From: Paraburkholderia phenazinium
GTDB lineage: Bacteria; Pseudomonadota; Gammaproteobacteria; Burkholderiales; Burkholderiaceae
Assembly: GCF_900142845.1 (NCBI RefSeq)
Contig: NZ_FSRU01000001.1
Span: forward strand, 2,728,001-2,792,000
Length of the DNA stretch: 64,000 nucleotides
Direction: 5' to 3'
Positions 1 through 64,000 of this stretch are shown here, in pieces (positions within the stretch are counted from its first letter, which is position 1; each line of letters starts with the position of its first letter). The position numbers were made by a program, and so were the translations under genes. Under the pieces are notes generated by a model. It saw nothing but the letters and a program-made list of their open reading frames with translations, had not been told where the DNA came from and ran no database searches.

Positions 1-318
1 AATCTCGTGATAGAGATCTTCGTCGATGTCGTTAAGTGCGGACGGGAAAGCTCGACCCGCGTTGGCAAACACGACATCCAGACCGCCGAACTGCTCTTTC
101 ACCTCAGCGGCGATCCTCTGCATGTCCGCGGTCGAACGTACATCGCCCTTGAGAACCAGCGCGTTCTCCCCGAGCTCGGCCTTCACTCGCTCAAATGCGG
201 CAACATCGCGACCCGTCACCGCTACCCGGGCGCCTTCTGCAATGAAGAGCCTGGCAGTCGCGAGACCGATGCCACTGGTGCCGCCCGTGATCAAAGCTGA
301 CTTGTTCTTAAGCCTCAT
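1..318 (-). CDS. SDR family oxidoreductase, N-terminal part (runs off the window)
   Basis: Reading leftwards from an ATG at 318, an open frame continues for 106 codons to the window edge, so only the N-terminal half of the protein is present. It opens with a Rossmann fold: the glycine-rich NAD(P)-binding motif TGGTSGIG lies at about residues 11-18 and the NAG motif of classical short-chain dehydrogenases at about residues 85-87. The family catalyses NAD(P)-dependent oxidation or reduction of small alcohols and ketones in the cytoplasm. The catalytic Tyr-x-x-x-Lys lies beyond the edge. The substrate cannot be told from this part. It has its own upstream gap of about 170 bases before the convergently placed end of the GST gene. 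Confidence 0.9.
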   Translation of the reverse strand, partial: MRLKNKSALITGGTSGIGLATARLFIAEGARVAVTGRDVAAFERVKAELGENALVLKGDVRSTADMQRIAAEVKEQFGGLDVVFANAGRAFPSALNDIDEDLYHEI

Positions 319-492
319 CTTCTGTTCCTTTCTCTGCTTCGTGATTGATCAAGCCGAAAGTTCAACGCGCAGTCATGTTTGCGCGCGTGTCCCGGCCTGA
401 TTTCCTGGGCAAATTATGGAACCTGAAGCAAATGGCGCAAAGGTCTTATAACCCTCAAAAAACGTCACCCTATCTCAGGCTAATGGCCGAAT

Positions 493-1128
493 TCAATTGC
501 CTCGCAATCCGTCCGCGCCTAGAACGCGCTGGACCGTTGGCCTATCCCTGACACGTTCGTACCACGCTTGCAGGTGACGGTGCGAACTGAAGTCAATGTT
601 CGCGTTGTATACGGACTTCATCCATGCGGCCCTACCCCAGCCCGTTAGTGCGAACAGATAGGCGTCGGCGATCGTGAACGTGTCGCCGAGGAGAAACCGC
701 TTGCCGGCTAGCTGTTGATCAATCCACGCGTACCTGCTTTCAAGCTTTGGCCCGGCGGTATCGACCCACTTGCCCGCTGCCACGGCATAGAGCAGCGGGA
801 TAAAGCCTTTATGCACTTCAGAAGTCAGAAAATTGAGCCATTCGAGCAACCTGTAGCGTTCCATCGTGCCGTAAGCGGGTACCAATCCCAATTCAGGACG
901 TTGATCGGCAAGATACTGCGCAATGACCGGTCCTTCATGCAGAAGCGTACCGTCGTCCAGTTGCAGGAGCGGTACGTAGCCCAGTTCGGAAAGGTCGTAA
1001 TAACTGGTCTTGTCCTCCAGCAAATGCTTGCGGGCATCGACCTTGACGATTTCCACATTCAATCCGGTCTCCTGCAAGACGATGCAAATCGCTTGTGAAC
1101 AACTACCGGGTGCGTGATATAGCTTCAT
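493..1128 (-). CDS. gstA: Glutathione S-transferase, beta class
   Basis: A 211-residue protein, the usual length for bacterial GSTs. The N-terminal thioredoxin-like domain opens with MKLYHAPGSCS, which resembles E. coli GstA and carries the beta-class cysteine at residue 10. A glutathione-binding segment with EGPVIAQYL follows near residue 65, and the rest is the all-helical C-terminal domain. Such enzymes conjugate glutathione to electrophiles in the cytoplasm. The open frame extends upstream, but the ATG at 1128 is preceded by AAGGA and begins exactly where the family does. It is divergent from an HxlR regulator with a shared 136-base promoter region, which suggests that the regulator controls it. 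Confidence 0.93.
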   Translation of the reverse strand: MKLYHAPGSCSQAICIVLQETGLNVEIVKVDARKHLLEDKTSYYDLSELGYVPLLQLDDGTLLHEGPVIAQYLADQRPELGLVPAYGTMERYRLLEWLNFLTSEVHKGFIPLLYAVAAGKWVDTAGPKLESRYAWIDQQLAGKRFLLGDTFTIADAYLFALTGWGRAAWMKSVYNANIDFSSHRHLQAWYERVRDRPTVQRVLGADGLRGN

Positions 1129-1233
1129 GCATTTTTCCTTATGATCGAAAACGTATGCCGCCATTTTTATGGCGCAGAAACGAATATCTCCCAGCAAGGA
1201 TAAAAAGAGAAGAAGGCAGAATTTTGTGATATA

Positions 1234-1250
1234 GGTACAAAAAATATACC
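1234..1250. promoter_or_regulatory. Candidate HxlR operator
   Basis: GGTA-N9-TACC is a short inverted repeat 14 bases before the start codon of the HxlR gene, within the divergent gst-hxlR promoter region. Its spacing and A/T-rich centre resemble sites bound by HxlR-family dimers. Autoregulation and control of the GST gene are inferred. Confidence 0.4.
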
Positions 1251-1264
1251 CATGCGGAAAAGCC

Positions 1265-1627
1265 ATGAAAAGAAGTGCGACAGGATGTTCCGTCGAAGAG
1301 GCAATGCGCTTGCTGGGTGGTCGCTGGCGTCTGCTGCTGGTGTCGTATCTGCTGGACGGGCCGAAGCGGTTTAACGATCTGCGCAGGGATGTTCCGGGAA
1401 TATCGCAGCGCATGTTGACGCTTGACTTGCGAGCACTCGAACAGGTTGGTCTGGTCCAACGGACTGTGTTCGCTGAAGTGCCGGTAAGAGTCGAGTACCA
1501 GCTCACCGAGGATGGTCAGCGGCTAAGGCCTGTCGTCGAGGTGATGCGTGATTTTGGACTTTGGCTTAAGTCCCGCCCTGAGCTGGAACCTGAAAGCTCA
1601 GAGCTCGACGCTGTCGAGGACGCATAG
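1265..1627 (+). CDS. HxlR-family winged-helix transcriptional regulator
   Basis: A 120-residue protein with the HxlR layout: an N-terminal Cys (residue 8, in ATGCSVEEA), then LLGGRWRLLLVSYLLDGPKRF and the winged-helix segment ISQRMLTLDLRALEQVGLV. The family binds DNA as dimers and often senses electrophiles or quinones through a conserved N-terminal cysteine. It faces away from a glutathione S-transferase gene, so a role in sensing reactive compounds is plausible but inferred. The C-terminal tail is acidic (about residues 108-120) and looks disordered. The Shine-Dalgarno sequence is weak (GGAAAA). Confidence 0.92.
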   Translation: MKRSATGCSVEEAMRLLGGRWRLLLVSYLLDGPKRFNDLRRDVPGISQRMLTLDLRALEQVGLVQRTVFAEVPVRVEYQLTEDGQRLRPVVEVMRDFGLWLKSRPELEPESSELDAVEDA

Positions 1628-1689
1628 GAATCAAGAACAGAGAAGAACGGCTTGTTCTTCACGGAAACGCTTCAACGGAGAGATGAGCG

Positions 1690-2184
1690 ATGGCCTCGAA
1701 AAACATCCGCAGAGCAACGGCAGAGGACGTACCGGTTCTTACACAGATCCGCAACGATGCGCATGCGAAGAAAGTGGTTCATGGCGATTATGCGTGGGGC
1801 AAGGAAGGCGACGGATTTTCCGAGCGATGGGTGCGAAACAATGTCGCCGAAAAAGAAGTGTATGTCGTTGAACTGGATGGCACGCCGGTCGGAACATTTT
1901 CACTCGATCTCGACGACGAAAAGCACTGGGGACCTCAGGAACCGATCGCCGGTTATGTGCATGGGCTGTGCGTGCGGGAAGGCTTTAACGGACGTGGACT
2001 CGGCCGCTTCATGCTTGACTGGTGCGCTAACAGGGTAAGCGGCTTGAACCGGCGTTTTGTTCGACTCGACTGTGCCGTCCAGAACGCGAAGCTATGCGCC
2101 TACTACGAGTCGCTTGGCTTTATCCGCGTAGGGCTGAAGTCCGACGGCTATGTCTGGTCACTCTACGAGAAATCGGCTGACTAA
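1690..2184 (+). CDS. GNAT family N-acetyltransferase
   Basis: A 164-residue single-domain protein of the GNAT superfamily, which transfers acetyl groups from acetyl-CoA to amines. The core is recognisable: a beta-strand ending in HGLCVREGF, then the acetyl-CoA pyrophosphate-binding loop NGRGLGRFML at about residues 99-108, then the C-terminal NAKLCAYYESLGF segment. It follows the HxlR gene by about 60 bases on the same strand and could be cotranscribed. The start is supported by GGAGAG upstream. The substrate is not predictable. Confidence 0.9.
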   Translation: MASKNIRRATAEDVPVLTQIRNDAHAKKVVHGDYAWGKEGDGFSERWVRNNVAEKEVYVVELDGTPVGTFSLDLDDEKHWGPQEPIAGYVHGLCVREGFNGRGLGRFMLDWCANRVSGLNRRFVRLDCAVQNAKLCAYYESLGFIRVGLKSDGYVWSLYEKSAD

Positions 2185-2303
2185 CCTGCTTTGGCCTCTT
2201 GCCGCGGCCATTCGTTCGACCGGGTTACCCGGCATCGCTTTAGAATTCAGAAGAATTGTCCCCTAAGCGCTTCACCCCTGACGAGGCGAGGAGAAGAGAT
2301 GTC

Positions 2304-4094
2304 ATGAACAGACGAAGCCTTCTAAAAGGAGTTGCCGCGCTGCCCGTCCTTGCCACCACCTCGACCTTCGCCGATACGCCTTCCGCCGTGTCTAAAGCGG
2401 GCCGCGTGCGGCCCAGCGATCCCGCCTGGCCGAAAGCGAATGAATGGGAGTCGCTGAGTCGAGCGGTGGGCGGAAATCTGTTGCAACCCACGACGATCTG
2501 GCAGGCCTGCGCGGAAGCGCCCCGCTCGCCCACCTGCCTCGCCCGCCTCAAGGAAGCGCGCAACCCGATCGCTCTCGGCGACGATCCCGGCGGCACCCAG
2601 GTTTCCGGCTGGCTCGACGCATGGACGCCCAACGCGAGCGCCTACGCAGTGGCGGCCCGTTCTACCGCAGACGTGGTTGCGGGCGTCAATTTCGTCCGTC
2701 AACACAATTTGCGCATGGTCGTGAAAGGCGGCGGCCACAGTTACCTTGGCGGTTCGAACGCGGTGGATTCTCTTCTGATCTGGACCCGTGCGATGAACCG
2801 TATCGAGCTGCATGACGCTTTCGTTCCATCAGGCTGCACGACACCCCCGACGCCGGCTGTGACCGTAGAAGCAGGTTGCATGTGGATCGATGTCTACACC
2901 GCCGTCACCACCCAGGTGGGACGATACGTCCAGGGCGGCGGCTGTACGAGCGTGGGCGTAGCCGGCCTCGTCCAGGGCGGCGGTTTCGGATCGTTCTCGA
3001 AGCGCTACGGACTGGCGGCCGCGAGCCTGCTCCAGGCCGAGATCGTCACCGCCGACGGCGTGGTCCGCACGGTCAACGCATCGCAGGAGCCCGATCTTTT
3101 CTGGGCGCTGAAAGGCGGAGGTGGCGGCACGTTTGGCGTGGTGACCAGGATCACCTTGCAGACCCACGACCTGCCCGAGAACTTCGGCTGGGCGCTGTTC
3201 GAGGTCAAGGCGTCATCACGCGACGCTTACCGGCGACTGGTCGAACAGCTCGTCGATTACTATGCCGAACACCTTTTCAGCCCCCAATGGGGCGAGAAGC
3301 TTGTTTTTCAAAGCGACGGAATTCGCGTGGCGATGGCGTGTCAGGGGCTGAGCAACGAACAGGCTAAATCGGCCTGGGCACCCTTCATCGCCTGGGTGCG
3401 CGCCGTGCCGGCGGACTTCACCTTCAGCGAAGCACCTCACATCGGCGCCAGCCCGGCACGCCGCTGGTGGGATATCGAGGCCAACCCGGGACTGGTGCCC
3501 GACCCGCGCCCTGAAGCCCCCAGCAACCATGGCTGGTGGCGCGGCGATGGCGATGAGGTCTCGCTATTTCTGCACGGCTACGAGTCGCAATGGCTGCCCG
3601 CCACGCTGCTCGCACCTGCCCAACGCGGTCGGCTTGCCGAGGCGCTCATGGAGGCCGCTCAATTTCAGGCCGTGGAGTTGCATCTCAACAAAGGACTCGC
3701 AGGCGCACCACCGGAGGTGAACGAACAAGCGCGTCAGTGCGCCATGAATCCGAGCGTCGCCGACGCCTTCGCCCTGATGATTACGGCTGCAGGCGGCCCG
3801 CCGCCGTTTGCGGGTCTGCCGATCGCTCCACCTGACATGGCACAGGCACATCGCAATGCCGAGGGTGTCGCCAAGGCTGCGGCTGTTCTCAAAGCGTTGT
3901 CGCCACAAAGCGGCGCCTATATTTCGGAGACCGACTTTTTTCGCGGAGATTGGCGCGAGGCGTTCTGGGGGCCTCATTATGCGCGGCTGAAAGCGATCAA
4001 AGACCGCTACGACCCGGCGGGCTTCTTTTTCGTCCATCATGGCGTCGGCAGCGAGGACTGGAGTCCCGACGGCTTCACGCCCGTGCGGTCGTAA
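2304..4094 (+). CDS. Tat-exported FAD-linked oxidoreductase, berberine bridge enzyme type
   Basis: A 596-residue protein. The chosen ATG at 2304 has AGGAG ten bases upstream and begins a twin-arginine signal peptide (NRRSLLKG, then a hydrophobic stretch to about residue 23), so export in a folded state to the periplasm is expected. The VAO-type FAD-binding domain follows. His145 in GGGHS and Cys214 in GGGCTSVGV align with the two residues that bind FAD covalently at two points in berberine bridge enzyme relatives. The C-terminal BBE domain ends with YDPAGFFFVHHG. Relatives oxidise alcohols, sugars or alkaloids with O2 and release H2O2. The substrate is unknown. An in-frame ATG at 2256 would bury the signal peptide and is rejected. 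Confidence 0.88.
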   Translation: MNRRSLLKGVAALPVLATTSTFADTPSAVSKAGRVRPSDPAWPKANEWESLSRAVGGNLLQPTTIWQACAEAPRSPTCLARLKEARNPIALGDDPGGTQVSGWLDAWTPNASAYAVAARSTADVVAGVNFVRQHNLRMVVKGGGHSYLGGSNAVDSLLIWTRAMNRIELHDAFVPSGCTTPPTPAVTVEAGCMWIDVYTAVTTQVGRYVQGGGCTSVGVAGLVQGGGFGSFSKRYGLAAASLLQAEIVTADGVVRTVNASQEPDLFWALKGGGGGTFGVVTRITLQTHDLPENFGWALFEVKASSRDAYRRLVEQLVDYYAEHLFSPQWGEKLVFQSDGIRVAMACQGLSNEQAKSAWAPFIAWVRAVPADFTFSEAPHIGASPARRWWDIEANPGLVPDPRPEAPSNHGWWRGDGDEVSLFLHGYESQWLPATLLAPAQRGRLAEALMEAAQFQAVELHLNKGLAGAPPEVNEQARQCAMNPSVADAFALMITAAGGPPPFAGLPIAPPDMAQAHRNAEGVAKAAAVLKALSPQSGAYISETDFFRGDWREAFWGPHYARLKAIKDRYDPAGFFFVHHGVGSEDWSPDGFTPVRS

Positions 4095-4238
4095 TCGTTT
4101 CCGTGTTACGCAATTGGGCTGCGAAGAATCGGACGCAGTTCGTTTCGCGCGTAGACTAGTGCCGCAGGTGCCCTTTGTCACATTGGCGCCGGATGATGGT
4201 GGCGCCTTTCGCTCAACATCTTCGAGGAGGGAATGACC

Positions 4239-5075
4239 ATGCCGTATGTCACGACGAAAGACAGTGTCGATATTTTCTACAAAGACTGGGGCCCGAAAGA
4301 TGCCCAGCCTATCGTGTTCCACCACGGCTGGCCGTTGTCTGCCGATGACTGGGATGCACAGATGCTCTTCTTCGTTCAGAAGGGTTATCGGGTCATCGCG
4401 CACGACCGGCGCGGCCATGGTCGTTCGTCGCAGGTCTCCGACGGGCACGACATGGATCACTACGCCGCGGACGCCTTCGCGGTCGTTGAAGCGCTCGATC
4501 TGCGCAATGCCGTGCATATCGGCCATTCAACAGGCGGCGGCGAGGTGGCGCGTTACGTGGCGAAGCATGGGCAACCGGCAGGACGGGTCGCCAAGGCGGT
4601 GCTGGTGAGCGCCGTGCCTCCGCTGATGCTCAAGACCGAAGCGAATCCCGAAGGTCTTCCGCTCGAGGTGTTCGATGGCTTCCGCAATGCGCTTGCCGCC
4701 AACCGCGCCCAGTTTTTCGTCGACGTGCCGAGCGGTCCTTTCTACGGTTTTAACCGTCCCGGTGCGGCCGTCCATCAGGGCGTGATCGATAACTGGTGGC
4801 GACAGGGCATGATGGGTAGCGCGCTGGCGCACTACGAAGGCATCAAGGCCTTCTCCGAGACCGACCAGACCGGCGACCTCAAGTCGATTACCGTCCCGAC
4901 GCTGGTATTACACGGCGAAGACGACCAGATCGTGCCGATCGCCGATGCGGCGTTGAAGTCAATCAAACTGCTTCAGAACGGCACGCTGAAGACCTACCCT
5001 GGCTACGCGCACGGCATGTTGACGATCAATGCGGAGATCCTCAACGCGGATCTTCTCGCTTTCGTGCAGGCATAA
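4239..5075 (+). CDS. Alpha/beta hydrolase, non-heme chloroperoxidase type
   Basis: A 278-residue protein, the typical length of cofactor-free haloperoxidases/perhydrolases. The catalytic triad is visible: Ser97 in GHSTGGG, Asp228 or Asp229 in HGEDDQIVP, and His258 in YAHGM. The oxyanion motif HHGWP is at residues 28-32. These enzymes form peracids from acetate and H2O2, which can halogenate substrates, and also hydrolyse esters. The ATG at 4239 was preferred over 4233 because AGGAGG at 4225-4230 then has ideal spacing. The upstream neighbour is predicted to release H2O2, so a functional pairing is possible but unproven. Confidence 0.92.
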   Translation: MPYVTTKDSVDIFYKDWGPKDAQPIVFHHGWPLSADDWDAQMLFFVQKGYRVIAHDRRGHGRSSQVSDGHDMDHYAADAFAVVEALDLRNAVHIGHSTGGGEVARYVAKHGQPAGRVAKAVLVSAVPPLMLKTEANPEGLPLEVFDGFRNALAANRAQFFVDVPSGPFYGFNRPGAAVHQGVIDNWWRQGMMGSALAHYEGIKAFSETDQTGDLKSITVPTLVLHGEDDQIVPIADAALKSIKLLQNGTLKTYPGYAHGMLTINAEILNADLLAFVQA

Positions 5076-5178
5076 GCACTACAACATGAGACCGGGCAGA
5101 CAAAGCCCGGTCAATTTCGCTTTCAAGCCTGCATCCCAACGGCAACCCTGTTCGTCTGTCATCCGGGGGCGTTTCACC

Positions 5179-6423
5179 ATGTCCGACCACAGCGATAGTC
5201 AGTCTGTCACGATGTCTGACCGACCCGGTAGTCAATCTGCATTGCGTCAAGTTGCAGCTTCGAGGCTTTTTCTCGGCGCAACGATGGCGATGTTTCTGTC
5301 GGGTCTCGGCGCGTCGGCGGCTGCACCACAGATCGTTCTGTTTTTGGTGAAGGAGCTCGGCGCCTCGCTGCCGTTGGCGGGGTTGTACTACTTGACCAGC
5401 CTTGCCGCGCCAGTCGCGGGGTATTGCGTCGGCCGCTATTCCGATCGCACAGGGAATCGCCTCGGTCTTTTTCGCATGTGTGCTGTGGCGGGCTTTGTAG
5501 GCTGGGCGGGGCTGGCCCTCGCTACTTCGGTCTGGATGCCCTTCATCATCGCCATTGCTTTGCTGGCCGTTTCCGGTGCTAGCGCCTCGCAAATTTTTGC
5601 GGCTGTCCACGACGAACTCATCGACAAGCCCGGCGACGCAAATGAAAGTGTCGTCGCCATCATCCGGATGGCGCTGACCGGCGGATGGATCGTCGGGCCG
5701 GTCCTGGGTGCGTGGGTGGCGGCTGCCTATGGCCTGCGCCCCATGCTTTGGATGACCTCCATCTGCATGCTTCTGCAGATCGCACCGCTCGGAACGCTGA
5801 ACCCCACCGTCAAGCTCAAGCCGGCATCGGCGAGCGAGCCCGCGCATCACGCCAGCCTGCGTGCCATGCTTCCACTGCTGACGTTCACAGGACTCTTCGT
5901 GCTGGTCTACACAGGGGAGCCGGTAAAGTACGGATTCCTGCTGATCTACATGGAAGAACACCTCAAGCTAAGTCCTGCCGTACGGGGAGCGGTCATCGGG
6001 ATACAGCCATTCATCGAGCTGCTCATCATGCCCTTCAGCATCGGACTGGGCCGCAAGCTTGGCAACGTATGGCTGATGTGTCTCGCGGCCGCCATGGGGG
6101 TCTTTGCCAATCTTTGCTTTGCGCTCTGGCCGTCCGCAGCGGGCATGTTCGCCGGACAGATCCTCATGGGGGGCGTTTGGGGCGTATTTATGGTGCTGGG
6201 CATCCTCGTCGCTCAACGCCTGCTTCCCAATGCGGTGGGGACGGCGTCGGCCATCTTCATGAGCTCGACGGCTCTCGCCTCGGCGTTAGGCGGCATCGCG
6301 GGAGGTTTCGGGGTTGCATTCCTGGGCCTTCCCAATGTCTTCCTGCTGCCGGCGCTCTGTGCGGGTATCGCCGTTATCGGACTGGCATGGATGGCACGCA
6401 CCGAAAGCTTCAAGGTGTCTTGA
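5179..6423 (+). CDS. MFS transporter, sugar-efflux (Set-like) type
   Basis: A 414-residue inner-membrane protein with about 12 hydrophobic segments. The loop between helices 2 and 3 carries GRYSDRTGNR, the major facilitator signature. The segment HDELIDKPGDANESVVAIIRM followed by GGWIVGP resembles the matching region of SetA/SetB sugar efflux transporters, so export of sugars or small drugs is likely, though the substrate is not certain. The ATG at 5179 follows GGGGG; a second ATG at 5212 would also work. The frame is open further upstream, but that part does not resemble the family. Its end overlaps a minus-strand gene remnant by 14 bases. Confidence 0.85.
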   Translation: MSDHSDSQSVTMSDRPGSQSALRQVAASRLFLGATMAMFLSGLGASAAAPQIVLFLVKELGASLPLAGLYYLTSLAAPVAGYCVGRYSDRTGNRLGLFRMCAVAGFVGWAGLALATSVWMPFIIAIALLAVSGASASQIFAAVHDELIDKPGDANESVVAIIRMALTGGWIVGPVLGAWVAAAYGLRPMLWMTSICMLLQIAPLGTLNPTVKLKPASASEPAHHASLRAMLPLLTFTGLFVLVYTGEPVKYGFLLIYMEEHLKLSPAVRGAVIGIQPFIELLIMPFSIGLGRKLGNVWLMCLAAAMGVFANLCFALWPSAAGMFAGQILMGGVWGVFMVLGILVAQRLLPNAVGTASAIFMSSTALASALGGIAGGFGVAFLGLPNVFLLPALCAGIAVIGLAWMARTESFKVS

Positions 6424-6637
6424 GCCCGCCCTGCGAGTCATGCCTCGGCACGCTGCGGCTGGCGCGTAAGTGGGCGGCGCCGGCCTCGCTGACCCTCACT
6501 TCGGCGACGCCGCCGGGTGAATGGGTTCGCGTCAGATAGCCGCGCGCGCTGGCCTCCTCCCAGACCGGCAGGCGCGGGCAAGAGGTGCGCCAGGCTTCGA
6601 TGACCTCGCTGTACGGCTGGGCGCCCGCCCCGATCCA
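6410..6637 (-). pseudogene. 5'-truncated remnant of a small hypothetical gene
   Basis: Leftwards from about 6637 the frame reads PYSEVIEAWRTSCPRLPVWEE and then VRVSEAGAAHLRA, ending at a stop at 6410. It looks like the C-terminal part of a small protein of unknown function, but no convincing start or N-terminal half precedes it. Directly beside its broken end begins a piece of a LysR gene on the other strand, so the two appear joined by a deletion or recombination event near 6637-6643. The end overlaps the stop of the MFS gene. Confidence 0.45.
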
Positions 6638-6639
6638 TT

Positions 6640-6785
6640 CTCGGCGTGACGCTGATCGAGCGCACGACACGCTCAATCGCCCTCACGGAAATCGGGCGGG
6701 ACTTTCTCCCGCAGGCACGGCGGCTGCTCGGCGAACTGGCCGATGCGTTGGTGGAGATCCGCGAGACCGGCATGGCCCGGCTAGC
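6640..6785 (+). pseudogene. Fragment of a LysR-type regulator gene
   Basis: The translation LGVTLIERTTRSIALTEIG, then FLPQARRLLGELADAL, is the second half of a LysR helix-turn-helix domain plus the linker helix. The first helices and the whole effector-binding domain are missing. It starts abruptly at the junction with the minus-strand remnant and ends near 6785, shortly before the next acetyltransferase gene. It cannot encode a working regulator. Confidence 0.7.
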
Positions 6786-6841
6786 TGTTATAACCGGTAG
6801 GCGCTTCTTCTCCACGCTCCCCTTCACCCACTTCTTCAGCC

Positions 6842-7297
6842 ATGACTATCGCCTTCGAATCCCCCGATCAACCTGACGTGATCGCCCTCATTGCTCAGCT
6901 GGACGCTTACCAGGACACCCTGTACCCGCCAGAGAGCAGGCACGTCCTTGAGCTGGCGTCGTTGAGGCAACCCAATGTCCTGTTTGCCGTTGCGAGGGAT
7001 AGCACGGGTGAGGCCATCGGCTGTGGGGCGATAGTCCTCGGTCCTGAATTTGGCGAACTCAAACGCATGTACGTCAGTCCTCGCGGCCGAGGGCAAGGCG
7101 TGGCCAGGAAACTCCTGGCTCTGCTCGAGTCTGGGGCCGTAAGCTCTGGCTGCAAGTTGCTCAAGCTCGAAACCGGACCGTACCAACATGAGGCGCTGGC
7201 TTTCTATGCGTCGGCCGGTTACGAGCGCCAGGGACCGTTCGGCGATTACACGAACGACCCGCTGAGTGTGTTCATGCAGAAACACATCGCAGCCTGA
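6842..7297 (+). CDS. GNAT family N-acetyltransferase
   Basis: A 151-residue GNAT enzyme. It has the PPES motif near residue 25, a strand ending ELKRMYVSP, and the acetyl-CoA-binding loop RGRGQGVARKLL at about residues 82-93, followed by the GPYQHEALAFYASAGY region typical of the family. The protein is complete. There is no strong Shine-Dalgarno sequence before the ATG, which lies just past the LysR fragment, so its original promoter may have been changed by that rearrangement. The acyl acceptor is unknown. Confidence 0.88.
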   Translation: MTIAFESPDQPDVIALIAQLDAYQDTLYPPESRHVLELASLRQPNVLFAVARDSTGEAIGCGAIVLGPEFGELKRMYVSPRGRGQGVARKLLALLESGAVSSGCKLLKLETGPYQHEALAFYASAGYERQGPFGDYTNDPLSVFMQKHIAA

Positions 7298-7447
7298 GTC
7301 CGGGTTTCGTGCGGACACACGATAACCGTCGCGCTTTGCTGGGGTGGTTGACATGGGTGGGGTTAGGCGAGGAAAGGACGTTCGACTCTGCCACCCGAAT
7401 CGTTGACAATGCGCCTTGGGGATTCGTCCATCGCAGGAGTTAACGAA

Positions 7448-7678
7448 ATGCTTGTTTATATTTTTCGTGGACCCGGTCGTGTGTTCGGCGTGACGGCAGA
7501 CGCCACGGGGGCGAATCTGCCTGCAAGGTTCGCGCCCTGGGTTTCATTCAAGTCAGTGGAACTGAGCCGGGATAAACCGAACCCCGGCGTTGACCCGGGA
7601 GAGTGTCTGGACGACATCGCGAAGTACGGGTTCCACATCACCGATGCTCACGTTCGGATTACAGACCAGGTCGTTTGA
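7448..7678 (+). CDS. Small conserved-looking hypothetical protein
   Basis: A 76-residue protein with a very good ribosome-binding site (AGGAG at 7435-7439, eight bases before the ATG). It begins MLVYIFRGPGRVFG and ends with GFHITDAHVRI. It has no signal peptide, membrane segment or known motif. The strong start signal and ordinary codon use suggest it is expressed. The function is not recognised. Confidence 0.65.
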   Translation: MLVYIFRGPGRVFGVTADATGANLPARFAPWVSFKSVELSRDKPNPGVDPGECLDDIAKYGFHITDAHVRITDQVV

Positions 7679-7799
7679 TGCCGTGTTGTGCATACGGACT
7701 CTCTGGATAGGGTACGCGGCAGACCGAAAGCGCTCGTCCACTCTGGTCAATATTGGTGGGTTTCAAGGGCCGGGCCGGGCCGGGCCGGTTGTTATTGGG

Positions 7800-7850
7800 C
7801 TCAGTTCGGCCAGTTTCGGCCGTTCGACGTCGTGGCCTGAATCGTTGACA
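7800..7850. repeat. Intergenic repeat B, copy 1
   Basis: The first 26 bases of this stretch (7800-7825) match 24 of 26 bases at 15504-15529, and the similarity continues more weakly into a shared ATCGTTG. Both copies lie between genes in the accessory part of the window. A run of four GGGCC units lies just before it at 7767-7786. Confidence 0.5.
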
Positions 7851-7884
7851 CCGTCAAGACCAAGTTGACCGGATGCGCCGTCCG

Positions 7885-8403
7885 CTACCTTTTCAATAGG
7901 GCCGCGTAGTAGTCGGCGATGTTGTCCTCCGTCCCCTTTGTGATCCGATTGAATACTCGTCCCCATGGCCAGAAGCTGGAACCTGAGGTGGTTCGCAGAC
8001 CCGGGAATCGGCTTCCGCCAAGGGTGACCATACCCCATTCGCCACCATGATTGCGGCGATACACCTCTCCGACGTAACTTCCGTAGGCTTTCGCAAATGA
8101 CATGACTTGTTCGTCCGTTGGCTTGGGACTCGTGCTGACGTAGGATGAACTCATTTGCGCCAAGGCCTTTTCGACATTTGCAATACTCGCGTCCGACCAG
8201 TCGAGTTTTATTCCAAACTGTTTCGCGGAGAAGTCGACGGCGTCTAGCGAGTAGGCTTCCGCAATTTTCTGGATTTTTGGATCAGGAGAAAAGGACTGGT
8301 CAGATGGGGTTTCTGCCAGCGCAACTCCACCACGAACGCAAGCCATCAGGGCGATCAGCACTAACAGGAAGCGCTTTACGATTGTTTTCAAGAGGATTCC
8401 CAC
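7885..8403 (-). CDS. Secreted hypothetical protein
   Basis: A protein of up to 172 residues with an N-terminal signal peptide (basic start, a hydrophobic core ending near CVRGGVALAE). The mature part contains YGSYVGEVYRRNHGGEWG, which resembles the conserved core of DUF3806-type proteins; that link is by eye only. It should be periplasmic or outer-membrane associated. The GTG at 8403 overlaps its own GGAG, so the TTG at 8391, which would give a more typical signal peptide, may be the real start. It has no operon partner. Confidence 0.65.
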   Translation of the reverse strand: MGILLKTIVKRFLLVLIALMACVRGGVALAETPSDQSFSPDPKIQKIAEAYSLDAVDFSAKQFGIKLDWSDASIANVEKALAQMSSSYVSTSPKPTDEQVMSFAKAYGSYVGEVYRRNHGGEWGMVTLGGSRFPGLRTTSGSSFWPWGRVFNRITKGTEDNIADYYAALLKR

Positions 8404-8703
8404 TCCAAGACAACTCTGAGTCGCTGCAGCGAGTCAGAGTGTTGAATTTTCGCCTCGACCGATCTTATACGTCGGAGCAGCCTATAAGCTATGTGAACGG
8501 CAGCTTTCGGCAAATCTGAAGTCCCCTGTGGGTCGACCTGAGCCGCTCGCCGTCGGGCAGCGATCGGTCATCGTGAGACGTTCGACACGAGTGTGTGGAT
8601 TGAACAATCAGGAAATGTCGCTCCAAAGAAGTCCGACTCATTCAAAGTGGCTTCATCAATACCCGCTATTAGTTTTGATCGATATTGATGAAGTCAGTGC
8701 TAT
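8404..8703. other. Intergenic region with one repeat copy
   Basis: This lies between the promoter side of the secreted-protein gene and the 3' end of the LysR gene. Apart from the repeat A copy at 8494-8551, no gene or clear regulatory site is seen. An open frame at 8528-8800 begins inside the repeat and has no family resemblance. Confidence 0.5.
8494..8551. repeat. Intergenic repeat A, copy 1
   Basis: It begins TGAACGGCAGCTTTCGGCAA and ends GAGCCGCTCGCC, with GGGTCGAC in the middle. Related copies are at 15296-15340, 16038-16060, 17510-17543 and 18932-18988. Confidence 0.65.
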
Positions 8704-9606
8704 TCACCAAGCATTGCGTGAGAAACGATGCCCCAGTTCGCGCAACCACGTCAGAAAGGTATTGATGGCGGGATCCCCAAGGCGTGCACTGTGGACGTAG
8801 CTGCAGTAGCGCCATGCCGGCAGGGCCGGCCCGTCGAACGGAAACACGAGACGCCCCTCCTCGACGTCTAGCGCTACAAGCGCGGTCGGGCCCATCGCAA
8901 TACCCAAGCCATCAATGGCGGCCTGCAAGGTCAAATAAAAGTGGTCCAGTTGCTGGGAATTGCGTGCGGCAAGCCGAGGATTGCCGCACGCCGCAAGCCA
9001 TTCGGCCCAAAGGCCGGGATAGGTCGCCGTGTGCAGCAGGGTGTGATGCGCCAGGTCCGAAACATGGTGTATCGGATGAGACTCCAACACCTTGGGCGAG
9101 CACACCGGCAGTCGGACTTCCGACAGAAATTCGTTGACCACGTAGCCTGCCGGCTTCTGCTCGCTGCCACGAATCGCCACATCGCATTCGTCGCGTAGCC
9201 TTTCGATCGGTTCATCCGAAGTAGTCAGTCGCACTTCCACCGCCGGATTGGTCAGCTGAAAGCTGGAAAGCTGCGGCAATAGCCATCGCAACGCGAAAGT
9301 GGTCGGCGCATTGACCCGGATGATCTGCTGTCGCGTGACCCGAAGCTGTTCATTGGTCGCCAACGCGATGCGGTCGAGCGCCGCCGATATCTCCGACAAG
9401 TAAGCGCGCCCCGGCGCGGTCAGTACGACCCTTCGGCCGCGGCGTTCAAACAGATCGTGTCCAAGCCAGGCTTCCAGTTGTCCCACCTGCCGGCTCACGG
9501 CCCCGTGCGTGACGCAAAGCTCATCGGCTGCGGCTGAAAAGCTCTCGACCCTGGCGGCAGCTTCAAACACACGCAGCGCGTTCAACGGTGGCAGACGACG
9601 TGGCAT
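8704..9606 (-). CDS. LysR-type regulator, GcvA-like
   Basis: A 300-residue LysR protein. It opens with MPRRLPPLNALRVFEAAARV, a common start of the GcvA subgroup, followed by the winged helix-turn-helix (SFSAAADELCVTHGAVSRQV, about residues 24-43) and a periplasmic-binding-like effector domain from about residue 90. It is divergent from a purA gene with 144 bases between them, the classical arrangement for LysR control of the neighbour. The effector is unknown; a purine-related signal is a reasonable guess from context only. Confidence 0.93.
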   Translation of the reverse strand: MPRRLPPLNALRVFEAAARVESFSAAADELCVTHGAVSRQVGQLEAWLGHDLFERRGRRVVLTAPGRAYLSEISAALDRIALATNEQLRVTRQQIIRVNAPTTFALRWLLPQLSSFQLTNPAVEVRLTTSDEPIERLRDECDVAIRGSEQKPAGYVVNEFLSEVRLPVCSPKVLESHPIHHVSDLAHHTLLHTATYPGLWAEWLAACGNPRLAARNSQQLDHFYLTLQAAIDGLGIAMGPTALVALDVEEGRLVFPFDGPALPAWRYCSYVHSARLGDPAINTFLTWLRELGHRFSRNAW

Positions 9607-9672
9607 ACGGTGAATCTCTATGTGAGTTTTCCTGACAATTATGATGAGTTTATATCGATTTTCGTGACTGCG

Positions 9673-9694
9673 GTGGCCCACTATATTGGGCCAC
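9673..9694. promoter_or_regulatory. Perfect inverted repeat overlapping a possible purA -10 element
   Basis: GTGGCCCA-N6-TGGGCCAC is a perfect 8-base inverted repeat in the lysR-purA intergenic region. The spacer and first base of the right arm contain TATATT (9683-9688), which could be a -10 box for purA. A protein bound here would directly affect purA transcription. The neighbouring LysR product is the obvious candidate. Confidence 0.5.
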
Positions 9695-9750
9695 TTGTCC
9701 GCAGATCTGCTTCTCGATCTGTTTGATTAAGTCACCAGGAAGACTACCGT

Positions 9751-11055
9751 ATGTCGAATGTTGTTGTGGTTGGCGCGCAGTGGGGCGATGAGGGAAAAGG
9801 CCGGATTGTGGATTGGCTTGCCGAGAAAGCGGACATCGTTGTCCGCTACAACGGTGGCCACAACGCCGGCCATACGCTTGTCGTGAATGGTCAGACCTAC
9901 AAACTGGCGCTGCTTCCCAGCGGGATCGTGCGCGGAAAGCTTGGTCTGATCGGCAACGGCGTCGCCCTTGACCCCGAAGCGCTGCTTGCAGAGATTGACC
10001 GCATGGCCGCGCTGGGCATCCGCGTAACGCCAGAGGTGCTGCAGATCGCCGAGACGGCCACGCTTGTTCTGCCGATCCATCGCGCGATCGATGCCGAGCA
10101 GGAACGCCTGCGCGCCAAGCCGATCGGCACTACGCTACGCGGTATCGGTCCGGCATACGAAGACAAGGTTGGGCGCCGAGGATTACGCGTCAGCGACCTT
10201 GCTGAACCGGAACTGCTCGCTCAAAAGCTCGATGGACTGCTTGAGCACCATAACGCGTGGTTTCGCGGCCTCGGTCTGGAACCTTTCCAGCGAGACCGGA
10301 TGTTGAGCGACCTGCTTGCCATGGCACCAAGAATCCTGCCGTTCATGGGACGCGTCTGGGAACAGCTCGACAACGCCCATTCATCGGGCAAGCGCACGGT
10401 ATTCGAAGGCTCGCAAGCCGTGATGCTTGACGTGGATTGGGGTAGCTATCCCTATGTGACGTCGTCGACCACCGTCGCCGCTGGCGCTGCCAGTGGCACC
10501 GGCATCGCCCCTTCGCGCATTGGGCAGGTACTTGGCGTCAGCAAGGTCTATGCAACGCGTGTTGGCGAAGGCCCTTTCACGTCCGAAGTGGATGGAAAAC
10601 TCGGTGACGTGCTCAGGCAGCGCGGTGGCGAGTATGGAGTCAATACCGGCCGTCCGCGTCGCTGCGGTTGGCTGGACACGGTGCAACTGCGGCAGAGCAG
10701 CAAGGTCGCCGGTATCAACCTCCTGGCGCTGACGAAGCTGGATGTTCTCGACGGTTTCGATTCGGTCTACCTGTGCGTAGGCTATGAGCTTGATGGGAAG
10801 CGCATCGACTACATGCCGTCCACCAACACCGCGCAGCAACGCCTGCAGCCGGTTCTCAAGCGCTTTGATGGTTGGGACGGTTCGACCCGGGGCATCCGGT
10901 CTTATGACGACCTGCCCCGCCAGGCCGCAGCGCTGATCGAAGCGATTCAGCAGGAAGTCGGCATTCCGGTGTCAATGGTTACCACTGGCGCTGAACGTGA
11001 TGACGCGATTGTCGTGCGATCTCCATTCGAGGAAACTGACGGCATAGCAGTTTGA
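9751..11055 (+). CDS. purA: Adenylosuccinate synthetase (probable second copy)
   Basis: A 434-residue protein of full family length. PurA joins IMP and aspartate using GTP, the first committed step from IMP to AMP. Catalytic residues sit at the same numbers as in E. coli: Asp13 in GDEGKG and His41 in GHNAGHT. The C-terminal GTP-binding segment VTTGAERDD is present. As recalled from family knowledge, the housekeeping PurA of Burkholderiales starts differently and lies beside hisZ. This one lacks that context, reads more like alphaproteobacterial PurA, and faces its own LysR regulator. An acquired or special-purpose copy is therefore likely. It is convergent with cfa. Confidence 0.93.
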   Translation: MSNVVVVGAQWGDEGKGRIVDWLAEKADIVVRYNGGHNAGHTLVVNGQTYKLALLPSGIVRGKLGLIGNGVALDPEALLAEIDRMAALGIRVTPEVLQIAETATLVLPIHRAIDAEQERLRAKPIGTTLRGIGPAYEDKVGRRGLRVSDLAEPELLAQKLDGLLEHHNAWFRGLGLEPFQRDRMLSDLLAMAPRILPFMGRVWEQLDNAHSSGKRTVFEGSQAVMLDVDWGSYPYVTSSTTVAAGAASGTGIAPSRIGQVLGVSKVYATRVGEGPFTSEVDGKLGDVLRQRGGEYGVNTGRPRRCGWLDTVQLRQSSKVAGINLLALTKLDVLDGFDSVYLCVGYELDGKRIDYMPSTNTAQQRLQPVLKRFDGWDGSTRGIRSYDDLPRQAAALIEAIQQEVGIPVSMVTTGAERDDAIVVRSPFEETDGIAV

Positions 11056-11096
11056 TTGACCCATGCCGGCGCCTCCGCAGCGAGCAGCCGGTGGCG

Positions 11097-12272
11097 CTAC
11101 CGGACCGAGCGATAGGTTTCCGCGCGGTCAGCATGGGTCAGCACCAGTTGCCAGAGTTGTCCTTGCCGTGACCGGAAAAATCCCGCGCAGCAAAGCAGAT
11201 AGTATTTCCACATCAGGTAAAAGCGCTTGTCGTAGCGTGACTGGAGGCGCGGCCATGCCGCGTCGAAGCGGTCCCACCATGCCATCAAGGTGCGGTCATA
11301 GTCCTGCCCAAAGTTGTGCCAGTCTTCGATGATAAAGCGGCCTTCAACCGCGTCGGAAATCTGTTTTGCAGAGGGAAGCTTCCCATTCGGAAAGATATAT
11401 TTGTCGAGCCAGGGGTCAGTTCCCTGGCTGGTCGAGGCTATTCCGATGGAGTGCAGCAGGAACAGACCTTCGGGGGCCAGCAGGCGCTTCGCGGTATCGA
11501 AGTAGGTTGCATAGTTCTTCGGTCCTACATGCTCGAACATGCCGACGGAGACGATCTTGTCAAAACGCCCTCGCAGTTCGCGATAATCCTGAAGGATCAA
11601 TGTGATCGGTAGTCCTTTGCAACGTTCTTTGGCCAGCGCCAGTTGCTCTTTCGAAACAGTGACGCCCGTCACTACGACACCGTATCGCTCAGCGGCGAAT
11701 CTGGCGAGCCCGCCCCAGCCACAGCCTATGTCGAGTAGCGTTTCTCCAGCGCGGAGCTTCAGCTTTCGACAGATCATGTCCAGTTTGTCGAACTGTGCCT
11801 GCTCCAGATCTTTCGCGTTTTCCCAGTAGCCGCATGAATAGATCATGCGGCTGTCCAGCATGGCCTCGAATACATCATTGCCCGCATCGTAGTGACGTTC
11901 GCCCACCTGGAACGCGCGGTCTTTCGATTGCAGGTTCAAAAAGCGATGACGGAGATGCTCGAAGACAAGTCGAAGCTTCGAGATACCCACCGCGGCCGAT
12001 TCGATATCGGTGCGGAGCAACCTCGTGAACAGTTCGTCGAGTTGTTGGCACTCCCACTGGCCATCCATGTAAGCCTCGCCGAAGCCAAGGGACCAACTGG
12101 AAAATACCCGCCTGTAGACTTCCTGATCGACAACCCGAATATCCCAGCTACGGTCGCCGTTGATCTCCACGTCGGCCTTCTCGAGCAGCGAGGCCAGAAT
12201 GTCAGGTGCGTCGCTAGCCTGGTCCGGAAGATCGCATTGGGACTGGCGCAGAGACTGCTGTTCTTGATTCAT
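11097..12272 (-). CDS. cfa: Cyclopropane-fatty-acyl-phospholipid synthase, E. coli type
   Basis: A 391-residue protein closely resembling E. coli Cfa throughout. The N-terminal lipid-binding domain has SLGFGEAYMDGQWEC at about residues 61-75, and the SAM-binding loop LLDIGCGWGGLA is at about residues 179-190. VSVGMFEHVGPKNY and the C-terminal EDWHNFGQDYDRTLMAW follow. The enzyme moves a methylene group from S-adenosylmethionine onto double bonds of membrane phospholipid acyl chains, which helps acid and stress survival. It is a monocistronic gene convergent with purA, with only 41 bases between the stops. Its ribosome-binding site is weak. Confidence 0.96.
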   Translation of the reverse strand: MNQEQQSLRQSQCDLPDQASDAPDILASLLEKADVEINGDRSWDIRVVDQEVYRRVFSSWSLGFGEAYMDGQWECQQLDELFTRLLRTDIESAAVGISKLRLVFEHLRHRFLNLQSKDRAFQVGERHYDAGNDVFEAMLDSRMIYSCGYWENAKDLEQAQFDKLDMICRKLKLRAGETLLDIGCGWGGLARFAAERYGVVVTGVTVSKEQLALAKERCKGLPITLILQDYRELRGRFDKIVSVGMFEHVGPKNYATYFDTAKRLLAPEGLFLLHSIGIASTSQGTDPWLDKYIFPNGKLPSAKQISDAVEGRFIIEDWHNFGQDYDRTLMAWWDRFDAAWPRLQSRYDKRFYLMWKYYLLCCAGFFRSRQGQLWQLVLTHADRAETYRSVR

Positions 12273-12678
12273 ACCGATTCCAGTTACACGAGTATTGTTT
12301 GCCGCGGACCTACCGCCATCTGGTTTTGGGGCAGCACGATAGCTGGGGCTACCGAGGTTGTGAAATTTAAAATACGCATTGACCCGATAGGTTCAGGCTG
12401 CATCGCGGATCGTGCCGTTTGCGGCATCAATGCCGACTGAAGTCGGCGTTATCTGCACGAGCCCAAAGCCGCTCGCGCCCCGAGTGCCGATACGGAGGTT
12501 TCGCAGTACGGACATTTCCCCGATCCTTTCTGTCGTTTTGTTGGAACGGATGTTCACATACTCTCTATGCCGCCGTGAAATGCTTATCGCTGATCGGCGC
12601 GATTGACAGGGGTTATCGGAGGGAGGGCATGCGCCTTACGGACGGCCTCAAGCATAAGCGAGCCTTTGAGCTTTTTGG
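12273..12678. other. Gene-free stretch upstream of cfa
   Basis: About 400 bases between the start of cfa and the end of the CPBP gene. The promoter of cfa must lie here, but no clear consensus is seen. Open frames within it are short and unlike any family I know. Confidence 0.4.
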
Positions 12679-13461
12679 TTAGCTCGTCAGGTCGTACCCG
12701 CGAATCAGGCGGTCTGCTTTATTCGGGTCGTCCTGCTGAGGCCGATATGTCCATAGATGCCCCGCATCCATTAGCGCGTGCACAAGGATGGGAAGAATCA
12801 GATTGCCGGTGAGGATCGCCAGGATTCCAAGAAGCGCGCCGACCACTGCGGTCTTTGCGATTGCGCGTACACCCTGGTAGAAGTGCGCCAATCCGAACGC
12901 CACCGAGCTGAGTAGCCAGGCGGCGGTCAGTCCAAGAGACAGCGAGCCTTCGAATTTTCCTGAGAAAAACTGGAGCAGATAGCCGCGATAAAGCACCTCC
13001 TCGCAGATGCCAGCAGTCAGGCTGACAGCCAGCCACCAGCATCTTTCCTCCGTCGTTACCGGAAGAAAAAAGCGGAAGCTACCGGCGACCTTCGCGTATT
13101 GCGCCCTGCGATCAGTCGTTGACCCGAGGAACACCATCTGAACGAAGAACGCGAAGATAAGGATTCCTATCAGGATGGACAGTCCCAGACGCACCGGGGT
13201 CACGCCGAGCAACCAGAACATGTCATCGACGCGTCGCTCCGTCAGCAGGATATTTCCAGGCAGGATCAGCACGACGGCAACCGCGGATGTGGTCCATGTC
13301 CAGAGAACGATCGAACGGTACGCCGATAGTCTGCCCGCAGTACTGGTAAACCGTTGCAGACTTCGCGTCCGGCGTAAGCCGTGGAAGGGCTGCAAGGCGA
13401 CTAGTGCCACGGCGAAGATTTGTCGTAGGTGCGGAACGACATCAACGATGCTGATAGACAT
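12679..13461 (-). CDS. CPBP family intramembrane glutamic endopeptidase
   Basis: A 260-residue membrane protein with about six to eight hydrophobic segments. The family's catalytic motifs are present: EEVLYRGY with Glu154-Glu155, FGLAH with His193, and LVHALMD with His228. Relatives cleave substrates inside the membrane; some mature CAAX proteins or protect against bacteriocins. The ATG at 13461 has GGAG at suitable spacing; the open frame upstream to 13503 is not needed. It is a single gene with no partner suggesting a substrate. Confidence 0.88.
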   Translation of the reverse strand: MSISIVDVVPHLRQIFAVALVALQPFHGLRRTRSLQRFTSTAGRLSAYRSIVLWTWTTSAVAVVLILPGNILLTERRVDDMFWLLGVTPVRLGLSILIGILIFAFFVQMVFLGSTTDRRAQYAKVAGSFRFFLPVTTEERCWWLAVSLTAGICEEVLYRGYLLQFFSGKFEGSLSLGLTAAWLLSSVAFGLAHFYQGVRAIAKTAVVGALLGILAILTGNLILPILVHALMDAGHLWTYRPQQDDPNKADRLIRGYDLTS

Positions 13462-14690
13462 GGAATCTCGCTCCAGGGCATGCCGCCCTCTGCCAAGCCG
13501 CATGTTTATAGAAGTGCAGTGACTTTTACATACTCTTCCAGAAATTGTCTATTTTCGCCGTGCGCGGCCTGATATGTGAGCGTTTTTTGTCCGCTTGGGA
13601 ATATGCGCGGTGATTCAATGGCTGCTTTGGGGCGGTTTGACCATTTCTTCGGGGTCGGCTTATGTCGTTCGCATGTTTGCTGGCCGCTGCCATTGATCAT
13701 AGTCTGCGTCGGAAGGGGTGGACCGCCCCGGATTCCCGGGGCGGTTCAGCCGCCCATCTGGTGGCAAGACCATAACAAGGTCAAGCACCACCGCGACAAA
13801 CACTTTCCAAAAGCAAACTTAAAGAACTGCGTCAACTCGATAGCCGCGCTCTTTGTTGCAGTGTTACACCTCTACGAAGAGCCGGGACGCAACGGCGAGC
13901 TTCTTCAACTGCCCCGGCTGCTCAACGTCGGAGACCAGCACTTTAGGGGGACCCAGATGGGGCGCTATGGAAACAGCTACAGGTACGAAGTACGGTGACG
14001 GCCAAACGGTCAATCGACACGGATGGCCGGTAGCAATGGGGCTGTCTGATACGATGCGTCAGGCGGTACTCGGTCACTTTCCGTCGGTCATGTTGGACCG
14101 CTAGATCATCGACGACCGCTGCTTTGGCAACTGTCAATTCACGAGTTCTTTCGCTCGTTCCTGTAAAAGGTCCAGACGTGTGCAGAAAGGTCTACCCGGA
14201 TTTCGTGCAGTATCGCAGTCAGGCGGCACAAGTATCTGACGCTTACTTTTACGAGTCTTATGGTGACCGGATGAAGGCCTTTGAGATGCGCGCGGACAAC
14301 GGCGCTGTCGTGTTTCACCAGGGCTCCCGTGGCCAGCAAGCGTTGACTTCGCTGGTCGAAATCTCTTTTAGCACTATGAGTTCAACCTCCAATTACGCTG
14401 ATCGAATGTCTGGTTTTTAGAGCCTAGGAGGACCGCTCAGGGTCGTCTTATGCCTATCGGATGAATGAGGCGTCTAACTCACGCGGCTCCGCTGCGTCGC
14501 TTCAAAGATCGTTGCCGATTTGGGGTGTGGATCGTCGGCGTTTCACTAAAGATCGCCTAGAGCGCGCCGTTAAATGATGCATTCGGGTTGGCATCCTAGA
14601 TGCGTCAATGGTGAACGGCCAAAATAGCAGCCGACCTTTCCAGCGTATCGATCCGATTCACTCGACCTACAAGAAAAGTCAGGGGGTAAC
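13462..14690. other. 1.2 kb without a supported gene
   Basis: Several open frames cross this stretch (for example 13576-13998 on the plus strand, and 14124-14420 with a TTG start), but none shows a family motif, good ribosome-binding site or convincing codon pattern. It may contain decayed gene pieces. The clearest element is the hairpin at 13722-13745. Confidence 0.4.
13722..13745. other. Strong hairpin (10-bp perfect stem)
   Basis: ACCGCCCCGG and CCGGGGCGGT pair perfectly around the 4-base loop ATTC. There is no T-run on either side, so it is not a standard intrinsic terminator. It could be a mobile or REP-like hairpin, or part of a small RNA. Confidence 0.5.
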
Positions 14691-15197
14691 GTGCCAGAGT
14701 GCTGCAATTGCGGAAAGATGTTCTTTATCGGTGGCCAGTCGATTGACGGCTATCGCTATTGTGGAGCGAGGTGCTCACAACGGCATTCGGTCATCGTGGC
14801 TGCTGAACGCCTGCCTGCGGCCGCGGTTCATCAATTCGTCGAGAGATGGCGGCATGGGCCATGCCCGATATGTAAACGCCAGGACGGTCCGATCGACGTA
14901 CACGCTGCACACCGCGTTGTCTCACTGCTCATCGTGACGCAATGGGCCACACAGCGGCACGTTTCCTGTCGACGATGCGGTCGAAACAAGCAATTGCTTG
15001 CAATTCTCCAATCCGCTGTCTGGGGATGGTGGGGGATCCCGTGGGGTCTCGTCATCACCCCGATTCAGATTGTACGCAACGTCGTGGGCGTTGCCAGACG
15101 TGAGACGGCCACGGCTACGATGCACTTCGAGCAAGTCGTCCGTAGAGAGTTAGCGGCACAGCAGCTACAAAGCGCGCGGAGGGACGTTCAGGCCTGA
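14691..15197 (+). CDS. Zinc-ribbon membrane-associated hypothetical protein
   Basis: A 168-residue protein starting at a GTG with AGGGGG four bases upstream. It has several cysteine pairs that look like metal sites: CCNCG near residue 4, CGARCS near residue 24, CPIC near residue 58 and CRRCG near residue 92. Then come tryptophan-rich hydrophobic residues (WGWWGIPWGLVITP) that could insert in the membrane, and a basic amphipathic C-terminus. The pattern suggests a zinc-binding protein tethered to the inner membrane. I recognise this type of small protein but no assigned function. Confidence 0.7.
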   Translation: MPECCNCGKMFFIGGQSIDGYRYCGARCSQRHSVIVAAERLPAAAVHQFVERWRHGPCPICKRQDGPIDVHAAHRVVSLLIVTQWATQRHVSCRRCGRNKQLLAILQSAVWGWWGIPWGLVITPIQIVRNVVGVARRETATATMHFEQVVRRELAAQQLQSARRDVQA

Positions 15198-15295
15198 TGA
15201 CAACCAAAACCGTCGTTGCCCACTCGTTCGAGGTATGTAGTAGTCCGCGAGGATGGCACATCTCGATACGCACAAGTGCAGCCATAAACGTTGTA

Positions 15296-15340
15296 TGAAT
15301 GGCTGGTTTTGGCAAATCCAAAGGTCTGTTGCAGGTCGAC
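15296..15340. repeat. Intergenic repeat A, copy 2 (diverged)
   Basis: Reads TGAATGGCTGGTTTTGGCAA and ends in GCAGGTCGAC. It matches the first 45 bases of the copy at 8494 with several substitutions. Confidence 0.5.
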
Positions 15341-15503
15341 ATGTGCTTGACGCGTCGGGTACCCGTCGGCACTGCTTCTACAATAGCGTCCCAGTGTCCG
15401 TTCAATTTTCATGGATGGACACGATACTTTCAAGCCCGTTGCCGCAATTCGAGACCTCCTGTCCACGCGCTTGAGACGCATTCGAGGTCCGGCGACGAAA
15501 TTT

Positions 15504-15555
15504 CTCAGCTCGGCCAGTTTCGACCGTTCAACTTGGGTATCCAGATCGTTGTCAA
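15504..15555. repeat. Intergenic repeat B, copy 2
   Basis: Its first 26 bases match 24 of 26 at 7800-7825. It lies just upstream of the SnoaL-like gene. Confidence 0.5.
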
Positions 15556-15604
15556 TCAATTGTCGCTAGATTTCCGAAGCTGATTTCCTTCTACATCCAA
15601 CACA

Positions 15605-15997
15605 ATGACTACCTCTCCCAATACCGCTTCTCAGGTGGTTCAAGAATTTTGGCGCCTCATGGCCACAAACGATTTTCACGCCGTCGAGGCGGTTCTGGCG
15701 CAGGACTTCATCCTTGAGTGGCCTCAATCGAAAGAGCGTATCCGGGGCGCCACCAATTTTGCGTTACTCAACACCGAATATCCGGCGCATGGGCCATGGG
15801 TCTTCACGATCAATCGTATCTTCGGGAGTGAAAATGAGGCTGTGTCGGATGTGTTTGTCACAGACGGCGTCCAACACGCGAGAGCAATATCGCTCTTCAC
15901 GATTGCACACGGCAAGGTCACGCACATGGTCGAATTTTGGCCAGAGCCATACGAAGCTCCGTTTGATCGCGCGCGATTTGTCGAGCGAATTGAGTGA
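15605..15997 (+). CDS. SnoaL-like / NTF2-fold protein
   Basis: A 130-residue protein of the nuclear transport factor 2 fold as used by SnoaL-like and ketosteroid-isomerase-like enzymes. It has the N-terminal helix VVQEFWRLMATNDFHAVEAVL, then DFILEWP and the terminal strands HGKVTHMVEFWPEP. Such proteins form a cone-shaped pocket and may act as isomerases, hydrolases or small-molecule binders. The catalytic role cannot be fixed here. The start lacks a strong ribosome-binding site. It is a single gene. Confidence 0.85.
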   Translation: MTTSPNTASQVVQEFWRLMATNDFHAVEAVLAQDFILEWPQSKERIRGATNFALLNTEYPAHGPWVFTINRIFGSENEAVSDVFVTDGVQHARAISLFTIAHGKVTHMVEFWPEPYEAPFDRARFVERIE

Positions 15998-16037
15998 ACG
16001 ACGCGTGAAGCAGCAACGTCACCGCAGATTTACCACC

Positions 16038-16060
16038 TGAACGGCAGCTTTCGGGAAAAT
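16038..16060. repeat. Intergenic repeat A, copy 3 (partial)
   Basis: Reads TGAACGGCAGCTTTCGGGAA, matching the first 17 bases of copy 1 exactly, then diverges. Confidence 0.5.
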
Positions 16061-16278
16061 TGTCGGGTACGTTACGGTCCGCCGCACGATGCGGGGCCGG
16101 CGAGTTCACGCGTGCTGGACATTGGGCGGGGTTCGCAGCCAGGAGGCGACGCATGCTCGACGGCGACATATGGCGGAACTTGAACGGGTTTCGGTCATTC
16201 GGCGTGTCTGATGACACGTCGCACTCGCCACGGCAAAGCCGCTAGAATGTGAGTGCACCATACACGGGGATATAGACG

Positions 16279-16440
16279 ATGTTCGAGTTTCTAGCGAAGC
16301 TTTTCAGCATGATTATGGGACTTTGGAACAAGCTCCCAGAGTCTGCCAAGGAAGCAATTATCAAGGCAGTGGTAGATACCTTCGAAGCAATGTTCCGCGC
16401 TTTCTTCAAAGCAAACAAGGACGGAAAAGCCAATGCTTAA
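16279..16440 (+). CDS. Tiny amphipathic protein, first gene of an overlapping pair
   Basis: A 53-residue protein starting MFEFLAKLFSMIMGLWNKLP and ending KANKDGKANA, preceded by GGGGA. It is almost wholly helical by composition, with alternating hydrophobic and charged residues. Residues 1-15 and about 26-42 could form amphipathic or membrane-active helices. Its stop overlaps the start of the next gene (ATGCTTAA), which implies translational coupling. Codon use is richer in A and T than in surrounding genes. No family is recognised. A membrane-acting peptide or a partner subunit of the second protein is possible, but neither is shown. Confidence 0.6.
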   Translation: MFEFLAKLFSMIMGLWNKLPESAKEAIIKAVVDTFEAMFRAFFKANKDGKANA

Positions 16441-16801
16441 CTTCAAGCCGAATCTGCCTATCACTGAAAAACTCGCTATCGAAGACGGCGAGAAGAAGAG
16501 CTTCAAAGAGTTTTTAAAGTCTCAACAGGGAGCGACTGCGCTTCAGATTACGGCACTTGCACTGAAAAGCAACCTGACCACCACCATTGCGGGAATCAGC
16601 AGCGCCGCTGCGATTTTTGGGGGAAAGGAAACCGAGCAAAGCTTTGCTCAGGGCGTGAAAGAAATCGTGCAAAGTGAAGGCTTTACGGACGAACTGAGCC
16701 AGTCTATCGGAATCCCATTGCGCGACGAAACAGAAGACCAGTTCGTTGTTCGAGCCAAGGCGAAGATGACCGACTTGCTCCGAAAGAAGCTCTCGAAGTA
16801 A
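16433..16801 (+). CDS. Hypothetical protein, second gene of the overlapping pair
   Basis: A 122-residue protein that starts inside the stop region of the 53-residue gene. The first 35 residues are charged. Residues about 33-65 are rich in Ala, Thr, Gly and Ile and include a mildly hydrophobic stretch (TTTIAGISSAAAIFGG). The C-terminal half is acidic and then ends in a basic helix (KMTDLLRKKLSK). It has no signal peptide or known motif. A hairpin just downstream at 16823-16839 would end a two-gene transcript. The function is unknown; the tight coupling suggests it works with the tiny upstream protein. Confidence 0.6.
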   Translation: MLNFKPNLPITEKLAIEDGEKKSFKEFLKSQQGATALQITALALKSNLTTTIAGISSAAAIFGGKETEQSFAQGVKEIVQSEGFTDELSQSIGIPLRDETEDQFVVRAKAKMTDLLRKKLSK

Positions 16802-16822
16802 CGAGAAAAGCCTTCAAACGAG

Positions 16823-16839
16823 GCCCGCTCAAGGCGGGC
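16823..16839 (+). terminator. Hairpin after the tiny gene pair
   Basis: GCCCGC-TCAAG-GCGGGC is a perfect 6-base stem 22 bases after the stop at 16801. It is followed by TTGCAGTGCTT rather than a clean T-run, so termination would be partial. Confidence 0.45.
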
Positions 16840-17047
16840 TTGCAGTGCTTCGTGGGAATGTCTCATATCGGTGCGCAGCGGACCGTCGCCCCTGCTATCT
16901 GAGTGACTCAAACGGGTCGACAAGGGAAGTTCGTACCGAGCTCGGGCAGGTAACTGACGGGCGCTGGCCGAACTTCCGGGCTCGGCCGTTCGGCAGAGCT
17001 ATGCAGATCGCGGACAATGAAGGTAGCATCAGACCAAACAAACACCG

Positions 17048-17512
17048 GTGAAAAACGAAGAATTTGACGCGTTCTTGGAACGCTCTCTTGCTGAACTCCG
17101 CGACAAGCAGACGGTTCTATCTAGTTCGTTCGGCATCGGGAGCCGTGAGCGTTTCGTTGTCGATTTTTCGTCTACTCTTTTAACATTTTTCGACGGTGAA
17201 GCCCCAGCCGTCGAGGCTTCAATATTGCCGGTAGGAACGCATTCCCTCGACAAACAGCGTTTTCGTTGGTCTTGGTCGGATGAAGGTCTTCCGATGGACG
17301 TGCAGGATGCGTCCAGAAAAACGCAGTCTTTATATAACTTGACGGGCTTTGAGGTTTTCAGGCAAGCGACAATCCCATGCGATGAGACGATGGCATGGGA
17401 AATCGCAGCGATGTCATGTTCTGCCCTCGCGGCCGATGGGATTTACCGAATCCCCAATGGATCAAACCAGTATTACGTTCTGCTCCTTTCCGTCCGGCGA
17501 TGTCTATTCTGA
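17048..17512 (+). CDS. DUF6882-like hypothetical protein
   Basis: A 154-residue protein from a GTG without a clear ribosome-binding site. The stretch RFRWSWSDEGLP, then a middle region with ETMAWEIAAMSC, and the end GIYRIPNGSNQYYVLLLSVR follow the layout I associate with DUF6882 proteins: a tryptophan-rich strand, a helix with W-x-x-A-A, then GxYRxP and a final hydrophobic strand. The match is by eye. The function of that family is not known to me. Base composition is lower in GC than neighbours. It ends where repeat A copy 4 begins. Confidence 0.6.
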   Translation: MKNEEFDAFLERSLAELRDKQTVLSSSFGIGSRERFVVDFSSTLLTFFDGEAPAVEASILPVGTHSLDKQRFRWSWSDEGLPMDVQDASRKTQSLYNLTGFEVFRQATIPCDETMAWEIAAMSCSALAADGIYRIPNGSNQYYVLLLSVRRCLF

Positions 17513-17543
17513 AAGGCTGCTTTCGGCAAAGCTGAAAGGTTCT
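17510..17543. repeat. Intergenic repeat A, copy 4 (diverged)
   Basis: Reads CTGAAAGGCTGCTTTCGGCA then AAGCTGAAAGG, aligned to the start of copy 1. It overlaps the stop codon of the preceding gene. Confidence 0.45.
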
Positions 17544-17719
17544 TTGGATATGACCTGTGTCCACCGCATCGGGCAACAGCCAGCTTGGAGGAGACGTTCG
17601 ACAGAGCCTCATAGATCGTCAACAATGCAATCTCTATCTGGACGCAACCTGTTGCTGCACGGTTCGAAGTAACCGATGGCGTCGTCGATTTGCTTGGGTG
17701 TCAATATCAGGATCAACGT

Positions 17720-18442
17720 ATGCCCCGCTCCGAACGTCTCCTCGATCTCTTGCAAGTTTTACGGCGTTATCGACGTCCCGTGAGTGGTCACGCTTTGGCC
17801 GAGGAGCTCGGCGTGAGCATCCGCACGCTATACCGGGACATCGCCAGTCTGCAAGCGCAAGGAGCAATGATCGAGGGGGAGCCGGGCGTTGGTTATGTTA
17901 TGAAGCCGGGTTTTATGCTGCCGCCAATGATGTTCCGCTCGGAGGAACTCGACGCCCTGGTTCTTGGCATGCGCTGGGTGGCTGATCGCGGCGACAAGAC
18001 GCTATCGGACGGCGCGCTGAGCACGCTGGCGAAGGTGGCCGCCGTACTGCCCACTGAACTGCGTCGAGAACTGGAGGAATCGTCGCTGCTAGTCGGCGCG
18101 CCGTTGAAGAGACCTGCCCACAAGGTCTCGCCAGACCTTCTACGTGCAGCAGTTCGAGCGGAGCGAAAGCTTAATATTACTTATGAGGACGGCAATGGTA
18201 CTAACTCGCAGCGTGTAGTTTGGCCGTTTGCCTTGGTGTATTTCGACCAGGCCCGGGTGCTGATGTGTTGGTGCGAGCTTCGAGCAGACTTTCGGAATTT
18301 CCGCTCGGACCGGATCTCGAACGTCGAGCAAATGCAGGAGCGCTACCCCAAAAAACGGTCAACGCTGCTTCGTGAGTGGCGCAAGGTCCATCATGTAGCT
18401 AGCCGCATGATACTGCCAGAATCTGACAGTATGGACCATTAA
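17720..18442 (+). CDS. WYL-domain regulator, YafY-like
   Basis: A 240-residue regulator beginning MPRSERLLDLLQVLRRYRRP, the usual start of this family, with a winged helix-turn-helix (HALAEELGVSIRTLYRDIASL, about residues 31-51) and a C-terminal WYL domain. In the WYL core the segment reads VVWPFALVYFDQARVLMCWCELR, close to the family consensus. WYL domains sense ligands, in some cases nucleic acids. The ATG at 17720 has AGGA upstream; the longer frame from 17690 is not favoured. It lies 32 bases before a VOC gene on the same strand, so the two are likely an operon. Confidence 0.92.
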   Translation: MPRSERLLDLLQVLRRYRRPVSGHALAEELGVSIRTLYRDIASLQAQGAMIEGEPGVGYVMKPGFMLPPMMFRSEELDALVLGMRWVADRGDKTLSDGALSTLAKVAAVLPTELRRELEESSLLVGAPLKRPAHKVSPDLLRAAVRAERKLNITYEDGNGTNSQRVVWPFALVYFDQARVLMCWCELRADFRNFRSDRISNVEQMQERYPKKRSTLLREWRKVHHVASRMILPESDSMDH

Positions 18443-18474
18443 ACTGAGCTTCCTCTCTTAATCAGGAACTCAAA

Positions 18475-18849
18475 ATGAAGTTCGCATCTGTTCGTGTTGT
18501 TACCCAGAATCTCGAAGATCTGATTGAGTTTTACCAAGAACTTTCCGGTATCGAGGCTGCACGTCCGGCTGATGGATTTGCCGAAATGCAGTTCGAAGGG
18601 GCGGTGCTTGCGATTTCGTCTGAGCACCTGATTAAGCTTTTTAATGTCGGTGCTGCCACAGCGGCTGCGAATCAGTCGGCGATCCTGGAGTTTGAAGTGG
18701 AGGACGTTGACGCAGTGTTCGAGCGAATGAATGCATCGGGGACAGACATCGTTATGCCGACGACGTCGATGCCGTGGGGCAATCGCTCGCTGTTGCTGCG
18801 TGACCCGGATGGGAACCTCGTTAACATATTTTCTCGACCAAAGCGTTGA
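18475..18849 (+). CDS. VOC family (glyoxalase/bleomycin-resistance fold) protein
   Basis: A 124-residue protein with two beta-alpha-beta-beta-beta modules. It opens MKFASVRVVTQNLEDLIEFYQ, and the second module ends WGNRSLLLRDPDGNLVNIFSR, the family's standard ending. VOC proteins bind a metal or small ligand in a paired-barrel cleft; they include lyases, dioxygenases and antibiotic-binding proteins. The upstream WYL regulator probably controls it. AGGAA precedes the ATG. Confidence 0.9.
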   Translation: MKFASVRVVTQNLEDLIEFYQELSGIEAARPADGFAEMQFEGAVLAISSEHLIKLFNVGAATAAANQSAILEFEVEDVDAVFERMNASGTDIVMPTTSMPWGNRSLLLRDPDGNLVNIFSRPKR

Positions 18850-19260
18850 GGAAACCCGCCGGAACACGGTAACTTTCCTTGACTTCGGTTGCTCATCACG
18901 GCCGCCCGTAGCTTCGCTGGCCGTTCATTTGCGAACGGCCGTTTTAGGGAGACACGAACGTCCCTTCAGTCGAACTGAGCCGATCGCCAGTGAATCTGAA
19001 CATTCTCGACGGCTACATTCGCTACCGTCAAACGAGTACTAGCCCGAGTGATCAAGAGTCTGCACGTTACCATCACGGCGATTTACTGCGTGCGCTGTTG
19101 GCGTCTGGCCGACCGCTGTGTACCGCCACGCTCTGCAGATGGAGAGCAGTTACGGGATCACCTGGCAGGCCGCTGAGCCCGACTATCCAGAGCGGCACAC
19201 GTTGATTCGCTGCCTTACGGAACCGTAAATTGGGCTGGCAATCATTTCGGCGTGGTCAGG
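18850..19260. other. Intergenic region with a repeat and a possible TetR remnant
   Basis: About 400 bases between two convergent VOC genes. It contains repeat A copy 5 (18932-18988). Around 19045-19112 it contains a short frame reading SARYHHGDLLRALLASGRPL, like the N-terminus of TetR regulators, without the helix-turn-helix that should follow. Confidence 0.4.
18932..18988. repeat. Intergenic repeat A, copy 5 (diverged)
   Basis: Begins CGAACGGCCGTTTTAGGG and ends GAGCCGATCGCC, matching both ends of copy 1 at 8494-8551. Confidence 0.5.
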
Positions 19261-19590
19261 TCAATCGCGCAAGCCGATGCAGTTACCCCACGGATCGCGC
19301 ACCTGGCACATGAGCTTTCCCTCTTCGATCTTCCCCGGCCCCCGATACAGGGTCGCGCCAGCCGCAACGAAGTGCGCGAGTGCGGCATCGAAATCATCCA
19401 CAGTCCAATACACGACGCTGCCGGCCGCGCCTGACGACACCTTCTCGTCGCTGGGGACGATCTCAATGCCGACACCTTTGAACTCGAGATAAGTGAAGTC
19501 GAAATCGCTCACGTGACGCAACTCCGATCCGACGAAAGCGGACTGATACCACTGCAATCCGGCCGGCACGTCAGGGACGTGAATAAGCAC
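19261..19590 (-). CDS. VOC family protein
   Basis: A 109-residue protein from a GTG at 19590. It begins MLIHVPDVPAGLQWYQSAFV and has SDFDFTYLEFKGVGIEIVP, a middle GPGKIEEGK and the ending VRDPWGNCIGLRD, all typical of VOC domains. It is a little short at the N-terminus compared with relatives, but the first strand is present. It is divergent from another VOC gene 88 bases away, so the two may have arisen by duplication and share control. The ligand is unknown. Confidence 0.82.
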   Translation of the reverse strand: MLIHVPDVPAGLQWYQSAFVGSELRHVSDFDFTYLEFKGVGIEIVPSDEKVSSGAAGSVVYWTVDDFDAALAHFVAAGATLYRGPGKIEEGKLMCQVRDPWGNCIGLRD

Positions 19591-19677
19591 TGCGCATATC
19601 GGTTGAGTCGTGTGCGGAGTCCTGTTTATTTCGGACTCGCGATGATACTCTCTGCGAACTCAAACTTGGAGCATTCG

Positions 19678-20028
19678 ATGCGAATTCGAACCGCATATTT
19701 CAAAGTCGCCGACATGACACGCGCTGTAACGTTCTGGAAGAACCTGTTAGGACAGCCGCCCAGTCGCACGTCGGAGAAGTGGACGGAGTTCTTCGTGGGC
19801 GAGGTTCGCCTCGGTTTGCTGTTGAACGATTTCGGCGACGAACTCGTCGGCAGCGCATGCGTGCCTGTGTTCGAATTCGATGCGGCGGCGTTGCAGGATT
19901 TCCTCGCCCGTGCGAAGGCGCTTGGCGCGACGGTCGTACTGGATGGCATCAGCGACAAAACCACGAACACCATCGTAATGGCGAGCCCCGATGGTCACGA
20001 GTTCGAGTTGTGTACCTGTCACGAGTAG
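19678..20028 (+). CDS. VOC family protein
   Basis: A 116-residue protein with MRIRTAYFKVADMTRAVTFW at the start and VMASPDGHEFELCTCHE at the end, both VOC signatures. The chosen ATG at 19678 has GGAG ten bases before it; the frame upstream is not family-like. It is divergent from the preceding VOC gene. The reaction or ligand is not known. Confidence 0.87.
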   Translation: MRIRTAYFKVADMTRAVTFWKNLLGQPPSRTSEKWTEFFVGEVRLGLLLNDFGDELVGSACVPVFEFDAAALQDFLARAKALGATVVLDGISDKTTNTIVMASPDGHEFELCTCHE

Positions 20029-20204
20029 GTTCCGCGGCTGACGCCAAGGCGCGCGGTATCGAGCGGGGGCTAAACCGCCCCCTCCCCGAAACAACCCTTA
20101 CCTTTAACCAAAAAACATAAAGTTTCGCCCCCAGCCGCCGATATTGACAGTAACACCGGACTGTCTGGTCCGGACGTCAACTCTGCCGGAGCTTTCGCCC
20201 CAAC

Positions 20205-21746
20205 ATGTTCTCCCGACTCTCGATCAAGATCCGCATCTGGGCGACGGTGGGATGCCTTGTCACGCTTCTGCTCGCCATTGGCGTGCTGGGCCAGGTCAGC
20301 ACCGACTCCGGCAGGACCGCCCTGCGTGAAACCTACTCCGTGCAACTTGCCTCGGCGGTCGCGATGGGCGACAGCAAGTACAACCTTGCGATTGCCCGCG
20401 TGACGATGGACCGCGCGCTGCTGCATCCCGAATCGCCCGACCTGCCGACCCTGATCTCCAAGGTACACGGCTACCTCGGCACCTCGAAGCAGGCACTCGC
20501 CCGCTACCTCGCGCAACCCCACGACGCCGAAGAGCAACGCCTCGCCGACGTCGTGTCCGCGAACTTCGACAAGCTGCTCAACGAAGGCATCGAACCGGCC
20601 TTGCAAGCGCTGCAGCATGGCGACCCCAAGACGGCCGATACGATCACGATGACGACCATGCCGGCCCTCTCGCTCGCCTTGACCAAAAGCACCGACCAGT
20701 TGAACGCGTACCTGCTCAAACGCGGTTCCGACAACTACGACGGCTTCCAGCAGACGCTCAAAACCATGAGCATGGTGTCGGCCGCCGTGATGTTGCTCGG
20801 CGTCGCCATTGCCGCGCTGTGCGCGCTCGGCTTGCAAAAGGCGATCTCCGTGCCGCTGACCAACGCAGTGCGCGCCTGCTCGGCGATTTCGAAGGGCGAT
20901 CTCACGCATCCGATCGCCGCGGACGGCCACGACGAAATGGGCCATCTGATGCGCGCGCTCTCGGCCATGCGCGACGGCCTGCTAGGCACCGTGTCGTCGG
21001 TGCGTGACGGCAGCGCCAGCATGGTGACGGCCACCCAGGAAATCGCCGCCGGCAATGCAGACCTGTCGCGCCGCACCGAATCGCAAGCGGCCGCCCTCGA
21101 GCAGACCGCCGCCAGCATGGAGCAACTGACGGCGACCGTAAAGCAGAACAACGCCAACGCGAGCCACGCCAGCCAGCTCGCCAAAGAGGCCTCGGAGATC
21201 GCCGCGAGCGGCGGTGGCGTGATGGATCGGGTGGTGGGCACGATGGCCGACATCCACGATCAGTCGGAAAAGATGTCGGCCATCATCGGCGCCATCGAAG
21301 GCATCGCCTTCCAGACCAACATCCTGGCGCTGAATGCCGCGGTCGAAGCCGCGCGCGCCGGCGAACAGGGCCGCGGTTTCGCGGTGGTCGCAAGCGAAGT
21401 ACGCACGCTCGCGCAACGCTCGGCCGCAGAGGCGAAAGAGATCAAGGGCTTGATCCAGGCGGCGGCTACGCGCGTCGGCGACGGCACGGGTCTCGTCGAA
21501 ACCGCCGGCACCACGATGCAGCAAATCGTGCAGTCGATCCGGCGCGTCAGCGACATCATGACCGAGGTCGCCGCCGCATCCGGCGAGCAGAGCGACGGCA
21601 TCGAACAGGTCAACCGGGCAGTCGCGCAGATGGACGAGGTGACCCAGCAAAACGCGGCGCTGGTCGAGCAGACGACGGCAGCGGCGCTGTCGCTGGACGA
21701 ACAGGCCAAGGCATTGCAGCTCGCGGTGTCGCGCTTCAGGCTTTGA
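20205..21746 (+). CDS. Methyl-accepting chemotaxis protein, Tar-like sensor domain
   Basis: A 513-residue chemoreceptor. Membrane helix 1 spans about residues 10-30. A periplasmic four-helix-bundle domain follows to about 188, then membrane helix 2 at about 190-212, HAMP at about 213-265, and the cytoplasmic signalling coiled coil. The hairpin tip that binds CheA and CheW is [20 protein letters not shown], starting at residue 365. It ends SRFRL and lacks a CheR/CheB-binding pentapeptide. It senses small molecules or periplasmic binding proteins; the ligand is unknown. It has no chemotaxis neighbours. Confidence 0.95.
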
Positions 21747-22038
21747 TGTCCGGGGCTTGCACGGACCGTCAGGTGCAGTCCGATACCCTGCCGCAGACCT
21801 CTTTGAGCGACGCCGCTTTCCTCGCGGCGTCCCGCCACCCCGCCTTCCCCGGCCGCGGCCTCGCCAAGGCCATGTAGAATCGCCTGAAGGACCCATCGTT
21901 TCGAGCGCGGCGGCACACTGCCCGCTCCAGGCCAGCATCAAGGTCCGCGGCCGCGTTCTCCGCCTCCCATGCAGCAACAGGGCTCTGGTTTGCCCTGCCT
22001 GGCCGCGTCCCCACACAATCCAATACCCATCCTTATCG

Positions 22039-23778
22039 ATGCCGAATCAGACCCTGCTCCAGCTTCTCAATGCGCGCGTCCAGGCTGCCCTCGCGGCAGC
22101 CGGCTGTGCGGACGCCTCCGCCAATGTTCAGCCCGCCAGCCGTCCGGAACACGGCGACTATCAGGCCAACGGCATCATGGCCGCAGCCAAGTCGCGCAAG
22201 CTCAATCCGCGCGCGCTCGCGCAAACGGTGGTAGAGCATCTGCAGCTCGACGGCATTGCCAGCCACATCGAGATTGCCGGACCAGGCTTTATCAACATGA
22301 CGGTCGCGCCGGACTACCTGGCCGGCTGGGTCAAAACCGCGCTCGACGACGAGGGCGGCCTCGCCGTCCCGCGCGTAAGCGGAGACGCCGTGCAATGCGT
22401 CGCGATCGATTACTCGTCGCCGAATCTCGCCAAGGAAATGCACGTTGGGCATCTGCGCTCAACCGTGATCGGCGATGCGTTGGCGAGAGTCCTGCGTTTC
22501 GTCGGCCACAAGGTCGTCGCGCAAAATCACGTGGGCGACTGGGGCACGCAATTCGGCATGCTGACGGCGTGCATGGACGAAGCCGGTCCCGACGACGCAT
22601 CGAACCTCGCCCTCGCCGATCTCGAAGTGTTCTACCGGCATGCGAAAAAACGCTTCGACGAAGATGCGGCCTTCGCGAATCGGGCGCGGGACTACGTCGT
22701 CAGACTGCAAGGTGGCGATCCGCGCGTACTCGAGCTCTGGAGACGTTTTCTCGAGGTCTCCATGAGCCATTGCGAGGAGATCTATCGCCGGCTCAACGTG
22801 GGTCTGACGCCTGCGGACGTCTACGGCGAAAGCGCCTATAACGACGACCTGCCCGTGGTGGTGGCGGATCTGCAGGCCAAAGGGCTCGCCGTGACGAGCG
22901 ACGGCGCACAGGTAGTCTTTCTCGACGAGTTCAGCAGCAAGGACGGCGTGCCGGCCGCGTACATCGTGCAGAAGCAGGATGGCGGCTACCTCTATGCCAC
23001 CACCGACCTCGCCGCAATACGCTACCGCGCCACCACGCTGAAGGCCAACCGGATGCTCTACGTGGTCGACGCCCGGCAGAAGCTGCATTTCCAGCAGGCA
23101 TTCTCCGTGGCGCGTCAGGCGGGTTACGTCCCGGCGGGTGTGCAACTGGAGCATGTCGGCTTCGGCGTGGTGCTCGGCGACGACGGCAAGCCGTTCAAGA
23201 CCCGCAGCGGCGATACCGTCAAGCTCGCCGAACTCCTCGCGGAAGCCACCCAACGCGCCTTCAATCTCGTCACCGAGAAAAGTCCGGAGTTGCCGGAAGC
23301 GGAGCGGCAAGCGGTGGCCCAGGTCGTCGGCATCGGCGCGATCAAATACTTCGACCTCGCCAAGAACCGCAGTACCGATTACGTATTCGACTGGGCCAGC
23401 ATGCTGTCCTTCGAAGGCAATACCGCGCCATACCTTCAGTATGCTTACACGCGTATCAAGAGCGTGTTGCGCCGCGCCGGCGAATGGGACGTCAATGCCA
23501 AGGTGACTCTCGTGGAACCCGCCGAGCGCCAACTCGCGCTGCAGTTGGCGCGCTTTGCCGACGCCGTGCTCGCAGTCGCGCAGGATGCCTTACCGAACAC
23601 CCTATGCGCCTATCTGTACGAACTCGCGGCGGCCCTCATGCGCTTTTACGAAGCGTGTCCGGTACTTAACGCAACGGGCGAGACGCGCACGAGCCGGCTG
23701 CAGCTATGCCGGCTGACCGCCGATACGTTGCGCACCGGACTCGGACTGCTAGGTATCGAAGTTCTGGAAGCGATGTGA
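22039..23778 (+). CDS. argS: Arginyl-tRNA synthetase, gammaproteobacterial type
   Basis: A 579-residue class I synthetase that charges tRNA-Arg. It resembles E. coli ArgS along its whole length (577 residues): HGDYQANGIMAAAK near residue 38, the HIGH-type motif HVGH at 135-138 in SPNLAKEMHVGHLRST, NHVGDWGTQFGM, GKPFKTRSGDTVKL in place of KMSKS, and FEGNTAPYLQYAYTR. The usual Burkholderiales ArgS, as I recall it, is a different, longer type, so this is probably a second, acquired gene. The ATG at 22039 matches the family start; the frame upstream to 21757 does not. Confidence 0.95.
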   Translation: MPNQTLLQLLNARVQAALAAAGCADASANVQPASRPEHGDYQANGIMAAAKSRKLNPRALAQTVVEHLQLDGIASHIEIAGPGFINMTVAPDYLAGWVKTALDDEGGLAVPRVSGDAVQCVAIDYSSPNLAKEMHVGHLRSTVIGDALARVLRFVGHKVVAQNHVGDWGTQFGMLTACMDEAGPDDASNLALADLEVFYRHAKKRFDEDAAFANRARDYVVRLQGGDPRVLELWRRFLEVSMSHCEEIYRRLNVGLTPADVYGESAYNDDLPVVVADLQAKGLAVTSDGAQVVFLDEFSSKDGVPAAYIVQKQDGGYLYATTDLAAIRYRATTLKANRMLYVVDARQKLHFQQAFSVARQAGYVPAGVQLEHVGFGVVLGDDGKPFKTRSGDTVKLAELLAEATQRAFNLVTEKSPELPEAERQAVAQVVGIGAIKYFDLAKNRSTDYVFDWASMLSFEGNTAPYLQYAYTRIKSVLRRAGEWDVNAKVTLVEPAERQLALQLARFADAVLAVAQDALPNTLCAYLYELAAALMRFYEACPVLNATGETRTSRLQLCRLTADTLRTGLGLLGIEVLEAM

Positions 23779-24852
23779 CGGCTCAGCGCCGGATGGCAGG
23801 CGACAGGCAGAAAAAAGAAGACCGGCTCGCGCCGGCCTAAAGATTCTAGCGTTTCCGAGGGCGTGCTAGAACCTGAGAGAGTCGCCATTGTGCCTTGCCG
23901 CGATGCGTGTGTTTGATCAATAAGGGCCCGAATCTCGTCGCTTATTCACGTTTTAACAAGCGGCCTGTTCTGCACACGCTACAACAACGAGCAAAGCGGC
24001 TTGGCCGCGCAACGCGATATCCCAATCTGTGACACCGACGGCTAACGAACCGCCTCGCGCACGCGTCATCGTGCGCGGCCGTTAATGGTTTCGTAAGGAC
24101 GTCCCAGGCTCACACACTGATTAGACGCAGCACTCTACGCACTCGCATCGAGCGCGACGCTTTGCGCAGCGCACACGCCTAGCGAAGACCAGGCGGCCAC
24201 CTCGTCACTCGCCGCTACGCGCCGCCTGTCGGCCATGCGAGCACCCTTCTCTCCGGTCACCGCGGACAAAACCAGCGGCTTTCCTGGCACCCTCCCGCCA
24301 CGCCACGTCATTCGATTTCCCTGCCGGAAAACAACAAGTTTTATTTCTATCAAACAAATTTTGACTCGGGCATTGTGGCTTGGTAGTGTTTCGCAACTAA
24401 TCGTAAGGCATATCTCAAGAGGTCTGGCATGCCGCTCAAGGTAGCGGCTGCAATGACGATCCGATACCCCGCAGTACCCGTCGGTCAGTGAGTCGAAGTG
24501 GCATAGCAGTAAAGCATTTCGTAAGGAATGCATAATGTTTCTGTGTGCTTGATAAGCAGACGCGGTCGCCAGCCATCTGAAGCGAGTGAGACTGGATCTC
24601 CGACACGCGTCTAGCAAGATAAAAAACGCTGCGCAATCCGATAATAAATGTTTAGTACTCCGATACTAAACACCAGCTTCCCCATGCGGTCAGCCGTGCC
24701 TTGTGCGTGGCAAGACCCACTGCGCGATGACCGGCGTGGGAGAAGCTGCTGACGGAATCCGGCGGATTCACGCCGAGCATGGAGTGGGGAGGTCCAAAAG
24801 ACCTCTCTTCGCACAACAGCGTATGGCCTTACTGACAAGTGTGAGGGGAATG
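23779..24852. other. 1.07 kb gene-free region upstream of the TonB receptor
   Basis: No supported gene. It holds a small GC hairpin (CCGGC-TCGC-GCCGG, 23822-23835), an inverted repeat TTCTAGC-N14-GCTAGAA at 23844-23871, and the strong inverted repeat at 24649-24672 described separately. The last 200 bases are more A/T-rich and should contain the receptor promoter. Open frames here (for example 24135-24617 minus) look non-coding. Confidence 0.45.
24649..24672. promoter_or_regulatory. Perfect inverted repeat upstream of the TonB receptor
   Basis: TGTTTAGTA-N6-TACTAAACA is a perfect 9-base inverted repeat 180 bases before the receptor start. It looks like a dimer-bound operator. It is not a Fur-box match, so control by a specific regulator rather than Fur is suggested. 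Confidence 0.5.
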
Positions 24853-27582
24853 ATGAAACAAAGGGCATTAGCAATCGCCATTCGAAGAATAATCTGGGCT
24901 GAACTGGCACTCTCAGCCGCGATCGCCGTTCCGGCGTTCGCGCAAAGCCAGCCGGCTGCAACGGAGGCAACACCAGCAACGCCTGCCACGGCTCCAGGCG
25001 GTACCACCAGCGGCACCACGCCTCCAACGCCCGGCACCTCGGGCGTCACCGGCACCGGTACCCGCGCGGTGAAGCAGCTGCAAACCTTCCAGGTGACAGG
25101 CTCGCTGATCCGCAGTTCGGACAAGGTCGGCTTCAACCAGGTGCAGACGGTCACCCAGAAGGACATCCAGGACAGCGGCGCGACCAGCGTGGCCGACTTC
25201 CTGCGCACCACCACCGCCAACTCCGCGAATAGCTGGAGCGAAGGCCAGACCGGCAACTTCGCCGCAGGCGCCGCAGGTATCGCCTTGCGTGGTCTGAGTG
25301 AGAAATACACACTGGTCCTGATCGACGGGCAACGGGTCGCGCCGTTCGCGTTCTTCTCGAACAGCGTGGACAACTTTTTCGACCTGAACACGCTGCCGCT
25401 CAACACGATCGACCGCATCGAAATCGTCAAAACCGGTGCCGTGTCGCAGTACGGCTCGGACGCGATTGCGGGCGTGGTCAACATCATTACCAAGCACGAC
25501 TTTCAAGGTCTGCAACTCGACGGCAGCTACGGCAGCTCAGTGAGCGACGGAGCCGGCAACGGCACGACGAAGTTCAGTGTGCTCGGCGGTTTCGGCGATC
25601 TGAACTCGGACCGCTTCAACGTCACCGCATCGGCCAGTTACTACGACAACGCCGGCTCCACGCTGGCGGATCGCGATACAACGGCCAATCAGGATTTCAC
25701 CAACATGCCGGGCGGGCTGTCGTTGCTCGCGCCGTCGTACTGGAACACGGCGAACGGTGCGCAGGCGCTCGCGGGTTGCCCCAACGGCGGCTCGGTGCGT
25801 CCGGCCGGCACCAATTACCTTGGCGCGCTTGCAGGCGGCGGGACAGTGTGTGCCGCCAATACGGCCAACGACACCTCCATCGTGCCGGAGACGCAACGTC
25901 TGAGCGCGAAGGTTCACGCCGACTTCAAGATTAACGACACCACCACGGCGTACGCCGATCTGTGGGAGAGCCACAACCAGACCACGACCAACGACGGTCT
26001 GTGGAACAACATTGTCGGCAACCCGGAAACGCCGACACTGATCTATTCGCCGGGAACCGGTCTCAGCCCGTTCAACAATACGGTTCCGCTCACCAACCCG
26101 TACAACACGACTGGTGCGGCTACCCCGTTGACGTATGCGTTCCCGGCGGCGGTGGCCGAAAAGACGGATTCCAATTTCTGGCGCGCATCCACCGGCGTCA
26201 AGGGAACGTTCGCGTTACCGAACGGAGATTGGGATTGGGCGACCTCGATCAGCCACTCGCAAAGCACGGTCGACAATACGTACACGAACCAGCTCAATGC
26301 GAATGCGCTGACCAATATCTTCCAGAACGGCACGTTCAACTTCGCGAACCCGGCCTCGACGCCGAACGGCTTGAATGGTCTGTATCAGAGCGCCACGAAC
26401 GAAGGGATTTCGAAGCTCGATACGGTCGACGCCACCTTGGCGACGCCGACCCTGTTCCACCTGCCTGCGGGCGATGTGGGTATCGGTTTCGGCGCGCAGT
26501 TCCTGCACGAGAGCGAGTTCATCAGCCCGGGCGCCGAGTATCTGACCGGCCAGGTTGCGAACGTGGATCTGGAAACTGTGAACGGCCAGCGTAACGTCGC
26601 CGCGGTCTACTACCAGATCGATGTGCCGATCATCCAGAACCTGACGTTCAGCCAGTCCGGCCGTTACGACCACTACAGCGATTTCGGCGGCGCGTTCTCG
26701 CCGCGTTTCGCCCTGCGCTATCAGCCGGTGCAGGCCATGACGATGTACGCGTCGTATAACCGCGGCTTCCGTGCACCGACCTTCGTCGAAGACAGCAAGT
26801 CGCAAACGCTGGGCATTCAGGATCTTCCGTCGGGGACCGTCACTACGATCACCTCGGGCAATCCGGATCTGCAGCCTGAACGCACGAAGAACTACAACAT
26901 CGGCTTCGAACTCTCGCCGACCCGTACCACCGACGTGGGCCTCGACTGGTACAAGATCCGCATCACCAACGTGATCGGCGAAGCGCTCGCCCCGTCGCAG
27001 ATCGTCACGAACCCGGCCAACGGTCAGACCCTCTACGAAGTGTTCCCGTACGAGAATCTGGGCTACCTCGATACGAACGGCTTCGAAGGCACCTTCCGCC
27101 AGTCGTTGCCGACGAAGGTCGGTACGTTCGTGTTGTCGGCCGACTGGGCTTACGTCGATGCGTTCAACCTCGGCACACCGACGGGCAAGGTCAACGGCGC
27201 AGGCAACAACTTCACGCTGACCCAACCGTTCGGCGGCAGCTTCCCGCGCTGGAAGGGCAATACGACGCTGTCATGGGCGTATCACCAGTTCAACACCGCG
27301 CTGACCTGGCAGTTCACCGGACCGTATGCCCAGACGCTCGCAACTCAGGCCGCGACCGCACCGTCGGACAAGGTCGGTTCGTACAGCCAGTTCAACCTGA
27401 TGGTGACGTACACGGGCTTCAAGCACTGGACCATCTACGGTGGCATGAACAACATCTTCAATCGTGCGCCTCCGTTCGATCCGCTCTGGGCCGACAACTC
27501 GCTTGATCAGTCCGGTTACGACCAGTCGCTGTACACCTACGTTGGCCGCTTCGCCCAGATCGGCGCGACGTACAAGTTCTGA
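24853..27582 (+). CDS. TonB-dependent outer-membrane receptor
   Basis: A 909-residue receptor. It has a signal peptide ending near VPAFAQ, then a Pro/Thr/Gly-rich linker (about residues 30-75). The plug domain from about residue 80 includes LVLIDGQRVAP and IEIVKTGAVSQYGSDAIAGVVNI. A 22-strand barrel follows, with the conserved FRAPTF segment and a final aromatic residue in IGATYKF. It lacks an N-terminal signalling domain. Such receptors import iron complexes, vitamin B12 or carbohydrates with energy from TonB. No substrate clue is present nearby. AGGGG precedes the start; the ATG at 24850 is an alternative. A terminator follows. Confidence 0.92.
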   Translation: MKQRALAIAIRRIIWAELALSAAIAVPAFAQSQPAATEATPATPATAPGGTTSGTTPPTPGTSGVTGTGTRAVKQLQTFQVTGSLIRSSDKVGFNQVQTVTQKDIQDSGATSVADFLRTTTANSANSWSEGQTGNFAAGAAGIALRGLSEKYTLVLIDGQRVAPFAFFSNSVDNFFDLNTLPLNTIDRIEIVKTGAVSQYGSDAIAGVVNIITKHDFQGLQLDGSYGSSVSDGAGNGTTKFSVLGGFGDLNSDRFNVTASASYYDNAGSTLADRDTTANQDFTNMPGGLSLLAPSYWNTANGAQALAGCPNGGSVRPAGTNYLGALAGGGTVCAANTANDTSIVPETQRLSAKVHADFKINDTTTAYADLWESHNQTTTNDGLWNNIVGNPETPTLIYSPGTGLSPFNNTVPLTNPYNTTGAATPLTYAFPAAVAEKTDSNFWRASTGVKGTFALPNGDWDWATSISHSQSTVDNTYTNQLNANALTNIFQNGTFNFANPASTPNGLNGLYQSATNEGISKLDTVDATLATPTLFHLPAGDVGIGFGAQFLHESEFISPGAEYLTGQVANVDLETVNGQRNVAAVYYQIDVPIIQNLTFSQSGRYDHYSDFGGAFSPRFALRYQPVQAMTMYASYNRGFRAPTFVEDSKSQTLGIQDLPSGTVTTITSGNPDLQPERTKNYNIGFELSPTRTTDVGLDWYKIRITNVIGEALAPSQIVTNPANGQTLYEVFPYENLGYLDTNGFEGTFRQSLPTKVGTFVLSADWAYVDAFNLGTPTGKVNGAGNNFTLTQPFGGSFPRWKGNTTLSWAYHQFNTALTWQFTGPYAQTLATQAATAPSDKVGSYSQFNLMVTYTGFKHWTIYGGMNNIFNRAPPFDPLWADNSLDQSGYDQSLYTYVGRFAQIGATYKF

Positions 27583-27619
27583 AGACGCAGCAAGGCAAGT
27601 AGCACTCCTGTTCCTCTCG

Positions 27620-27663
27620 AACCGCTCCGGGTCCCCTTTTCAGTCACCGGAGCGGTTTTTTTT
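27620..27663 (+). terminator. Intrinsic terminator of the TonB receptor gene
   Basis: AACCGCTCCGG pairs with CCGGAGCGGTT across a 16-base loop and is followed by eight T residues (27656-27663). A classic Rho-independent terminator. Confidence 0.9.
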
Positions 27664-27686
27664 CATGAGAGATCAGCAGGCGGAAA

Positions 27687-28331
27687 TCAGATTTCATCCG
27701 CGAATTCGTCGAGAAAGCGCTGCAAGCGCTCATGACGCACGCGCGCCAGCCGGGCCCCTGTGTCGGTCCGGAAGCCCGATACCAGCTTGAGCAGCTTCGC
27801 GCGAAAATGATCGAGTGCATAGCGACGGTCGTCGAGCGGCCGCTCCGATGCGTGCGGATCGAGCGGGTCGTATAAGGCACTCCCCATCCGGCCCGCCACA
27901 TAGAAACATCGCGCCACCCCCAGCATGCCGATCGCGTCGAGCCGATCCGCATCCTGCAACGTTTTCGCCTCCAGCGTCAGCGGCTCGATGCCGGCCGAAA
28001 AACTGTGCGCGGCCACCGCGTGCGCCACGGCGTCTATCTGCGCCTGCGGCCAATCGAGCGCGCTCAGCACACGGGCGGCTTTGTCAGCGGACAGACGCGA
28101 GGCCTGAGCACGCAACGGCGAATTTTTCTCGGTGGGAACGCAGTCGTGCAGGATCGTGGCGGCGAACAGGACCTGCGCGTCGCCGCCGTCCTCGGCCTGA
28201 ATGGCCGCTGCGTTCTTCCAGACACGCTGCAAATGCGACGTGTCGTGCGAACCGTCGCCGCTCGCGTCGCCCGCGTGCGGCAACAAGGTTCGAGCCAGAT
28301 CCTGAAACGGGAAAAATGCGGGTTGTGTCAT
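27687..28331 (-). CDS. yedJ: HD-domain phosphohydrolase, YedJ-like
   Basis: A 214-residue protein strongly resembling E. coli YedJ. HD residues are visible: SHDTSHLQRVW with His33, LHD with His62-Asp63, and QDADRLDAIG with Asp127/Asp129. AHSFSAGIEPLTLEAK and RPLDDRRYALDHF also match YedJ. HD proteins are metal-dependent phosphohydrolases, often acting on nucleotides, but the YedJ substrate is not established. It is convergent with the TonB receptor gene, sharing the terminator region. The start is the ATG at 28331. Confidence 0.92.
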   Translation of the reverse strand: MTQPAFFPFQDLARTLLPHAGDASGDGSHDTSHLQRVWKNAAAIQAEDGGDAQVLFAATILHDCVPTEKNSPLRAQASRLSADKAARVLSALDWPQAQIDAVAHAVAAHSFSAGIEPLTLEAKTLQDADRLDAIGMLGVARCFYVAGRMGSALYDPLDPHASERPLDDRRYALDHFRAKLLKLVSGFRTDTGARLARVRHERLQRFLDEFADEI

Positions 28332-28394
28332 AGGCGTTGCCGGTTCAATGGGCCGACGATTATCGCCTGGGCGCGCCTTCCCGCCGCGCCGAAT

Positions 28395-28646
28395 TCAATG
28401 CGCGCCGATCAACCCGCGCAGCGCGGCATCGCGAACGTCCATCACGTCGAAGATCCCGAGCGCCCGCAGCGCCGGCAACGCGTCGACAATATCGCGCTCG
28501 GCCTCGCCACGACTTTGCTCGGAGGCGTCGCGGTCGCACCAGATCCTCGCGTTGACGAGAAACGCGCCCACGGTGCCCTTGCGCACGGTGACGCCGTCGA
28601 GGTCCCATTGATTCACATGGTCGGGTAAGAGCTCGTGTGCTTTCAT
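28395..28646 (-). CDS. Conserved-looking small hypothetical protein
   Basis: An 83-residue acidic protein beginning MKAHELLPDHVNQWDLDGVT with AGGA nine bases before the ATG at 28646. It has a conserved-looking core (VRKGTVGAFLVNARIW, then ALPALRALGIFDVMDVRD). No signal peptide, membrane helix or named domain is recognised. It is upstream of yedJ on the same strand, with 63 bases between, so the two may be cotranscribed, and it is divergent from the AraC regulator. Confidence 0.7.
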   Translation of the reverse strand: MKAHELLPDHVNQWDLDGVTVRKGTVGAFLVNARIWCDRDASEQSRGEAERDIVDALPALRALGIFDVMDVRDAALRGLIGAH

Positions 28647-28761
28647 GACTGTCCGTCCTGGTTGAGTGGCCGCGCGAGCGGCCGGTTGCAGAGATTCCAC
28701 TCTAGATGGACGGATGCAGCGCGTCTCCGGTATAAAGGCCATTCGATCCGTCGTTTCGGCC

Positions 28762-29592
28762 ATGACCCAACCGCTGATTTCCCCGCAACAGGCGCAGTCC
28801 GCTCACGGACCCTTCCTGATCGCTGTCGAACAGACCGGCGACGACGTGCGCGTCACGCCTTCGCACGGTCACGCGCGCGGCCAGTTGCTGGGTGCGCTGC
28901 GCGGGCTGTTGTCGGTCGGCGTCGACAACCAGCAATGGGTCGTGCCCGCCATCCACGCGGTCTGGATTCCGCCGCATCGTACGCATGCGCTTCGCTCGCA
29001 CGGCGCCTATGCGGGCTGGAGCGTCTATATCGAGGAAGCGGCCTGCGCGCCGCTGCCCGCCGAACCTTGCACGGTACGGACGTCCGCCTTGCTGCGCGAG
29101 GCCGTGCGGCGTGCCGCCAGTTGGCGCAGTGCGGTCCTGGACGCGCCGCAACTGCGGGTGGCGGGGGTGATCGTCGACGAAATCCTGAGCCTGCCGCGCG
29201 AGCGTCTGGGCTTGCCGATGCCGCGCGACGCCCGCTTGCAACGCATCGCGCAGGCGCTCACCGACGATCTGGCGGACAACCGGCGCCTCGAACAATGGGC
29301 GCAATGGGCCGCGCTCTCACCGCGCACCTTGAGTCGCCGCTTCGTCGACGAGACGGGCTTCAGTTTCGCCGAGTGGCGGCAGCAGGCGCGCCTGTTGCGT
29401 GCGCTCGAAATGCTCGCTGCGGATCTGCCGGTCACGACCGTCGCGCTCGAACTCGGTTACGACAACGTGAGTGCCTTTATTGCGATGTTCAAGCGCGCGC
29501 TGGGCAGCACACCAAGCCGGTATTTTCATTCGTCGGCTGCAGACCCCGCGCCGCCGTCCGCCACCACGACGGCGACGGACGCTGACGCATAG
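28762..29592 (+). CDS. AraC-family transcriptional regulator
   Basis: A 276-residue regulator with an N-terminal cupin-like domain (SHGHARGQLLGALRG near residue 34, WIPPHRTHALRSHG near 69) and a C-terminal AraC double helix-turn-helix. The latter includes LSPRTLSRRFVDETGFSFAEW and LELGYDNVSAFIAMFKRALG. The layout is that of NimR/RipA-like regulators, which often control an adjacent transporter; none is evident here. Its last 67 bases overlap the end of the minus-strand secreted-protein gene. Confidence 0.9.
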   Translation: MTQPLISPQQAQSAHGPFLIAVEQTGDDVRVTPSHGHARGQLLGALRGLLSVGVDNQQWVVPAIHAVWIPPHRTHALRSHGAYAGWSVYIEEAACAPLPAEPCTVRTSALLREAVRRAASWRSAVLDAPQLRVAGVIVDEILSLPRERLGLPMPRDARLQRIAQALTDDLADNRRLEQWAQWAALSPRTLSRRFVDETGFSFAEWRQQARLLRALEMLAADLPVTTVALELGYDNVSAFIAMFKRALGSTPSRYFHSSAADPAPPSATTTATDADA

Positions 29593-30005
29593 CGTGCGCC
29601 GCTGTTGCATTCGTCGATCTGGCCGGCCACGTTATTGAACGCATGCAGATAGACGCTGGATGACTTGCCGTCGCGGCGCGCGAGTTCGGCGAGGTCGAGC
29701 ACGGCGGCGTACTTCAACGCACAACGCGGCGGATGCGATAACCGCGGTAAATGCGGTAAATGCGGTGAATGCGGCGCCAGGATGGACGTGGGAAACGGCC
29801 CGTCATCCACGCCCGGGACCGGCACAGCAAACGCGTTCGTTTCGCCTGCCGTTCCGGCCGTAACGGCGACCACTGCGGCAAGCGCGACGATCAGCGTCGC
29901 GAACTTCATCCGTCTGAAGAAAGAGCGGGTACGGGTCACGTTTTCACGCGAACGGGCCGGGGTCATGCTGCCCTGCCCGCCCCTCGCTTGCGGCTCGCCT
30001 TGCAT
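29526..30005 (-). CDS. Small secreted or membrane-anchored hypothetical protein
   Basis: A 159-residue protein. The ATG at 30005 has AGGAG five bases upstream. The first 32 residues are basic, and a hydrophobic segment (MKFATLIVALAAVVAVTAG, about 33-51) follows, acting as a signal anchor or as a signal peptide with a long n-region. The mature part contains a run of His/Pro residues and then CALKYAAVLDLAELARRDGK. No family is recognised. It lies just downstream of the repeat-rich secreted protein, 30 bases apart, so the two may form an operon. Its 3' end overlaps the AraC gene tail-to-tail. Confidence 0.6.
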   Translation of the reverse strand: MQGEPQARGGQGSMTPARSRENVTRTRSFFRRMKFATLIVALAAVVAVTAGTAGETNAFAVPVPGVDDGPFPTSILAPHSPHLPHLPRLSHPPRCALKYAAVLDLAELARRDGKSSSVYLHAFNNVAGQIDECNSGARYASASVAVVVADGGAGSAADE

Positions 30006-30034
30006 GCGGACTCCTGATGATTGGACGCCGCGGT

Positions 30035-31027
30035 TCATGACCAGTGAGCCGGAATCCAGATACCGCCATACCAGTGACCCGGCACCCACACCACAGGACG
30101 CGGTGCGACGTAGACCGGACGCGGCGCGACGTAGACCACACGGGGTGCGACATACACGGCGGGCGGCGGAGGCGGCGGCACATAGACCACCGGGGGCGGC
30201 GGTACATAAGCGACAGGCGGCGCCACGACGACCGCCGGCGCACGCACCACCACCGCGGTGCCGCCCGTCGTGACGGTACCGCCGGCGACCACCACACCGC
30301 CCGTTGTAACCGTACCGCCGGCGACCACCGTGCCGCTGCTCGTGACGGTGTTGCCGTGCACCCCCGTCACGCTGCTCGACGTCGTCACCACACCCGGCGC
30401 TACGCGCGTGGCGCTGCCGGAATGATCGACGGTACCGCCGTCCGGACCGGTCACCGTCCCCGAGCGATAACAGGAATTGCCCGCGCAATTAGTCGAAGCC
30501 GCATGGTTGTACGTGTTGCCGCTCGACCCGGTGACCGAGCCGGTGGACGAATACTGCCCAGGCGCATCGCGCGTCACGCTGCCGGAGGTGCTGGCGGTCT
30601 TGCCGTCGGGACCGGTCAGCGTGCCCGTGTGCGAACAGGTCCCACCGGCGCAACTGGTATCGCCGGCATGCTGGACCGAATTGCCATAGCGTCCGGTCGC
30701 GGTGCCCGAGTTCGAAAACTGCCCCGGCGCCGTACGCGTCACAGTGCCGGTATTGGTAGCCACACCGCCCCAGGGGCCGGCGACGCCGCCCGCGTGCGAG
30801 CAGCTTCCGCCGCCGCAAGAGCCGGCGTGCGCGCCGTTATACGTGCCGCGCGAAGTGTAGGCCGTGCCGCGCGAGGTCCAGGCCGAGGCCGGCGCGCAGC
30901 CGAGCACCGACACTGCCGCGCACGCCGCAAGGGCGAGCTTCTTGATGGTGAGGCGAACACGCACGGCGCTAGCGGTGGAAGCCAGCCAGGCGCTGGCGGT
31001 GGAAAGCTGAAACGAGGCGTTTTTCAC
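30035..31027 (-). CDS. Repeat-rich secreted protein with Gly/Thr repeats and a proline-valine tail
   Basis: A 330-residue protein from a GTG at 31027 with AAGGA upstream. A long signal region ends near APASA. Three cysteine-pair repeats follow (SCGGGSCSHAG, SCAGGTCSHTG, NCAGNSCYRSG), each followed by a Gly/Ser/Thr unit containing GPDGG/GPDGK-like text. Then come repeated VVAGGTVTTGG units, a tail of PPPPVVYVPP and VYVAPR repeats, and an ending with WVPGHWYGGIWIPAHW. This looks like a cell-surface or extracellular structural protein. The aromatic W-x-P-x-H-W ending is common in Burkholderia envelope proteins of unknown role. Regulation is unknown. Confidence 0.75.
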   Translation of the reverse strand: MKNASFQLSTASAWLASTASAVRVRLTIKKLALAACAAVSVLGCAPASAWTSRGTAYTSRGTYNGAHAGSCGGGSCSHAGGVAGPWGGVATNTGTVTRTAPGQFSNSGTATGRYGNSVQHAGDTSCAGGTCSHTGTLTGPDGKTASTSGSVTRDAPGQYSSTGSVTGSSGNTYNHAASTNCAGNSCYRSGTVTGPDGGTVDHSGSATRVAPGVVTTSSSVTGVHGNTVTSSGTVVAGGTVTTGGVVVAGGTVTTGGTAVVVRAPAVVVAPPVAYVPPPPVVYVPPPPPPAVYVAPRVVYVAPRPVYVAPRPVVWVPGHWYGGIWIPAHWS

Positions 31028-31274
31028 GGTATGTCCTTCGCAGTTCGGGCCACATTGAGCACTCTGGCGTGGCGACGAACGGACTATAGAAGGACGGCTG
31101 CGCTGACACTATTGCAAAGATATGTCGCGCGGTTTCACCGCAAGCGGCAGCGCGCGGAGGCCCGCCACGCGGGCGTCTGAGCGCCTCACTCAGGCACCGT
31201 GACATCTCGCGACATAAAGTGCGCGAGTCGTGAAGACCAGGTACGGCGCGCCGAAACCACCCGCGCCTCCCACC

Positions 31275-32846
31275 TCAATGTATTTGCACGCTGCCCTCAG
31301 GCAGCGTAAAGACCGCGATGGCCGCTTCGAGCTGGGCGGTCTGTTCTTTCAGGACCTCTGCGGATGCGCTCGCCTGTTCCACCAGCGCCGCATTTTGCTG
31401 GGTCGTGCGGTCCATGCTCGCGACCGCGATGTTCACCTGCTCGATACCCGAACTTTGTTCCACCGAGGCCGCGCTGATTTCGCCCATGATGTCCGTCACG
31501 CGCCGCACCGCCTGCACGACTTCCTGCATGGTCTCGCCCGCTCGCTCGACGAACTGCGAGCCGCCTGCGATCTGCGCGGCCGACTCCTCGATCAAGGCCT
31601 TGATTTCCTTTGCCGCGGCCGCGCTGCGTTGCGCCAGATTGCGCACCTCGCCCGCCACCACCGCAAACCCGCGCCCTTCCTCGCCGGCGCGCGCCGCCTC
31701 GACCGCCGCATTGAGGGCGAGGATGTTGGTCTGAAACGCGATCCCTTCGATCACGCCAATGATGTCGCCGATCCGGAGCGACGACTGCGAGATGCCGTGC
31801 ATCGTCTCGACCACCTTGCCCACCACGTCGCCGCCGCGCACCGCCGTCTCCGATGCGTTGTGCGCCAGTTGGCTGGCCTGCCTGGCGTTGTCCGCGTTCT
31901 GCTTCACGGTCGCCGTGATCTGCTCCATGCTGGCGGCCGTTTCGCCGAGCGCGGTGGCCTGCTCTTCCGTACGGCGCGACAGGTCCGCATTGCCGGAAGC
32001 AATTTCGCCGGAGACCGTGGAAAGTAACGTGGCGCCGCCGCGGATTTGCGCAATCGCCTGGGCGAGGCGCAACTGCATTCGCTGCATGGCCGCGAGCAGG
32101 CTGGTGTCGTCGCCGTTGCGGGTCGCGACCACGACGTCGAGCTCGCCGTCGGCGATGCGGGTTGCGATCTGCGCGGCATAGGCCGGCTCGCCGCCGAGCT
32201 GGCGCAGAATGCTGCGGGCGATCAGCCCGATCACAATCGACACCGCCACGCACAGAAACAGCGCCGCCACGACGTACTGCACGAGCGTCAGATAAAACGC
32301 GGCGTCGATGTCGTCGGTAAACACCCCGGTGATGATGGTCCAGTCCCATGGCTTGAAGAGCCGGACATAGTTCACCTTCGGCGCCATTTTATTGGTAACC
32401 GGTTTCATGAACTGCAGATTCATGAAGCCTTCGCCGTTACGTTCAGCCAGATCCGAGCCTTCCTGGAACACGTGATGACCCGTGGGATCCGTGAACTGGC
32501 TCATGTCCTTGCCGTCGAGCTCGCTGCGCACGCCGTGCATCAACACTTTCGCGTGGGCGTCCGTGATCACCAGATAGCCGCCCGAGCCGTCGTAGTGCAT
32601 CGCCTTCAGATCGGCGAGTGCGTTGCGCTGCGCGTCGGCGAGCGGCAGGGTACCCGCCGCGGCAAGCTCGTTATAGCGATTCACCACGCCATACGCCACG
32701 CTCACCACGCTTTTCAGTTCGGCCTCGCGGCCTGCGATCATCGTCTCGCGGGCCTTGAAGGCGCCCCACAGGCCGATCGCCAGAATTCCCATGCACATGA
32801 CCGCCACCGCCAGCCAGAGCCGTACCTTGAGCCGAAAGCGTTCCAT
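31275..32846 (-). CDS. Methyl-accepting chemotaxis protein with a Cache-type sensor
   Basis: A 523-residue chemoreceptor. Membrane helix 1 lies at about residues 10-28. A periplasmic single-Cache domain follows ([21 protein letters not shown], then [13 protein letters not shown]), then a second membrane helix near 190-213, HAMP, and the signalling domain with [20 protein letters not shown]. It ends LPEGSVQIH with no methylation-docking pentapeptide. Cache receptors commonly sense organic acids or amines. The ATG at 32846 has AAGG six bases upstream; the frame continues upstream through the tehA gene in another frame and that part is not real. It is downstream of tehA on the same strand. Confidence 0.95.
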
Positions 32847-32944
32847 CTCCGCACCTTTTCTATGTTGGTGAGCGCCTGCACGATACGTGCGTGCAGGCTT
32901 GTTATGTCCGTCAAGCGGGTTAACGGCGGGAGACGGCGGAAACT

Positions 32945-33970
32945 TCAGTGGGCGCCGACGGCCGCCGCGGCAGGCCGCGCGCCGCCAGGCGACTGGGGCC
33001 GGACAGCCGCAGCCGGCGCACTCGCGGGCAGCAGCTTGCCTTGCCACAATTGACGCAGCGTCATGACGACGAGCACGGCGATTGCGAGGTTCGCGAGCAC
33101 GAACAGGCCGGCCGCCAACCATGCTTCCTGACCGCTCGCACCGCGTTCGACCATGCGCATGGCCATCGTCGGCAAGGCGGCGACGCCGAAGCTGAAGGCC
33201 CAGTACGACGGTGCAAAGGCCTGCTGGCGAATCCACGGCAACAGGCGCAGCAGCAACAGAGCCTGATAGATGCCGTAGCCGAGCAGCAGGTAGGCGAACA
33301 GGTCGGGCGCGCCGCTCGTCAGGCTCAGGTAGGCCACACCGCCCACGACGGGCGGGGCCAGTTGAATTCCCAAGGTGGGGCGCAGCGCCTCGGGCAAGGC
33401 TTCGTGGACGGCGGCGCGATGCAGGATCAGCGATTCGATGGCGAGCCACGACAGCACGCCGGCGCCGAAGAACAGCATGCCCAACTGGTGCCAGCCGAAC
33501 GCGGCGGAAGCCGTCGCGGCCACGAAGTTGGTGGCGACGGCGGGCAGATAGACCGCCGGCGTGACCAGTTCCGGCGCGCGTCCGCCCTGCCAGAGGCGGC
33601 CTTGCAGGAACACACCCAGCGCCAGTCCGCTCGCGGCAGCAAGCCAGAACAACGCCACCGCCGCGACGTGCGAATAGTTCAGCAACGCCCCGGCGGCCAG
33701 CAAGGCGGAAACCGGTACAAGCGCGACAAACGACGATTGCACCGGGTGCTGCAGTTCGGCGCGTGCCTCGGCGCGGTGCGCGATCCACTTATGCGCGTAG
33801 GCTGCCCCAAGCACCAGCCACACGGCGAACGCGCCAAGCGTCAACAGTTGCGCGACGCTCGCCGGTACCGGCCAGATCCGGCTCGCCACGCGCCACGCAT
33901 TGGCCAATGCAAACAACCCGACTGCGATGCCGAAGAAAGCGACCGGCATGGGTCCACGATGCGTATTCAT
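32945..33970 (-). CDS. tehA: TehA/SLAC1-family transporter
   Basis: A 341-residue membrane protein with about ten hydrophobic helices. It opens [20 protein letters not shown], a good match to the start of bacterial TehA and the SLAC1 anion-channel family. The family includes tellurite-resistance protein TehA and C4-dicarboxylate exporters. The C-terminus is Ala/Pro-rich and looks disordered. There is no tehB nearby. The chemoreceptor gene follows after about 100 bases on the same strand. Confidence 0.88.
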
Positions 33971-34271
33971 CTGCTTTACTCCTGAAGATTCGAGCCAGGT
34001 GTCCGGCGGCGCCGCACAGGCCTGTCGTTCAGACGTACTTTAGGAGCGGGCGACTCGCGCGGGAATGCCGCGCCATCGCAACAAGATGCTCATTCGTCTC
34101 AGGGTGCGCTTCGATGCAGCAAAGCCGCCTGAAAGGTATGATGGAAAGCCGCCCCTTCCGGGACCTTCCGGAGCGGAGCGCGCCGCGCAGTCGCGACCAG
34201 CAGTGGCCGGCGTTGCGACAGGCGGGATGAAGGACGTGCCAGAAACCGAATCTAACCACGGAGTGAACGAT

Positions 34272-34697
34272 ATGGCTTTGCACAAGGCAGTATGGGTAGC
34301 AGTGGCACTTGCAGCATCGATCAACGCGCATGCACAGGTCGCCGGCACACAGCCTCTGAGCGTCACCGTCGAGCAGTCCCAGGCACTTCTGCAGGGCTGG
34401 AGCGTCAAGAAAAGCGTGCTGGGCAAAGCGGTCTATAACGACCAGAACGAAAAGATCGGCTCGGTGCGCGATCTGATCGTCGCCCCGGACGGCTCCGTCT
34501 CGGCGGCGATCCTGTCGGCGGGCGGTTTCCTCGGCGTCGCCACGCACGACGTCGCCGTCCCCATCGCCGCGCTCGACGTCCGCGGCGGCAATCTGTATCT
34601 GCCCGGCGCCACCAAGGACGCGCTGAAGGCGACGCCGGAGTTCCAGTACGCCAAGGTGCAAACGCCGCCCAAGCCCAAGAAGGTTCAGGCACAGTAA
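34272..34697 (+). CDS. Periplasmic PRC-barrel domain protein
   Basis: A 141-residue protein with a signal peptide ending near INAHAQ, then a PRC-barrel (about residues 45-105: LGKAVYNDQNEKIGSVRDLIV, SAAILSAGGFLGVATHDVAVP) and a lysine/proline-rich end. PRC-barrels mediate binding to other proteins or surfaces. GGAG lies eight bases before the ATG at 34272. Secreted PRC-barrel proteins like this are common in Burkholderia, without a defined role. It is a single gene. Confidence 0.85.
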   Translation: MALHKAVWVAVALAASINAHAQVAGTQPLSVTVEQSQALLQGWSVKKSVLGKAVYNDQNEKIGSVRDLIVAPDGSVSAAILSAGGFLGVATHDVAVPIAALDVRGGNLYLPGATKDALKATPEFQYAKVQTPPKPKKVQAQ

Positions 34698-35003
34698 CGC
34701 GCCGTTCGCCGTCATGAGTTGAAGGGGTTGCGGCTGACAAGCTCAGCCGCAACCGCTGCTCGCCGTAGTCATCGCGCTTCACCCTCTGGCGGTTCACCCG
34801 CCCCCACATCCCTCCTCTGCCCCATAAACCGGCGCCTATGACCGGGATGCCGCCTCGCCCATGATCCCGTCCCGGCAAGGCGCTACGGATGACTACGGTA
34901 AATACCCCCAATTGACGCTCGCTATATCCGCTCATATATTTCGAGCGCGGCGTAGGGGGACGAGCCTTGAATACGCGGCTGAACAACAGAGGTCCCGTAT
35001 TTG

Positions 35004-35927
35004 ATGTCCAAGGAAATCATCGACTCTCATCTCATCAAGGTCCTGCACACGCTGCTCACCGAATCCAGCGTATCGCGCACCGCAACCTTACTGGGACAGT
35101 CGCAACCGACGGTGAGCGTCGCCCTGCGCAAGCTGCGCGAAATGACCGGCGACCCGCTGCTGGTGCGCAGCGGCAGCCGGATGGTGCCGACCAGCCATGC
35201 GCTCACGCTGATCGACCCGGCCGCGCAGGCGCTGAGCAGCATCGCCGCCATCCTGCACCCGACCACGACCTTCGATCCGGCCACCACGAACCGGACCTTC
35301 CGCATCGGCTCGCCGGATTATCTCGACGTATTTTTTGTGCCGGCGATTGTCGACGCCTTTCATAGCGAGGCCCCGGGTGCGAAGATCGAATTCAAGCATC
35401 TGATGATGGTCGACGGCGGCTACGAGCATGGCCTCGAAAGCGGTTTCCTCGATCTGGTGATCGGCAACTGGCGCACGCCGCCGGAGCATCTGCACCTGCA
35501 GCCGCTGTGCAAGGACGAACTGGTTTGCCTGATGCGCGCCGCTCATCCGATCAAGCCTGGCCGGCTCACTCAAGCCGTCTATCAGGAGGCCGAACATCTG
35601 GCCGTCACCACCTACAACACGACCGCGTGGGGCACCATCGACGTCGAACTGGCGCGCAACGGTTTGTCGCGCACGGTAACCACCACGCTGCCCTACTTCG
35701 GCATGGCCCCCTACGTGCTGGTACGCTCGAACCTGCTGTTCACCACCACGCGTGCGCTCGCCACGCACTACACCGGTCTGTTGCCGCTGCGCATCGAGCC
35801 CGTCCCCGGCGGCGCACAACCGTTGACGTATTACCAGCTCTGGCACGACCGGACCCATCGCAGCGCCGCCGCCATGTGGCTGCGTAGACTGGTGGCGAAC
35901 GTGGCAAAGAATCTGCTGGAAACCTGA
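35004..35927 (+). CDS. LysR-type regulator
   Basis: A 307-residue LysR protein resembling the NahR/NodD-like branch. The helix-turn-helix is LTESSVSRTATLLGQSQPTVSVALRKLR (about residues 18-45) and the effector domain runs from about residue 95 (RTFRIGSPDYLDVFFVP). That branch often responds to aromatic compounds. AGAGG precedes the start; TTG at 35001 is an alternative. It is convergent with the rubredoxin reductase gene, so it need not control that operon directly, although it is the nearest regulator. Confidence 0.92.
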   Translation: MSKEIIDSHLIKVLHTLLTESSVSRTATLLGQSQPTVSVALRKLREMTGDPLLVRSGSRMVPTSHALTLIDPAAQALSSIAAILHPTTTFDPATTNRTFRIGSPDYLDVFFVPAIVDAFHSEAPGAKIEFKHLMMVDGGYEHGLESGFLDLVIGNWRTPPEHLHLQPLCKDELVCLMRAAHPIKPGRLTQAVYQEAEHLAVTTYNTTAWGTIDVELARNGLSRTVTTTLPYFGMAPYVLVRSNLLFTTTRALATHYTGLLPLRIEPVPGGAQPLTYYQLWHDRTHRSAAAMWLRRLVANVAKNLLET

Positions 35928-35935
35928 TCAGCCAT

Positions 35936-35965
35936 AAAAAAACGCCGCAAGCGAAGCCTGCGGCG
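35936..35965 (-). terminator. Intrinsic terminator of the Rieske-rubredoxin operon
   Basis: On the minus strand CGCCGCA-N9-TGCGGCG is a 7-base stem, followed by seven T residues (the A-run at 35936-35942). It lies between the convergent LysR and reductase genes; on the plus strand it may also slow transcription from lysR. Confidence 0.8.
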
Positions 35966-36083
35966 CAATGCGAAGCATCAGTGGCGCTGAGAGGTGACAG
36001 GCCCGTTACGCCACCGATCCGGCGCGAAGTGAGGTCGGTCAGATGGAAGATTTGTTATCGTTGGAACCTCGCGACAGACGAGC

Positions 36084-37277
36084 CTACGCCGGCGCCGAAG
36101 CGGCGCTCGCCGCCAGCACCTTGAGCAGTTCGGCCTTGCCTTCGGTCGCCGCCCCGACCAGCGCGAAGCCAATCGGCTGGCCATGCTCGACGTGGTGACA
36201 GACGGCGCGCGCGGCGTGAGGCGCATCTTCGGCGGTCGGCTCGATGCGCCACTCACCCTCCATATGCGGCACCACCACGACGGCAGGCGCCGCCGGCGTC
36301 TTGACGATCACCGGCATCACCGGGAACGCGACGCGCGTCGCTTCGCCGTTGAGCGTGCGCGCCAATGCACGCGCTGCGTGCATGATCGGCAGAACGTAGG
36401 GTTGCAGTTTGCCGTCGAGCGCCGCGCAATCGCCGAGCGCGTAAACATCCGGCACGCTGGTGCGGCACCAGGCATCGGTATGGATGCCCTGCGCGACTGC
36501 GATGCCGGCAGCCGACGCCAGCGCCGTGCGCGGGACCAGACCGATCGCCGAGACCACCAGGTCGGCATCGACGGCCTCGCCATCGTCCAGCGTCAGCCGA
36601 TAGCCGGCCTGCAAGCGCTCGATGCTCGCAACACCGCGCCCAAGATAGAAGCGGATGCCGCGCTCGCTCAACGCGTTGGCGAACACCTCACCGGTGCGCT
36701 CGGGCAGCAAACGCGCCAGCGGCGTGCTGGCCGGGTCGATCAACGCGACGGTGTGGCCAGCCGACAGCAGGTCGTTGGCAAACTCGCAGCCGATCAACCC
36801 TGCCCCAAGAATCGCCACCGAGCCGCATCCGTTTAACGCTTCCCTGAAACGGGCGTAGTCCGCGAGATCGTTGATCGAGAGAATCTCGTCGGCACCACTG
36901 CCGTCGATCCGCAACCGCCGCGGGTCGGCACCTGTCGCAAGCACCAGCTTGCCGTAGCGCAGCGGCTCGCCTTCCACCACGATCGTATGTGCATCCGGCA
37001 CGATGCGCTCGACCCGCTGATGCGTGCGGATCTCAGCGTTGAGTTGCTTCGCCATCGCCGCCGCGTCGAAGTTCGCCAACGCGTGCGCTTCCTTCTTCAT
37101 TGCCAGCGCAGTGGACAGCATCGGCTTCGAATAGAAGCTGCCGTCGTCCTGACTGATCAGGACGAGCGGGACCGCCGCGTCGAGCTTGCGCAATTCGCGT
37201 GCGACCGTATAGCCGGCGAGTCCCGTGCCGACGATGACAACCGGCGCTTGCGCCTGATTGGATGCGTGTTCGCTCAT
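36084..37277 (-). CDS. Rubredoxin-NAD(+) reductase-type flavoprotein
   Basis: A 397-residue FAD/NAD(P)-dependent reductase. The FAD site VIVGTGLAGYTVA is near residue 14, the NAD(P) site VAILGAGLIGCEFA is near residue 153, and VYALGDCA near 280 holds the second FAD contact. It resembles rubredoxin reductases of alkane hydroxylase systems. It overlaps the rubredoxin stop by the 4-base ATGA, so it is translated together with it. In this operon it should pass electrons from NADH to rubredoxin. The C-terminal 80 residues form the usual interface domain. Confidence 0.92.
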   Translation of the reverse strand: MSEHASNQAQAPVVIVGTGLAGYTVARELRKLDAAVPLVLISQDDGSFYSKPMLSTALAMKKEAHALANFDAAAMAKQLNAEIRTHQRVERIVPDAHTIVVEGEPLRYGKLVLATGADPRRLRIDGSGADEILSINDLADYARFREALNGCGSVAILGAGLIGCEFANDLLSAGHTVALIDPASTPLARLLPERTGEVFANALSERGIRFYLGRGVASIERLQAGYRLTLDDGEAVDADLVVSAIGLVPRTALASAAGIAVAQGIHTDAWCRTSVPDVYALGDCAALDGKLQPYVLPIMHAARALARTLNGEATRVAFPVMPVIVKTPAAPAVVVVPHMEGEWRIEPTAEDAPHAARAVCHHVEHGQPIGFALVGAATEGKAELLKVLAASAASAPA

Positions 37278-37444
37278 ACCGTTATCCGTTGCATTTCGAA
37301 GTCATGTTTGCCGGTCGCGCAATCGGGACATATCCAGTCGTCGGGGACGTCTTCCCAGCGCGTACCGGGCGCGAGGCCCGCTTCGGGCAGACCCAGCGCC
37401 TCATCATAGCGAAACCCGCAGATTACACATTCCCAGATGTTCAT
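37274..37444 (-). CDS. Rubredoxin
   Basis: A 56-residue one-iron electron carrier. The four iron-binding cysteines are Cys6 and Cys9 (ECVICGF) and Cys39 and Cys42 (ICPDCA). The conserved GLPEAGLAPGTRWEDVPDDW lies between the pairs. GGGAG precedes the ATG at 37444; an in-frame ATG six bases earlier is possible. Its stop overlaps the reductase start. It should carry electrons from the reductase, presumably to the upstream Rieske oxygenase. Confidence 0.96.
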   Translation of the reverse strand: MNIWECVICGFRYDEALGLPEAGLAPGTRWEDVPDDWICPDCATGKHDFEMQRITV

Positions 37445-37465
37445 CGCCATTCTCCCGATCGCGGA

Positions 37466-38533
37466 TTAACGCACATACCCCTGGCCCAGGCCAATCTCGC
37501 CCAGCGCACGCCGGTACGCTCCCGACGAGCGGTCGGCCAGAATCGGCGCCTCCGCCGTGCGGTCGATAGGCAGGTCCTCGGGACACTGCTGCTCGACAAT
37601 CGCGCGATCTTCCTCGAAGACCTGGCGGTTGAATTCATAGACGTCGTCGAGCGGCAAATCCTTGTCGAAGTTTCGCACGATCGGCACGAACAGCCGGGTC
37701 AGGCGCGCCGAGACCGGACTCGCCGCGTTCAGAATCGACAGGCGTCCGCCCTCCGGGAAGTGCACTGTGAGGCGGGCAAAAAACGGCACGTCGACTTCGA
37801 AGATGCGTCGCCACAGAAAACCGTCCGGCGCGCGATGCTGCATCGACTTCGGAAAATTGCTGACCGTGCTGATGTATTCCGCATGCAGGCCACGCTCGCG
37901 CCGCTCCACCGAATACTGCGGCACAACAGGATTCTCGCGATCGGCAAAGCTGTCGTGGTGAATCCACGCAAAATGCGCGACGTCGATAAAACCCTCGGTT
38001 TGCCGGCCGGCAGAAGCGCGAATATCGATCGAGGGCGGCAGGATCTGCTGAAACGACGGATCGTCCCAGTTGGGAAACTCGGGCAACGCTTCGGTGCCGC
38101 CACCCAGCGACACCCAGATCAGCCCATAGGCCTCCTGAGTGGCGTAAGTGGTCAGATGCAGGCGCTCGGGAATCGGACCGTCGCCTTGCGACGGGATGTG
38201 TTTGCACTTGCCGTCCCCGCCGTACGCGAGGCCATGGTACGGACACACCAGATTGCCGTTCTCGACCCAGCCCTGGCTCAACGGCGCGCCGCGATGCGGA
38301 CAGACGTCGCGCGCCGTCACGAGCTGGCCGTCCGGTCCGCTACCCGTGCGAAACACGACCAGCCGTTCGTCCAGCAGCGTCACACTCAGGGGCTTGTCTT
38401 GCACGTCGGCGGCGAACGCCACCGGATGCCAATAGCGGCTGAGTATCTCCCAGTCGTGGCTATCGAAAGTGCAGTTGCGCGGCTGCGTGGCCGAGCGTTG
38501 AAACGTCAATGGGGCTACTTGGGGGGAAGTCAT
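37466..38533 (-). CDS. Rieske non-heme iron oxygenase
   Basis: A 355-residue oxygenase. The Rieske [2Fe-2S] site has Cys78, His80, Cys97 and His100 (CPHRG and CPYHG). The mononuclear iron site lies in the segment FIDVAHFAWIHH, with likely ligands His187 and His192 and a C-terminal Asp. It is of the size of VanA-like or demethylase oxygenases, single-component in sequence without a beta subunit. The substrate is unknown. It is first in a three-gene operon; the rubredoxin gene starts 21 bases after its stop. GGAGA precedes the ATG at 38533. Confidence 0.93.
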   Translation of the reverse strand: MTSPQVAPLTFQRSATQPRNCTFDSHDWEILSRYWHPVAFAADVQDKPLSVTLLDERLVVFRTGSGPDGQLVTARDVCPHRGAPLSQGWVENGNLVCPYHGLAYGGDGKCKHIPSQGDGPIPERLHLTTYATQEAYGLIWVSLGGGTEALPEFPNWDDPSFQQILPPSIDIRASAGRQTEGFIDVAHFAWIHHDSFADRENPVVPQYSVERRERGLHAEYISTVSNFPKSMQHRAPDGFLWRRIFEVDVPFFARLTVHFPEGGRLSILNAASPVSARLTRLFVPIVRNFDKDLPLDDVYEFNRQVFEEDRAIVEQQCPEDLPIDRTAEAPILADRSSGAYRRALGEIGLGQGYVR

Positions 38534-38737
38534 GTTGTGTCGTCTCCAGGACCTGACGTGGATTCGTCGCAGCAGCCGTGTTATCGGGCTGCGTGGACAC
38601 AACAATAGCGGGATGCGGCAGGCGAACCCATCCCCCGTCGAGCATCTAGTCTATGTGCGGATACGCATAGGATGGAGCCGGTGGCACGAAGCGCGGCCGT
38701 GGCGCGCGCTCATGCAAGCCCGTACAGATCATGCAGA

Positions 38738-39397
38738 TCAGGCAAGCAGGTCTTCGTAGAACGCGCCGAACGGCCGGGTGGGATGGGCGATCTGGATTTC
38801 CAGAATCCACAGGCTGGCATCAGGCCGCTCGTCGAAGTCGCCGAGATTGCCGGCCTTGTAGATTGCATGCGGGAAGTCGCTCACGCGATGCCCCTTGATA
38901 TCCACGTTCAGACGCCAGCCGAGCGCCTCGGCCCGTTGCGCGGCGTACCCGTACAGGTCCTTGCCGCCCGCGCCAGTACTGCGCCAATGATGCTCGACCT
39001 CGTCGAAGATCGTCTTGACCGCTGCCGCACAGGCCTTCATTTCCGCATCGTCGCCCACCACGTAGGTGGCGCCGGCATCGCCTTCATGGTGATCCCACAC
39101 CACACCGAGATCCACGAAGAAAATATCGTTCTCGGCCAGTTGCGGATCGACTTCCGCACGTTCCTTGAACGTCTTCAGCGTGTTCTCGCCGAAGCGGATC
39201 AGGATGGGATGCCAGATCCGCTCCATGCCCAGTTCTTGCAGCACGGCCTTGCAGATGACATTCGCTTCCGATTCGCGCATGCCCGGGCGGATTCTCTTCG
39301 CGACTTCATCGACCACCTTCCAGGTCATCGCGCGTGCGTGCTGCATCGATGCGACGGAAAAGTCCTTGCCGACCGCCTGTTTCGCATTGCTATTCAA
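38738..39397 (-). CDS. M24-family metallopeptidase-like protein
   Basis: A 219-residue protein with the pita-bread fold of methionine aminopeptidases and prolidases. The five metal ligands can be placed: Asp96 in FVDLG, Asp107 in EGDAG, His170 in IKGHR, Glu200 in WILEIQ and Glu215 in GAFYED. It lacks the extra N-terminal domain of prolidases. The substrate is unknown, as second copies of this type are found beside metabolic genes. It is divergent neither from the oxygenase nor in its operon; the gap is about 200 bases. Confidence 0.88.
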   Translation of the reverse strand: MNSNAKQAVGKDFSVASMQHARAMTWKVVDEVAKRIRPGMRESEANVICKAVLQELGMERIWHPILIRFGENTLKTFKERAEVDPQLAENDIFFVDLGVVWDHHEGDAGATYVVGDDAEMKACAAAVKTIFDEVEHHWRSTGAGGKDLYGYAAQRAEALGWRLNVDIKGHRVSDFPHAIYKAGNLGDFDERPDASLWILEIQIAHPTRPFGAFYEDLLA

Positions 39398-39473
39398 AGC
39401 TCACCTCTGTGCTGTTTGTCTGTTGGCCGCGTGGCCTCTTGCTCACGCGTCACGAAAGGCGCCACATGCGGCG

Positions 39474-39983
39474 TTATTTCGCCGCGGTACGCGACCAAGC
39501 GAGTTCGACAAACACCCGGCACAACGCCTCCATGCCTTTGGCATCGTCAGCGTCGAAGCGCGCGACGAGCGGACTGTCGACGTCCCAGACACCGATCAGC
39601 GTGCCGTCGGCAGCAACCAGCGGCACCACGATCTCCGACTGCGAGGCCGAATCGCAAGCGATATGCCCAGGAAACTCATGGACGTCGCGCACCACCTGGG
39701 TGACGCGCGTCTGCGCCGCCGTCCCGCACACGCCGCGGCCCAATGCGATGCGCACACATGCCGGCTTGCCCTGGAACGGTCCGACCACCAGTTCGGCGCC
39801 GTCGAAGAAATAGAAGCCGGCCCAGTTCAAGCCATCCAGCGAATTGAACACCAGCGACGAGAAGTTCGCCGCATTGGCGATCCGGTCGGTTTCATCGGCG
39901 AGCAGCGAACGCGCCTGAGCGACCAGTTCCTCGTATTGAGCCGGTTTGGAAAGTTGCGATGAGGCAGTGGAGACCTGAAACAT
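39474..39983 (-). CDS. msrC: Free methionine-(R)-sulfoxide reductase
   Basis: A 169-residue GAF-domain enzyme that reduces free methionine-R-sulfoxide using thioredoxin. Three cysteines (Cys76, Cys86, Cys110) have the same spacing as Cys84, Cys94 and Cys118 of E. coli MsrC, in RGVCGTAA and HIACDSASQSEIVVP. It sits 76 bases upstream of the M24 gene on the same strand and could be cotranscribed. It acts in the cytoplasm as an antioxidant repair enzyme. Confidence 0.95.
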   Translation of the reverse strand: MFQVSTASSQLSKPAQYEELVAQARSLLADETDRIANAANFSSLVFNSLDGLNWAGFYFFDGAELVVGPFQGKPACVRIALGRGVCGTAAQTRVTQVVRDVHEFPGHIACDSASQSEIVVPLVAADGTLIGVWDVDSPLVARFDADDAKGMEALCRVFVELAWSRTAAK

Positions 39984-40112
39984 GATGCAGTCCGTAGCGG
40001 ATACCAGGGGAACGGAGCGGCCCTCGGCGTGGCGCCGATCAGACCGTCCGTCATGCGAACGCGTATCTTACGCCGGACAGGCCGCCGGCGTGACGGTGAC
40101 ACCGCTGCGGAC

Positions 40113-40895
40113 TCAGGTATGGCTATCGCAATGGCATGAGCCGGCTGGGTCACCCGGCGCTGCCGGCGAGGTGCCGTACTCGAGCTTCGGATACCAGTTC
40201 GTGCCGCGGCCGCCCGGCGTCATGTCGAGCACCTGCCAGACCGGCATGATGTCGGGGGCGCCGCGCGGATCCTGACCGGGATCGGCCGTCTGCGGACCCA
40301 TCTCGCCGCCCCAGAAATGCCGCAGCACGCCGCCCGAGCGGGTGAAGACATTGAACTCCGCGGTGTCCTCGCCATCGGGGTCCTCGTTCGCGTAGTCGCG
40401 GTTGAAACTGTTGCCGCCCGACGAATACACGCGCAGGTGGCGCCAGCCGCGCTCTTTCTTGAAGGCCAGGAGACGTTCGATCGGCGAGCGGGCGATCACA
40501 GCAAACGCCACGCGTTGCAGAATATCGGCCATCTCGCCGTCGAGGGAGCTCAGCGTCGCGGCGCACATCGGACAAGACCGTGCCGTCCGAGGGCCGAACA
40601 TCCAGTTGTAGGTCACCAGCGTATCGTGGGCACCGAACATCTCCGTTAGCGTCACCGGCCCATGCTCGCCTTCGAAGCGGTAGTCCTGCGGCACCGCCCC
40701 ACCCGGCGGCAACGCACGCCGCTGGGCCGCCACCCGCTCGATGTGGCGGCGCAATTCGATTTCCTCGGCCAGCAGCGCATTGCGCGCCTCGCGGTACTGG
40801 GTGCTTTCGCCGGGAAAGCGCCGCGGCGACTGGGCCAATAACGTGGCCGGCTGCAATGCCTGCGGTTGCTGCGCGATTCGATCCGTATCGGTCAT
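40113..40895 (-). CDS. DUF899 thioredoxin-like family protein
   Basis: A 260-residue protein of the DUF899 family, which has a thioredoxin fold. The CPMC motif near residue 108 (RSCPMCAATL) follows VTYNWMFGP, a conserved DUF899 landmark. The C-terminus contains WYPKLEY and ends in GSCHCDSHT, with two extra cysteines. The in vivo function is not established; disulfide or redox activity is likely. It is upstream of msrC on the same strand, with about 130 bases between. Confidence 0.9.
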   Translation of the reverse strand: MTDTDRIAQQPQALQPATLLAQSPRRFPGESTQYREARNALLAEEIELRRHIERVAAQRRALPPGGAVPQDYRFEGEHGPVTLTEMFGAHDTLVTYNWMFGPRTARSCPMCAATLSSLDGEMADILQRVAFAVIARSPIERLLAFKKERGWRHLRVYSSGGNSFNRDYANEDPDGEDTAEFNVFTRSGGVLRHFWGGEMGPQTADPGQDPRGAPDIMPVWQVLDMTPGGRGTNWYPKLEYGTSPAAPGDPAGSCHCDSHT

Positions 40896-41430
40896 CCGTG
40901 ATCTCCTGACAGGTTGAACGAAAATAAGGGCCCAACGTGGCGCCCTGCGGCCTCTTACGGCTTCACGATCTAGCCGCCCCTATTCACACGACGAACGGCA
41001 TGTCGAAGAATCGACACGGTCGCACGGTCAATCCAGCCTGTTTCCAGAAAATGCCCGCACGGCTGCGCCGATCGTTCCAGTAAAAGATCAAACGCCTGTT
41101 CGATCAAGAGGGGATTGTCTGCATAAAGGGAAAGATGCGACACTGCCTGAAACGCTGCGGCGCTGTACCTGAAACGCCGCCCTTCGCGGAATCGGCCTCG
41201 CCGGATCAAACGGCAGTTCGCGTCGCGCATGAGGCTCATTATCACGCTGCTCGATCTAGGGGATTACCAGCGGTCGAAACGGCATTCAGGTCATGGCGTT
41301 CAAGTTCTCGCCCGGTCTGCCGTAGATCAGATTATGTGGATTGCCGGCATAAACGAGTCAGGAACGCCTTGAATCGGCACACGCCGTTCTGACGATTTTC
41401 GCTCGCCTTCCTCACCTCCGGGGTCAAACC
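40896..41430. other. 535 bases without a supported gene
   Basis: This divergent region should contain promoters for the DUF899 gene and the diguanylate cyclase. An open frame at 40970-41245 (minus, 91 codons, containing LYADNPLLIEQAFDLLLERS) might be a small gene but has no good start signal or known relatives. Confidence 0.4.
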
Positions 41431-42954
41431 GTGCGCCGCTCGCTCAAGCTCACCCATCTCGTGCTATTGGCCGTCTCGTTCGTATCGCTGCACGTGATAG
41501 GTCTGCTGGTGTTCTCTTCCCCGACGGCATCCACGTTCGCCAGCTATCCGTTCCTGCTGCTGGCGCCCGCGCTGGCCTGCGCAAGTTGCTGCTGGCGGGC
41601 CGCAACCGAGGCGCGCGAATCGCGCTCGTCGTGGATTCTGCTGAGCGCCGGGATGGGACTGTGGACCTGCGGCATTGCGCTCAGCGCGTGGGAGGACATC
41701 TTCCAGCACATCCCTGAGAGCGCCGCCTGGTTCTCCGACTTCTCGTTCTTCCTCTACGGCGTGCCGGTGCTGCTCGCGATCTCGTCCGTTTCGGCGAAAC
41801 AGCGGGTTCCGTTCTTCATCTGGATGGACGCGGCCCAGGCGCTGCTGACCGGCTTCCTCGCCTATGTCATCATTTTTTCCGTGGTGCCGTTTTCGGACAC
41901 CCCGCTCGCGCCGATTCCGGCGACGACCCTGGTGCTGACCTACAACGCCGAGAACTTCATCCTTGCGGTGGCCGCGACCTTGCGTCTGCTGGCTCAGCCG
42001 CGCGGCGAGGAACGCCGCTTCTATGCGCGCCTCTTCGCCTTCCTGTGGATCTACGCGGTTGCGGCCTTCGTGTACAACAACTGGGCCGCCACATCGGATG
42101 GGCATGCCGCCATGGACGCCCTCGTCGATATCCCCTTCCTGTTCCTCGTTGTGGTAACCGTCGCGCCGCGCTCACGGCGCCCCAAGGTGGAACACATCGC
42201 GCACAAGCAGACGCTCGCCCTGTTCATCGAAAACGTCACGCCCATTTTCTACACGGTCGCGCTGCTGGCGCTGAGCATCTGGGTGATGCGCCAGCATTTT
42301 TATGCGGGCACGGTGGGAATCTTTACCGCCCTCGTCGTCTACGCCACCCGCTCGACCACGCTGCAGGGCCGCTACATCCGCGTACAACGCGAGCTGCACG
42401 AAGCGCGCGACCGCCTCGAGCAGATGGCGCTCACCGACGCGCTGACCAACACGGCGAACCGCCGGCGCTTCGACGAGGCGCTCGCGCTCGAATGGAATCG
42501 CGCTATCCGCAACCGGCATCCGCTGGCGCTGCTGCTGGTCGATATCGATTACTTCAAGCTGCTCAACGATCGCTACGGGCACCCGGCCGGCGACCGCTGC
42601 CTGGTCTCGATCGCCCTTGCGCTGCAATCCGCGCTGCCGCGCAGCGGCGACCTGCTGGCGCGCTATGGCGGCGAAGAATTTGCGGCGATCCTGCCCGCCA
42701 CGGACGAAGCCGGCGCCTGCCTCGTGGCCGCCACCATGCAGGCAGCGGTGCAGTCGCTGAAGATCCGCAACGAAAGCTCGACCGGCCTCTATGTCACCGT
42801 CAGCGTCGGGGTGGCCGTGTTCGAGTCTCCGCAGGCCGACGCGGCGGAAATCATCGAGGCGGCCGATCAGGCGCTCTATCGCGCCAAACAGCGCGGCCGC
42901 AACCGTATCGAAGCGACCGCCCAGCGCGATTTTCTGCGCAACGGCACGCGCTAA
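41431..42954 (+). CDS. Membrane-bound diguanylate cyclase with an I-site
   Basis: A 507-residue protein. Several membrane helices fill about residues 10-310, a short coiled-coil linker follows (HEARDRLEQ), and a GGDEF domain lies at about 330-495. Active-site landmarks are DIDYFKLLNDRYGH from residue 371 and GGEEF at 413-417. RSGD at 404-407, five residues before GGEEF, is an intact product-inhibition I-site. It makes cyclic di-GMP from two GTP and so favours sessile growth. The membrane part probably senses a signal. It starts at GTG. Confidence 0.93.
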   Translation: MRRSLKLTHLVLLAVSFVSLHVIGLLVFSSPTASTFASYPFLLLAPALACASCCWRAATEARESRSSWILLSAGMGLWTCGIALSAWEDIFQHIPESAAWFSDFSFFLYGVPVLLAISSVSAKQRVPFFIWMDAAQALLTGFLAYVIIFSVVPFSDTPLAPIPATTLVLTYNAENFILAVAATLRLLAQPRGEERRFYARLFAFLWIYAVAAFVYNNWAATSDGHAAMDALVDIPFLFLVVVTVAPRSRRPKVEHIAHKQTLALFIENVTPIFYTVALLALSIWVMRQHFYAGTVGIFTALVVYATRSTTLQGRYIRVQRELHEARDRLEQMALTDALTNTANRRRFDEALALEWNRAIRNRHPLALLLVDIDYFKLLNDRYGHPAGDRCLVSIALALQSALPRSGDLLARYGGEEFAAILPATDEAGACLVAATMQAAVQSLKIRNESSTGLYVTVSVGVAVFESPQADAAEIIEAADQALYRAKQRGRNRIEATAQRDFLRNGTR

Positions 42955-42970
42955 GGCGAACGCTCGCGCA

Positions 42971-44035
42971 TCAGGTCGATTCCACCCGGATCTCCACGTC
43001 TTCAAAGCGCTTCCACCGATAGATCGCGGCCGACAGCAGCCAACTGACAATAAACACGCCGACGATCGCGTAGCCGATCATCCCGAAGTTATCGTTCAGG
43101 CTGCCGATCGCATTCCAGAACACGCCCGACAGATGCAACTGATCGCCGATCAGCCCGAGTCCTTCGATGCCTCCCACCAGCAACGCCACCAGCACCGAGA
43201 TCGTCGTGATGGTGATGTTGTAGTAGAGCTTGCGGACCGGCTTGACGAAGGCCCAGCCATAGGCGCCCAGCATCAGAATGCTGTCGGTGGAGTCGATCAG
43301 CGTCATGCCCGCCGTGAACAGCACGGGGAACACCAGGATCGACCAGATCGGCAGACCCTGCGCCGCGCTCGCGGCGGAAATCCCCAGCAGGCCGACCTCG
43401 GTCGCGGTGTCGAAGCCGAGACCGAACAGGAAGCCCAGAAAGTACATATGCCAGCTTTTCGTGATCAGGCTGAAGAGCGGCCGGAAGATGCGGGCGAGAA
43501 AACCGCGGCTCGCGAGCAGCATGTCGAAATCTTCCTCCGCGTAGGGCTCGCCGTTGCGCACGCGACGAAACGCGCGCAGCACCGAGCGCAGGATCACGAG
43601 GTTCAGCAGCGCAATCGCAAACAGGAACAGCGTGGAGACGATCGTGCCGACCACCGCGCCGATTTCCTTCAGCCCATCCATGCGGCTTTGCAGCGCTAGC
43701 GCGGTGGCCGCGATGCCCACCGAAGCCAGCACGACGATGGTGGAATGCCCGAGCGAAAACATCAGGCCGACGCTGACCGGGCGCTGGCCGGCCTGCATCA
43801 GCTTGCGGGTGACGTTGTCGATGGCCGCGATGTGATCCGCGTCCACCGCATGCCGCAGGCCGAACGAGTACGCGAGCAGGCTCGTCCCCATCAGCAGCGG
43901 GTAGTGGTGAAATGCAATGAAAGCCCAGACCCAGGCGGCCACGTTGAACGCCAGCAGAAACGCGTAAAGTCCGACGATTCTCTGCCGCAAGGGTCCGCTG
44001 CCGTCGCCGAACAGCGCTTTCATCATCTGTGTCAT
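42971..44035 (-). CDS. hoxN: HoxN/NixA-type nickel/cobalt permease
   Basis: A 354-residue NiCoT-family permease with eight hydrophobic helices and the signature HAVDADHIAAIDN, which is essential for metal transport, then LGFDTATEVGLLG and GMTLIDSTDSILM. It resembles Cupriavidus HoxN along its length. It imports Ni2+ or Co2+ with high affinity. The ATG at 44035 has AGGCAGG upstream and gives the family length; an ATG at 44065 is an alternative. It is divergent from nikR, which should control it. The convergent end is 17 bases from the cyclase stop. Confidence 0.93.
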   Translation of the reverse strand: MTQMMKALFGDGSGPLRQRIVGLYAFLLAFNVAAWVWAFIAFHHYPLLMGTSLLAYSFGLRHAVDADHIAAIDNVTRKLMQAGQRPVSVGLMFSLGHSTIVVLASVGIAATALALQSRMDGLKEIGAVVGTIVSTLFLFAIALLNLVILRSVLRAFRRVRNGEPYAEEDFDMLLASRGFLARIFRPLFSLITKSWHMYFLGFLFGLGFDTATEVGLLGISAASAAQGLPIWSILVFPVLFTAGMTLIDSTDSILMLGAYGWAFVKPVRKLYYNITITTISVLVALLVGGIEGLGLIGDQLHLSGVFWNAIGSLNDNFGMIGYAIVGVFIVSWLLSAAIYRWKRFEDVEIRVEST

Positions 44036-44079
44036 GGGTGCCTGCCTATCCGCCGTGGAGTTCATTCACCGCAATAATA

Positions 44080-44094
44080 CTTTTTTCAAAAAAG
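44080..44094. promoter_or_regulatory. Palindrome in the hoxN-nikR intergenic region
   Basis: CTTTTTT-C-AAAAAAG is a perfect 15-base palindrome between the divergent hoxN and nikR genes, next to AATAATAC. It does not match the E. coli NikR operator (GTATGA-N16-TCATAC). It may be an operator or simply an A/T-rich promoter element. Confidence 0.35.
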
Positions 44095-44211
44095 ATCATA
44101 TCGATTGGGTTGGCCCATTCGTTCGCCCATTCTCACGTTGACCTGGTCATATGGGATGCCTCGGGTTCAGTTACGATGGGATAACGACACGACCCGCAGC
44201 GAGGACACACC

Positions 44212-44670
44212 ATGCAACGAATCACCATCACCATCGACGACGACCTCCTCGCCGTAGTCGATACGCTGGTGGCGCAGCGCGGTTATACGAGCCGCTCGGA
44301 GGCGTTCCGCGACATCGTCCGCGAAAGCCGGGCACAGGCGCAGCAAGAGGCGGCGGACGGCCAGTGCGTAGCCACCCTGACCTATGTGTACGACCATGCC
44401 ACCCGCGACCTGGCGCGCCGCATTACCCAGGCTCACCACGACCGGCACGACCTCGCGGTCGCCAGCATGCGGGTCCATCTCGATCACGAGAGCCTGCTGG
44501 AGTCGTCGGTCTTGAGGGGGCGCGCGCACGATGTCGCCGCCTTCGCAGACAGCCTCACAAGCCAGCGCGGCGTGCGCTACGCGCATCTGCATACGATTCC
44601 GGTCACCATCGAACACACCGAGCACCATCACGGCGACGACACGCCCCGGCACGAACATCTGCACGTCTGA
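44212..44670 (+). CDS. nikR: NikR-like ribbon-helix-helix metalloregulator with an altered metal site
   Basis: A 152-residue NikR: an N-terminal ribbon-helix-helix (MQRITITIDDDLLAVVDTLV) and a C-terminal ACT-like metal-binding domain. Residue numbers match E. coli NikR. Of the four nickel ligands there, His76 and His89 are kept, but His87 is Arg87 and Cys95 is Leu95. It also has a C-terminal tail of about 20 residues rich in histidine (EHTEHHH and RHEHLHV) that E. coli lacks. NikR represses nickel uptake when nickel is plentiful. GAGGA precedes the ATG. Its altered site may change the metal sensed. Confidence 0.9.
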   Translation: MQRITITIDDDLLAVVDTLVAQRGYTSRSEAFRDIVRESRAQAQQEAADGQCVATLTYVYDHATRDLARRITQAHHDRHDLAVASMRVHLDHESLLESSVLRGRAHDVAAFADSLTSQRGVRYAHLHTIPVTIEHTEHHHGDDTPRHEHLHV

Positions 44671-44753
44671 CAGGCTCGGCATGCAGATGGGGGCGCCCTG
44701 CGCGCCCCAGGTGCGATAATCGAGGGCTACCACCGCGCACCCAGGAGAGTATT

Positions 44754-45872
44754 TTGAGCGGCATCGACAATCCTTTACATGACCAGGAAGTCGGCGTTGC
44801 CGACGCCACCCAGGACACGACCCGTATCGACGACGTACGGATCGGCGCGGTACGCCCGCTCATTTCGCCGGCCCTGCTGCAGGACGAACTACCCGTGCCG
44901 CCGCGCGTGCAGACGCTCGTCGAGCAAAGCCGCGTCGCCATCGCCGACATCCTGCACGGCCGCGACGACCGGCTGGTGGTCGTCGTAGGCCCGTGTTCGA
45001 TTCACGACCACGACCAGGCGCTCGATTACGCCCGCCGGCTCAAGCACGCCGCCGACGCGTTGCAGGAAGACCTGCTGATCGTCATGCGCGTGTACTTCGA
45101 AAAGCCGCGCACCACGGTGGGCTGGAAGGGCTATATCAACGATCCGCGGCTCGACGGCAGCTTCCGCATCAACGAGGGGCTGCGCCGGGCGCGGCAACTG
45201 CTGCTGGAAATCAGCGCCCTCGGCCTGCCCACCGCCACCGAATTCCTCGACCTGCTGAGCCCGCAATACATCGCGGATCTGGTGGCATGGGGCGCCATCG
45301 GCGCCCGGACCACGGAGAGCCCGAGCCATCGGCAGCTCGCCTCGGGCCTGAGCTGCCCGATCGGCTTCAAGAACGGCACGGACGGCGGCGTGCAGATCGC
45401 CTCGGACGCCATCGTGGCGGCGCGCGCGAGCCACGCGTTCATGGGCATGACCAAAATGGGCATGGCGGCGATCTTCGAAACGCGCGGCAACGACGATGCC
45501 CACGTGATTCTGCGCGGTGGCAAAAAAGGGCCGAACTACGACAGCGCCTCGGTCGAGGAAAGCTGTGCGGTCCTGCGCGCGGCCGGCTTGCGCGAGCAGG
45601 TGATGGTCGACTGCTCGCACGCCAATTCGGGCAAATCGCACCTGCGTCAGATCGACGTGGCCGAGGACCTGGCGCGCCAGCTCGCCGCGGGCGAAGACCG
45701 CATCATCGGCGTGATGATCGAGAGTAATCTGGAGGAAGGCCGTCAGGACCTGAAGCCGGGCGTGCCGCTGCGCTGCGGCGTGTCGATTACCGACGCGTGC
45801 TTGAGCTGGGTGCAAACCGAGCCCGTGCTGGATACGCTGGCGAGAGCCGCACGCGAACGTCGCGCGCGCTGA
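44754..45872 (+). CDS. aroG: 3-deoxy-7-phosphoheptulonate (DAHP) synthase, class I
   Basis: A 372-residue enzyme that joins phosphoenolpyruvate and erythrose 4-phosphate in the first step of aromatic amino acid synthesis. Landmarks are VVVGPCSIHD near residue 77, RVYFEKPRTTVGWKGYINDP, NGTDGG, and CSHANSGK. A TTG at 44754 has AGGAGA five bases upstream and begins where the family does; a longer upstream frame is rejected. In E. coli the three isozymes respond to different amino acids; which one inhibits this form is not evident. Confidence 0.95.
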   Translation: MSGIDNPLHDQEVGVADATQDTTRIDDVRIGAVRPLISPALLQDELPVPPRVQTLVEQSRVAIADILHGRDDRLVVVVGPCSIHDHDQALDYARRLKHAADALQEDLLIVMRVYFEKPRTTVGWKGYINDPRLDGSFRINEGLRRARQLLLEISALGLPTATEFLDLLSPQYIADLVAWGAIGARTTESPSHRQLASGLSCPIGFKNGTDGGVQIASDAIVAARASHAFMGMTKMGMAAIFETRGNDDAHVILRGGKKGPNYDSASVEESCAVLRAAGLREQVMVDCSHANSGKSHLRQIDVAEDLARQLAAGEDRIIGVMIESNLEEGRQDLKPGVPLRCGVSITDACLSWVQTEPVLDTLARAARERRAR

Positions 45873-45892
45873 GCGGTCCTGGGAGTGAGCGT

Positions 45893-46240
45893 ATGAACAA
45901 GAAGGTGACGTATCTGGTCAGCATCTTCATTGGCGCACCCACCGAGCGGCATGCAAAGATCAAGGACATCGCGTCGCAAATCTCCGCGGGCGATTACGAG
46001 TTCCTGCATCTGCATCAGATGGGCGCGTTTCTGGTGCTCAACACTGACCGCGGCGCCAAGGAACTTGCCAACGCGTTTTCAGCGGCAACCGCGCCGGACG
46101 ATCGCCTGTTCATCTCCGAGATCGGCCAGGACTGGCACACGCTCGGCCTGAACAAGGCCTCGTTCTGGTTGCAGAATCATCTCGCCACGAAGACCCAAAC
46201 GCCGGCTGCCAAAAAGGGCAACCCGTTCGGGGACGCCTGA
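45893..46240 (+). CDS. Hypothetical protein downstream of aroG
   Basis: A 115-residue protein with GGGAG before the ATG at 45893, 20 bases after the aroG stop, so the two are likely cotranscribed. It reads VTYLVSIFIGAP, GDYEFLHLHQMGAFLVL and KASFWLQNHLA. It has a mixed alpha/beta composition with no signal peptide or named motif. I do not recognise the family. A role linked to aromatic biosynthesis is only suggested by position. Confidence 0.7.
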   Translation: MNKKVTYLVSIFIGAPTERHAKIKDIASQISAGDYEFLHLHQMGAFLVLNTDRGAKELANAFSAATAPDDRLFISEIGQDWHTLGLNKASFWLQNHLATKTQTPAAKKGNPFGDA

Positions 46241-46401
46241 AGTCCATCTGCCATTGCTGCATTCACGCCGGCGCCGGTGTGAATGCAGCGAGTCCACCCT
46301 CTCCCTCTTCGCGCTGCAACGCTACCGAGTTGCGGCGCGCCCGCGGCATACGTTTGGACGTTGCAACGTGCGCGTCACCCCGACCGTAAAAAACACTTGA
46401 G

Positions 46402-46417
46402 TGAAGCGATCGCTTCA
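46402..46417. promoter_or_regulatory. Operator-like palindrome before the TetR gene
   Basis: TGAAGCGATCGCTTCA is a perfect 16-base palindrome 15 bases before the TetR start. A second CGCTTCATG half-site overlaps the start codon. TetR autoregulation is the natural inference. Confidence 0.6.
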
Positions 46418-46432
46418 TGTACCGTTCGCTTC

Positions 46433-46981
46433 ATGGAACGAAAAGACGAACTGATCGCGAAGGCCCTCGACTACTTCCTCGAGCATGGGGTGGCCGACCT
46501 GTCGCTGCGCCCCCTAGCCGCGCAGATCGGCAGCAGCTCGCGCTTGCTGATCTATCACTTCGGCACCAAAGACGAACTGATCACCACGGTGATGGATGAA
46601 GCCCGCCTGCGCATCCAGCAATCGTTCGCGGCCATGATGAGCGAAGGCGGCAAGGTCAACGGCATGAAGACCTTCTGGGAATGGGCGGTAGCGCCGCAAA
46701 ACAGCCCCTATATGCGGCTGTTCTTCGAAGTGCAAATGCTGGCCATGCAAAACCCCGCCGCCTATGCGCGCTATGTGGAGCGCAATGCTTCGAGCTGGCA
46801 AAGCATGATTGAAAACGCCCTGCCGCCTACGCCGGATCGCCGCGCGGTCGCCACGTTGTGCGGCGCCGTGATGGATGGCCTGACGCTGGAATTCCTGAAC
46901 AGCGGCGACCTTGGACGAACCACGGAAGCGCTGGATATTTTTGGCTCAATGTTGAAACAACACCTGGGCCGCACGGCCTGA
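46433..46981 (+). CDS. TetR/AcrR-family regulator
   Basis: A 182-residue TetR protein. The helix-turn-helix is GVADLSLRPLAAQIGSSSRLLIYHFG (about residues 19-44), and the rest is a ligand-binding helical bundle. It is preceded by a perfect palindrome that it probably binds. It is followed 49 bases later by a CPBP protease gene on the same strand, which is likely in its regulon or operon. The ligand is unknown. Confidence 0.92.
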   Translation: MERKDELIAKALDYFLEHGVADLSLRPLAAQIGSSSRLLIYHFGTKDELITTVMDEARLRIQQSFAAMMSEGGKVNGMKTFWEWAVAPQNSPYMRLFFEVQMLAMQNPAAYARYVERNASSWQSMIENALPPTPDRRAVATLCGAVMDGLTLEFLNSGDLGRTTEALDIFGSMLKQHLGRTA

Positions 46982-47030
46982 CGCGAACCGCACGCTCACA
47001 CACCCGCTTATTCGAAAAAGGATCGCCAGT

Positions 47031-47993
47031 ATGGAAAACCTTGCCAGCGCAGGACCGCGCGCTTCCGCCCGATTTCGTTTCGCCGGCATCTGGATGGGTC
47101 GCGATGGTCTGCGGGCCGGATGGGCGATCCTGTTGTACTTCGTGATCCTGGCGGCCGTGGCTTTTCTGATCGGGCATCTCGCCTATGTTCTGCATCATCC
47201 GTTTCGTCTGCATGGCGAACTGACTCCGGGCAACAGCATGCTGATTGAAGCCACCCTGTCGTGCGCGGCGCTGGTGGCGACCGTGGCGATGAGCAGGATC
47301 GAGCGGAAGTCTCTGCGGGATTACGGCTGGCGCGCCGGCCAACGGGCGGCCCACTTCGGACAAGGCGTCTTGTGCGGCGTGGCCGCGGTGTCGACGATGA
47401 TGGGTCTGCTGGCGCTCACGCATGGCGTGCAGATCGAATTCTCCGGCGCCGCCAACCCGTCGTTGCTCGAATCGGGCTTGCTGTGGGCCGGCATATTCAC
47501 GCTGGTCGCGCTCGCCGAGGAGCTGACGTTTCGCGGTTACGTGTTCTTCAGGCTCGCTCGCAGTACCCGCCCGCTTGCCGCCGCGATTGTCATGTCACTG
47601 GCGTTCGGCGCAGCGCATCTGACGAATCAAGGCGAGAGCCTCATCGGCATCGCTCAGGTGGTCGGGTTCGGCATGCTCGCCTGTCTCGCCATCTGGCGCA
47701 CCGGTACGCTATGCTGGGTCATCGGTTTGCACGCGGCGTGGGACTGGAGCCAGTCGTTCCTGTTCGGCACCGCGGACAGCGGCCTCGCGGTCAACGGACA
47801 TTGGTTGACCAGCCATGCGATCGGCCCGGTTTGGCTAAGCGGTGGATCGGTTGGACCGGAAGCCAGTGTGCTGGTTTTTCCGGTGCTGGGCTTGCTGGCG
47901 CTGCTCGTCGTGAAGACGTTGCGGCGGGTTGAGGAACCGCGATTGAATACATTTAATTCAAGCAGCCCTTCCGACATTTCCTTTCGCAATTAA
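47031..47993 (+). CDS. CPBP family intramembrane metalloprotease
   Basis: A 320-residue membrane protein with about eight hydrophobic segments. The CPBP motifs are EELTFRGY (about residues 163-170), FGAAHLTNQGES and the final GLHAAWDWSQS. It is the second protein of this family in the window, but it is not similar enough to the first (12679-13461) to be a recent copy. AGGA precedes the ATG. It is downstream of a TetR regulator, probably its control. The substrate is unknown. Confidence 0.88.
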   Translation: MENLASAGPRASARFRFAGIWMGRDGLRAGWAILLYFVILAAVAFLIGHLAYVLHHPFRLHGELTPGNSMLIEATLSCAALVATVAMSRIERKSLRDYGWRAGQRAAHFGQGVLCGVAAVSTMMGLLALTHGVQIEFSGAANPSLLESGLLWAGIFTLVALAEELTFRGYVFFRLARSTRPLAAAIVMSLAFGAAHLTNQGESLIGIAQVVGFGMLACLAIWRTGTLCWVIGLHAAWDWSQSFLFGTADSGLAVNGHWLTSHAIGPVWLSGGSVGPEASVLVFPVLGLLALLVVKTLRRVEEPRLNTFNSSSPSDISFRN

Positions 47994-48067
47994 AGGAAAA
48001 CTGCCGCGTTACCAGCGCTGCGCTCATCCAGTTCGAGTGTGCTCAAACAAGAGCAGCAGCGCGTCGC

Positions 48068-48589
48068 CTACTTCGCAACCGCCCTGCGCTTTCTCGGCGA
48101 GGACACGACCTTTGCGTCTTCAACCGTTGGGTGACTGGTCGGAGGCAAACCGATGTCGGGATCAACGCCGGTAAATCCCATTTCGTGTGCGATTTGCCGC
48201 AGCCTGGCTACCGTAATCGGGAAAGCTTGTAGCGCAAAGAAATGGACAACTTCGGCGCAATCCTCATCTCGAACCCACCCACTCTTTGCCGACACGAAAA
48301 CAAACTCACCGATCATGGTTACGGAAAACGACCGGTCTTCGTCTTCACGCCCGTCCCCCTGGAATCCCTCAAGCTTAACCGTCAGATCGATCTCAGCCGT
48401 CTCGCCAGGCGAACTTTTGGTGGGCATGATCGACTCGGCGGATGTCCAGGTACGGGTGGCGCCACCGTCCCCGTCGTGGGCGACAGCATCGATAAAGCGC
48501 TCCGCCGTCAATTTCTTCACGCGGAAGTCGATTAGACGAAAATCCGTTGGACTCAGTGCTCTAGCGGCTTTTCGGCTTCGTGTTTCCAT
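48068..48589 (-). CDS. SecB-like chaperone of a toxin-antitoxin-chaperone module
   Basis: A 173-residue protein. Its order of segments matches the SecB fold: an N-terminal strand FRLIDFRVKKLTAERF, a long middle strand pair (EIDLTVKLEGFQ, RSFSVTMIGEFVFV), then a helical end ALQAFPITVARLRQIAHEMGF followed by proline-rich text. TAC-type SecB-like proteins bind the antitoxin's extension and protect it. The start at 48589 lies 37 bases inside the hicB gene, and it is last in a three-gene operon. The SecB assignment rests on the fold pattern and context, not a strong sequence match. Confidence 0.7.
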   Translation of the reverse strand: METRSRKAARALSPTDFRLIDFRVKKLTAERFIDAVAHDGDGGATRTWTSAESIMPTKSSPGETAEIDLTVKLEGFQGDGREDEDRSFSVTMIGEFVFVSAKSGWVRDEDCAEVVHFFALQAFPITVARLRQIAHEMGFTGVDPDIGLPPTSHPTVEDAKVVSSPRKRRAVAK

Positions 48590-49029
48590 TTAGAAATTTC
48601 TTTGTAGGTAGACGTTGTGACTGCGAACTCCGCACTCTCGACATGGCTATGTGTATGCGTGTGTTCGTGGTTATGAATCGTTACGCTGCGCGCACCATTC
48701 ACCTCGTTCTCAATGGAAATCCGAACGAACTCATTGAGAGTCAAACCACGCCGGGCCGCTTCCATCTGAGCTTGCTTATGGAGATCCCTGGGCACGCGCA
48801 CGTTGAAAACCCCGCTGCAGGGTTTGTCCGGCGCGACACCTTCTTCGGCACAGGTCGCCAGATAAAATTCGACGGCCTCTACGAAAGCTGAATTCAACGC
48901 ATCAAGCGTTTCGCCTTCGTAGTTGACAAGATCATCGATGAACAAGATCTTTCCGTGAAGTATCTTGTCCTCCAGACTGAAATCAATGGATCCTGCATAA
49001 CCTTTGTGCTCAAAAACTTTATCTTTCAT
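48553..49029 (-). CDS. hicB: HicB-family antitoxin with a C-terminal extension
   Basis: A 158-residue antitoxin. Residues 1-70 form the partly degenerate RNase H-like HicB domain (GKILFIDDLVNYEGETLDAL, EAVEFYLATC). Residues about 74-110 form a ribbon-helix-helix DNA-binding domain (VFNVRVPRDLHKQAQMEAAR). Ordinary long HicB proteins end near residue 110. Here about 48 residues follow: a histidine-rich stretch (HNHEHTHTHSH, 119-129) and then TYKEISKWKHEAEKPLEH. An aromatic/basic tail like this is typical of chaperone-addiction sequences. The ATG at 49029 has GGAG upstream, one base after the hicA stop. Confidence 0.9.
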   Translation of the reverse strand: MKDKVFEHKGYAGSIDFSLEDKILHGKILFIDDLVNYEGETLDALNSAFVEAVEFYLATCAEEGVAPDKPCSGVFNVRVPRDLHKQAQMEAARRGLTLNEFVRISIENEVNGARSVTIHNHEHTHTHSHVESAEFAVTTSTYKEISKWKHEAEKPLEH

Positions 49030-49030
49030 C

Positions 49031-49291
49031 CTATTCTCCGGCATCCATTAAACCGAATTCGCGGAGCTTCTCCACGACGTTCCGTACGGAATAAACTTTG
49101 ACGATCGACCCCGGATGCGGTTTATGGAGAAAAATCTTTCTGCCACTACCATCAAAAAATGTTCTGTACGAGCCGCCCTTCTTCGTCTTTTCCGCGAACC
49201 CGAAATCCTCCATGAGCACGACCCTCTCGTCCCATGAAAAGTCTGCCGGAAACTCGGCGACACGTTGGCGTAACTTCTCTAGCTTCGACAC
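49031..49291 (-). CDS. hicA: HicA-like mRNA interferase toxin
   Basis: An 86-residue protein of the HicA family, whose members cut mRNA and stop growth. It has the KKGGSYRTFF strand, FLHKPHPG and the final helix VRNVVEKLREFGL. At the position of the GSH motif of many HicA toxins there is GSY; the LHKPHP motif is kept, as in a recognised HicA subgroup. It is the first gene of the operon with hicB and the SecB-like gene. Two inverted repeats lie just upstream. Confidence 0.85.
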   Translation of the reverse strand: MSKLEKLRQRVAEFPADFSWDERVVLMEDFGFAEKTKKGGSYRTFFDGSGRKIFLHKPHPGSIVKVYSVRNVVEKLREFGLMDAGE

Positions 49292-49321
49292 GAACTATAG
49301 GTGATGAGTTGGGTGGATTGC

Positions 49322-49336
49322 AACTAAAAGTTAGTT
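49322..49336. promoter_or_regulatory. Inverted repeat 1 upstream of hicA
   Basis: AACTAA-N3-TTAGTT, a perfect 6-base inverted repeat 31 bases before the hicA start. A likely site for HicB or the HicAB complex. Confidence 0.5.
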
Positions 49337-49350
49337 ACAGGTGCGTTGCA

Positions 49351-49374
49351 CACTCTAACACTGCACTTAGAGTG
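49351..49374. promoter_or_regulatory. Inverted repeat 2 upstream of hicA
   Basis: CACTCTAA-N8-TTAGAGTG, a perfect 8-base inverted repeat about 60 bases before the hicA start. Together with the 49322-49336 repeat it suggests cooperative autorepression of the operon. Confidence 0.55.
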
Positions 49375-49446
49375 GCACCAGTGGGTTCACAACTTTGGCA
49401 ACCTTTGGAAACCGTGGCAACGCGCGCCCCAGCTCGCATGACACCA

Positions 49447-50022
49447 TCACGCCAACCCACCCTCCGATTCACCCCATGTCTGCAGCCAGCGCTCGCGCGA
49501 TAGCGAGCAGATGTGCAAGTCGTCCGGCGCGCTGCCGGCGCCGTTCGACGGCGGGGTGTTTTCGACGGGCTGCAGCCCGAGCTTGTCGAGCGTCCTGATG
49601 CTGCGCTGGTTCCAGTGCGCCGCGCCGGCCCATACTTCGCCGACCGCCATCGCCGTGAAGCCGTAGCGGATCACCGCTTGCGCCGCTTCGACGGCGAAGC
49701 CCGCGCCCCAGCAGGAAGGGTGCAGCCAGTAGGACAGATTCCAGCTTGCCGGCACGTCGCGCTGCATGAGCGACACCTGGCCCACGCAACGCGTGCTGCC
49801 CGCGAGGTCGATTGAGAATACGCGCGCCCGGCCTTCCAGAGACAGCGCCAGCATCGACTCGAACCATGCTTGCAGCTTGCCGCGCCGCTTCAGATCGGCC
49901 AGCGGAAGCTCATAGGGAAATTGCGGTGAACCGATGGCTGCATCCAGCGCGGCGTAATCGGAGGCGCTCGCGGCTCTCAGCCAACAGCGATCGGTTGAAA
50001 TGAGGATGGGGGTGTCTGCCAT
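49447..50022 (-). CDS. GNAT family N-acetyltransferase, RimJ type
   Basis: A 191-residue GNAT enzyme of the RimJ/RimL-like group. It has ISTDRCWLRAASASDYAALD at the start, LSYWLHPSCWGAGFAVEAAQAV with the acetyl-CoA site near residue 105, and HWNQRSIRTLDKLGLQ in the C-terminal half. These enzymes acetylate protein N-termini or small amines. It lies upstream of the TAC operon on the same strand, with an intervening gap of about 155 bases. The substrate is unknown. Confidence 0.88.
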   Translation of the reverse strand: MADTPILISTDRCWLRAASASDYAALDAAIGSPQFPYELPLADLKRRGKLQAWFESMLALSLEGRARVFSIDLAGSTRCVGQVSLMQRDVPASWNLSYWLHPSCWGAGFAVEAAQAVIRYGFTAMAVGEVWAGAAHWNQRSIRTLDKLGLQPVENTPPSNGAGSAPDDLHICSLSRERWLQTWGESEGGLA

Positions 50023-50118
50023 TGGTCCTCGGGCCGAAGCCTGGGTCAGGTTGCGGTGACGATGCGCGCTGTGCCGACACTATCGCGCAGCCCCGTTGCG
50101 CCCGCAACCATCTCCCCC

Positions 50119-51612
50119 TCACATCGTCATACGCCCTGCCGGAGCCGGCTCGGCGGTGACCTTGTGAGCGCCATTGATGCAACCGGCACTGCCGACACCA
50201 CTGACGTTACGCTCGACCGTCACCGCCGTCTCGCGCACGCCTTGCAGGTCTATACGCGAAGCGTCGACCGAGAACGCAAACGTATTCACACCGTCGGCAC
50301 TTTCGACCGACACCGTGCCGCGATGCATCTCGGCAATCGCCTTGACGATCGCCAGCCCCAGGCCGTGATTCTCGCGGCTATTGGTACGCGACTCTTCCGC
50401 GCGATAGAAGCGGTCGAACAGATGATCCAGCGTGGAAGGATCGATTGGCGGCCCCGGATTGCCGACCGCGATGCGAACCTGGTCCTCCTCGCGCGCAATC
50501 GTCACCCGGACCGTATCGTGCGGCGCACAGTGCTGGATCGCGTTCATCAACAGATTGGTGCAGGCGCGGCCGAACAGCGAGCGGTTCACCAGCGCCACCG
50601 CATCGCCGCGTGAAACCGCGCGCACGTGAGCCTCTTCGAACGGGATCTCGAGGAACTCCAGCGTGCGGGCCACTTCGGCTGCCAGCGACACTTCGACCAA
50701 CCCCGTGGCGCGCTCGCCCTGGTCGGCACGCGCGAGGAACAGCATGTCGTTGATGATCGCGCGCATGCGTTCGAACTCTTCCAGATTCGATTGCAACGTA
50801 TGGCGCAGATCGTCGACCGAGCGGTTGCGGGTCAGCGCCACTTCGGTCTGGCCGATCAGGATGGTCACCGGCGTGCGCAGTTCGTGGGCGACGTCGGCAT
50901 TGAACGACTCGAGCCGGCCATAGGCGCCATCGAGCCGTTCCAGCGCGCCGTTGAAGGAATTGGCAAGGTCATTCAGTTCGAGCGGCAGCGAAGCCGTATT
51001 GAGGCGCTGCGAGCGATTGTTCGGGCTGACCTCGGAGGCATCTTTGGTCAGACGCCTGAGCGGCGCGAGTCCGATCCGCGTGACCGAATAGCTCAGCAGC
51101 AGCACCGCCAGGCTGCCCAACGCCGAGAGCGCGGCGAGCGCCGCGCCGAATGCCCGCATGGTGCGCACGTTAGGCTGACAGCTCGCCGCCACCTGCAGTT
51201 GCACGGCGGGCCGCACACCGCTCGCCGGGATCGACACCGTGTTGGTAAGCATGGCTTGTCCGACGTCCGGTTGCACCCGCGTATAGCCACCCGGCCAGCT
51301 ATCCGTTACGCGCCCCTGGACCGGCTGGCCATAATGGAACGCCGGGTCGGTGCTGGACACCGAGTAGATCGTGGTGCCGTCGCGCGGCGACATGTCCGTC
51401 AGCTTCTCGCGCGCCATGCGCCACTTCTCGGACGTGATCGAGTGAGACACGATGATCTTCGCAATCTCCATGCGGTCGTCGAGCGACTCGCGCAAGTGGT
51501 GGTCCAGTTGCGCCCGCATCACGAGAAACAACCCCGAGCCGACCAGCGTAAAGACCGACAAGGCGACGAGTGCGAACATCATCGCCAGCCGGCGGGCAAT
51601 CGAGCGGTTCAT
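50119..51612 (-). CDS. Sensor histidine kinase, heavy-metal (CusS/IrlS) type
   Basis: A 497-residue kinase. Membrane helix 1 lies at about residues 12-32, with a periplasmic sensor to about 150. Helix 2 at 155-178 and a HAMP domain follow. The phospho-acceptor His243 is in FNADVAHELRTPV, and the ATP-binding N and G boxes are near NLLMNAIQH and SRENHGLGLAI. It ends with a 45-residue tail that could be disordered. Its start overlaps the response regulator's stop by 4 bases (ATGA). Context and layout resemble metal-responsive two-component systems that control RND efflux. The signal is unproven. Confidence 0.93.
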   Translation of the reverse strand: MNRSIARRLAMMFALVALSVFTLVGSGLFLVMRAQLDHHLRESLDDRMEIAKIIVSHSITSEKWRMAREKLTDMSPRDGTTIYSVSSTDPAFHYGQPVQGRVTDSWPGGYTRVQPDVGQAMLTNTVSIPASGVRPAVQLQVAASCQPNVRTMRAFGAALAALSALGSLAVLLLSYSVTRIGLAPLRRLTKDASEVSPNNRSQRLNTASLPLELNDLANSFNGALERLDGAYGRLESFNADVAHELRTPVTILIGQTEVALTRNRSVDDLRHTLQSNLEEFERMRAIINDMLFLARADQGERATGLVEVSLAAEVARTLEFLEIPFEEAHVRAVSRGDAVALVNRSLFGRACTNLLMNAIQHCAPHDTVRVTIAREEDQVRIAVGNPGPPIDPSTLDHLFDRFYRAEESRTNSRENHGLGLAIVKAIAEMHRGTVSVESADGVNTFAFSVDASRIDLQGVRETAVTVERNVSGVGSAGCINGAHKVTAEPAPAGRMTM

Positions 51613-52295
51613 GACAATTCCGCCTCCTCACGTACTTCGAGTACATAGCCCATGCCGCGCACCGTGTGCAGCAGCTTGGTGCGGAACGGGCCGTCGAGCT
51701 TGGCGCGCAACCGCTTGATCGCGGTCTCGACCACGTTCGTGTGGCTGTCGAAGTTGACGTCCCAGACCAGCTCGGTAATCGCCGTCTTCGACAGGATGTC
51801 GCCCTGGCGGCGCGCCAGCACGCTCAGCAACTGGAATTCCTTGGCGGTCAGATCGAGGCGCACGCCGTCGCGCGTGGCACGGCGGCCGATCAGATCCACG
51901 AACAGATCGCCAACCGAGATCAGCGTGGATTCCTGCGAACGGGTGCGGCGCGCCAGGGCGTGCAGCCGCTCCACCAGTTCGAGGAATGAGAAGGGCTTGG
52001 TCAGATAATCGTCCGCGCCTTCGCGCAGACCGCGCACGCGGTCGTTGATGTGATCGCGTGCGGTCAGCATGATCACCGGCGTGGATTTGCGCATGCGCAG
52101 CGCCTTGAGCACGCTGAAGCCGTCGCGCTTGGGCAGCATCACGTCGAGGACGATCACGTCGTAGTCGAACTCCGTGGCCAGATGCATGCCTTCCTCGCCG
52201 TCGAGTGCGATGTCGACCACCCAGCCCTGCTCCGTCAAGCCCGAGCGCAGATAGTCCACCACTTTGTGTTCATCTTCAACGATGAGCAGTTTCAT
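51609..52295 (-). CDS. OmpR-family response regulator (CusR/IrlR type)
   Basis: A 228-residue response regulator. The receiver domain has Asp51 as the phosphorylation site in VIVLDVMLPKRDG, and the C-terminal winged helix (LTAKEFQLLSVLARRQG, IKRLRAKLDG) binds DNA. AAGGGG precedes the ATG at 52295. It lies 89 bases after the efflux outer-membrane gene on the same strand, so it could be cotranscribed with the efflux genes and drive their promoter. Confidence 0.94.
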   Translation of the reverse strand: MKLLIVEDEHKVVDYLRSGLTEQGWVVDIALDGEEGMHLATEFDYDVIVLDVMLPKRDGFSVLKALRMRKSTPVIMLTARDHINDRVRGLREGADDYLTKPFSFLELVERLHALARRTRSQESTLISVGDLFVDLIGRRATRDGVRLDLTAKEFQLLSVLARRQGDILSKTAITELVWDVNFDSHTNVVETAIKRLRAKLDGPFRTKLLHTVRGMGYVLEVREEAELS

Positions 52296-52384
52296 GTATG
52301 CCCCTTGAGTCCTTACATTATACGAAACGCCTCGTTTTTCCGTCTGCTGGCTGCACACTTCCTCTCAAGGTGAATAGGTGATAT

Positions 52385-53869
52385 TCAGTTCGACTGATTC
52401 ATGGCCTGCTGTTTGACGTCGGCCGGCGCGCTGACATCCCAGCCGCCACCCAGCGCCTTCACCAGCGAAACCGACAGGGTCATCTGCTGGCCGTGAATCT
52501 GCACGTCCTGGCGCTCGCTCGTGAGGAGCGACTGCTGTGCGGTAATCACATCCAGATAGGCAACGAGGCCGCCGGAATAACGATCGTTGGCAAGCGACAG
52601 CAAGCTCTGCGCATCGGCCACCGCCTGATGCGACTGCTTCGCCGCGCCATCCAGCACCGACAATCCGGTCACGCCGTCCTGCACCTGCTGGAACGCGGTA
52701 AGCACCGTCTGGCGATAATTCGCCTCGGCCGCCTGGTAGCCTTCGCTCGCGAACCTGACGTTCGCCGAGCGGCGCCCGCCGTCGAACACCACCTGCGAGA
52801 ACGCCGCGCCGAGCGTCCACATCAGGCTAGGCGCGCTCAACAGGTCGGCGAAATTGGTGCTCTGCCAGCCGATGCTCGGCGTGAGCGTCAGGCTCGGAAA
52901 GAACGCCGCCTTGGCAACGCCGATCTGGGCGTTCGCCGCGGCCATCGCGCGTTCCGCGGAGGCCACATCGGGACGCCGCTGCAGCACATCGCTTGGCACA
53001 CCCAACGGAATCGCCGGCACTTGCGTGTTGACGACCTTCGGCTCAATCGTGAATTGCGGCGCGGGTACGCCGACCAGCGCGGCGATCGCATGCTCGAACT
53101 GCGCACGCTGCACGAGCAGCAGTTGCGCCTGCACCCTGGTCGCATCCAGTTCCGACTTCTGCTGCAGCACGTCGAGTCCCGACACCGAGCCCAGGTCGTG
53201 TTCCGAGGTCACATAGTCGAGCGCTTTCTGCTGCAGCACCACCGACTGGTTCAGCACGTCGATCTCGGCATCGAGCTCGCGCAGCGAGAAGTAGTCGGTC
53301 GCCAGATCGGTGCTCAGCACGAGGCGGGCGTTGGCGAGATCGTCGGCCGACTGCTCGGCCGAGGCCTTTGCCCCTTCCACTTCGCGGCGAATCCGGCCGA
53401 ACAGGTCCGTGTCGTAGTTGATCGACGGGCCGACGGTCAGGCCGTTTTGCACGGTGGTCTGATTCGGCGTGCCGTAGGCAGTGAGCGGCCGGTCCTTCGA
53501 GATCTTGAAACGCTCGCCCGTCCCGCCGAGATCGACCTCGGGTATCTGTTGCGCCGACGTATTCGCGAGCGTCGCCTTGGCCTGCTCGTAATGCGCGACC
53601 GCGGCGGCGAGCGTCTGGTTCTGCGCGAGCGCCTGGCCTTCGAGCGTGTCGAGCGTCGCGTCGCTAAAGCTCGTCCACCAGCTTGGCGTGAGCGGCGCAT
53701 GCGACGGCTGCGCCACGCGCCAGTATGAATCGGTGCGCCACTCGGGCGGCGCATCGGCATGCGGCTGCTTGTAATCGGGGCCCACGGTGCAGGCCGTCAG
53801 GAGCGCGGCACCGAGGGTCGCCGCCACGATGCGGGCGCGCGGCACGGCGATGGGGCACACACGCTTCAC
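52385..53869 (-). CDS. Outer-membrane efflux lipoprotein, NodT family
   Basis: A 494-residue outer-membrane channel of tripartite efflux systems. A lipoprotein signal peptide ends at Cys27 in LLTACTVGPDYKQP. Two repeats of the TolC-like helical and strand units follow (FSDATLDTLEGQAL, and later YRQTVLTAFQQVQDGV). It forms the exit duct across the outer membrane. Its start overlaps the adaptor stop by 4 bases, so the efflux genes form an operon: permease, adaptor, then this gene. Confidence 0.95.
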   Translation of the reverse strand: MKRVCPIAVPRARIVAATLGAALLTACTVGPDYKQPHADAPPEWRTDSYWRVAQPSHAPLTPSWWTSFSDATLDTLEGQALAQNQTLAAAVAHYEQAKATLANTSAQQIPEVDLGGTGERFKISKDRPLTAYGTPNQTTVQNGLTVGPSINYDTDLFGRIRREVEGAKASAEQSADDLANARLVLSTDLATDYFSLRELDAEIDVLNQSVVLQQKALDYVTSEHDLGSVSGLDVLQQKSELDATRVQAQLLLVQRAQFEHAIAALVGVPAPQFTIEPKVVNTQVPAIPLGVPSDVLQRRPDVASAERAMAAANAQIGVAKAAFFPSLTLTPSIGWQSTNFADLLSAPSLMWTLGAAFSQVVFDGGRRSANVRFASEGYQAAEANYRQTVLTAFQQVQDGVTGLSVLDGAAKQSHQAVADAQSLLSLANDRYSGGLVAYLDVITAQQSLLTSERQDVQIHGQQMTLSVSLVKALGGGWDVSAPADVKQQAMNQSN

Positions 53870-55089
53870 GACGCCCCCTTGCTGTTGTCCGACGGCTGCT
53901 CGATCTGCACGCGATCGCCATCCGCAATCGAATCGCTCGGATTGATGATGACCTTGTCGTTCGCGTCGATGCCGCTTTCGATCTCGAGCGTCTGCCCCAG
54001 ATCCTGCGCAATCACGACCTTGTGCAGATGCACGACGCCGTTGCTGTCGACGACCGCGATGCGCGGACCTTCCGCGCGGAACAGCAGCGCATTGCCCGGC
54101 ACGATGATGTCGGAATGCGCGACAGCCGGCACGGCGACCTGAACGTAGGCGCCCGGCCGCAACGCGCCGTCCGGATTCGGCAGCCGCACTTCGATCTGCA
54201 GCGAACGGGTCGGCACGTCGATCGCACCGGAAATATGGCTGATGCTGCCGTGAAACTGCTTACCCGGCAGTTCCGCCTGGGTCACGATCACATCCTTGCC
54301 CACCGACACGTTTTGCGCGTAGGCCTGCGGCAATTGCACATACACGCGCAGCGGATCGGACTGGGCCAGCGCGAACAGCGAACGGCTCGTGCCGCTGCCC
54401 GCATCGATCAGGTCGCCGACGTCGACGTTGCGTTGCGTCACCACGCCGTCGAACGGCGCGACGATCCGCTTGAACGATTCGAGCTGGTTCAGGCGCCTCA
54501 CGTTGGCTTCAGCCGCAGCGAGATTCGCCACGTCCTGCGTGTAGGTGCTCTGCCGCTCGTCCAGTTCCTGTTGCGAGACCGCATCGCGCTGACGCAGTTG
54601 CTGCCAACGTTCATACGAACTCTTCGCCAGCCCCAGGCTCGAGTTGATCTGGTCGCGCTGGGCGACGGCCTGCGCCAGTTCCTGATCGATTTCCGGCGTG
54701 TCGAGATCGGCCAGCAACTGGCCCTGCTTCACCCGTGCGCCGATATCGACATACCAGTGCAGCAGATAACCCGTGGCGCGCGCATAGATCGGCGACTCCA
54801 CATAGCCGCGCAGCGTGCCCGGCAGCAGCGTGTTGCCGGTGCCGTCGCTCTGCTTGGGTGTGACGACATTCACGTACTCCCTGGCATTTTGCTGGGTCGT
54901 GTCCGCCACCGAACGGTTTTGCAGAATATCCGCCACCACGGTGCGCAACGCGCCTATGGCAAGCAGCACCAGCACGATCAGGATGGCGATCTTGGCGCGT
55001 TTCCATTCGCGGTTGCGGGGTGGCAGCGCGTGCCCGTCCTCGGTGTCCCGTGCGGGAATCGCTAGCGAAGCATGAGTTTTTTCAGTCAT
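53866..55089 (-). CDS. RND efflux periplasmic adaptor subunit
   Basis: A 407-residue membrane fusion protein. One N-terminal membrane anchor is at about residues 33-53. A lipoyl/barrel-sandwich domain with GYLLHWYVDIGARVKQGQLLADLDTPE and a coiled-coil hairpin follow, then a beta-barrel with FDGVVTQRNVDVGDLI and the membrane-proximal domain. It joins the inner-membrane pump to the outer-membrane channel. It ends 4 bases into the outer-membrane gene and begins 22 bases after the permease stop. Confidence 0.95.
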   Translation of the reverse strand: MTEKTHASLAIPARDTEDGHALPPRNREWKRAKIAILIVLVLLAIGALRTVVADILQNRSVADTTQQNAREYVNVVTPKQSDGTGNTLLPGTLRGYVESPIYARATGYLLHWYVDIGARVKQGQLLADLDTPEIDQELAQAVAQRDQINSSLGLAKSSYERWQQLRQRDAVSQQELDERQSTYTQDVANLAAAEANVRRLNQLESFKRIVAPFDGVVTQRNVDVGDLIDAGSGTSRSLFALAQSDPLRVYVQLPQAYAQNVSVGKDVIVTQAELPGKQFHGSISHISGAIDVPTRSLQIEVRLPNPDGALRPGAYVQVAVPAVAHSDIIVPGNALLFRAEGPRIAVVDSNGVVHLHKVVIAQDLGQTLEIESGIDANDKVIINPSDSIADGDRVQIEQPSDNSKGAS

Positions 55090-55111
55090 CTCAGTCAGCC
55101 GTCATTTAACT

Positions 55112-58100
55112 TTACGCGTGCTTGCCATCGCCGGCGCTAGCGCCGTCGTCGGGGCCCTGCTCGTCATGCGCGCCACCGTTGCGGCGAGCGAGACGTGTGT
55201 GGATCGCCGCAAAAACCAGCGGGACGAAAAAGAGCGTCGATATCGTTGCAAACAGCAGGCCGCCGATCACCGCCCGACCGAGCGGCGCGTTCTGCTCGGC
55301 ACCCTCGCCGAGACCCAGCGCCATCGGAATCATGCCGATGATCATGGCGAAGGCGGTCATCAGCACCGGCCGGATCCGGCTGGCCCCCGCCTCGAGCGCC
55401 GCGGTGAGCGGCGGCGCACCGGTGGCGAGCCGCTGCCGCGCGAACGACACCATCAGAATACTGTTCGCGGTCGCCACCCCCATGGTCATGATCGCGCCCG
55501 TCAACGCCGGCACGCTCAGGTGCGTGCCGGTGAGGAACAGCATCCACACGATCCCCGCCAGGGCCGCCGGCAACGCGCTAACGATGATGAGCGGGTCGAC
55601 CCACGACTGGAAGTTCACGACGATCAGCAGGTACACCAGCACGATCGCCATCGCAACGCCCACGCCCAGGCCGAAGAACGAGGTACGCATGGTCTGCACC
55701 TGGCCCCGCACTACGATCTGGCTGCCGCGCGGCAAGCTCGCGCGAGCCTGGTCGACCAGCTTGTTCACCTGGGTCGCCACGCTGCCCAGGTCGCGGCCCT
55801 CCACGCTTACATACAGGTCGATCACCGGCCGGATGTTGTAGTGCGTGACAACGGCGAACTGGTTCTGCGGCGACACCTGCACCAGGTTGCCGAGCAGTTG
55901 CGTCGGCCCGTTGGCCACGGCCGAAACCGGCGTGCGCAACAACTGGTCGATCGACGACACGTCATACTGCGGCGTCTGCACGGCCACGCTGTATTCCACG
56001 CCGTTCTTGTTGTTGAACCAGAAGCTCGGCGCCGTTTGCGAACTGCCCGACAGCGAGATCAGCACGTTCTGCGCCACGTTGTTGGCGTTCAGGTTCAGTT
56101 GCTGCAAACGGGTACGATCCATCTGCAGATTGATCACCGGCTCGTCGAGCTTCTGCTGGATGTGCGTGTCCACCGTGCCGGGAATCAGCCGCACCTGCTT
56201 GTACAGCTTGCGCGCCACGTCGAAGTTGCCTTGCTGGTCGTTGCCGACGATCTGCACGTCGATGGCCGCGGGCAGCCCGAAGTTCAGAATCTGCGTCACG
56301 ATGTCAGCCGGCTGGAAGAAAAACTCCACGCCCGGAAAACGCTGCGGCAGGATAGCCCGCAGCTTGTCGATATAGCGCTGGGTCGGCTTGTGATCTTCGT
56401 TAAGCGCCACCTGAATTTCGCCGTCAAGTGTGCCGATCGTGCCCGAGTTGCTATACGAGAGATTAATACCGCTATACGGCAAGCCCAGGTTGTCGAGAAT
56501 GGTCTCGAGCTCCTTGGCCGGCACCACCTGACGCACGACCTTTTCCACCTCGTCGGCAAGCCGCGCGGTTTCTTCGATCCGCGTGCCGGTCGGCGCGCGC
56601 ATGTGCAAGCGGATATCGCCGGCGTCGACGGTCGGGAAAAAGTCTTCGCCGAGCACGAACACGAGGCCCATCGAGACCACGCAAAAACCGAGGAAGATGG
56701 CGCCGAACCTGCCGCGACGCACCAGCACGCTGCTCAGGATCACGATGTAGGCGGCACGCATGCGCTCGAAGCCGGCGTCGAAGCGGTGATAGATACGCAT
56801 GAACGGATTCGGCTTGCCGCCCGTTTTCGGCTTGTGCGCATGACCCATCAGCAGCATGGCCAAGGTCGGCACCAGCGTACGCGAGAGCACGTACGAGGCG
56901 AGCATGGCGAACACCACCGCTTCGGCGAGCGGCACGAACAGGTATTTCGCCACGCCGGTCAGGAAGAACATCGGCACGAACACGATACAGATACACAGCG
57001 TCGAAACCAGCGCCGGCACCGCGATTTCACCGGCGCCTTCGAGAATCGCGTCGTGCAGATTCGTGCCCATGTGCAAATGGCGCTCGATGTTTTCGATCGT
57101 CACCGTTGCGTCGTCCACCAGAATCCCGACCGCTAGCGCGAGCCCGCCCAGCGTCATGATGTTGATGGTCTGGCCTAAGGCATGCAAAACGATCAGCGAG
57201 GTGAGAATCGACAGAGGAATCGACACCGCAATAATGCAGGTGCTGCGCCAGTTGCCGAGGAACAGCAGAATCATGGCCGCGGTCAGCGCCGCCGCGATCA
57301 ACGCTTCGCGAATCACGCCCTGCACCGCCGCCTTGACGAACACCGACTGGTCGAACAGCGCAGTAATCTTCAGATCAGGCGGCAACGCGGAGCGAGCGGT
57401 CGGCAGCAGCGCCTTCAGCGCATCGACGATCGCCAGCGTGGATGAACTGCCCGTCTTGAGCACCGACATCAGCACGCCACGGTGACCGTCCTGGCGCACC
57501 ACGTTGGTCTGAGGAGAGAAGCCGTCGCGAACGTGCGCCACCTCCCGCAGATACGTGGTCGCACCATTGAGCGTGCGCACCGGAATGTCGTTCAGGCCCG
57601 CCACGGTAGGCGGCGAACCGTTCATGTTGACGGTGTATTCCGTTGGACCGATCTTTGCCGTGCCGGTCGGCAGAATCAGGTTCTGCGCATTGAAGGCGTT
57701 GACCACGTCGGCCGGCGTCAGCCCCTTCGCGAGCAAGGCCCGCGTGTCGAGGTCGACCGACACCAGACGCGACTTGCCGCCGTACGGATACGGCACCGCC
57801 GCCCCTGGGATCGTCACCAGTTGCGGGCGCAGGAAGTTGAGCGCGGTGTCGTTGAGATCCTGCTCCGAGAGTTTTGGACTGGACAGCCCGAGCTGGATCA
57901 CCGGAATACTGGAAGCCGAATAGCTGATCACCAGCGGCGGCGTGGCGCCCGGCGGCATCTGCTTCAACTGCGCCTGTTCGACCGCAACTGTCTGGGCGAT
58001 GGCGGTCTGAATGTTCGCGTTCGGCTGCAGGAACAGCTTGATGATCGTGATACCGGCGAGCGACTGCGACTCGATATGCTCGATGTCGTTGACGGTCGTG

Positions 58101-58315
58101 GTCAGACTGCGCTCATTGACCGAAGTGATCCGGTTGGCCATGTCTTCTGCGGACAGACCCGTGTAGCTCCAGATGATACTGACGACCGGAATGTTGATTT
58201 CCGGCAGCACGTCGACTGGCGTCGTCAGCAGGACAAATGGCGTCGCCAGCAGGATCAGAATAGCCATCACGATGAACGTGTATGGCCGCTTTAGCGCAAC
58301 GTTGACAATCCACAT
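55112..58315 (-). CDS. RND efflux permease
   Basis: A 1067-residue proton-driven pump with twelve membrane helices. It opens MWIVNVALKRPYTFIVMAIL and has VDVLPEINIPVVSIIWSYTG, GGLALAVGILVDDATV in helix 4, and GVATANSILMV near the end. It belongs to the hydrophobe/amphiphile branch rather than the metal-exporting CzcA branch, as the helix-4 acidic motif suggests; the substrate is not defined. The ATG at 58315 begins at the family start; the frame continues to 58417, but that part is unlike RND pumps. Confidence 0.95.
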   Translation of the reverse strand: MWIVNVALKRPYTFIVMAILILLATPFVLLTTPVDVLPEINIPVVSIIWSYTGLSAEDMANRITSVNERSLTTTVNDIEHIESQSLAGITIIKLFLQPNANIQTAIAQTVAVEQAQLKQMPPGATPPLVISYSASSIPVIQLGLSSPKLSEQDLNDTALNFLRPQLVTIPGAAVPYPYGGKSRLVSVDLDTRALLAKGLTPADVVNAFNAQNLILPTGTAKIGPTEYTVNMNGSPPTVAGLNDIPVRTLNGATTYLREVAHVRDGFSPQTNVVRQDGHRGVLMSVLKTGSSSTLAIVDALKALLPTARSALPPDLKITALFDQSVFVKAAVQGVIREALIAAALTAAMILLFLGNWRSTCIIAVSIPLSILTSLIVLHALGQTINIMTLGGLALAVGILVDDATVTIENIERHLHMGTNLHDAILEGAGEIAVPALVSTLCICIVFVPMFFLTGVAKYLFVPLAEAVVFAMLASYVLSRTLVPTLAMLLMGHAHKPKTGGKPNPFMRIYHRFDAGFERMRAAYIVILSSVLVRRGRFGAIFLGFCVVSMGLVFVLGEDFFPTVDAGDIRLHMRAPTGTRIEETARLADEVEKVVRQVVPAKELETILDNLGLPYSGINLSYSNSGTIGTLDGEIQVALNEDHKPTQRYIDKLRAILPQRFPGVEFFFQPADIVTQILNFGLPAAIDVQIVGNDQQGNFDVARKLYKQVRLIPGTVDTHIQQKLDEPVINLQMDRTRLQQLNLNANNVAQNVLISLSGSSQTAPSFWFNNKNGVEYSVAVQTPQYDVSSIDQLLRTPVSAVANGPTQLLGNLVQVSPQNQFAVVTHYNIRPVIDLYVSVEGRDLGSVATQVNKLVDQARASLPRGSQIVVRGQVQTMRTSFFGLGVGVAMAIVLVYLLIVVNFQSWVDPLIIVSALPAALAGIVWMLFLTGTHLSVPALTGAIMTMGVATANSILMVSFARQRLATGAPPLTAALEAGASRIRPVLMTAFAMIIGMIPMALGLGEGAEQNAPLGRAVIGGLLFATISTLFFVPLVFAAIHTRLARRNGGAHDEQGPDDGASAGDGKHA

Positions 58316-59023
58316 TGAAACGCGCCCGAAAGAATGCTGGAAAGGATGAGAAGTCGCCGAGGCCGAACGTACGCGTGACGTTCGCGCCAGATCAACGTTG
58401 ACGAAGACGCACGACAACCGTTGGCTAACTCACGCAACGGATGCACAGCGCGCTGCGCAGCGCTAATGAACGCAATGCCAAACCGGGCAGCTCGCAAATG
58501 CGATCCCCGCGCCACGGTAAAGCTGCGCCTATGCTAATTGCCTGGCACCAACGTCTGCATGGCGCCAAAATGGCAAAACTGTCAGAAAGGAAAACGTAAG
58601 CTGACGTGGCCCGAAGGATGGTTCGGGCGGTCTGCCCGGCGCCCAGATTGCCGCCCGTACCGGCAAGTCGACACCGTCGTCGAGCATAGCCCGTTTGAAG
58701 CGCGCCGCGAATCGGGGGTGCTCCCACCACGCCGTCACGTGTTATTACGGCAGATTGCAGCGTGGTCGTAGAACTCCGGTCAATCGGTTGAAAACGCACC
58801 TTGTATTATTGAACGTTCAGTCATAATATTGGGGCCAACATCGGGATGTATCTGCTTCAGATGTAGTGGCTTACAGCGGCTCACCCGGGCCGATGCAATA
58901 GTGGACAGTTTGATAACTTAGCTTTAAATATAGTGGTATCTGAATGGGCAACGTGTTCGTCCCGGGATGGTGACGAAGAGTGCGTTCGCCCCCGCTTCTC
59001 ATCTATTTTTTGAACGATCATTC
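58316..59023. other. Divergent regulatory region of the RND operon and DMT gene
   Basis: About 700 bases with no supported gene. It should hold promoters for the RND operon (leftwards) and the DMT transporter (rightwards). Two TetR-like operator sequences lie here, listed separately. Confidence 0.5.
58810..58823. promoter_or_regulatory. TetR-type operator, site 1
   Basis: TGAACGTTCAGTCA contains a 10-base palindrome (TGAACGTTCA) next to CATAAT, a possible -10 box. Similar in sequence to site 2 at 59011-59024. Confidence 0.4.
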
Positions 59024-59024
59024 A
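59011..59024. promoter_or_regulatory. TetR-type operator, site 2, at the DMT gene start
   Basis: TGAACGATCATTCA ends at the first base of the DMT start codon (59024). It shares 12 of 14 bases with site 1. No TetR gene lies beside it, so the regulator would be encoded elsewhere. Confidence 0.4.
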
Positions 59025-60040
59025 TGAATATACCCACCAAGCCGACGGCTTCTCTCACCGTCGAACGCGGCATGCCGGCCGCACCGGCCCCGCTGGTCAG
59101 CGCATATGGCAGCTACGCGAAAGGCCTGCTGTGCTGCCTGCTCGCAACGGTCTCGTTCGGTCTGATGTTCCCCGTGATGACGAGCGCCCTGACGCACATC
59201 GATCCGTTCACGTTCACCTCGTTGCGTTACGTCGTTGCTAGCGCTGCGTTTCTGGTGCTGCTGCAGCACAAGGAGGGCACGGCGGCGCTCAGGTTGAAGG
59301 GCGAGCCGGTTCTGCTCGCGTGGGCGCTGGGTTCGATCGGCTTTGCAGGTTTTGGCGCGTTCGTCTTTCTCGGCCAGCAAATGGCGGGACGCGACGGTGC
59401 GCTGACCGCCTCGATCATGATGGCCACCCAGCCGATGCTCGGCCTGCTGGTCAATTCGGCTGCGCGGCGCGTGTTGCCGCCGCTCTATTCTTTTCTGTTC
59501 ATCCTGCTGTCGTTTTGCGGAGTCACGCTCGTGGTCACCAAGGGCGACATTGCCGGCTTGCTGCACGAACCGCAGGACTATGCGGCCAATGCGCTGATCG
59601 TATTGGGCGCGTTGTGCTGGGTGATCTACACCTTCGGCGCAAGCTTCTTCAAGCAGTGGTCGCCGCTCCGGTATACGACGATGACGATCTGGCTCGGACT
59701 GACTACGATCATTGCGCTCAACGTGGTGCTCTTCGCGGTGCATGCGGTGGCCGTGCCGACGCTTGCGGAGGTGGGCGCGATCGCACCGCATCTGCTTTAT
59801 ATGGGTCTGGGCGCGGGCTTCATCGGCATCCTCAGCTGGAATCTCGGCAACCGGATCCTGACGCCGCTCAACGGCGTGCTCTTCATGGACGTGGTGCCGC
59901 TCACGACCTTCATCGTGTCCGCGCTGGCGGGTGTGATCGCCACGCCCATACAGATTGCAGGCGGCGGCATGACGTGTGCCGCGCTGGTTCTCAACAATCT
60001 GTATTTGCGGCGTCGGGGACGGCGGGTTGCAAGAGGGTAA
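59024..60040 (+). CDS. EamA/DMT family transporter
   Basis: A 338-residue inner-membrane exporter with ten hydrophobic helices in two EamA repeats (LLCCLLATVSFGLMFPVMTS, then ANALIVLGALCWVIYTFGASF). The family exports amino acids, metabolites or drugs. The ATG at 59024 is overlapped by operator-like DNA. The C-terminal end is arginine-rich and cytoplasmic. The substrate is unknown; its position opposite the RND operon hints at a shared stress response, which is not demonstrated. Confidence 0.9.
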   Translation: MNIPTKPTASLTVERGMPAAPAPLVSAYGSYAKGLLCCLLATVSFGLMFPVMTSALTHIDPFTFTSLRYVVASAAFLVLLQHKEGTAALRLKGEPVLLAWALGSIGFAGFGAFVFLGQQMAGRDGALTASIMMATQPMLGLLVNSAARRVLPPLYSFLFILLSFCGVTLVVTKGDIAGLLHEPQDYAANALIVLGALCWVIYTFGASFFKQWSPLRYTTMTIWLGLTTIIALNVVLFAVHAVAVPTLAEVGAIAPHLLYMGLGAGFIGILSWNLGNRILTPLNGVLFMDVVPLTTFIVSALAGVIATPIQIAGGGMTCAALVLNNLYLRRRGRRVARG

Positions 60041-60294
60041 GAGCGAAATAGAAAGTCCCCGGAAACGCCAACGGGTTCCCGAAGCGTGTGGTGGGGCTGC
60101 TGTGGGGCTATTCGTTGGCCCGCATGCGGCGGGTGCAGGCGCTCCTGAAGACGGCGATGGATCTCGCGACGAACGATCCGGAGCACAATAACGTTTGTGT
60201 CTGAAGACAGCGTGAACTGCTTGCTGCGGGCCTGGAACATGCGATAGTTTGCGCGTGTGGTGCACCGCCCCCTTCCCTCTATCGAGCCCAAGCC

Positions 60295-62046
60295 ATGACC
60301 GACAAGCCCGCCTTCCCGCCGCCCGACGACACCCCCGCCGGTTTGCGCAAAGGCTTGACCCACTACGGCGACAGCGGCTTCTCGCTGTTCCTGCGCAAGG
60401 CGTTCATCAAAGGCGCGGGCTACACCGACGACGCGCTCGAACGCCCGGTAATCGGCATCGTGGACACCGGCAGCGCCTACAACCCTTGCCACGGCAACGC
60501 GCCGCAACTGATCGAAGCGGTCAAGCGCGGCGTCATGCTGGCGGGCGGCTTGCCGATGGACTTCCCCACCATCTCGATCCACGAGTCGTTCTCGCAGCCC
60601 ACCAGCATGTACTTGCGCAATCTCATGTCCATCGACACCGAGGAGATGATTCGCGCGCAGCCCATGGACGCCGTCGTGCTGATCGGCGGTTGCGACAAGA
60701 CCGTACCCGCGCAACTGATGGGCGCGGCCTCGGCCGGCATTCCCGCCATCCAGTTGATCACCGGCTCGATGCTGACCGGCTCGCATCGCTCGGAGCGAGT
60801 CGGCGCCTGCACCGATTGCCGCCGCTACTGGGGCCGCTTTCGCGCCGAGGAGATCGACGAGCATGAAGTCGCGGCGGTCAACAATCAACTCGTCGCCAGC
60901 GTGGGTACCTGCTCGGTGATGGGCACTGCAAGCACCATGGCCTGTCTTGCCGAAGCGCTCGGCATGACCGTGCCGGGCGGCGCATCGCCGCCGGCGGTCA
61001 CCGCGGACCGCATGCGCATCGCCGAACTGACCGGCACGCATGCCGTGCGGATGGCGCATGCGCGCCTCACGGTCGATCAGGTACTCACGGCAAAGGCGTT
61101 CGAGAACGCGATGCGCGTGCTGCTGGCGATCGGCGGCTCGACCAACGGCATCGTGCATCTGAGCGCCATCGCAGGAAGGCTCGGTTTTGAAGTGGATCTG
61201 CAGGCGCTCGACCGTATGGGCCGCGAAACGCCCGTGCTGCTCGACCTGAAACCGTCCGGCCAGCATTACATGGAGGACTTCCACAAGGCGGGCGGCATGG
61301 CGACCTTGCTGCGTGAGCTGAAGCCCTTGCTGCATCTCGATGCCTTGACCGTCACCGGCCGCACGCTGGGCGAGGAAATCGAAGCGGCCGGGCCCGGCTT
61401 TACCCAGGACGTCGTGCGTCCGCTCGACCGGCCGATCTATCCGCAGGGCGGTATCGCCGTGCTGCGCGGCAACCTCGCGCCAGGCGGCGCAATCATCAAG
61501 CAATCCGCCGCCGACGCGAAACTGATGGAACACACCGGCCGCGCGGTGGTATTCGAAAACGCCGAAGAGCTCGCGCGCCGCATCGACGCCGACGATCTCG
61601 ACGTGACCGCCGACGACATTCTCGTGCTGAAGAACATCGGCCCCAAAGGCGCGCCGGGGATGCCCGAGGCAGGCTACATCCCGATTCCGAAGAAGCTCGC
61701 ACGAGCCGGCGTCAAGGATATGGTGCGCATCTCCGATGGCCGCATGAGCGGCACGGCGTTCGGCACGATCGTGCTGCACGTCACGCCTGAATCTGCCATT
61801 GGCGGCCCGCTCGCGCACGTGCGCAACGGCGACGCGATTCGCCTGAGCGTCGCGCAACGCGAGATCAGCCTGCTGGTGTCGGACGAAGAGTTGGCCCGGC
61901 GCGCAACCGAGCAGCCCGTCAACGTGCCGAGCGCGGAACGCGGCTATCTGAAGCTGTTTCTGCAAACCGTCACCCAGGCGGACCAAGGCGTCGATTTCGA
62001 TTTTTTGCGTGCGGCCAGCCATCGCGGCACGATACCCAAGGCTTGA
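60295..62046 (+). CDS. IlvD/Edd-family dehydratase, pentonate (L-arabinonate-like) type
   Basis: A 583-residue dehydratase. The [2Fe-2S] ligands Cys65 (NPCHGN), Cys133 (GGCDKT) and Cys206 (GTCSVMG) have the same spacing as Cys59, Cys127 and Cys200 of Rhizobium L-arabinonate dehydratase. The family removes water from sugar acids or dihydroxyacids to give 2-keto-3-deoxy acids. The length and spacing favour a sugar-acid substrate over branched-chain biosynthesis. It has no sugar-catabolic neighbours here, so the exact substrate is uncertain. Confidence 0.92.
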   Translation: MTDKPAFPPPDDTPAGLRKGLTHYGDSGFSLFLRKAFIKGAGYTDDALERPVIGIVDTGSAYNPCHGNAPQLIEAVKRGVMLAGGLPMDFPTISIHESFSQPTSMYLRNLMSIDTEEMIRAQPMDAVVLIGGCDKTVPAQLMGAASAGIPAIQLITGSMLTGSHRSERVGACTDCRRYWGRFRAEEIDEHEVAAVNNQLVASVGTCSVMGTASTMACLAEALGMTVPGGASPPAVTADRMRIAELTGTHAVRMAHARLTVDQVLTAKAFENAMRVLLAIGGSTNGIVHLSAIAGRLGFEVDLQALDRMGRETPVLLDLKPSGQHYMEDFHKAGGMATLLRELKPLLHLDALTVTGRTLGEEIEAAGPGFTQDVVRPLDRPIYPQGGIAVLRGNLAPGGAIIKQSAADAKLMEHTGRAVVFENAEELARRIDADDLDVTADDILVLKNIGPKGAPGMPEAGYIPIPKKLARAGVKDMVRISDGRMSGTAFGTIVLHVTPESAIGGPLAHVRNGDAIRLSVAQREISLLVSDEELARRATEQPVNVPSAERGYLKLFLQTVTQADQGVDFDFLRAASHRGTIPKA

Positions 62047-62278
62047 GTCACGCAGGGCAAACCCAAAATAATTAAGGTTTGAAGCAACCGCGGCGCCCTT
62101 CTTCATGGTTTGCGCTCACGCCGCAGCGCAGATTGTCCTGCTCCGTTCGAAACCAACTGTCTCTGTGAGAACGGCCACGCCATCGTGCAGAATGGGCGGG
62201 CATGCCCGCCGGCTGCGTGACGACGGTTGAACACGTCGTCCTGCCACCGCCCTTAACTGTCCCCGGAAACCCCGTTCC

Positions 62279-62917
62279 ATGACTGCCAGCGCCTTCCTGT
62301 CGGCCAACGTGCTGCTCGCCTACACCGCCTACTTCATCGGCACGGCGAGCCCCGGCCCGAGCAATCTCGCCATCATGTCCCTCGCCATGGGATCGGGCCG
62401 AAAAGCCGCGTTTGCCTTCGCGCTCGGCGTGATGTCGGGTTCGTTCTCGTGGGCGCTGCTCGCCTCGCTCGGCCTGTCGGCGGTGCTCGCCACCTATTCG
62501 CAGTTGCTGGTGGCCGTCCGCGTGGTGGGTGGCCTTTACCTGCTCTGGCTGGCGTGGAAATCGGCCCGCTCGGCGCTCACGCCGCAAATGCCGCTCGCCA
62601 GCACGACACGCACGCCCGAGTCCTCGCAGCGGCTCTACGTGCGCGGCCTGCTGCTGCATCTCACCAACCCCAAGGCGATTCTGGTCTGGCTGTCGATCGT
62701 CTCGCTGGCCGTTCCGGCGAGCGGTGGCGCTTCGCACACCGCACCGGTCGTACTCGGCTGCATGGGGATCGGCGTGTTCGTGTTCAGCAGCTACGCCGTG
62801 CTGTTCTCGACCGACACCGCACGCCGCGTCTACGGCTCGATCCGGCGCTGGCTGGACGGCTCGCTGGCCGTGGTGTTCAGCGTGGCCGGCGTCAAGCTGC
62901 TGACGTCGCGCAATTAG
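62279..62917 (+). CDS. LysE/RhtB-family exporter
   Basis: A 212-residue membrane exporter with six hydrophobic helices. It has the conserved TASPGPSNLAIMSLAMGSGR near residue 22, GVMSGSF, and the later HLTNPKAILVWLSI. The family exports basic or neutral amino acids or homoserine lactones. The ATG at 62279 matches the family start. It lies about 230 bases after the dehydratase gene. The substrate is unknown. Confidence 0.93.
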   Translation: MTASAFLSANVLLAYTAYFIGTASPGPSNLAIMSLAMGSGRKAAFAFALGVMSGSFSWALLASLGLSAVLATYSQLLVAVRVVGGLYLLWLAWKSARSALTPQMPLASTTRTPESSQRLYVRGLLLHLTNPKAILVWLSIVSLAVPASGGASHTAPVVLGCMGIGVFVFSSYAVLFSTDTARRVYGSIRRWLDGSLAVVFSVAGVKLLTSRN

Positions 62918-63001
62918 CCAGCAACGCGCGGATTACCCGCGCGGTCTCGCCTTGCGCTACTGTGACGGGTATCGCACACGCGCAAGGCAAGCGGAAACAG
63001 C

Positions 63002-63385
63002 ATGAGCAGTGAGGACCAGCAGGACACGCCGCCACCGTACTCGCCAGGACAGATTCGCCTCTATCTGGCGAGCGTCGCGATTCTTGTCGCGGGCCTGATC
63101 GGCGCCGCCGTCATCTACGCCACGGCGCCAGCCGAGGACCGTGCGGAACAGATCTACGGCGTCGCCAACAATCAGAGTTACATCCTCGAGCTGCAACGCA
63201 TCGGCGGTACGGCCGAAGTCGTGATGGCCGAGTTTCATCAATGGTTCGACAGTCTCTGGCACGGCAAGCCGCTGGCCTATACGGTGGCGGCTTTATGCGC
63301 TGCGGCGGCAGCCGCGTGTTTTTTGGCGGCGCATACTCGGATCTTCGAGCCGGTGCACGAGCAGACTGACGATCAGGACCGTTAG
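63002..63385 (+). CDS. Small membrane protein of unknown function
   Basis: A 127-residue protein with two membrane helices (about residues 22-42 and 91-110) and a Pro/Asp-rich N-terminus. The loop between them, with YGVANNQSYILELQRIGGTAEV, would face the periplasm. It is hydrophilic at both ends and ends with EQTDDQDR. No family recognised. It is between the LysE gene and the metallophosphoesterase on the same strand, with 63 bases to the latter, so an operon is possible. Confidence 0.75.
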   Translation: MSSEDQQDTPPPYSPGQIRLYLASVAILVAGLIGAAVIYATAPAEDRAEQIYGVANNQSYILELQRIGGTAEVVMAEFHQWFDSLWHGKPLAYTVAALCAAAAAACFLAAHTRIFEPVHEQTDDQDR

Positions 63386-63448
63386 CGCGGCGCACCGCGC
63401 CGTCCATGCCGATGCCACCGTGTTAGCCCTACACCTTGCAAGGCAAGC

Positions 63449-64000
63449 ATGGCGACGACTCTCGCGCAAGTCTCCGATATCCACGTGTGCCCCGAAGGGA
63501 CGCTCTATCAAGGCGTCGCGGATTCCAACGCGATGTTCGCGCAGGCAATCCAGACGCTCAATCACCTGCAGCCCGCGCCGGATCTGGTTCTGATCACCGG
63601 CGATCTGACCGAAGACGGCACCCCCGCCGAATACCGCATGCTGCGCCAGTTGCTTGCGGCGCTCGAGTTGCCGTATCGGGTGATGCCAGGCAATCACGAC
63701 AATCGGCGCCATCTGCGCGAGGCGTTTCCTGAGCACACCTATCTGCCTGCCGAAGGCGCTCTGCACTTTGCCATGGACATCGGTGAGGTGCGTTTGCTGG
63801 CGCTGGATTCGACCGTGCCGGAACTGCACCATGGCGAACTGGATCGCGCGGCGCTCATATGGCTGGATCGGGAATTGACGGCTTGCCGCGGTCGTCGAGC
63901 GGTGGTCGCGATGCATCATCCGCCGTTTGCGACGGGGATTCCTTATCTGGACATCTATGGCCTGCGCAATGCGCAAGCCTTCGAGCAGGTACTGAGCGCG
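63449..64000 (+). CDS. Metallophosphoesterase (GpdQ/CpdA-like), N-terminal part
   Basis: 184 codons are present and the gene runs off the window. The metal-binding motifs in order are SDIH near residue 9, GDLTEDG near residue 51, GNHD near residue 79, and AMHHPPFATG near residue 151. The spacing is that of cyclic-nucleotide and glycerophosphodiester phosphodiesterases. It uses two metal ions to cut phosphodiesters in the cytoplasm. Which substrate applies needs the missing C-terminal part. Confidence 0.9.
   Translation, partial: MATTLAQVSDIHVCPEGTLYQGVADSNAMFAQAIQTLNHLQPAPDLVLITGDLTEDGTPAEYRMLRQLLAALELPYRVMPGNHDNRRHLREAFPEHTYLPAEGALHFAMDIGEVRLLALDSTVPELHHGELDRAALIWLDRELTACRGRRAVVAMHHPPFATGIPYLDIYGLRNAQAFEQVLSA

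Follow-up and report, generated by a model that had tools for sequence, protein, structure and literature searches.

A toxin-antitoxin pair that is followed by a third, overlapping gene raises the question of whether the three products work as a toxin-antitoxin-chaperone (TAC) module. Such a locus lies in the window analysed here, a stretch of 64,000 nucleotides from the chromosome of Paraburkholderia phenazinium (contig NZ_FSRU01000001.1, positions 2,728,001 to 2,792,000). According to the available portion of PMC5105189, the pairs found in TAC modules are generally HigBA, HicAB or MqsRA, with HicB used to a lesser extent, and the antitoxin tails are highly variable and transferable; the HicAB TAC of Methylomonas methanica MC09 was tested in E. 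coli in 2016 and proved dependent on its chaperone. The HicAB-SecB kind of TAC is therefore already known and the module in the window is a variant of it. Based on gene order, the toxin and antitoxin families, a predicted SecB fold, the conservation of the antitoxin tail and the association of tail and partner gene, we consider it probable (about 80%) that the locus is a chromosomal HicAB TAC module.

Gene organization and genomic site

All three genes are located on the minus strand in the order hicA (49291-49031; 86 aa, GTG start), hicB (49029-48553; 158 aa, ATG start) and a gene for a SecB-fold protein and candidate dedicated TAC chaperone (48589-48068; 173 aa, ATG start). A single base (49030) separates hicA from hicB, while the end of hicB and the start of the third gene overlap by 37 bases (48553-48589). 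These open reading frame (ORF) calls confirm the layout given in the preliminary description of this DNA, namely three minus-strand genes, the first two one base apart and the last two sharing 37 bases, and its naming of the first two products was equally sound, as HicA matches PF07927 with 31.3 bits (cut-off 27) and HicB matches PF05534 with 63.5 bits (cut-off 21; residues 56-103). The triad recurs in a Paraburkholderia MAG (L004/L005), again with 37 bases shared between hicB and the third gene, and with mechanically assigned starts this overlap length is found in L005, L006 and L069.

The module is flanked by a CAAX-protease-like gene and a GNAT gene (Pfam). At the module-free site of a relative (G430:C12, about 665493-667129; L092), the matches to the left and right flanks, 73-77% identical, are only 144 bp apart compared with a spacing of approximately 1.6 kb in the window, which marks the module as roughly 1.5 kb of DNA inserted between these two genes. 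A degraded locus was set aside as all three frames are open, and a prophage or defence island in view of the flanking genes looked at, which are the CAAX-protease-like and the GNAT gene. A mis-called third gene was likewise set aside, since homologues down to about 40% identity and the conserved overlap indicate a real gene.

The examined stretch reaches 83 bases upstream of the HicA start (to 49374) and includes, upstream of hicA on the minus strand, an operator-like inverted repeat GTAACTA-N5-TAGTTGC (49320..49338) that overlaps a TTGCAA -35-like hexamer and is conserved in L005, where positions 3413-3431 hold the perfect repeat GCAACTA-N5-TAGTTGC. The promoter-like match at 49323-49294 is weak, with one found against a mean of 0.7 in shuffles. 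The -10-like TATAGT is placed only two bases from the hicA GTG start, a spacing that would be compatible with a leaderless mRNA or with use of a different promoter.

The catalytic motif known from HicA toxins carries a His after GS. The window HicA has Tyr at this position (KGGSYRTFF) and keeps LHKPHP. HicA frames were located by the HxPH motif in 64 of 79 loci, window included, while 15 gave none; the residue after GS was Arg in 47 of these frames, Gly in eight (six of which read GSGSR), Ala in four, Tyr in two (the window and L005) and Lys in one, with two frames without GS and none with His. As judged from these frames, the sampled HicA branch as a whole is without His after GS, and since other residues take its place throughout, Tyr need not signal a dead toxin. 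We infer that the window HicA is active as a toxin, putatively as an RNase.

The HicB tail

Sequence comparison places the end of the HicB core near residue 111. HicB matches in plasmids (30 records listed out of 1074) and in phages (12 records) stop at residue 116 or earlier, and none of these records covers 80% of the HicB query. Residues 112-158 (48556..48696, minus strand) form a tail of about 47 residues, a candidate chaperone-addiction (ChAD-type) region that extends beyond these relatives and corresponds to the roughly 48 extra C-terminal residues reported earlier. The full tail recurs in ten more database proteins (P0008-P0017) at 61-85% identity over 98-100%, and one additional database HicB with the whole tail is a 99% copy. 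Given this recurrence and the MAG triad (L004/L005), the His-rich tail is not a product of chance. An alignment of 12 sequences (window, P0008-P0017 and L004), in which H119, H121, E122, H123, H125, E144, W148, E151 and H158 are invariant in 12/12, supports the initial view of the tail as a distinct part, namely a separate conserved module.

Within the tail, the stretch HNHEHTHTHSH (residues 119-129; 48643..48675, minus strand) places His at every second residue from H119 to H129, as on one face of a beta-strand. It had initially been regarded as a linker; because it is situated outside the gene overlap, it is the part of the tail whose conservation the overlap cannot explain.

The window HicB terminates in ...PLEH, and the terminal His is found in 12/12 aligned sequences, window included. 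Across 46 tail clusters, obtained by grouping 101 tailed HicBs at 50% tail identity, 30 close with His and eight with Asn, compared with His in 3 of 71 untailed HicBs; this strong excess of a C-terminal His (or Asn) extends over the different partner types and overlap geometries. According to the available portion of PMC11618068, the antitoxins of known TACs have LAA, a signal for ClpXP, at their C-terminus. The window HicB tail is without the LAA ending described there, and HicB degradation may therefore work differently here from known TACs.

A predicted SecB fold without a sequence match

The AlphaFold2 model of the 173-aa protein, built on five sequences, shows four strands followed by a long helix (pLDDT 74.5, pTM 0.68). 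All 18 Foldseek matches to the PDB at E<=1e-3 were SecB or the M. tuberculosis SecB-like chaperone, with TM-scores of 0.41-0.54 by query length and rmsd values of 4.8-8.2 Å, and the best VIA-align alignments were likewise to SecB and Rv1957 (rmsd 4.0-7.2 Å in the rows to SecB). Thus, a SecB topology of the third protein is supported by the predicted structure.

Sequence models gave a different picture. No match was obtained in Pfam (E<=10), NCBIfam, PADLOC or PHROGs, nor in the PDB by single sequence or five-row profile; hhalign was negative against the genome's own SecB and returned a probability of 1.7 for the distant partner L069. Within the own genome, the single match to PF02556 was the gene of the export SecB (C2:2810503-2810919, 188.7 bits). 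The preliminary description had called the third protein SecB-like and had proposed a structure prediction and a PF02556 profile search as checks; the former returned the SecB fold rather than an unlike one, whereas the latter brought up no Pfam family up to E 10, so the assignment holds by predicted structure and structure search and fails by profile. The family comprises five database proteins, one a 99% near-copy of the window's. It was matched only in the own genome among 398 family genomes (single sequence, E<=0.001) and in 2/144 genus genomes (five-row profile, E<=0.1). The candidate chaperone family encoded here is new and is missed by sequence models.

Tails and partner genes across bacteria

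Genome contigs were scanned with the HicB alignment and the best 80 of 104 confirmed loci were kept, a sample that leans towards relatives of the window's HicB and whose loci are not independent; the HicB frame was readable in 78 of the 80, the unreadable ones being L034 and L064. Counting a tail from at least 25 residues and, as a partner, any same-strand ORF of at least 90 aa whose start lies between -60 and +30 relative to the HicB stop, we found a partner in 20/22 tailed versus 7/56 untailed HicB loci (Fisher p 8e-11; ORFs mechanical, loci not independent). The counts were unchanged with a tail limit of 30 and became 22/26 versus 5/52 with a limit of 20. The two tailed HicBs without a partner under the ORF rule are L052 and L078. 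What is new here is the link of the HicB tail with a downstream partner, together with a tail that carries an invariant alternating-His motif.

By eye, 11 of the 20 partners are of the SecB type (L005, L006, L007, L008, L010, L011, L013, L015, L030, L069 and L077; L010 least sure) and eight of a second type (L048, L050, L075, L076, L080, L082, L083 and L084). L005 is the sole proven homologue of the window's third protein among the partners, and for the other ten the SecB-type label follows length, position and segment pattern. A search with the window-family HMM over 1,690 ORFs and the locus partners placed only the window gene and its L004/L005 copy above threshold, with L007 (E 1.1, the best) and L011 (E about 7) not significant among the distant partners; for the distant partners L069 and L011, the PDB offered no more than weak matches, all to unrelated proteins. 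A third partner kind of 165 aa occurs at L071:6500-6994 after a HicB with a 78-residue tail and has no Pfam or NCBIfam match.

The two main types differ in their tails. HxHxH occurs in the first 30 tail residues of 9/12 SecB-type loci, window included, and in 0/10 second-type loci (p 0.0005), while HxH occurs in 10/12 and 2/10 (p 0.008), respectively. After manual merging of related loci (the window with L005, the three from Marinomonas, the two from methanotrophs), the HxHxH counts were 5/8 versus 0/10 (p 0.007). The second-type tails carry VNHNV-like strands instead.

The second partner type belongs to an undescribed family of about 107 aa that replaces the SecB-like gene after tailed HicBs (L048, L050, L075, L076, L080 and L082-L086). 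Its members measure 92-113 aa with 16 invariant columns among eight aligned sequences and are without a detectable SecB match; neither Pfam (six members scanned) nor NCBIfam (three scanned) gave a match. The model consists of a helix and a long hairpin (best pLDDT 81.5, pTM 0.57; five models 59.0-81.5) and found no match in the PDB. A class-wide search with the family alignment matched 5/369 genomes, two of which contain complete triads of HicA, HicB and the ~107-aa partner (L085, L086), while the matches in two more, L087 and L089, contain stops or are cut short. The fifth is the own genome, which holds two solitary homologues, at C1:3737612-3737848 (L088) and C1:498857-499138 (L090), with E-values of 1.5e-10 and 7.4e-10, and inspection by eye of the ORFs listed in 3.2-kb stretches revealed no HicA- or HicB-like neighbour of either. 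By analogy, these are perhaps the free-standing form of the family, as SecB is to TAC chaperones. Gene order and conservation, the only basis for one antitoxin core with tails for two partner kinds, lead us to propose tentatively, at somewhat less than even odds, that the HicB core takes exchangeable addiction tails for unrelated helpers, being either SecB-fold chaperones recognized with an alternating-His strand or a ~107-aa non-SecB chaperone family, while both tail types share a C-terminal His or Asn.

Discussion

Compared with TAC modules in general, the locus contains a type II pair of known families, an antitoxin extended at its C-terminus, unlike its two-component relatives, and, overlapping hicB by 37 bases, a gene whose resemblance to SecB appears at the level of the predicted fold only. 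Classical two-component HicAB systems (PF07927/PF05534) share the toxin and antitoxin families and have neither tail nor third gene. SecB-like partners of HicAB, mentioned in the preliminary description as predicted in genome surveys, do exist: Mmet-TAC of M. methanica (Metme_2813/2812 with SecB-TA), the one tested in E. coli, likewise combines HicAB, a SecB-like chaperone and an antitoxin C-terminal extension (available portion of PMC5105189). Unlike the His end seen here, its tail ends in ...ALEKQYA as translated from the reverse primer given there. M. tuberculosis HigBA1-Rv1957 (Mtb-TAC; PDB 5mtw) employs HigBA instead of HicAB, with 7% identity in the structural alignment; in the accessible sections of PMC6377645, the HigA1 tail touches the chaperone through W108, R110 and Y114, and the ChAD peptide EVPTWHRLSSYRG is without a His strand, unlike the window's tail. 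CmdTAC of E. coli ECOR22 similarly comprises a toxin, an antitoxin with a long C-terminal tail and a SecB-like chaperone; its toxin is an ADP-ribosyltransferase and CmdA ends in LAA for ClpXP, in which the window HicA and HicB differ (excerpts of PMC11618068). Its antitoxin is unstable and loses the chaperone to a phage capsid protein, which makes CmdTAC a possible template for the way in which release is set off (same excerpts). Word searches of an open library of papers, which register co-occurrence of words, returned no paper on a histidine-rich TAC or HicB, on non-SecB chaperone addiction or on a third gene of Burkholderia HicAB.

For the window module, tail binding, chaperone dependence, HicA activity and the trigger are the parts that we infer. 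HicB would neutralise the putative RNase HicA, and its tail would act as a chaperone-addiction region, leaving HicB unstable or aggregation-prone unless held by the SecB-fold chaperone made from the gene overlapping hicB. Recognition of the partner probably lies with the alternating-His strand (residues 119-129), perhaps assisted by the region near Trp148 towards the C-terminus and by the terminal His. Sequestration of the chaperone, for example by a phage protein (the case in CmdTAC) or by proteins unfolded under stress, would lead to loss of HicB and release of HicA.

It is unlikely that HicAB is an ordinary two-component pair next to which the SecB-fold protein travels as an accessory factor (a chaperone of general use or one that senses phage, for instance), with a passive or regulatory tail. 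Untailed HicBs are indeed the majority (56/78 sampled loci) and two tailed ones (L052, L078) come without a partner by the ORF rule, but tail and partner co-occur, the tail is conserved to its last residue and the HicAB TAC examined in E. coli needed its chaperone (PMC5105189, in the portion available). Slightly less probable still is that the alternating-His strand binds zinc, nickel or copper and that metal levels control HicB stability or chaperone binding. The invariance of H119, H121, H123 and H125 in 12/12 aligned tails and the recurrence of HxHxH at SecB-type loci despite the lack of detectable relatedness among their partners would fit a metal site; sequence, however, cannot by itself show one, and the VNHNV-like strands of the other tail type (HxHxH 0/10) suit a beta-strand recognition element equally well. 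The metal sensitivity suggested at the outset has gained no support beyond the histidines themselves, and the literature word search on histidine-rich TACs and HicBs, being empty, adds none.

A further explanation concerns the C-terminal half of the tail (YKE..KW...H), which may be conserved mainly at the DNA level, as start codon and Shine-Dalgarno sequence of the partner gene, rather than for binding; we regard this as a minority possibility, yet a more serious one than the two above. The ATG of the third gene (48589-48587) overlaps the Trp148 codon (48588-48586), spanning the codons of Lys147 and Trp148 (AAA TGG), and Lys143-Glu144 (AAAGAA) occupies the expected position of its ribosome-binding site. 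Among 21 loci that have a partner, one of them being the window, the last Trp codon fell on the partner start or Shine-Dalgarno region in 14: it begins at +1 in eight (ATGG in seven, TTGG in L007), and in the other six it begins between -16 and -13 as part of an SD-like TGGAG, TGGGAG or TGGGG, although starts were assigned mechanically and any codon ending in A before TGG yields ATG, so that part of the coincidence is built in. Speaking against this explanation, the Trp codon is away from initiation signals in four loci (L013, L050, L080 and L084), the remaining three having no Trp in the stretch read, and C-terminal His or Asn persists in 38/46 tail clusters across overlap geometries. The overlap is a confounder for the invariant W148 and E144, whose conservation offers no clean evidence of a binding motif. 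The weight originally placed on the aromatic segment is not supported in that form, as the Trp148 codon overlaps the chaperone start and the Lys-Glu before it coincides with the presumed ribosome-binding site.

Taken as a TAC module, the locus suggests that a chaperone this divergent escapes sequence models and that the antitoxin tail may flag TAC systems better. The overlap analysis cautions that Trp conservation in such tails may reflect the start of the next gene, while the His strand provides a small testable element for partner specificity. If the ~107-aa family does the same job as the SecB-fold chaperones, chaperone addiction would be a general route to a conditional antitoxin, served by more than one helper fold.
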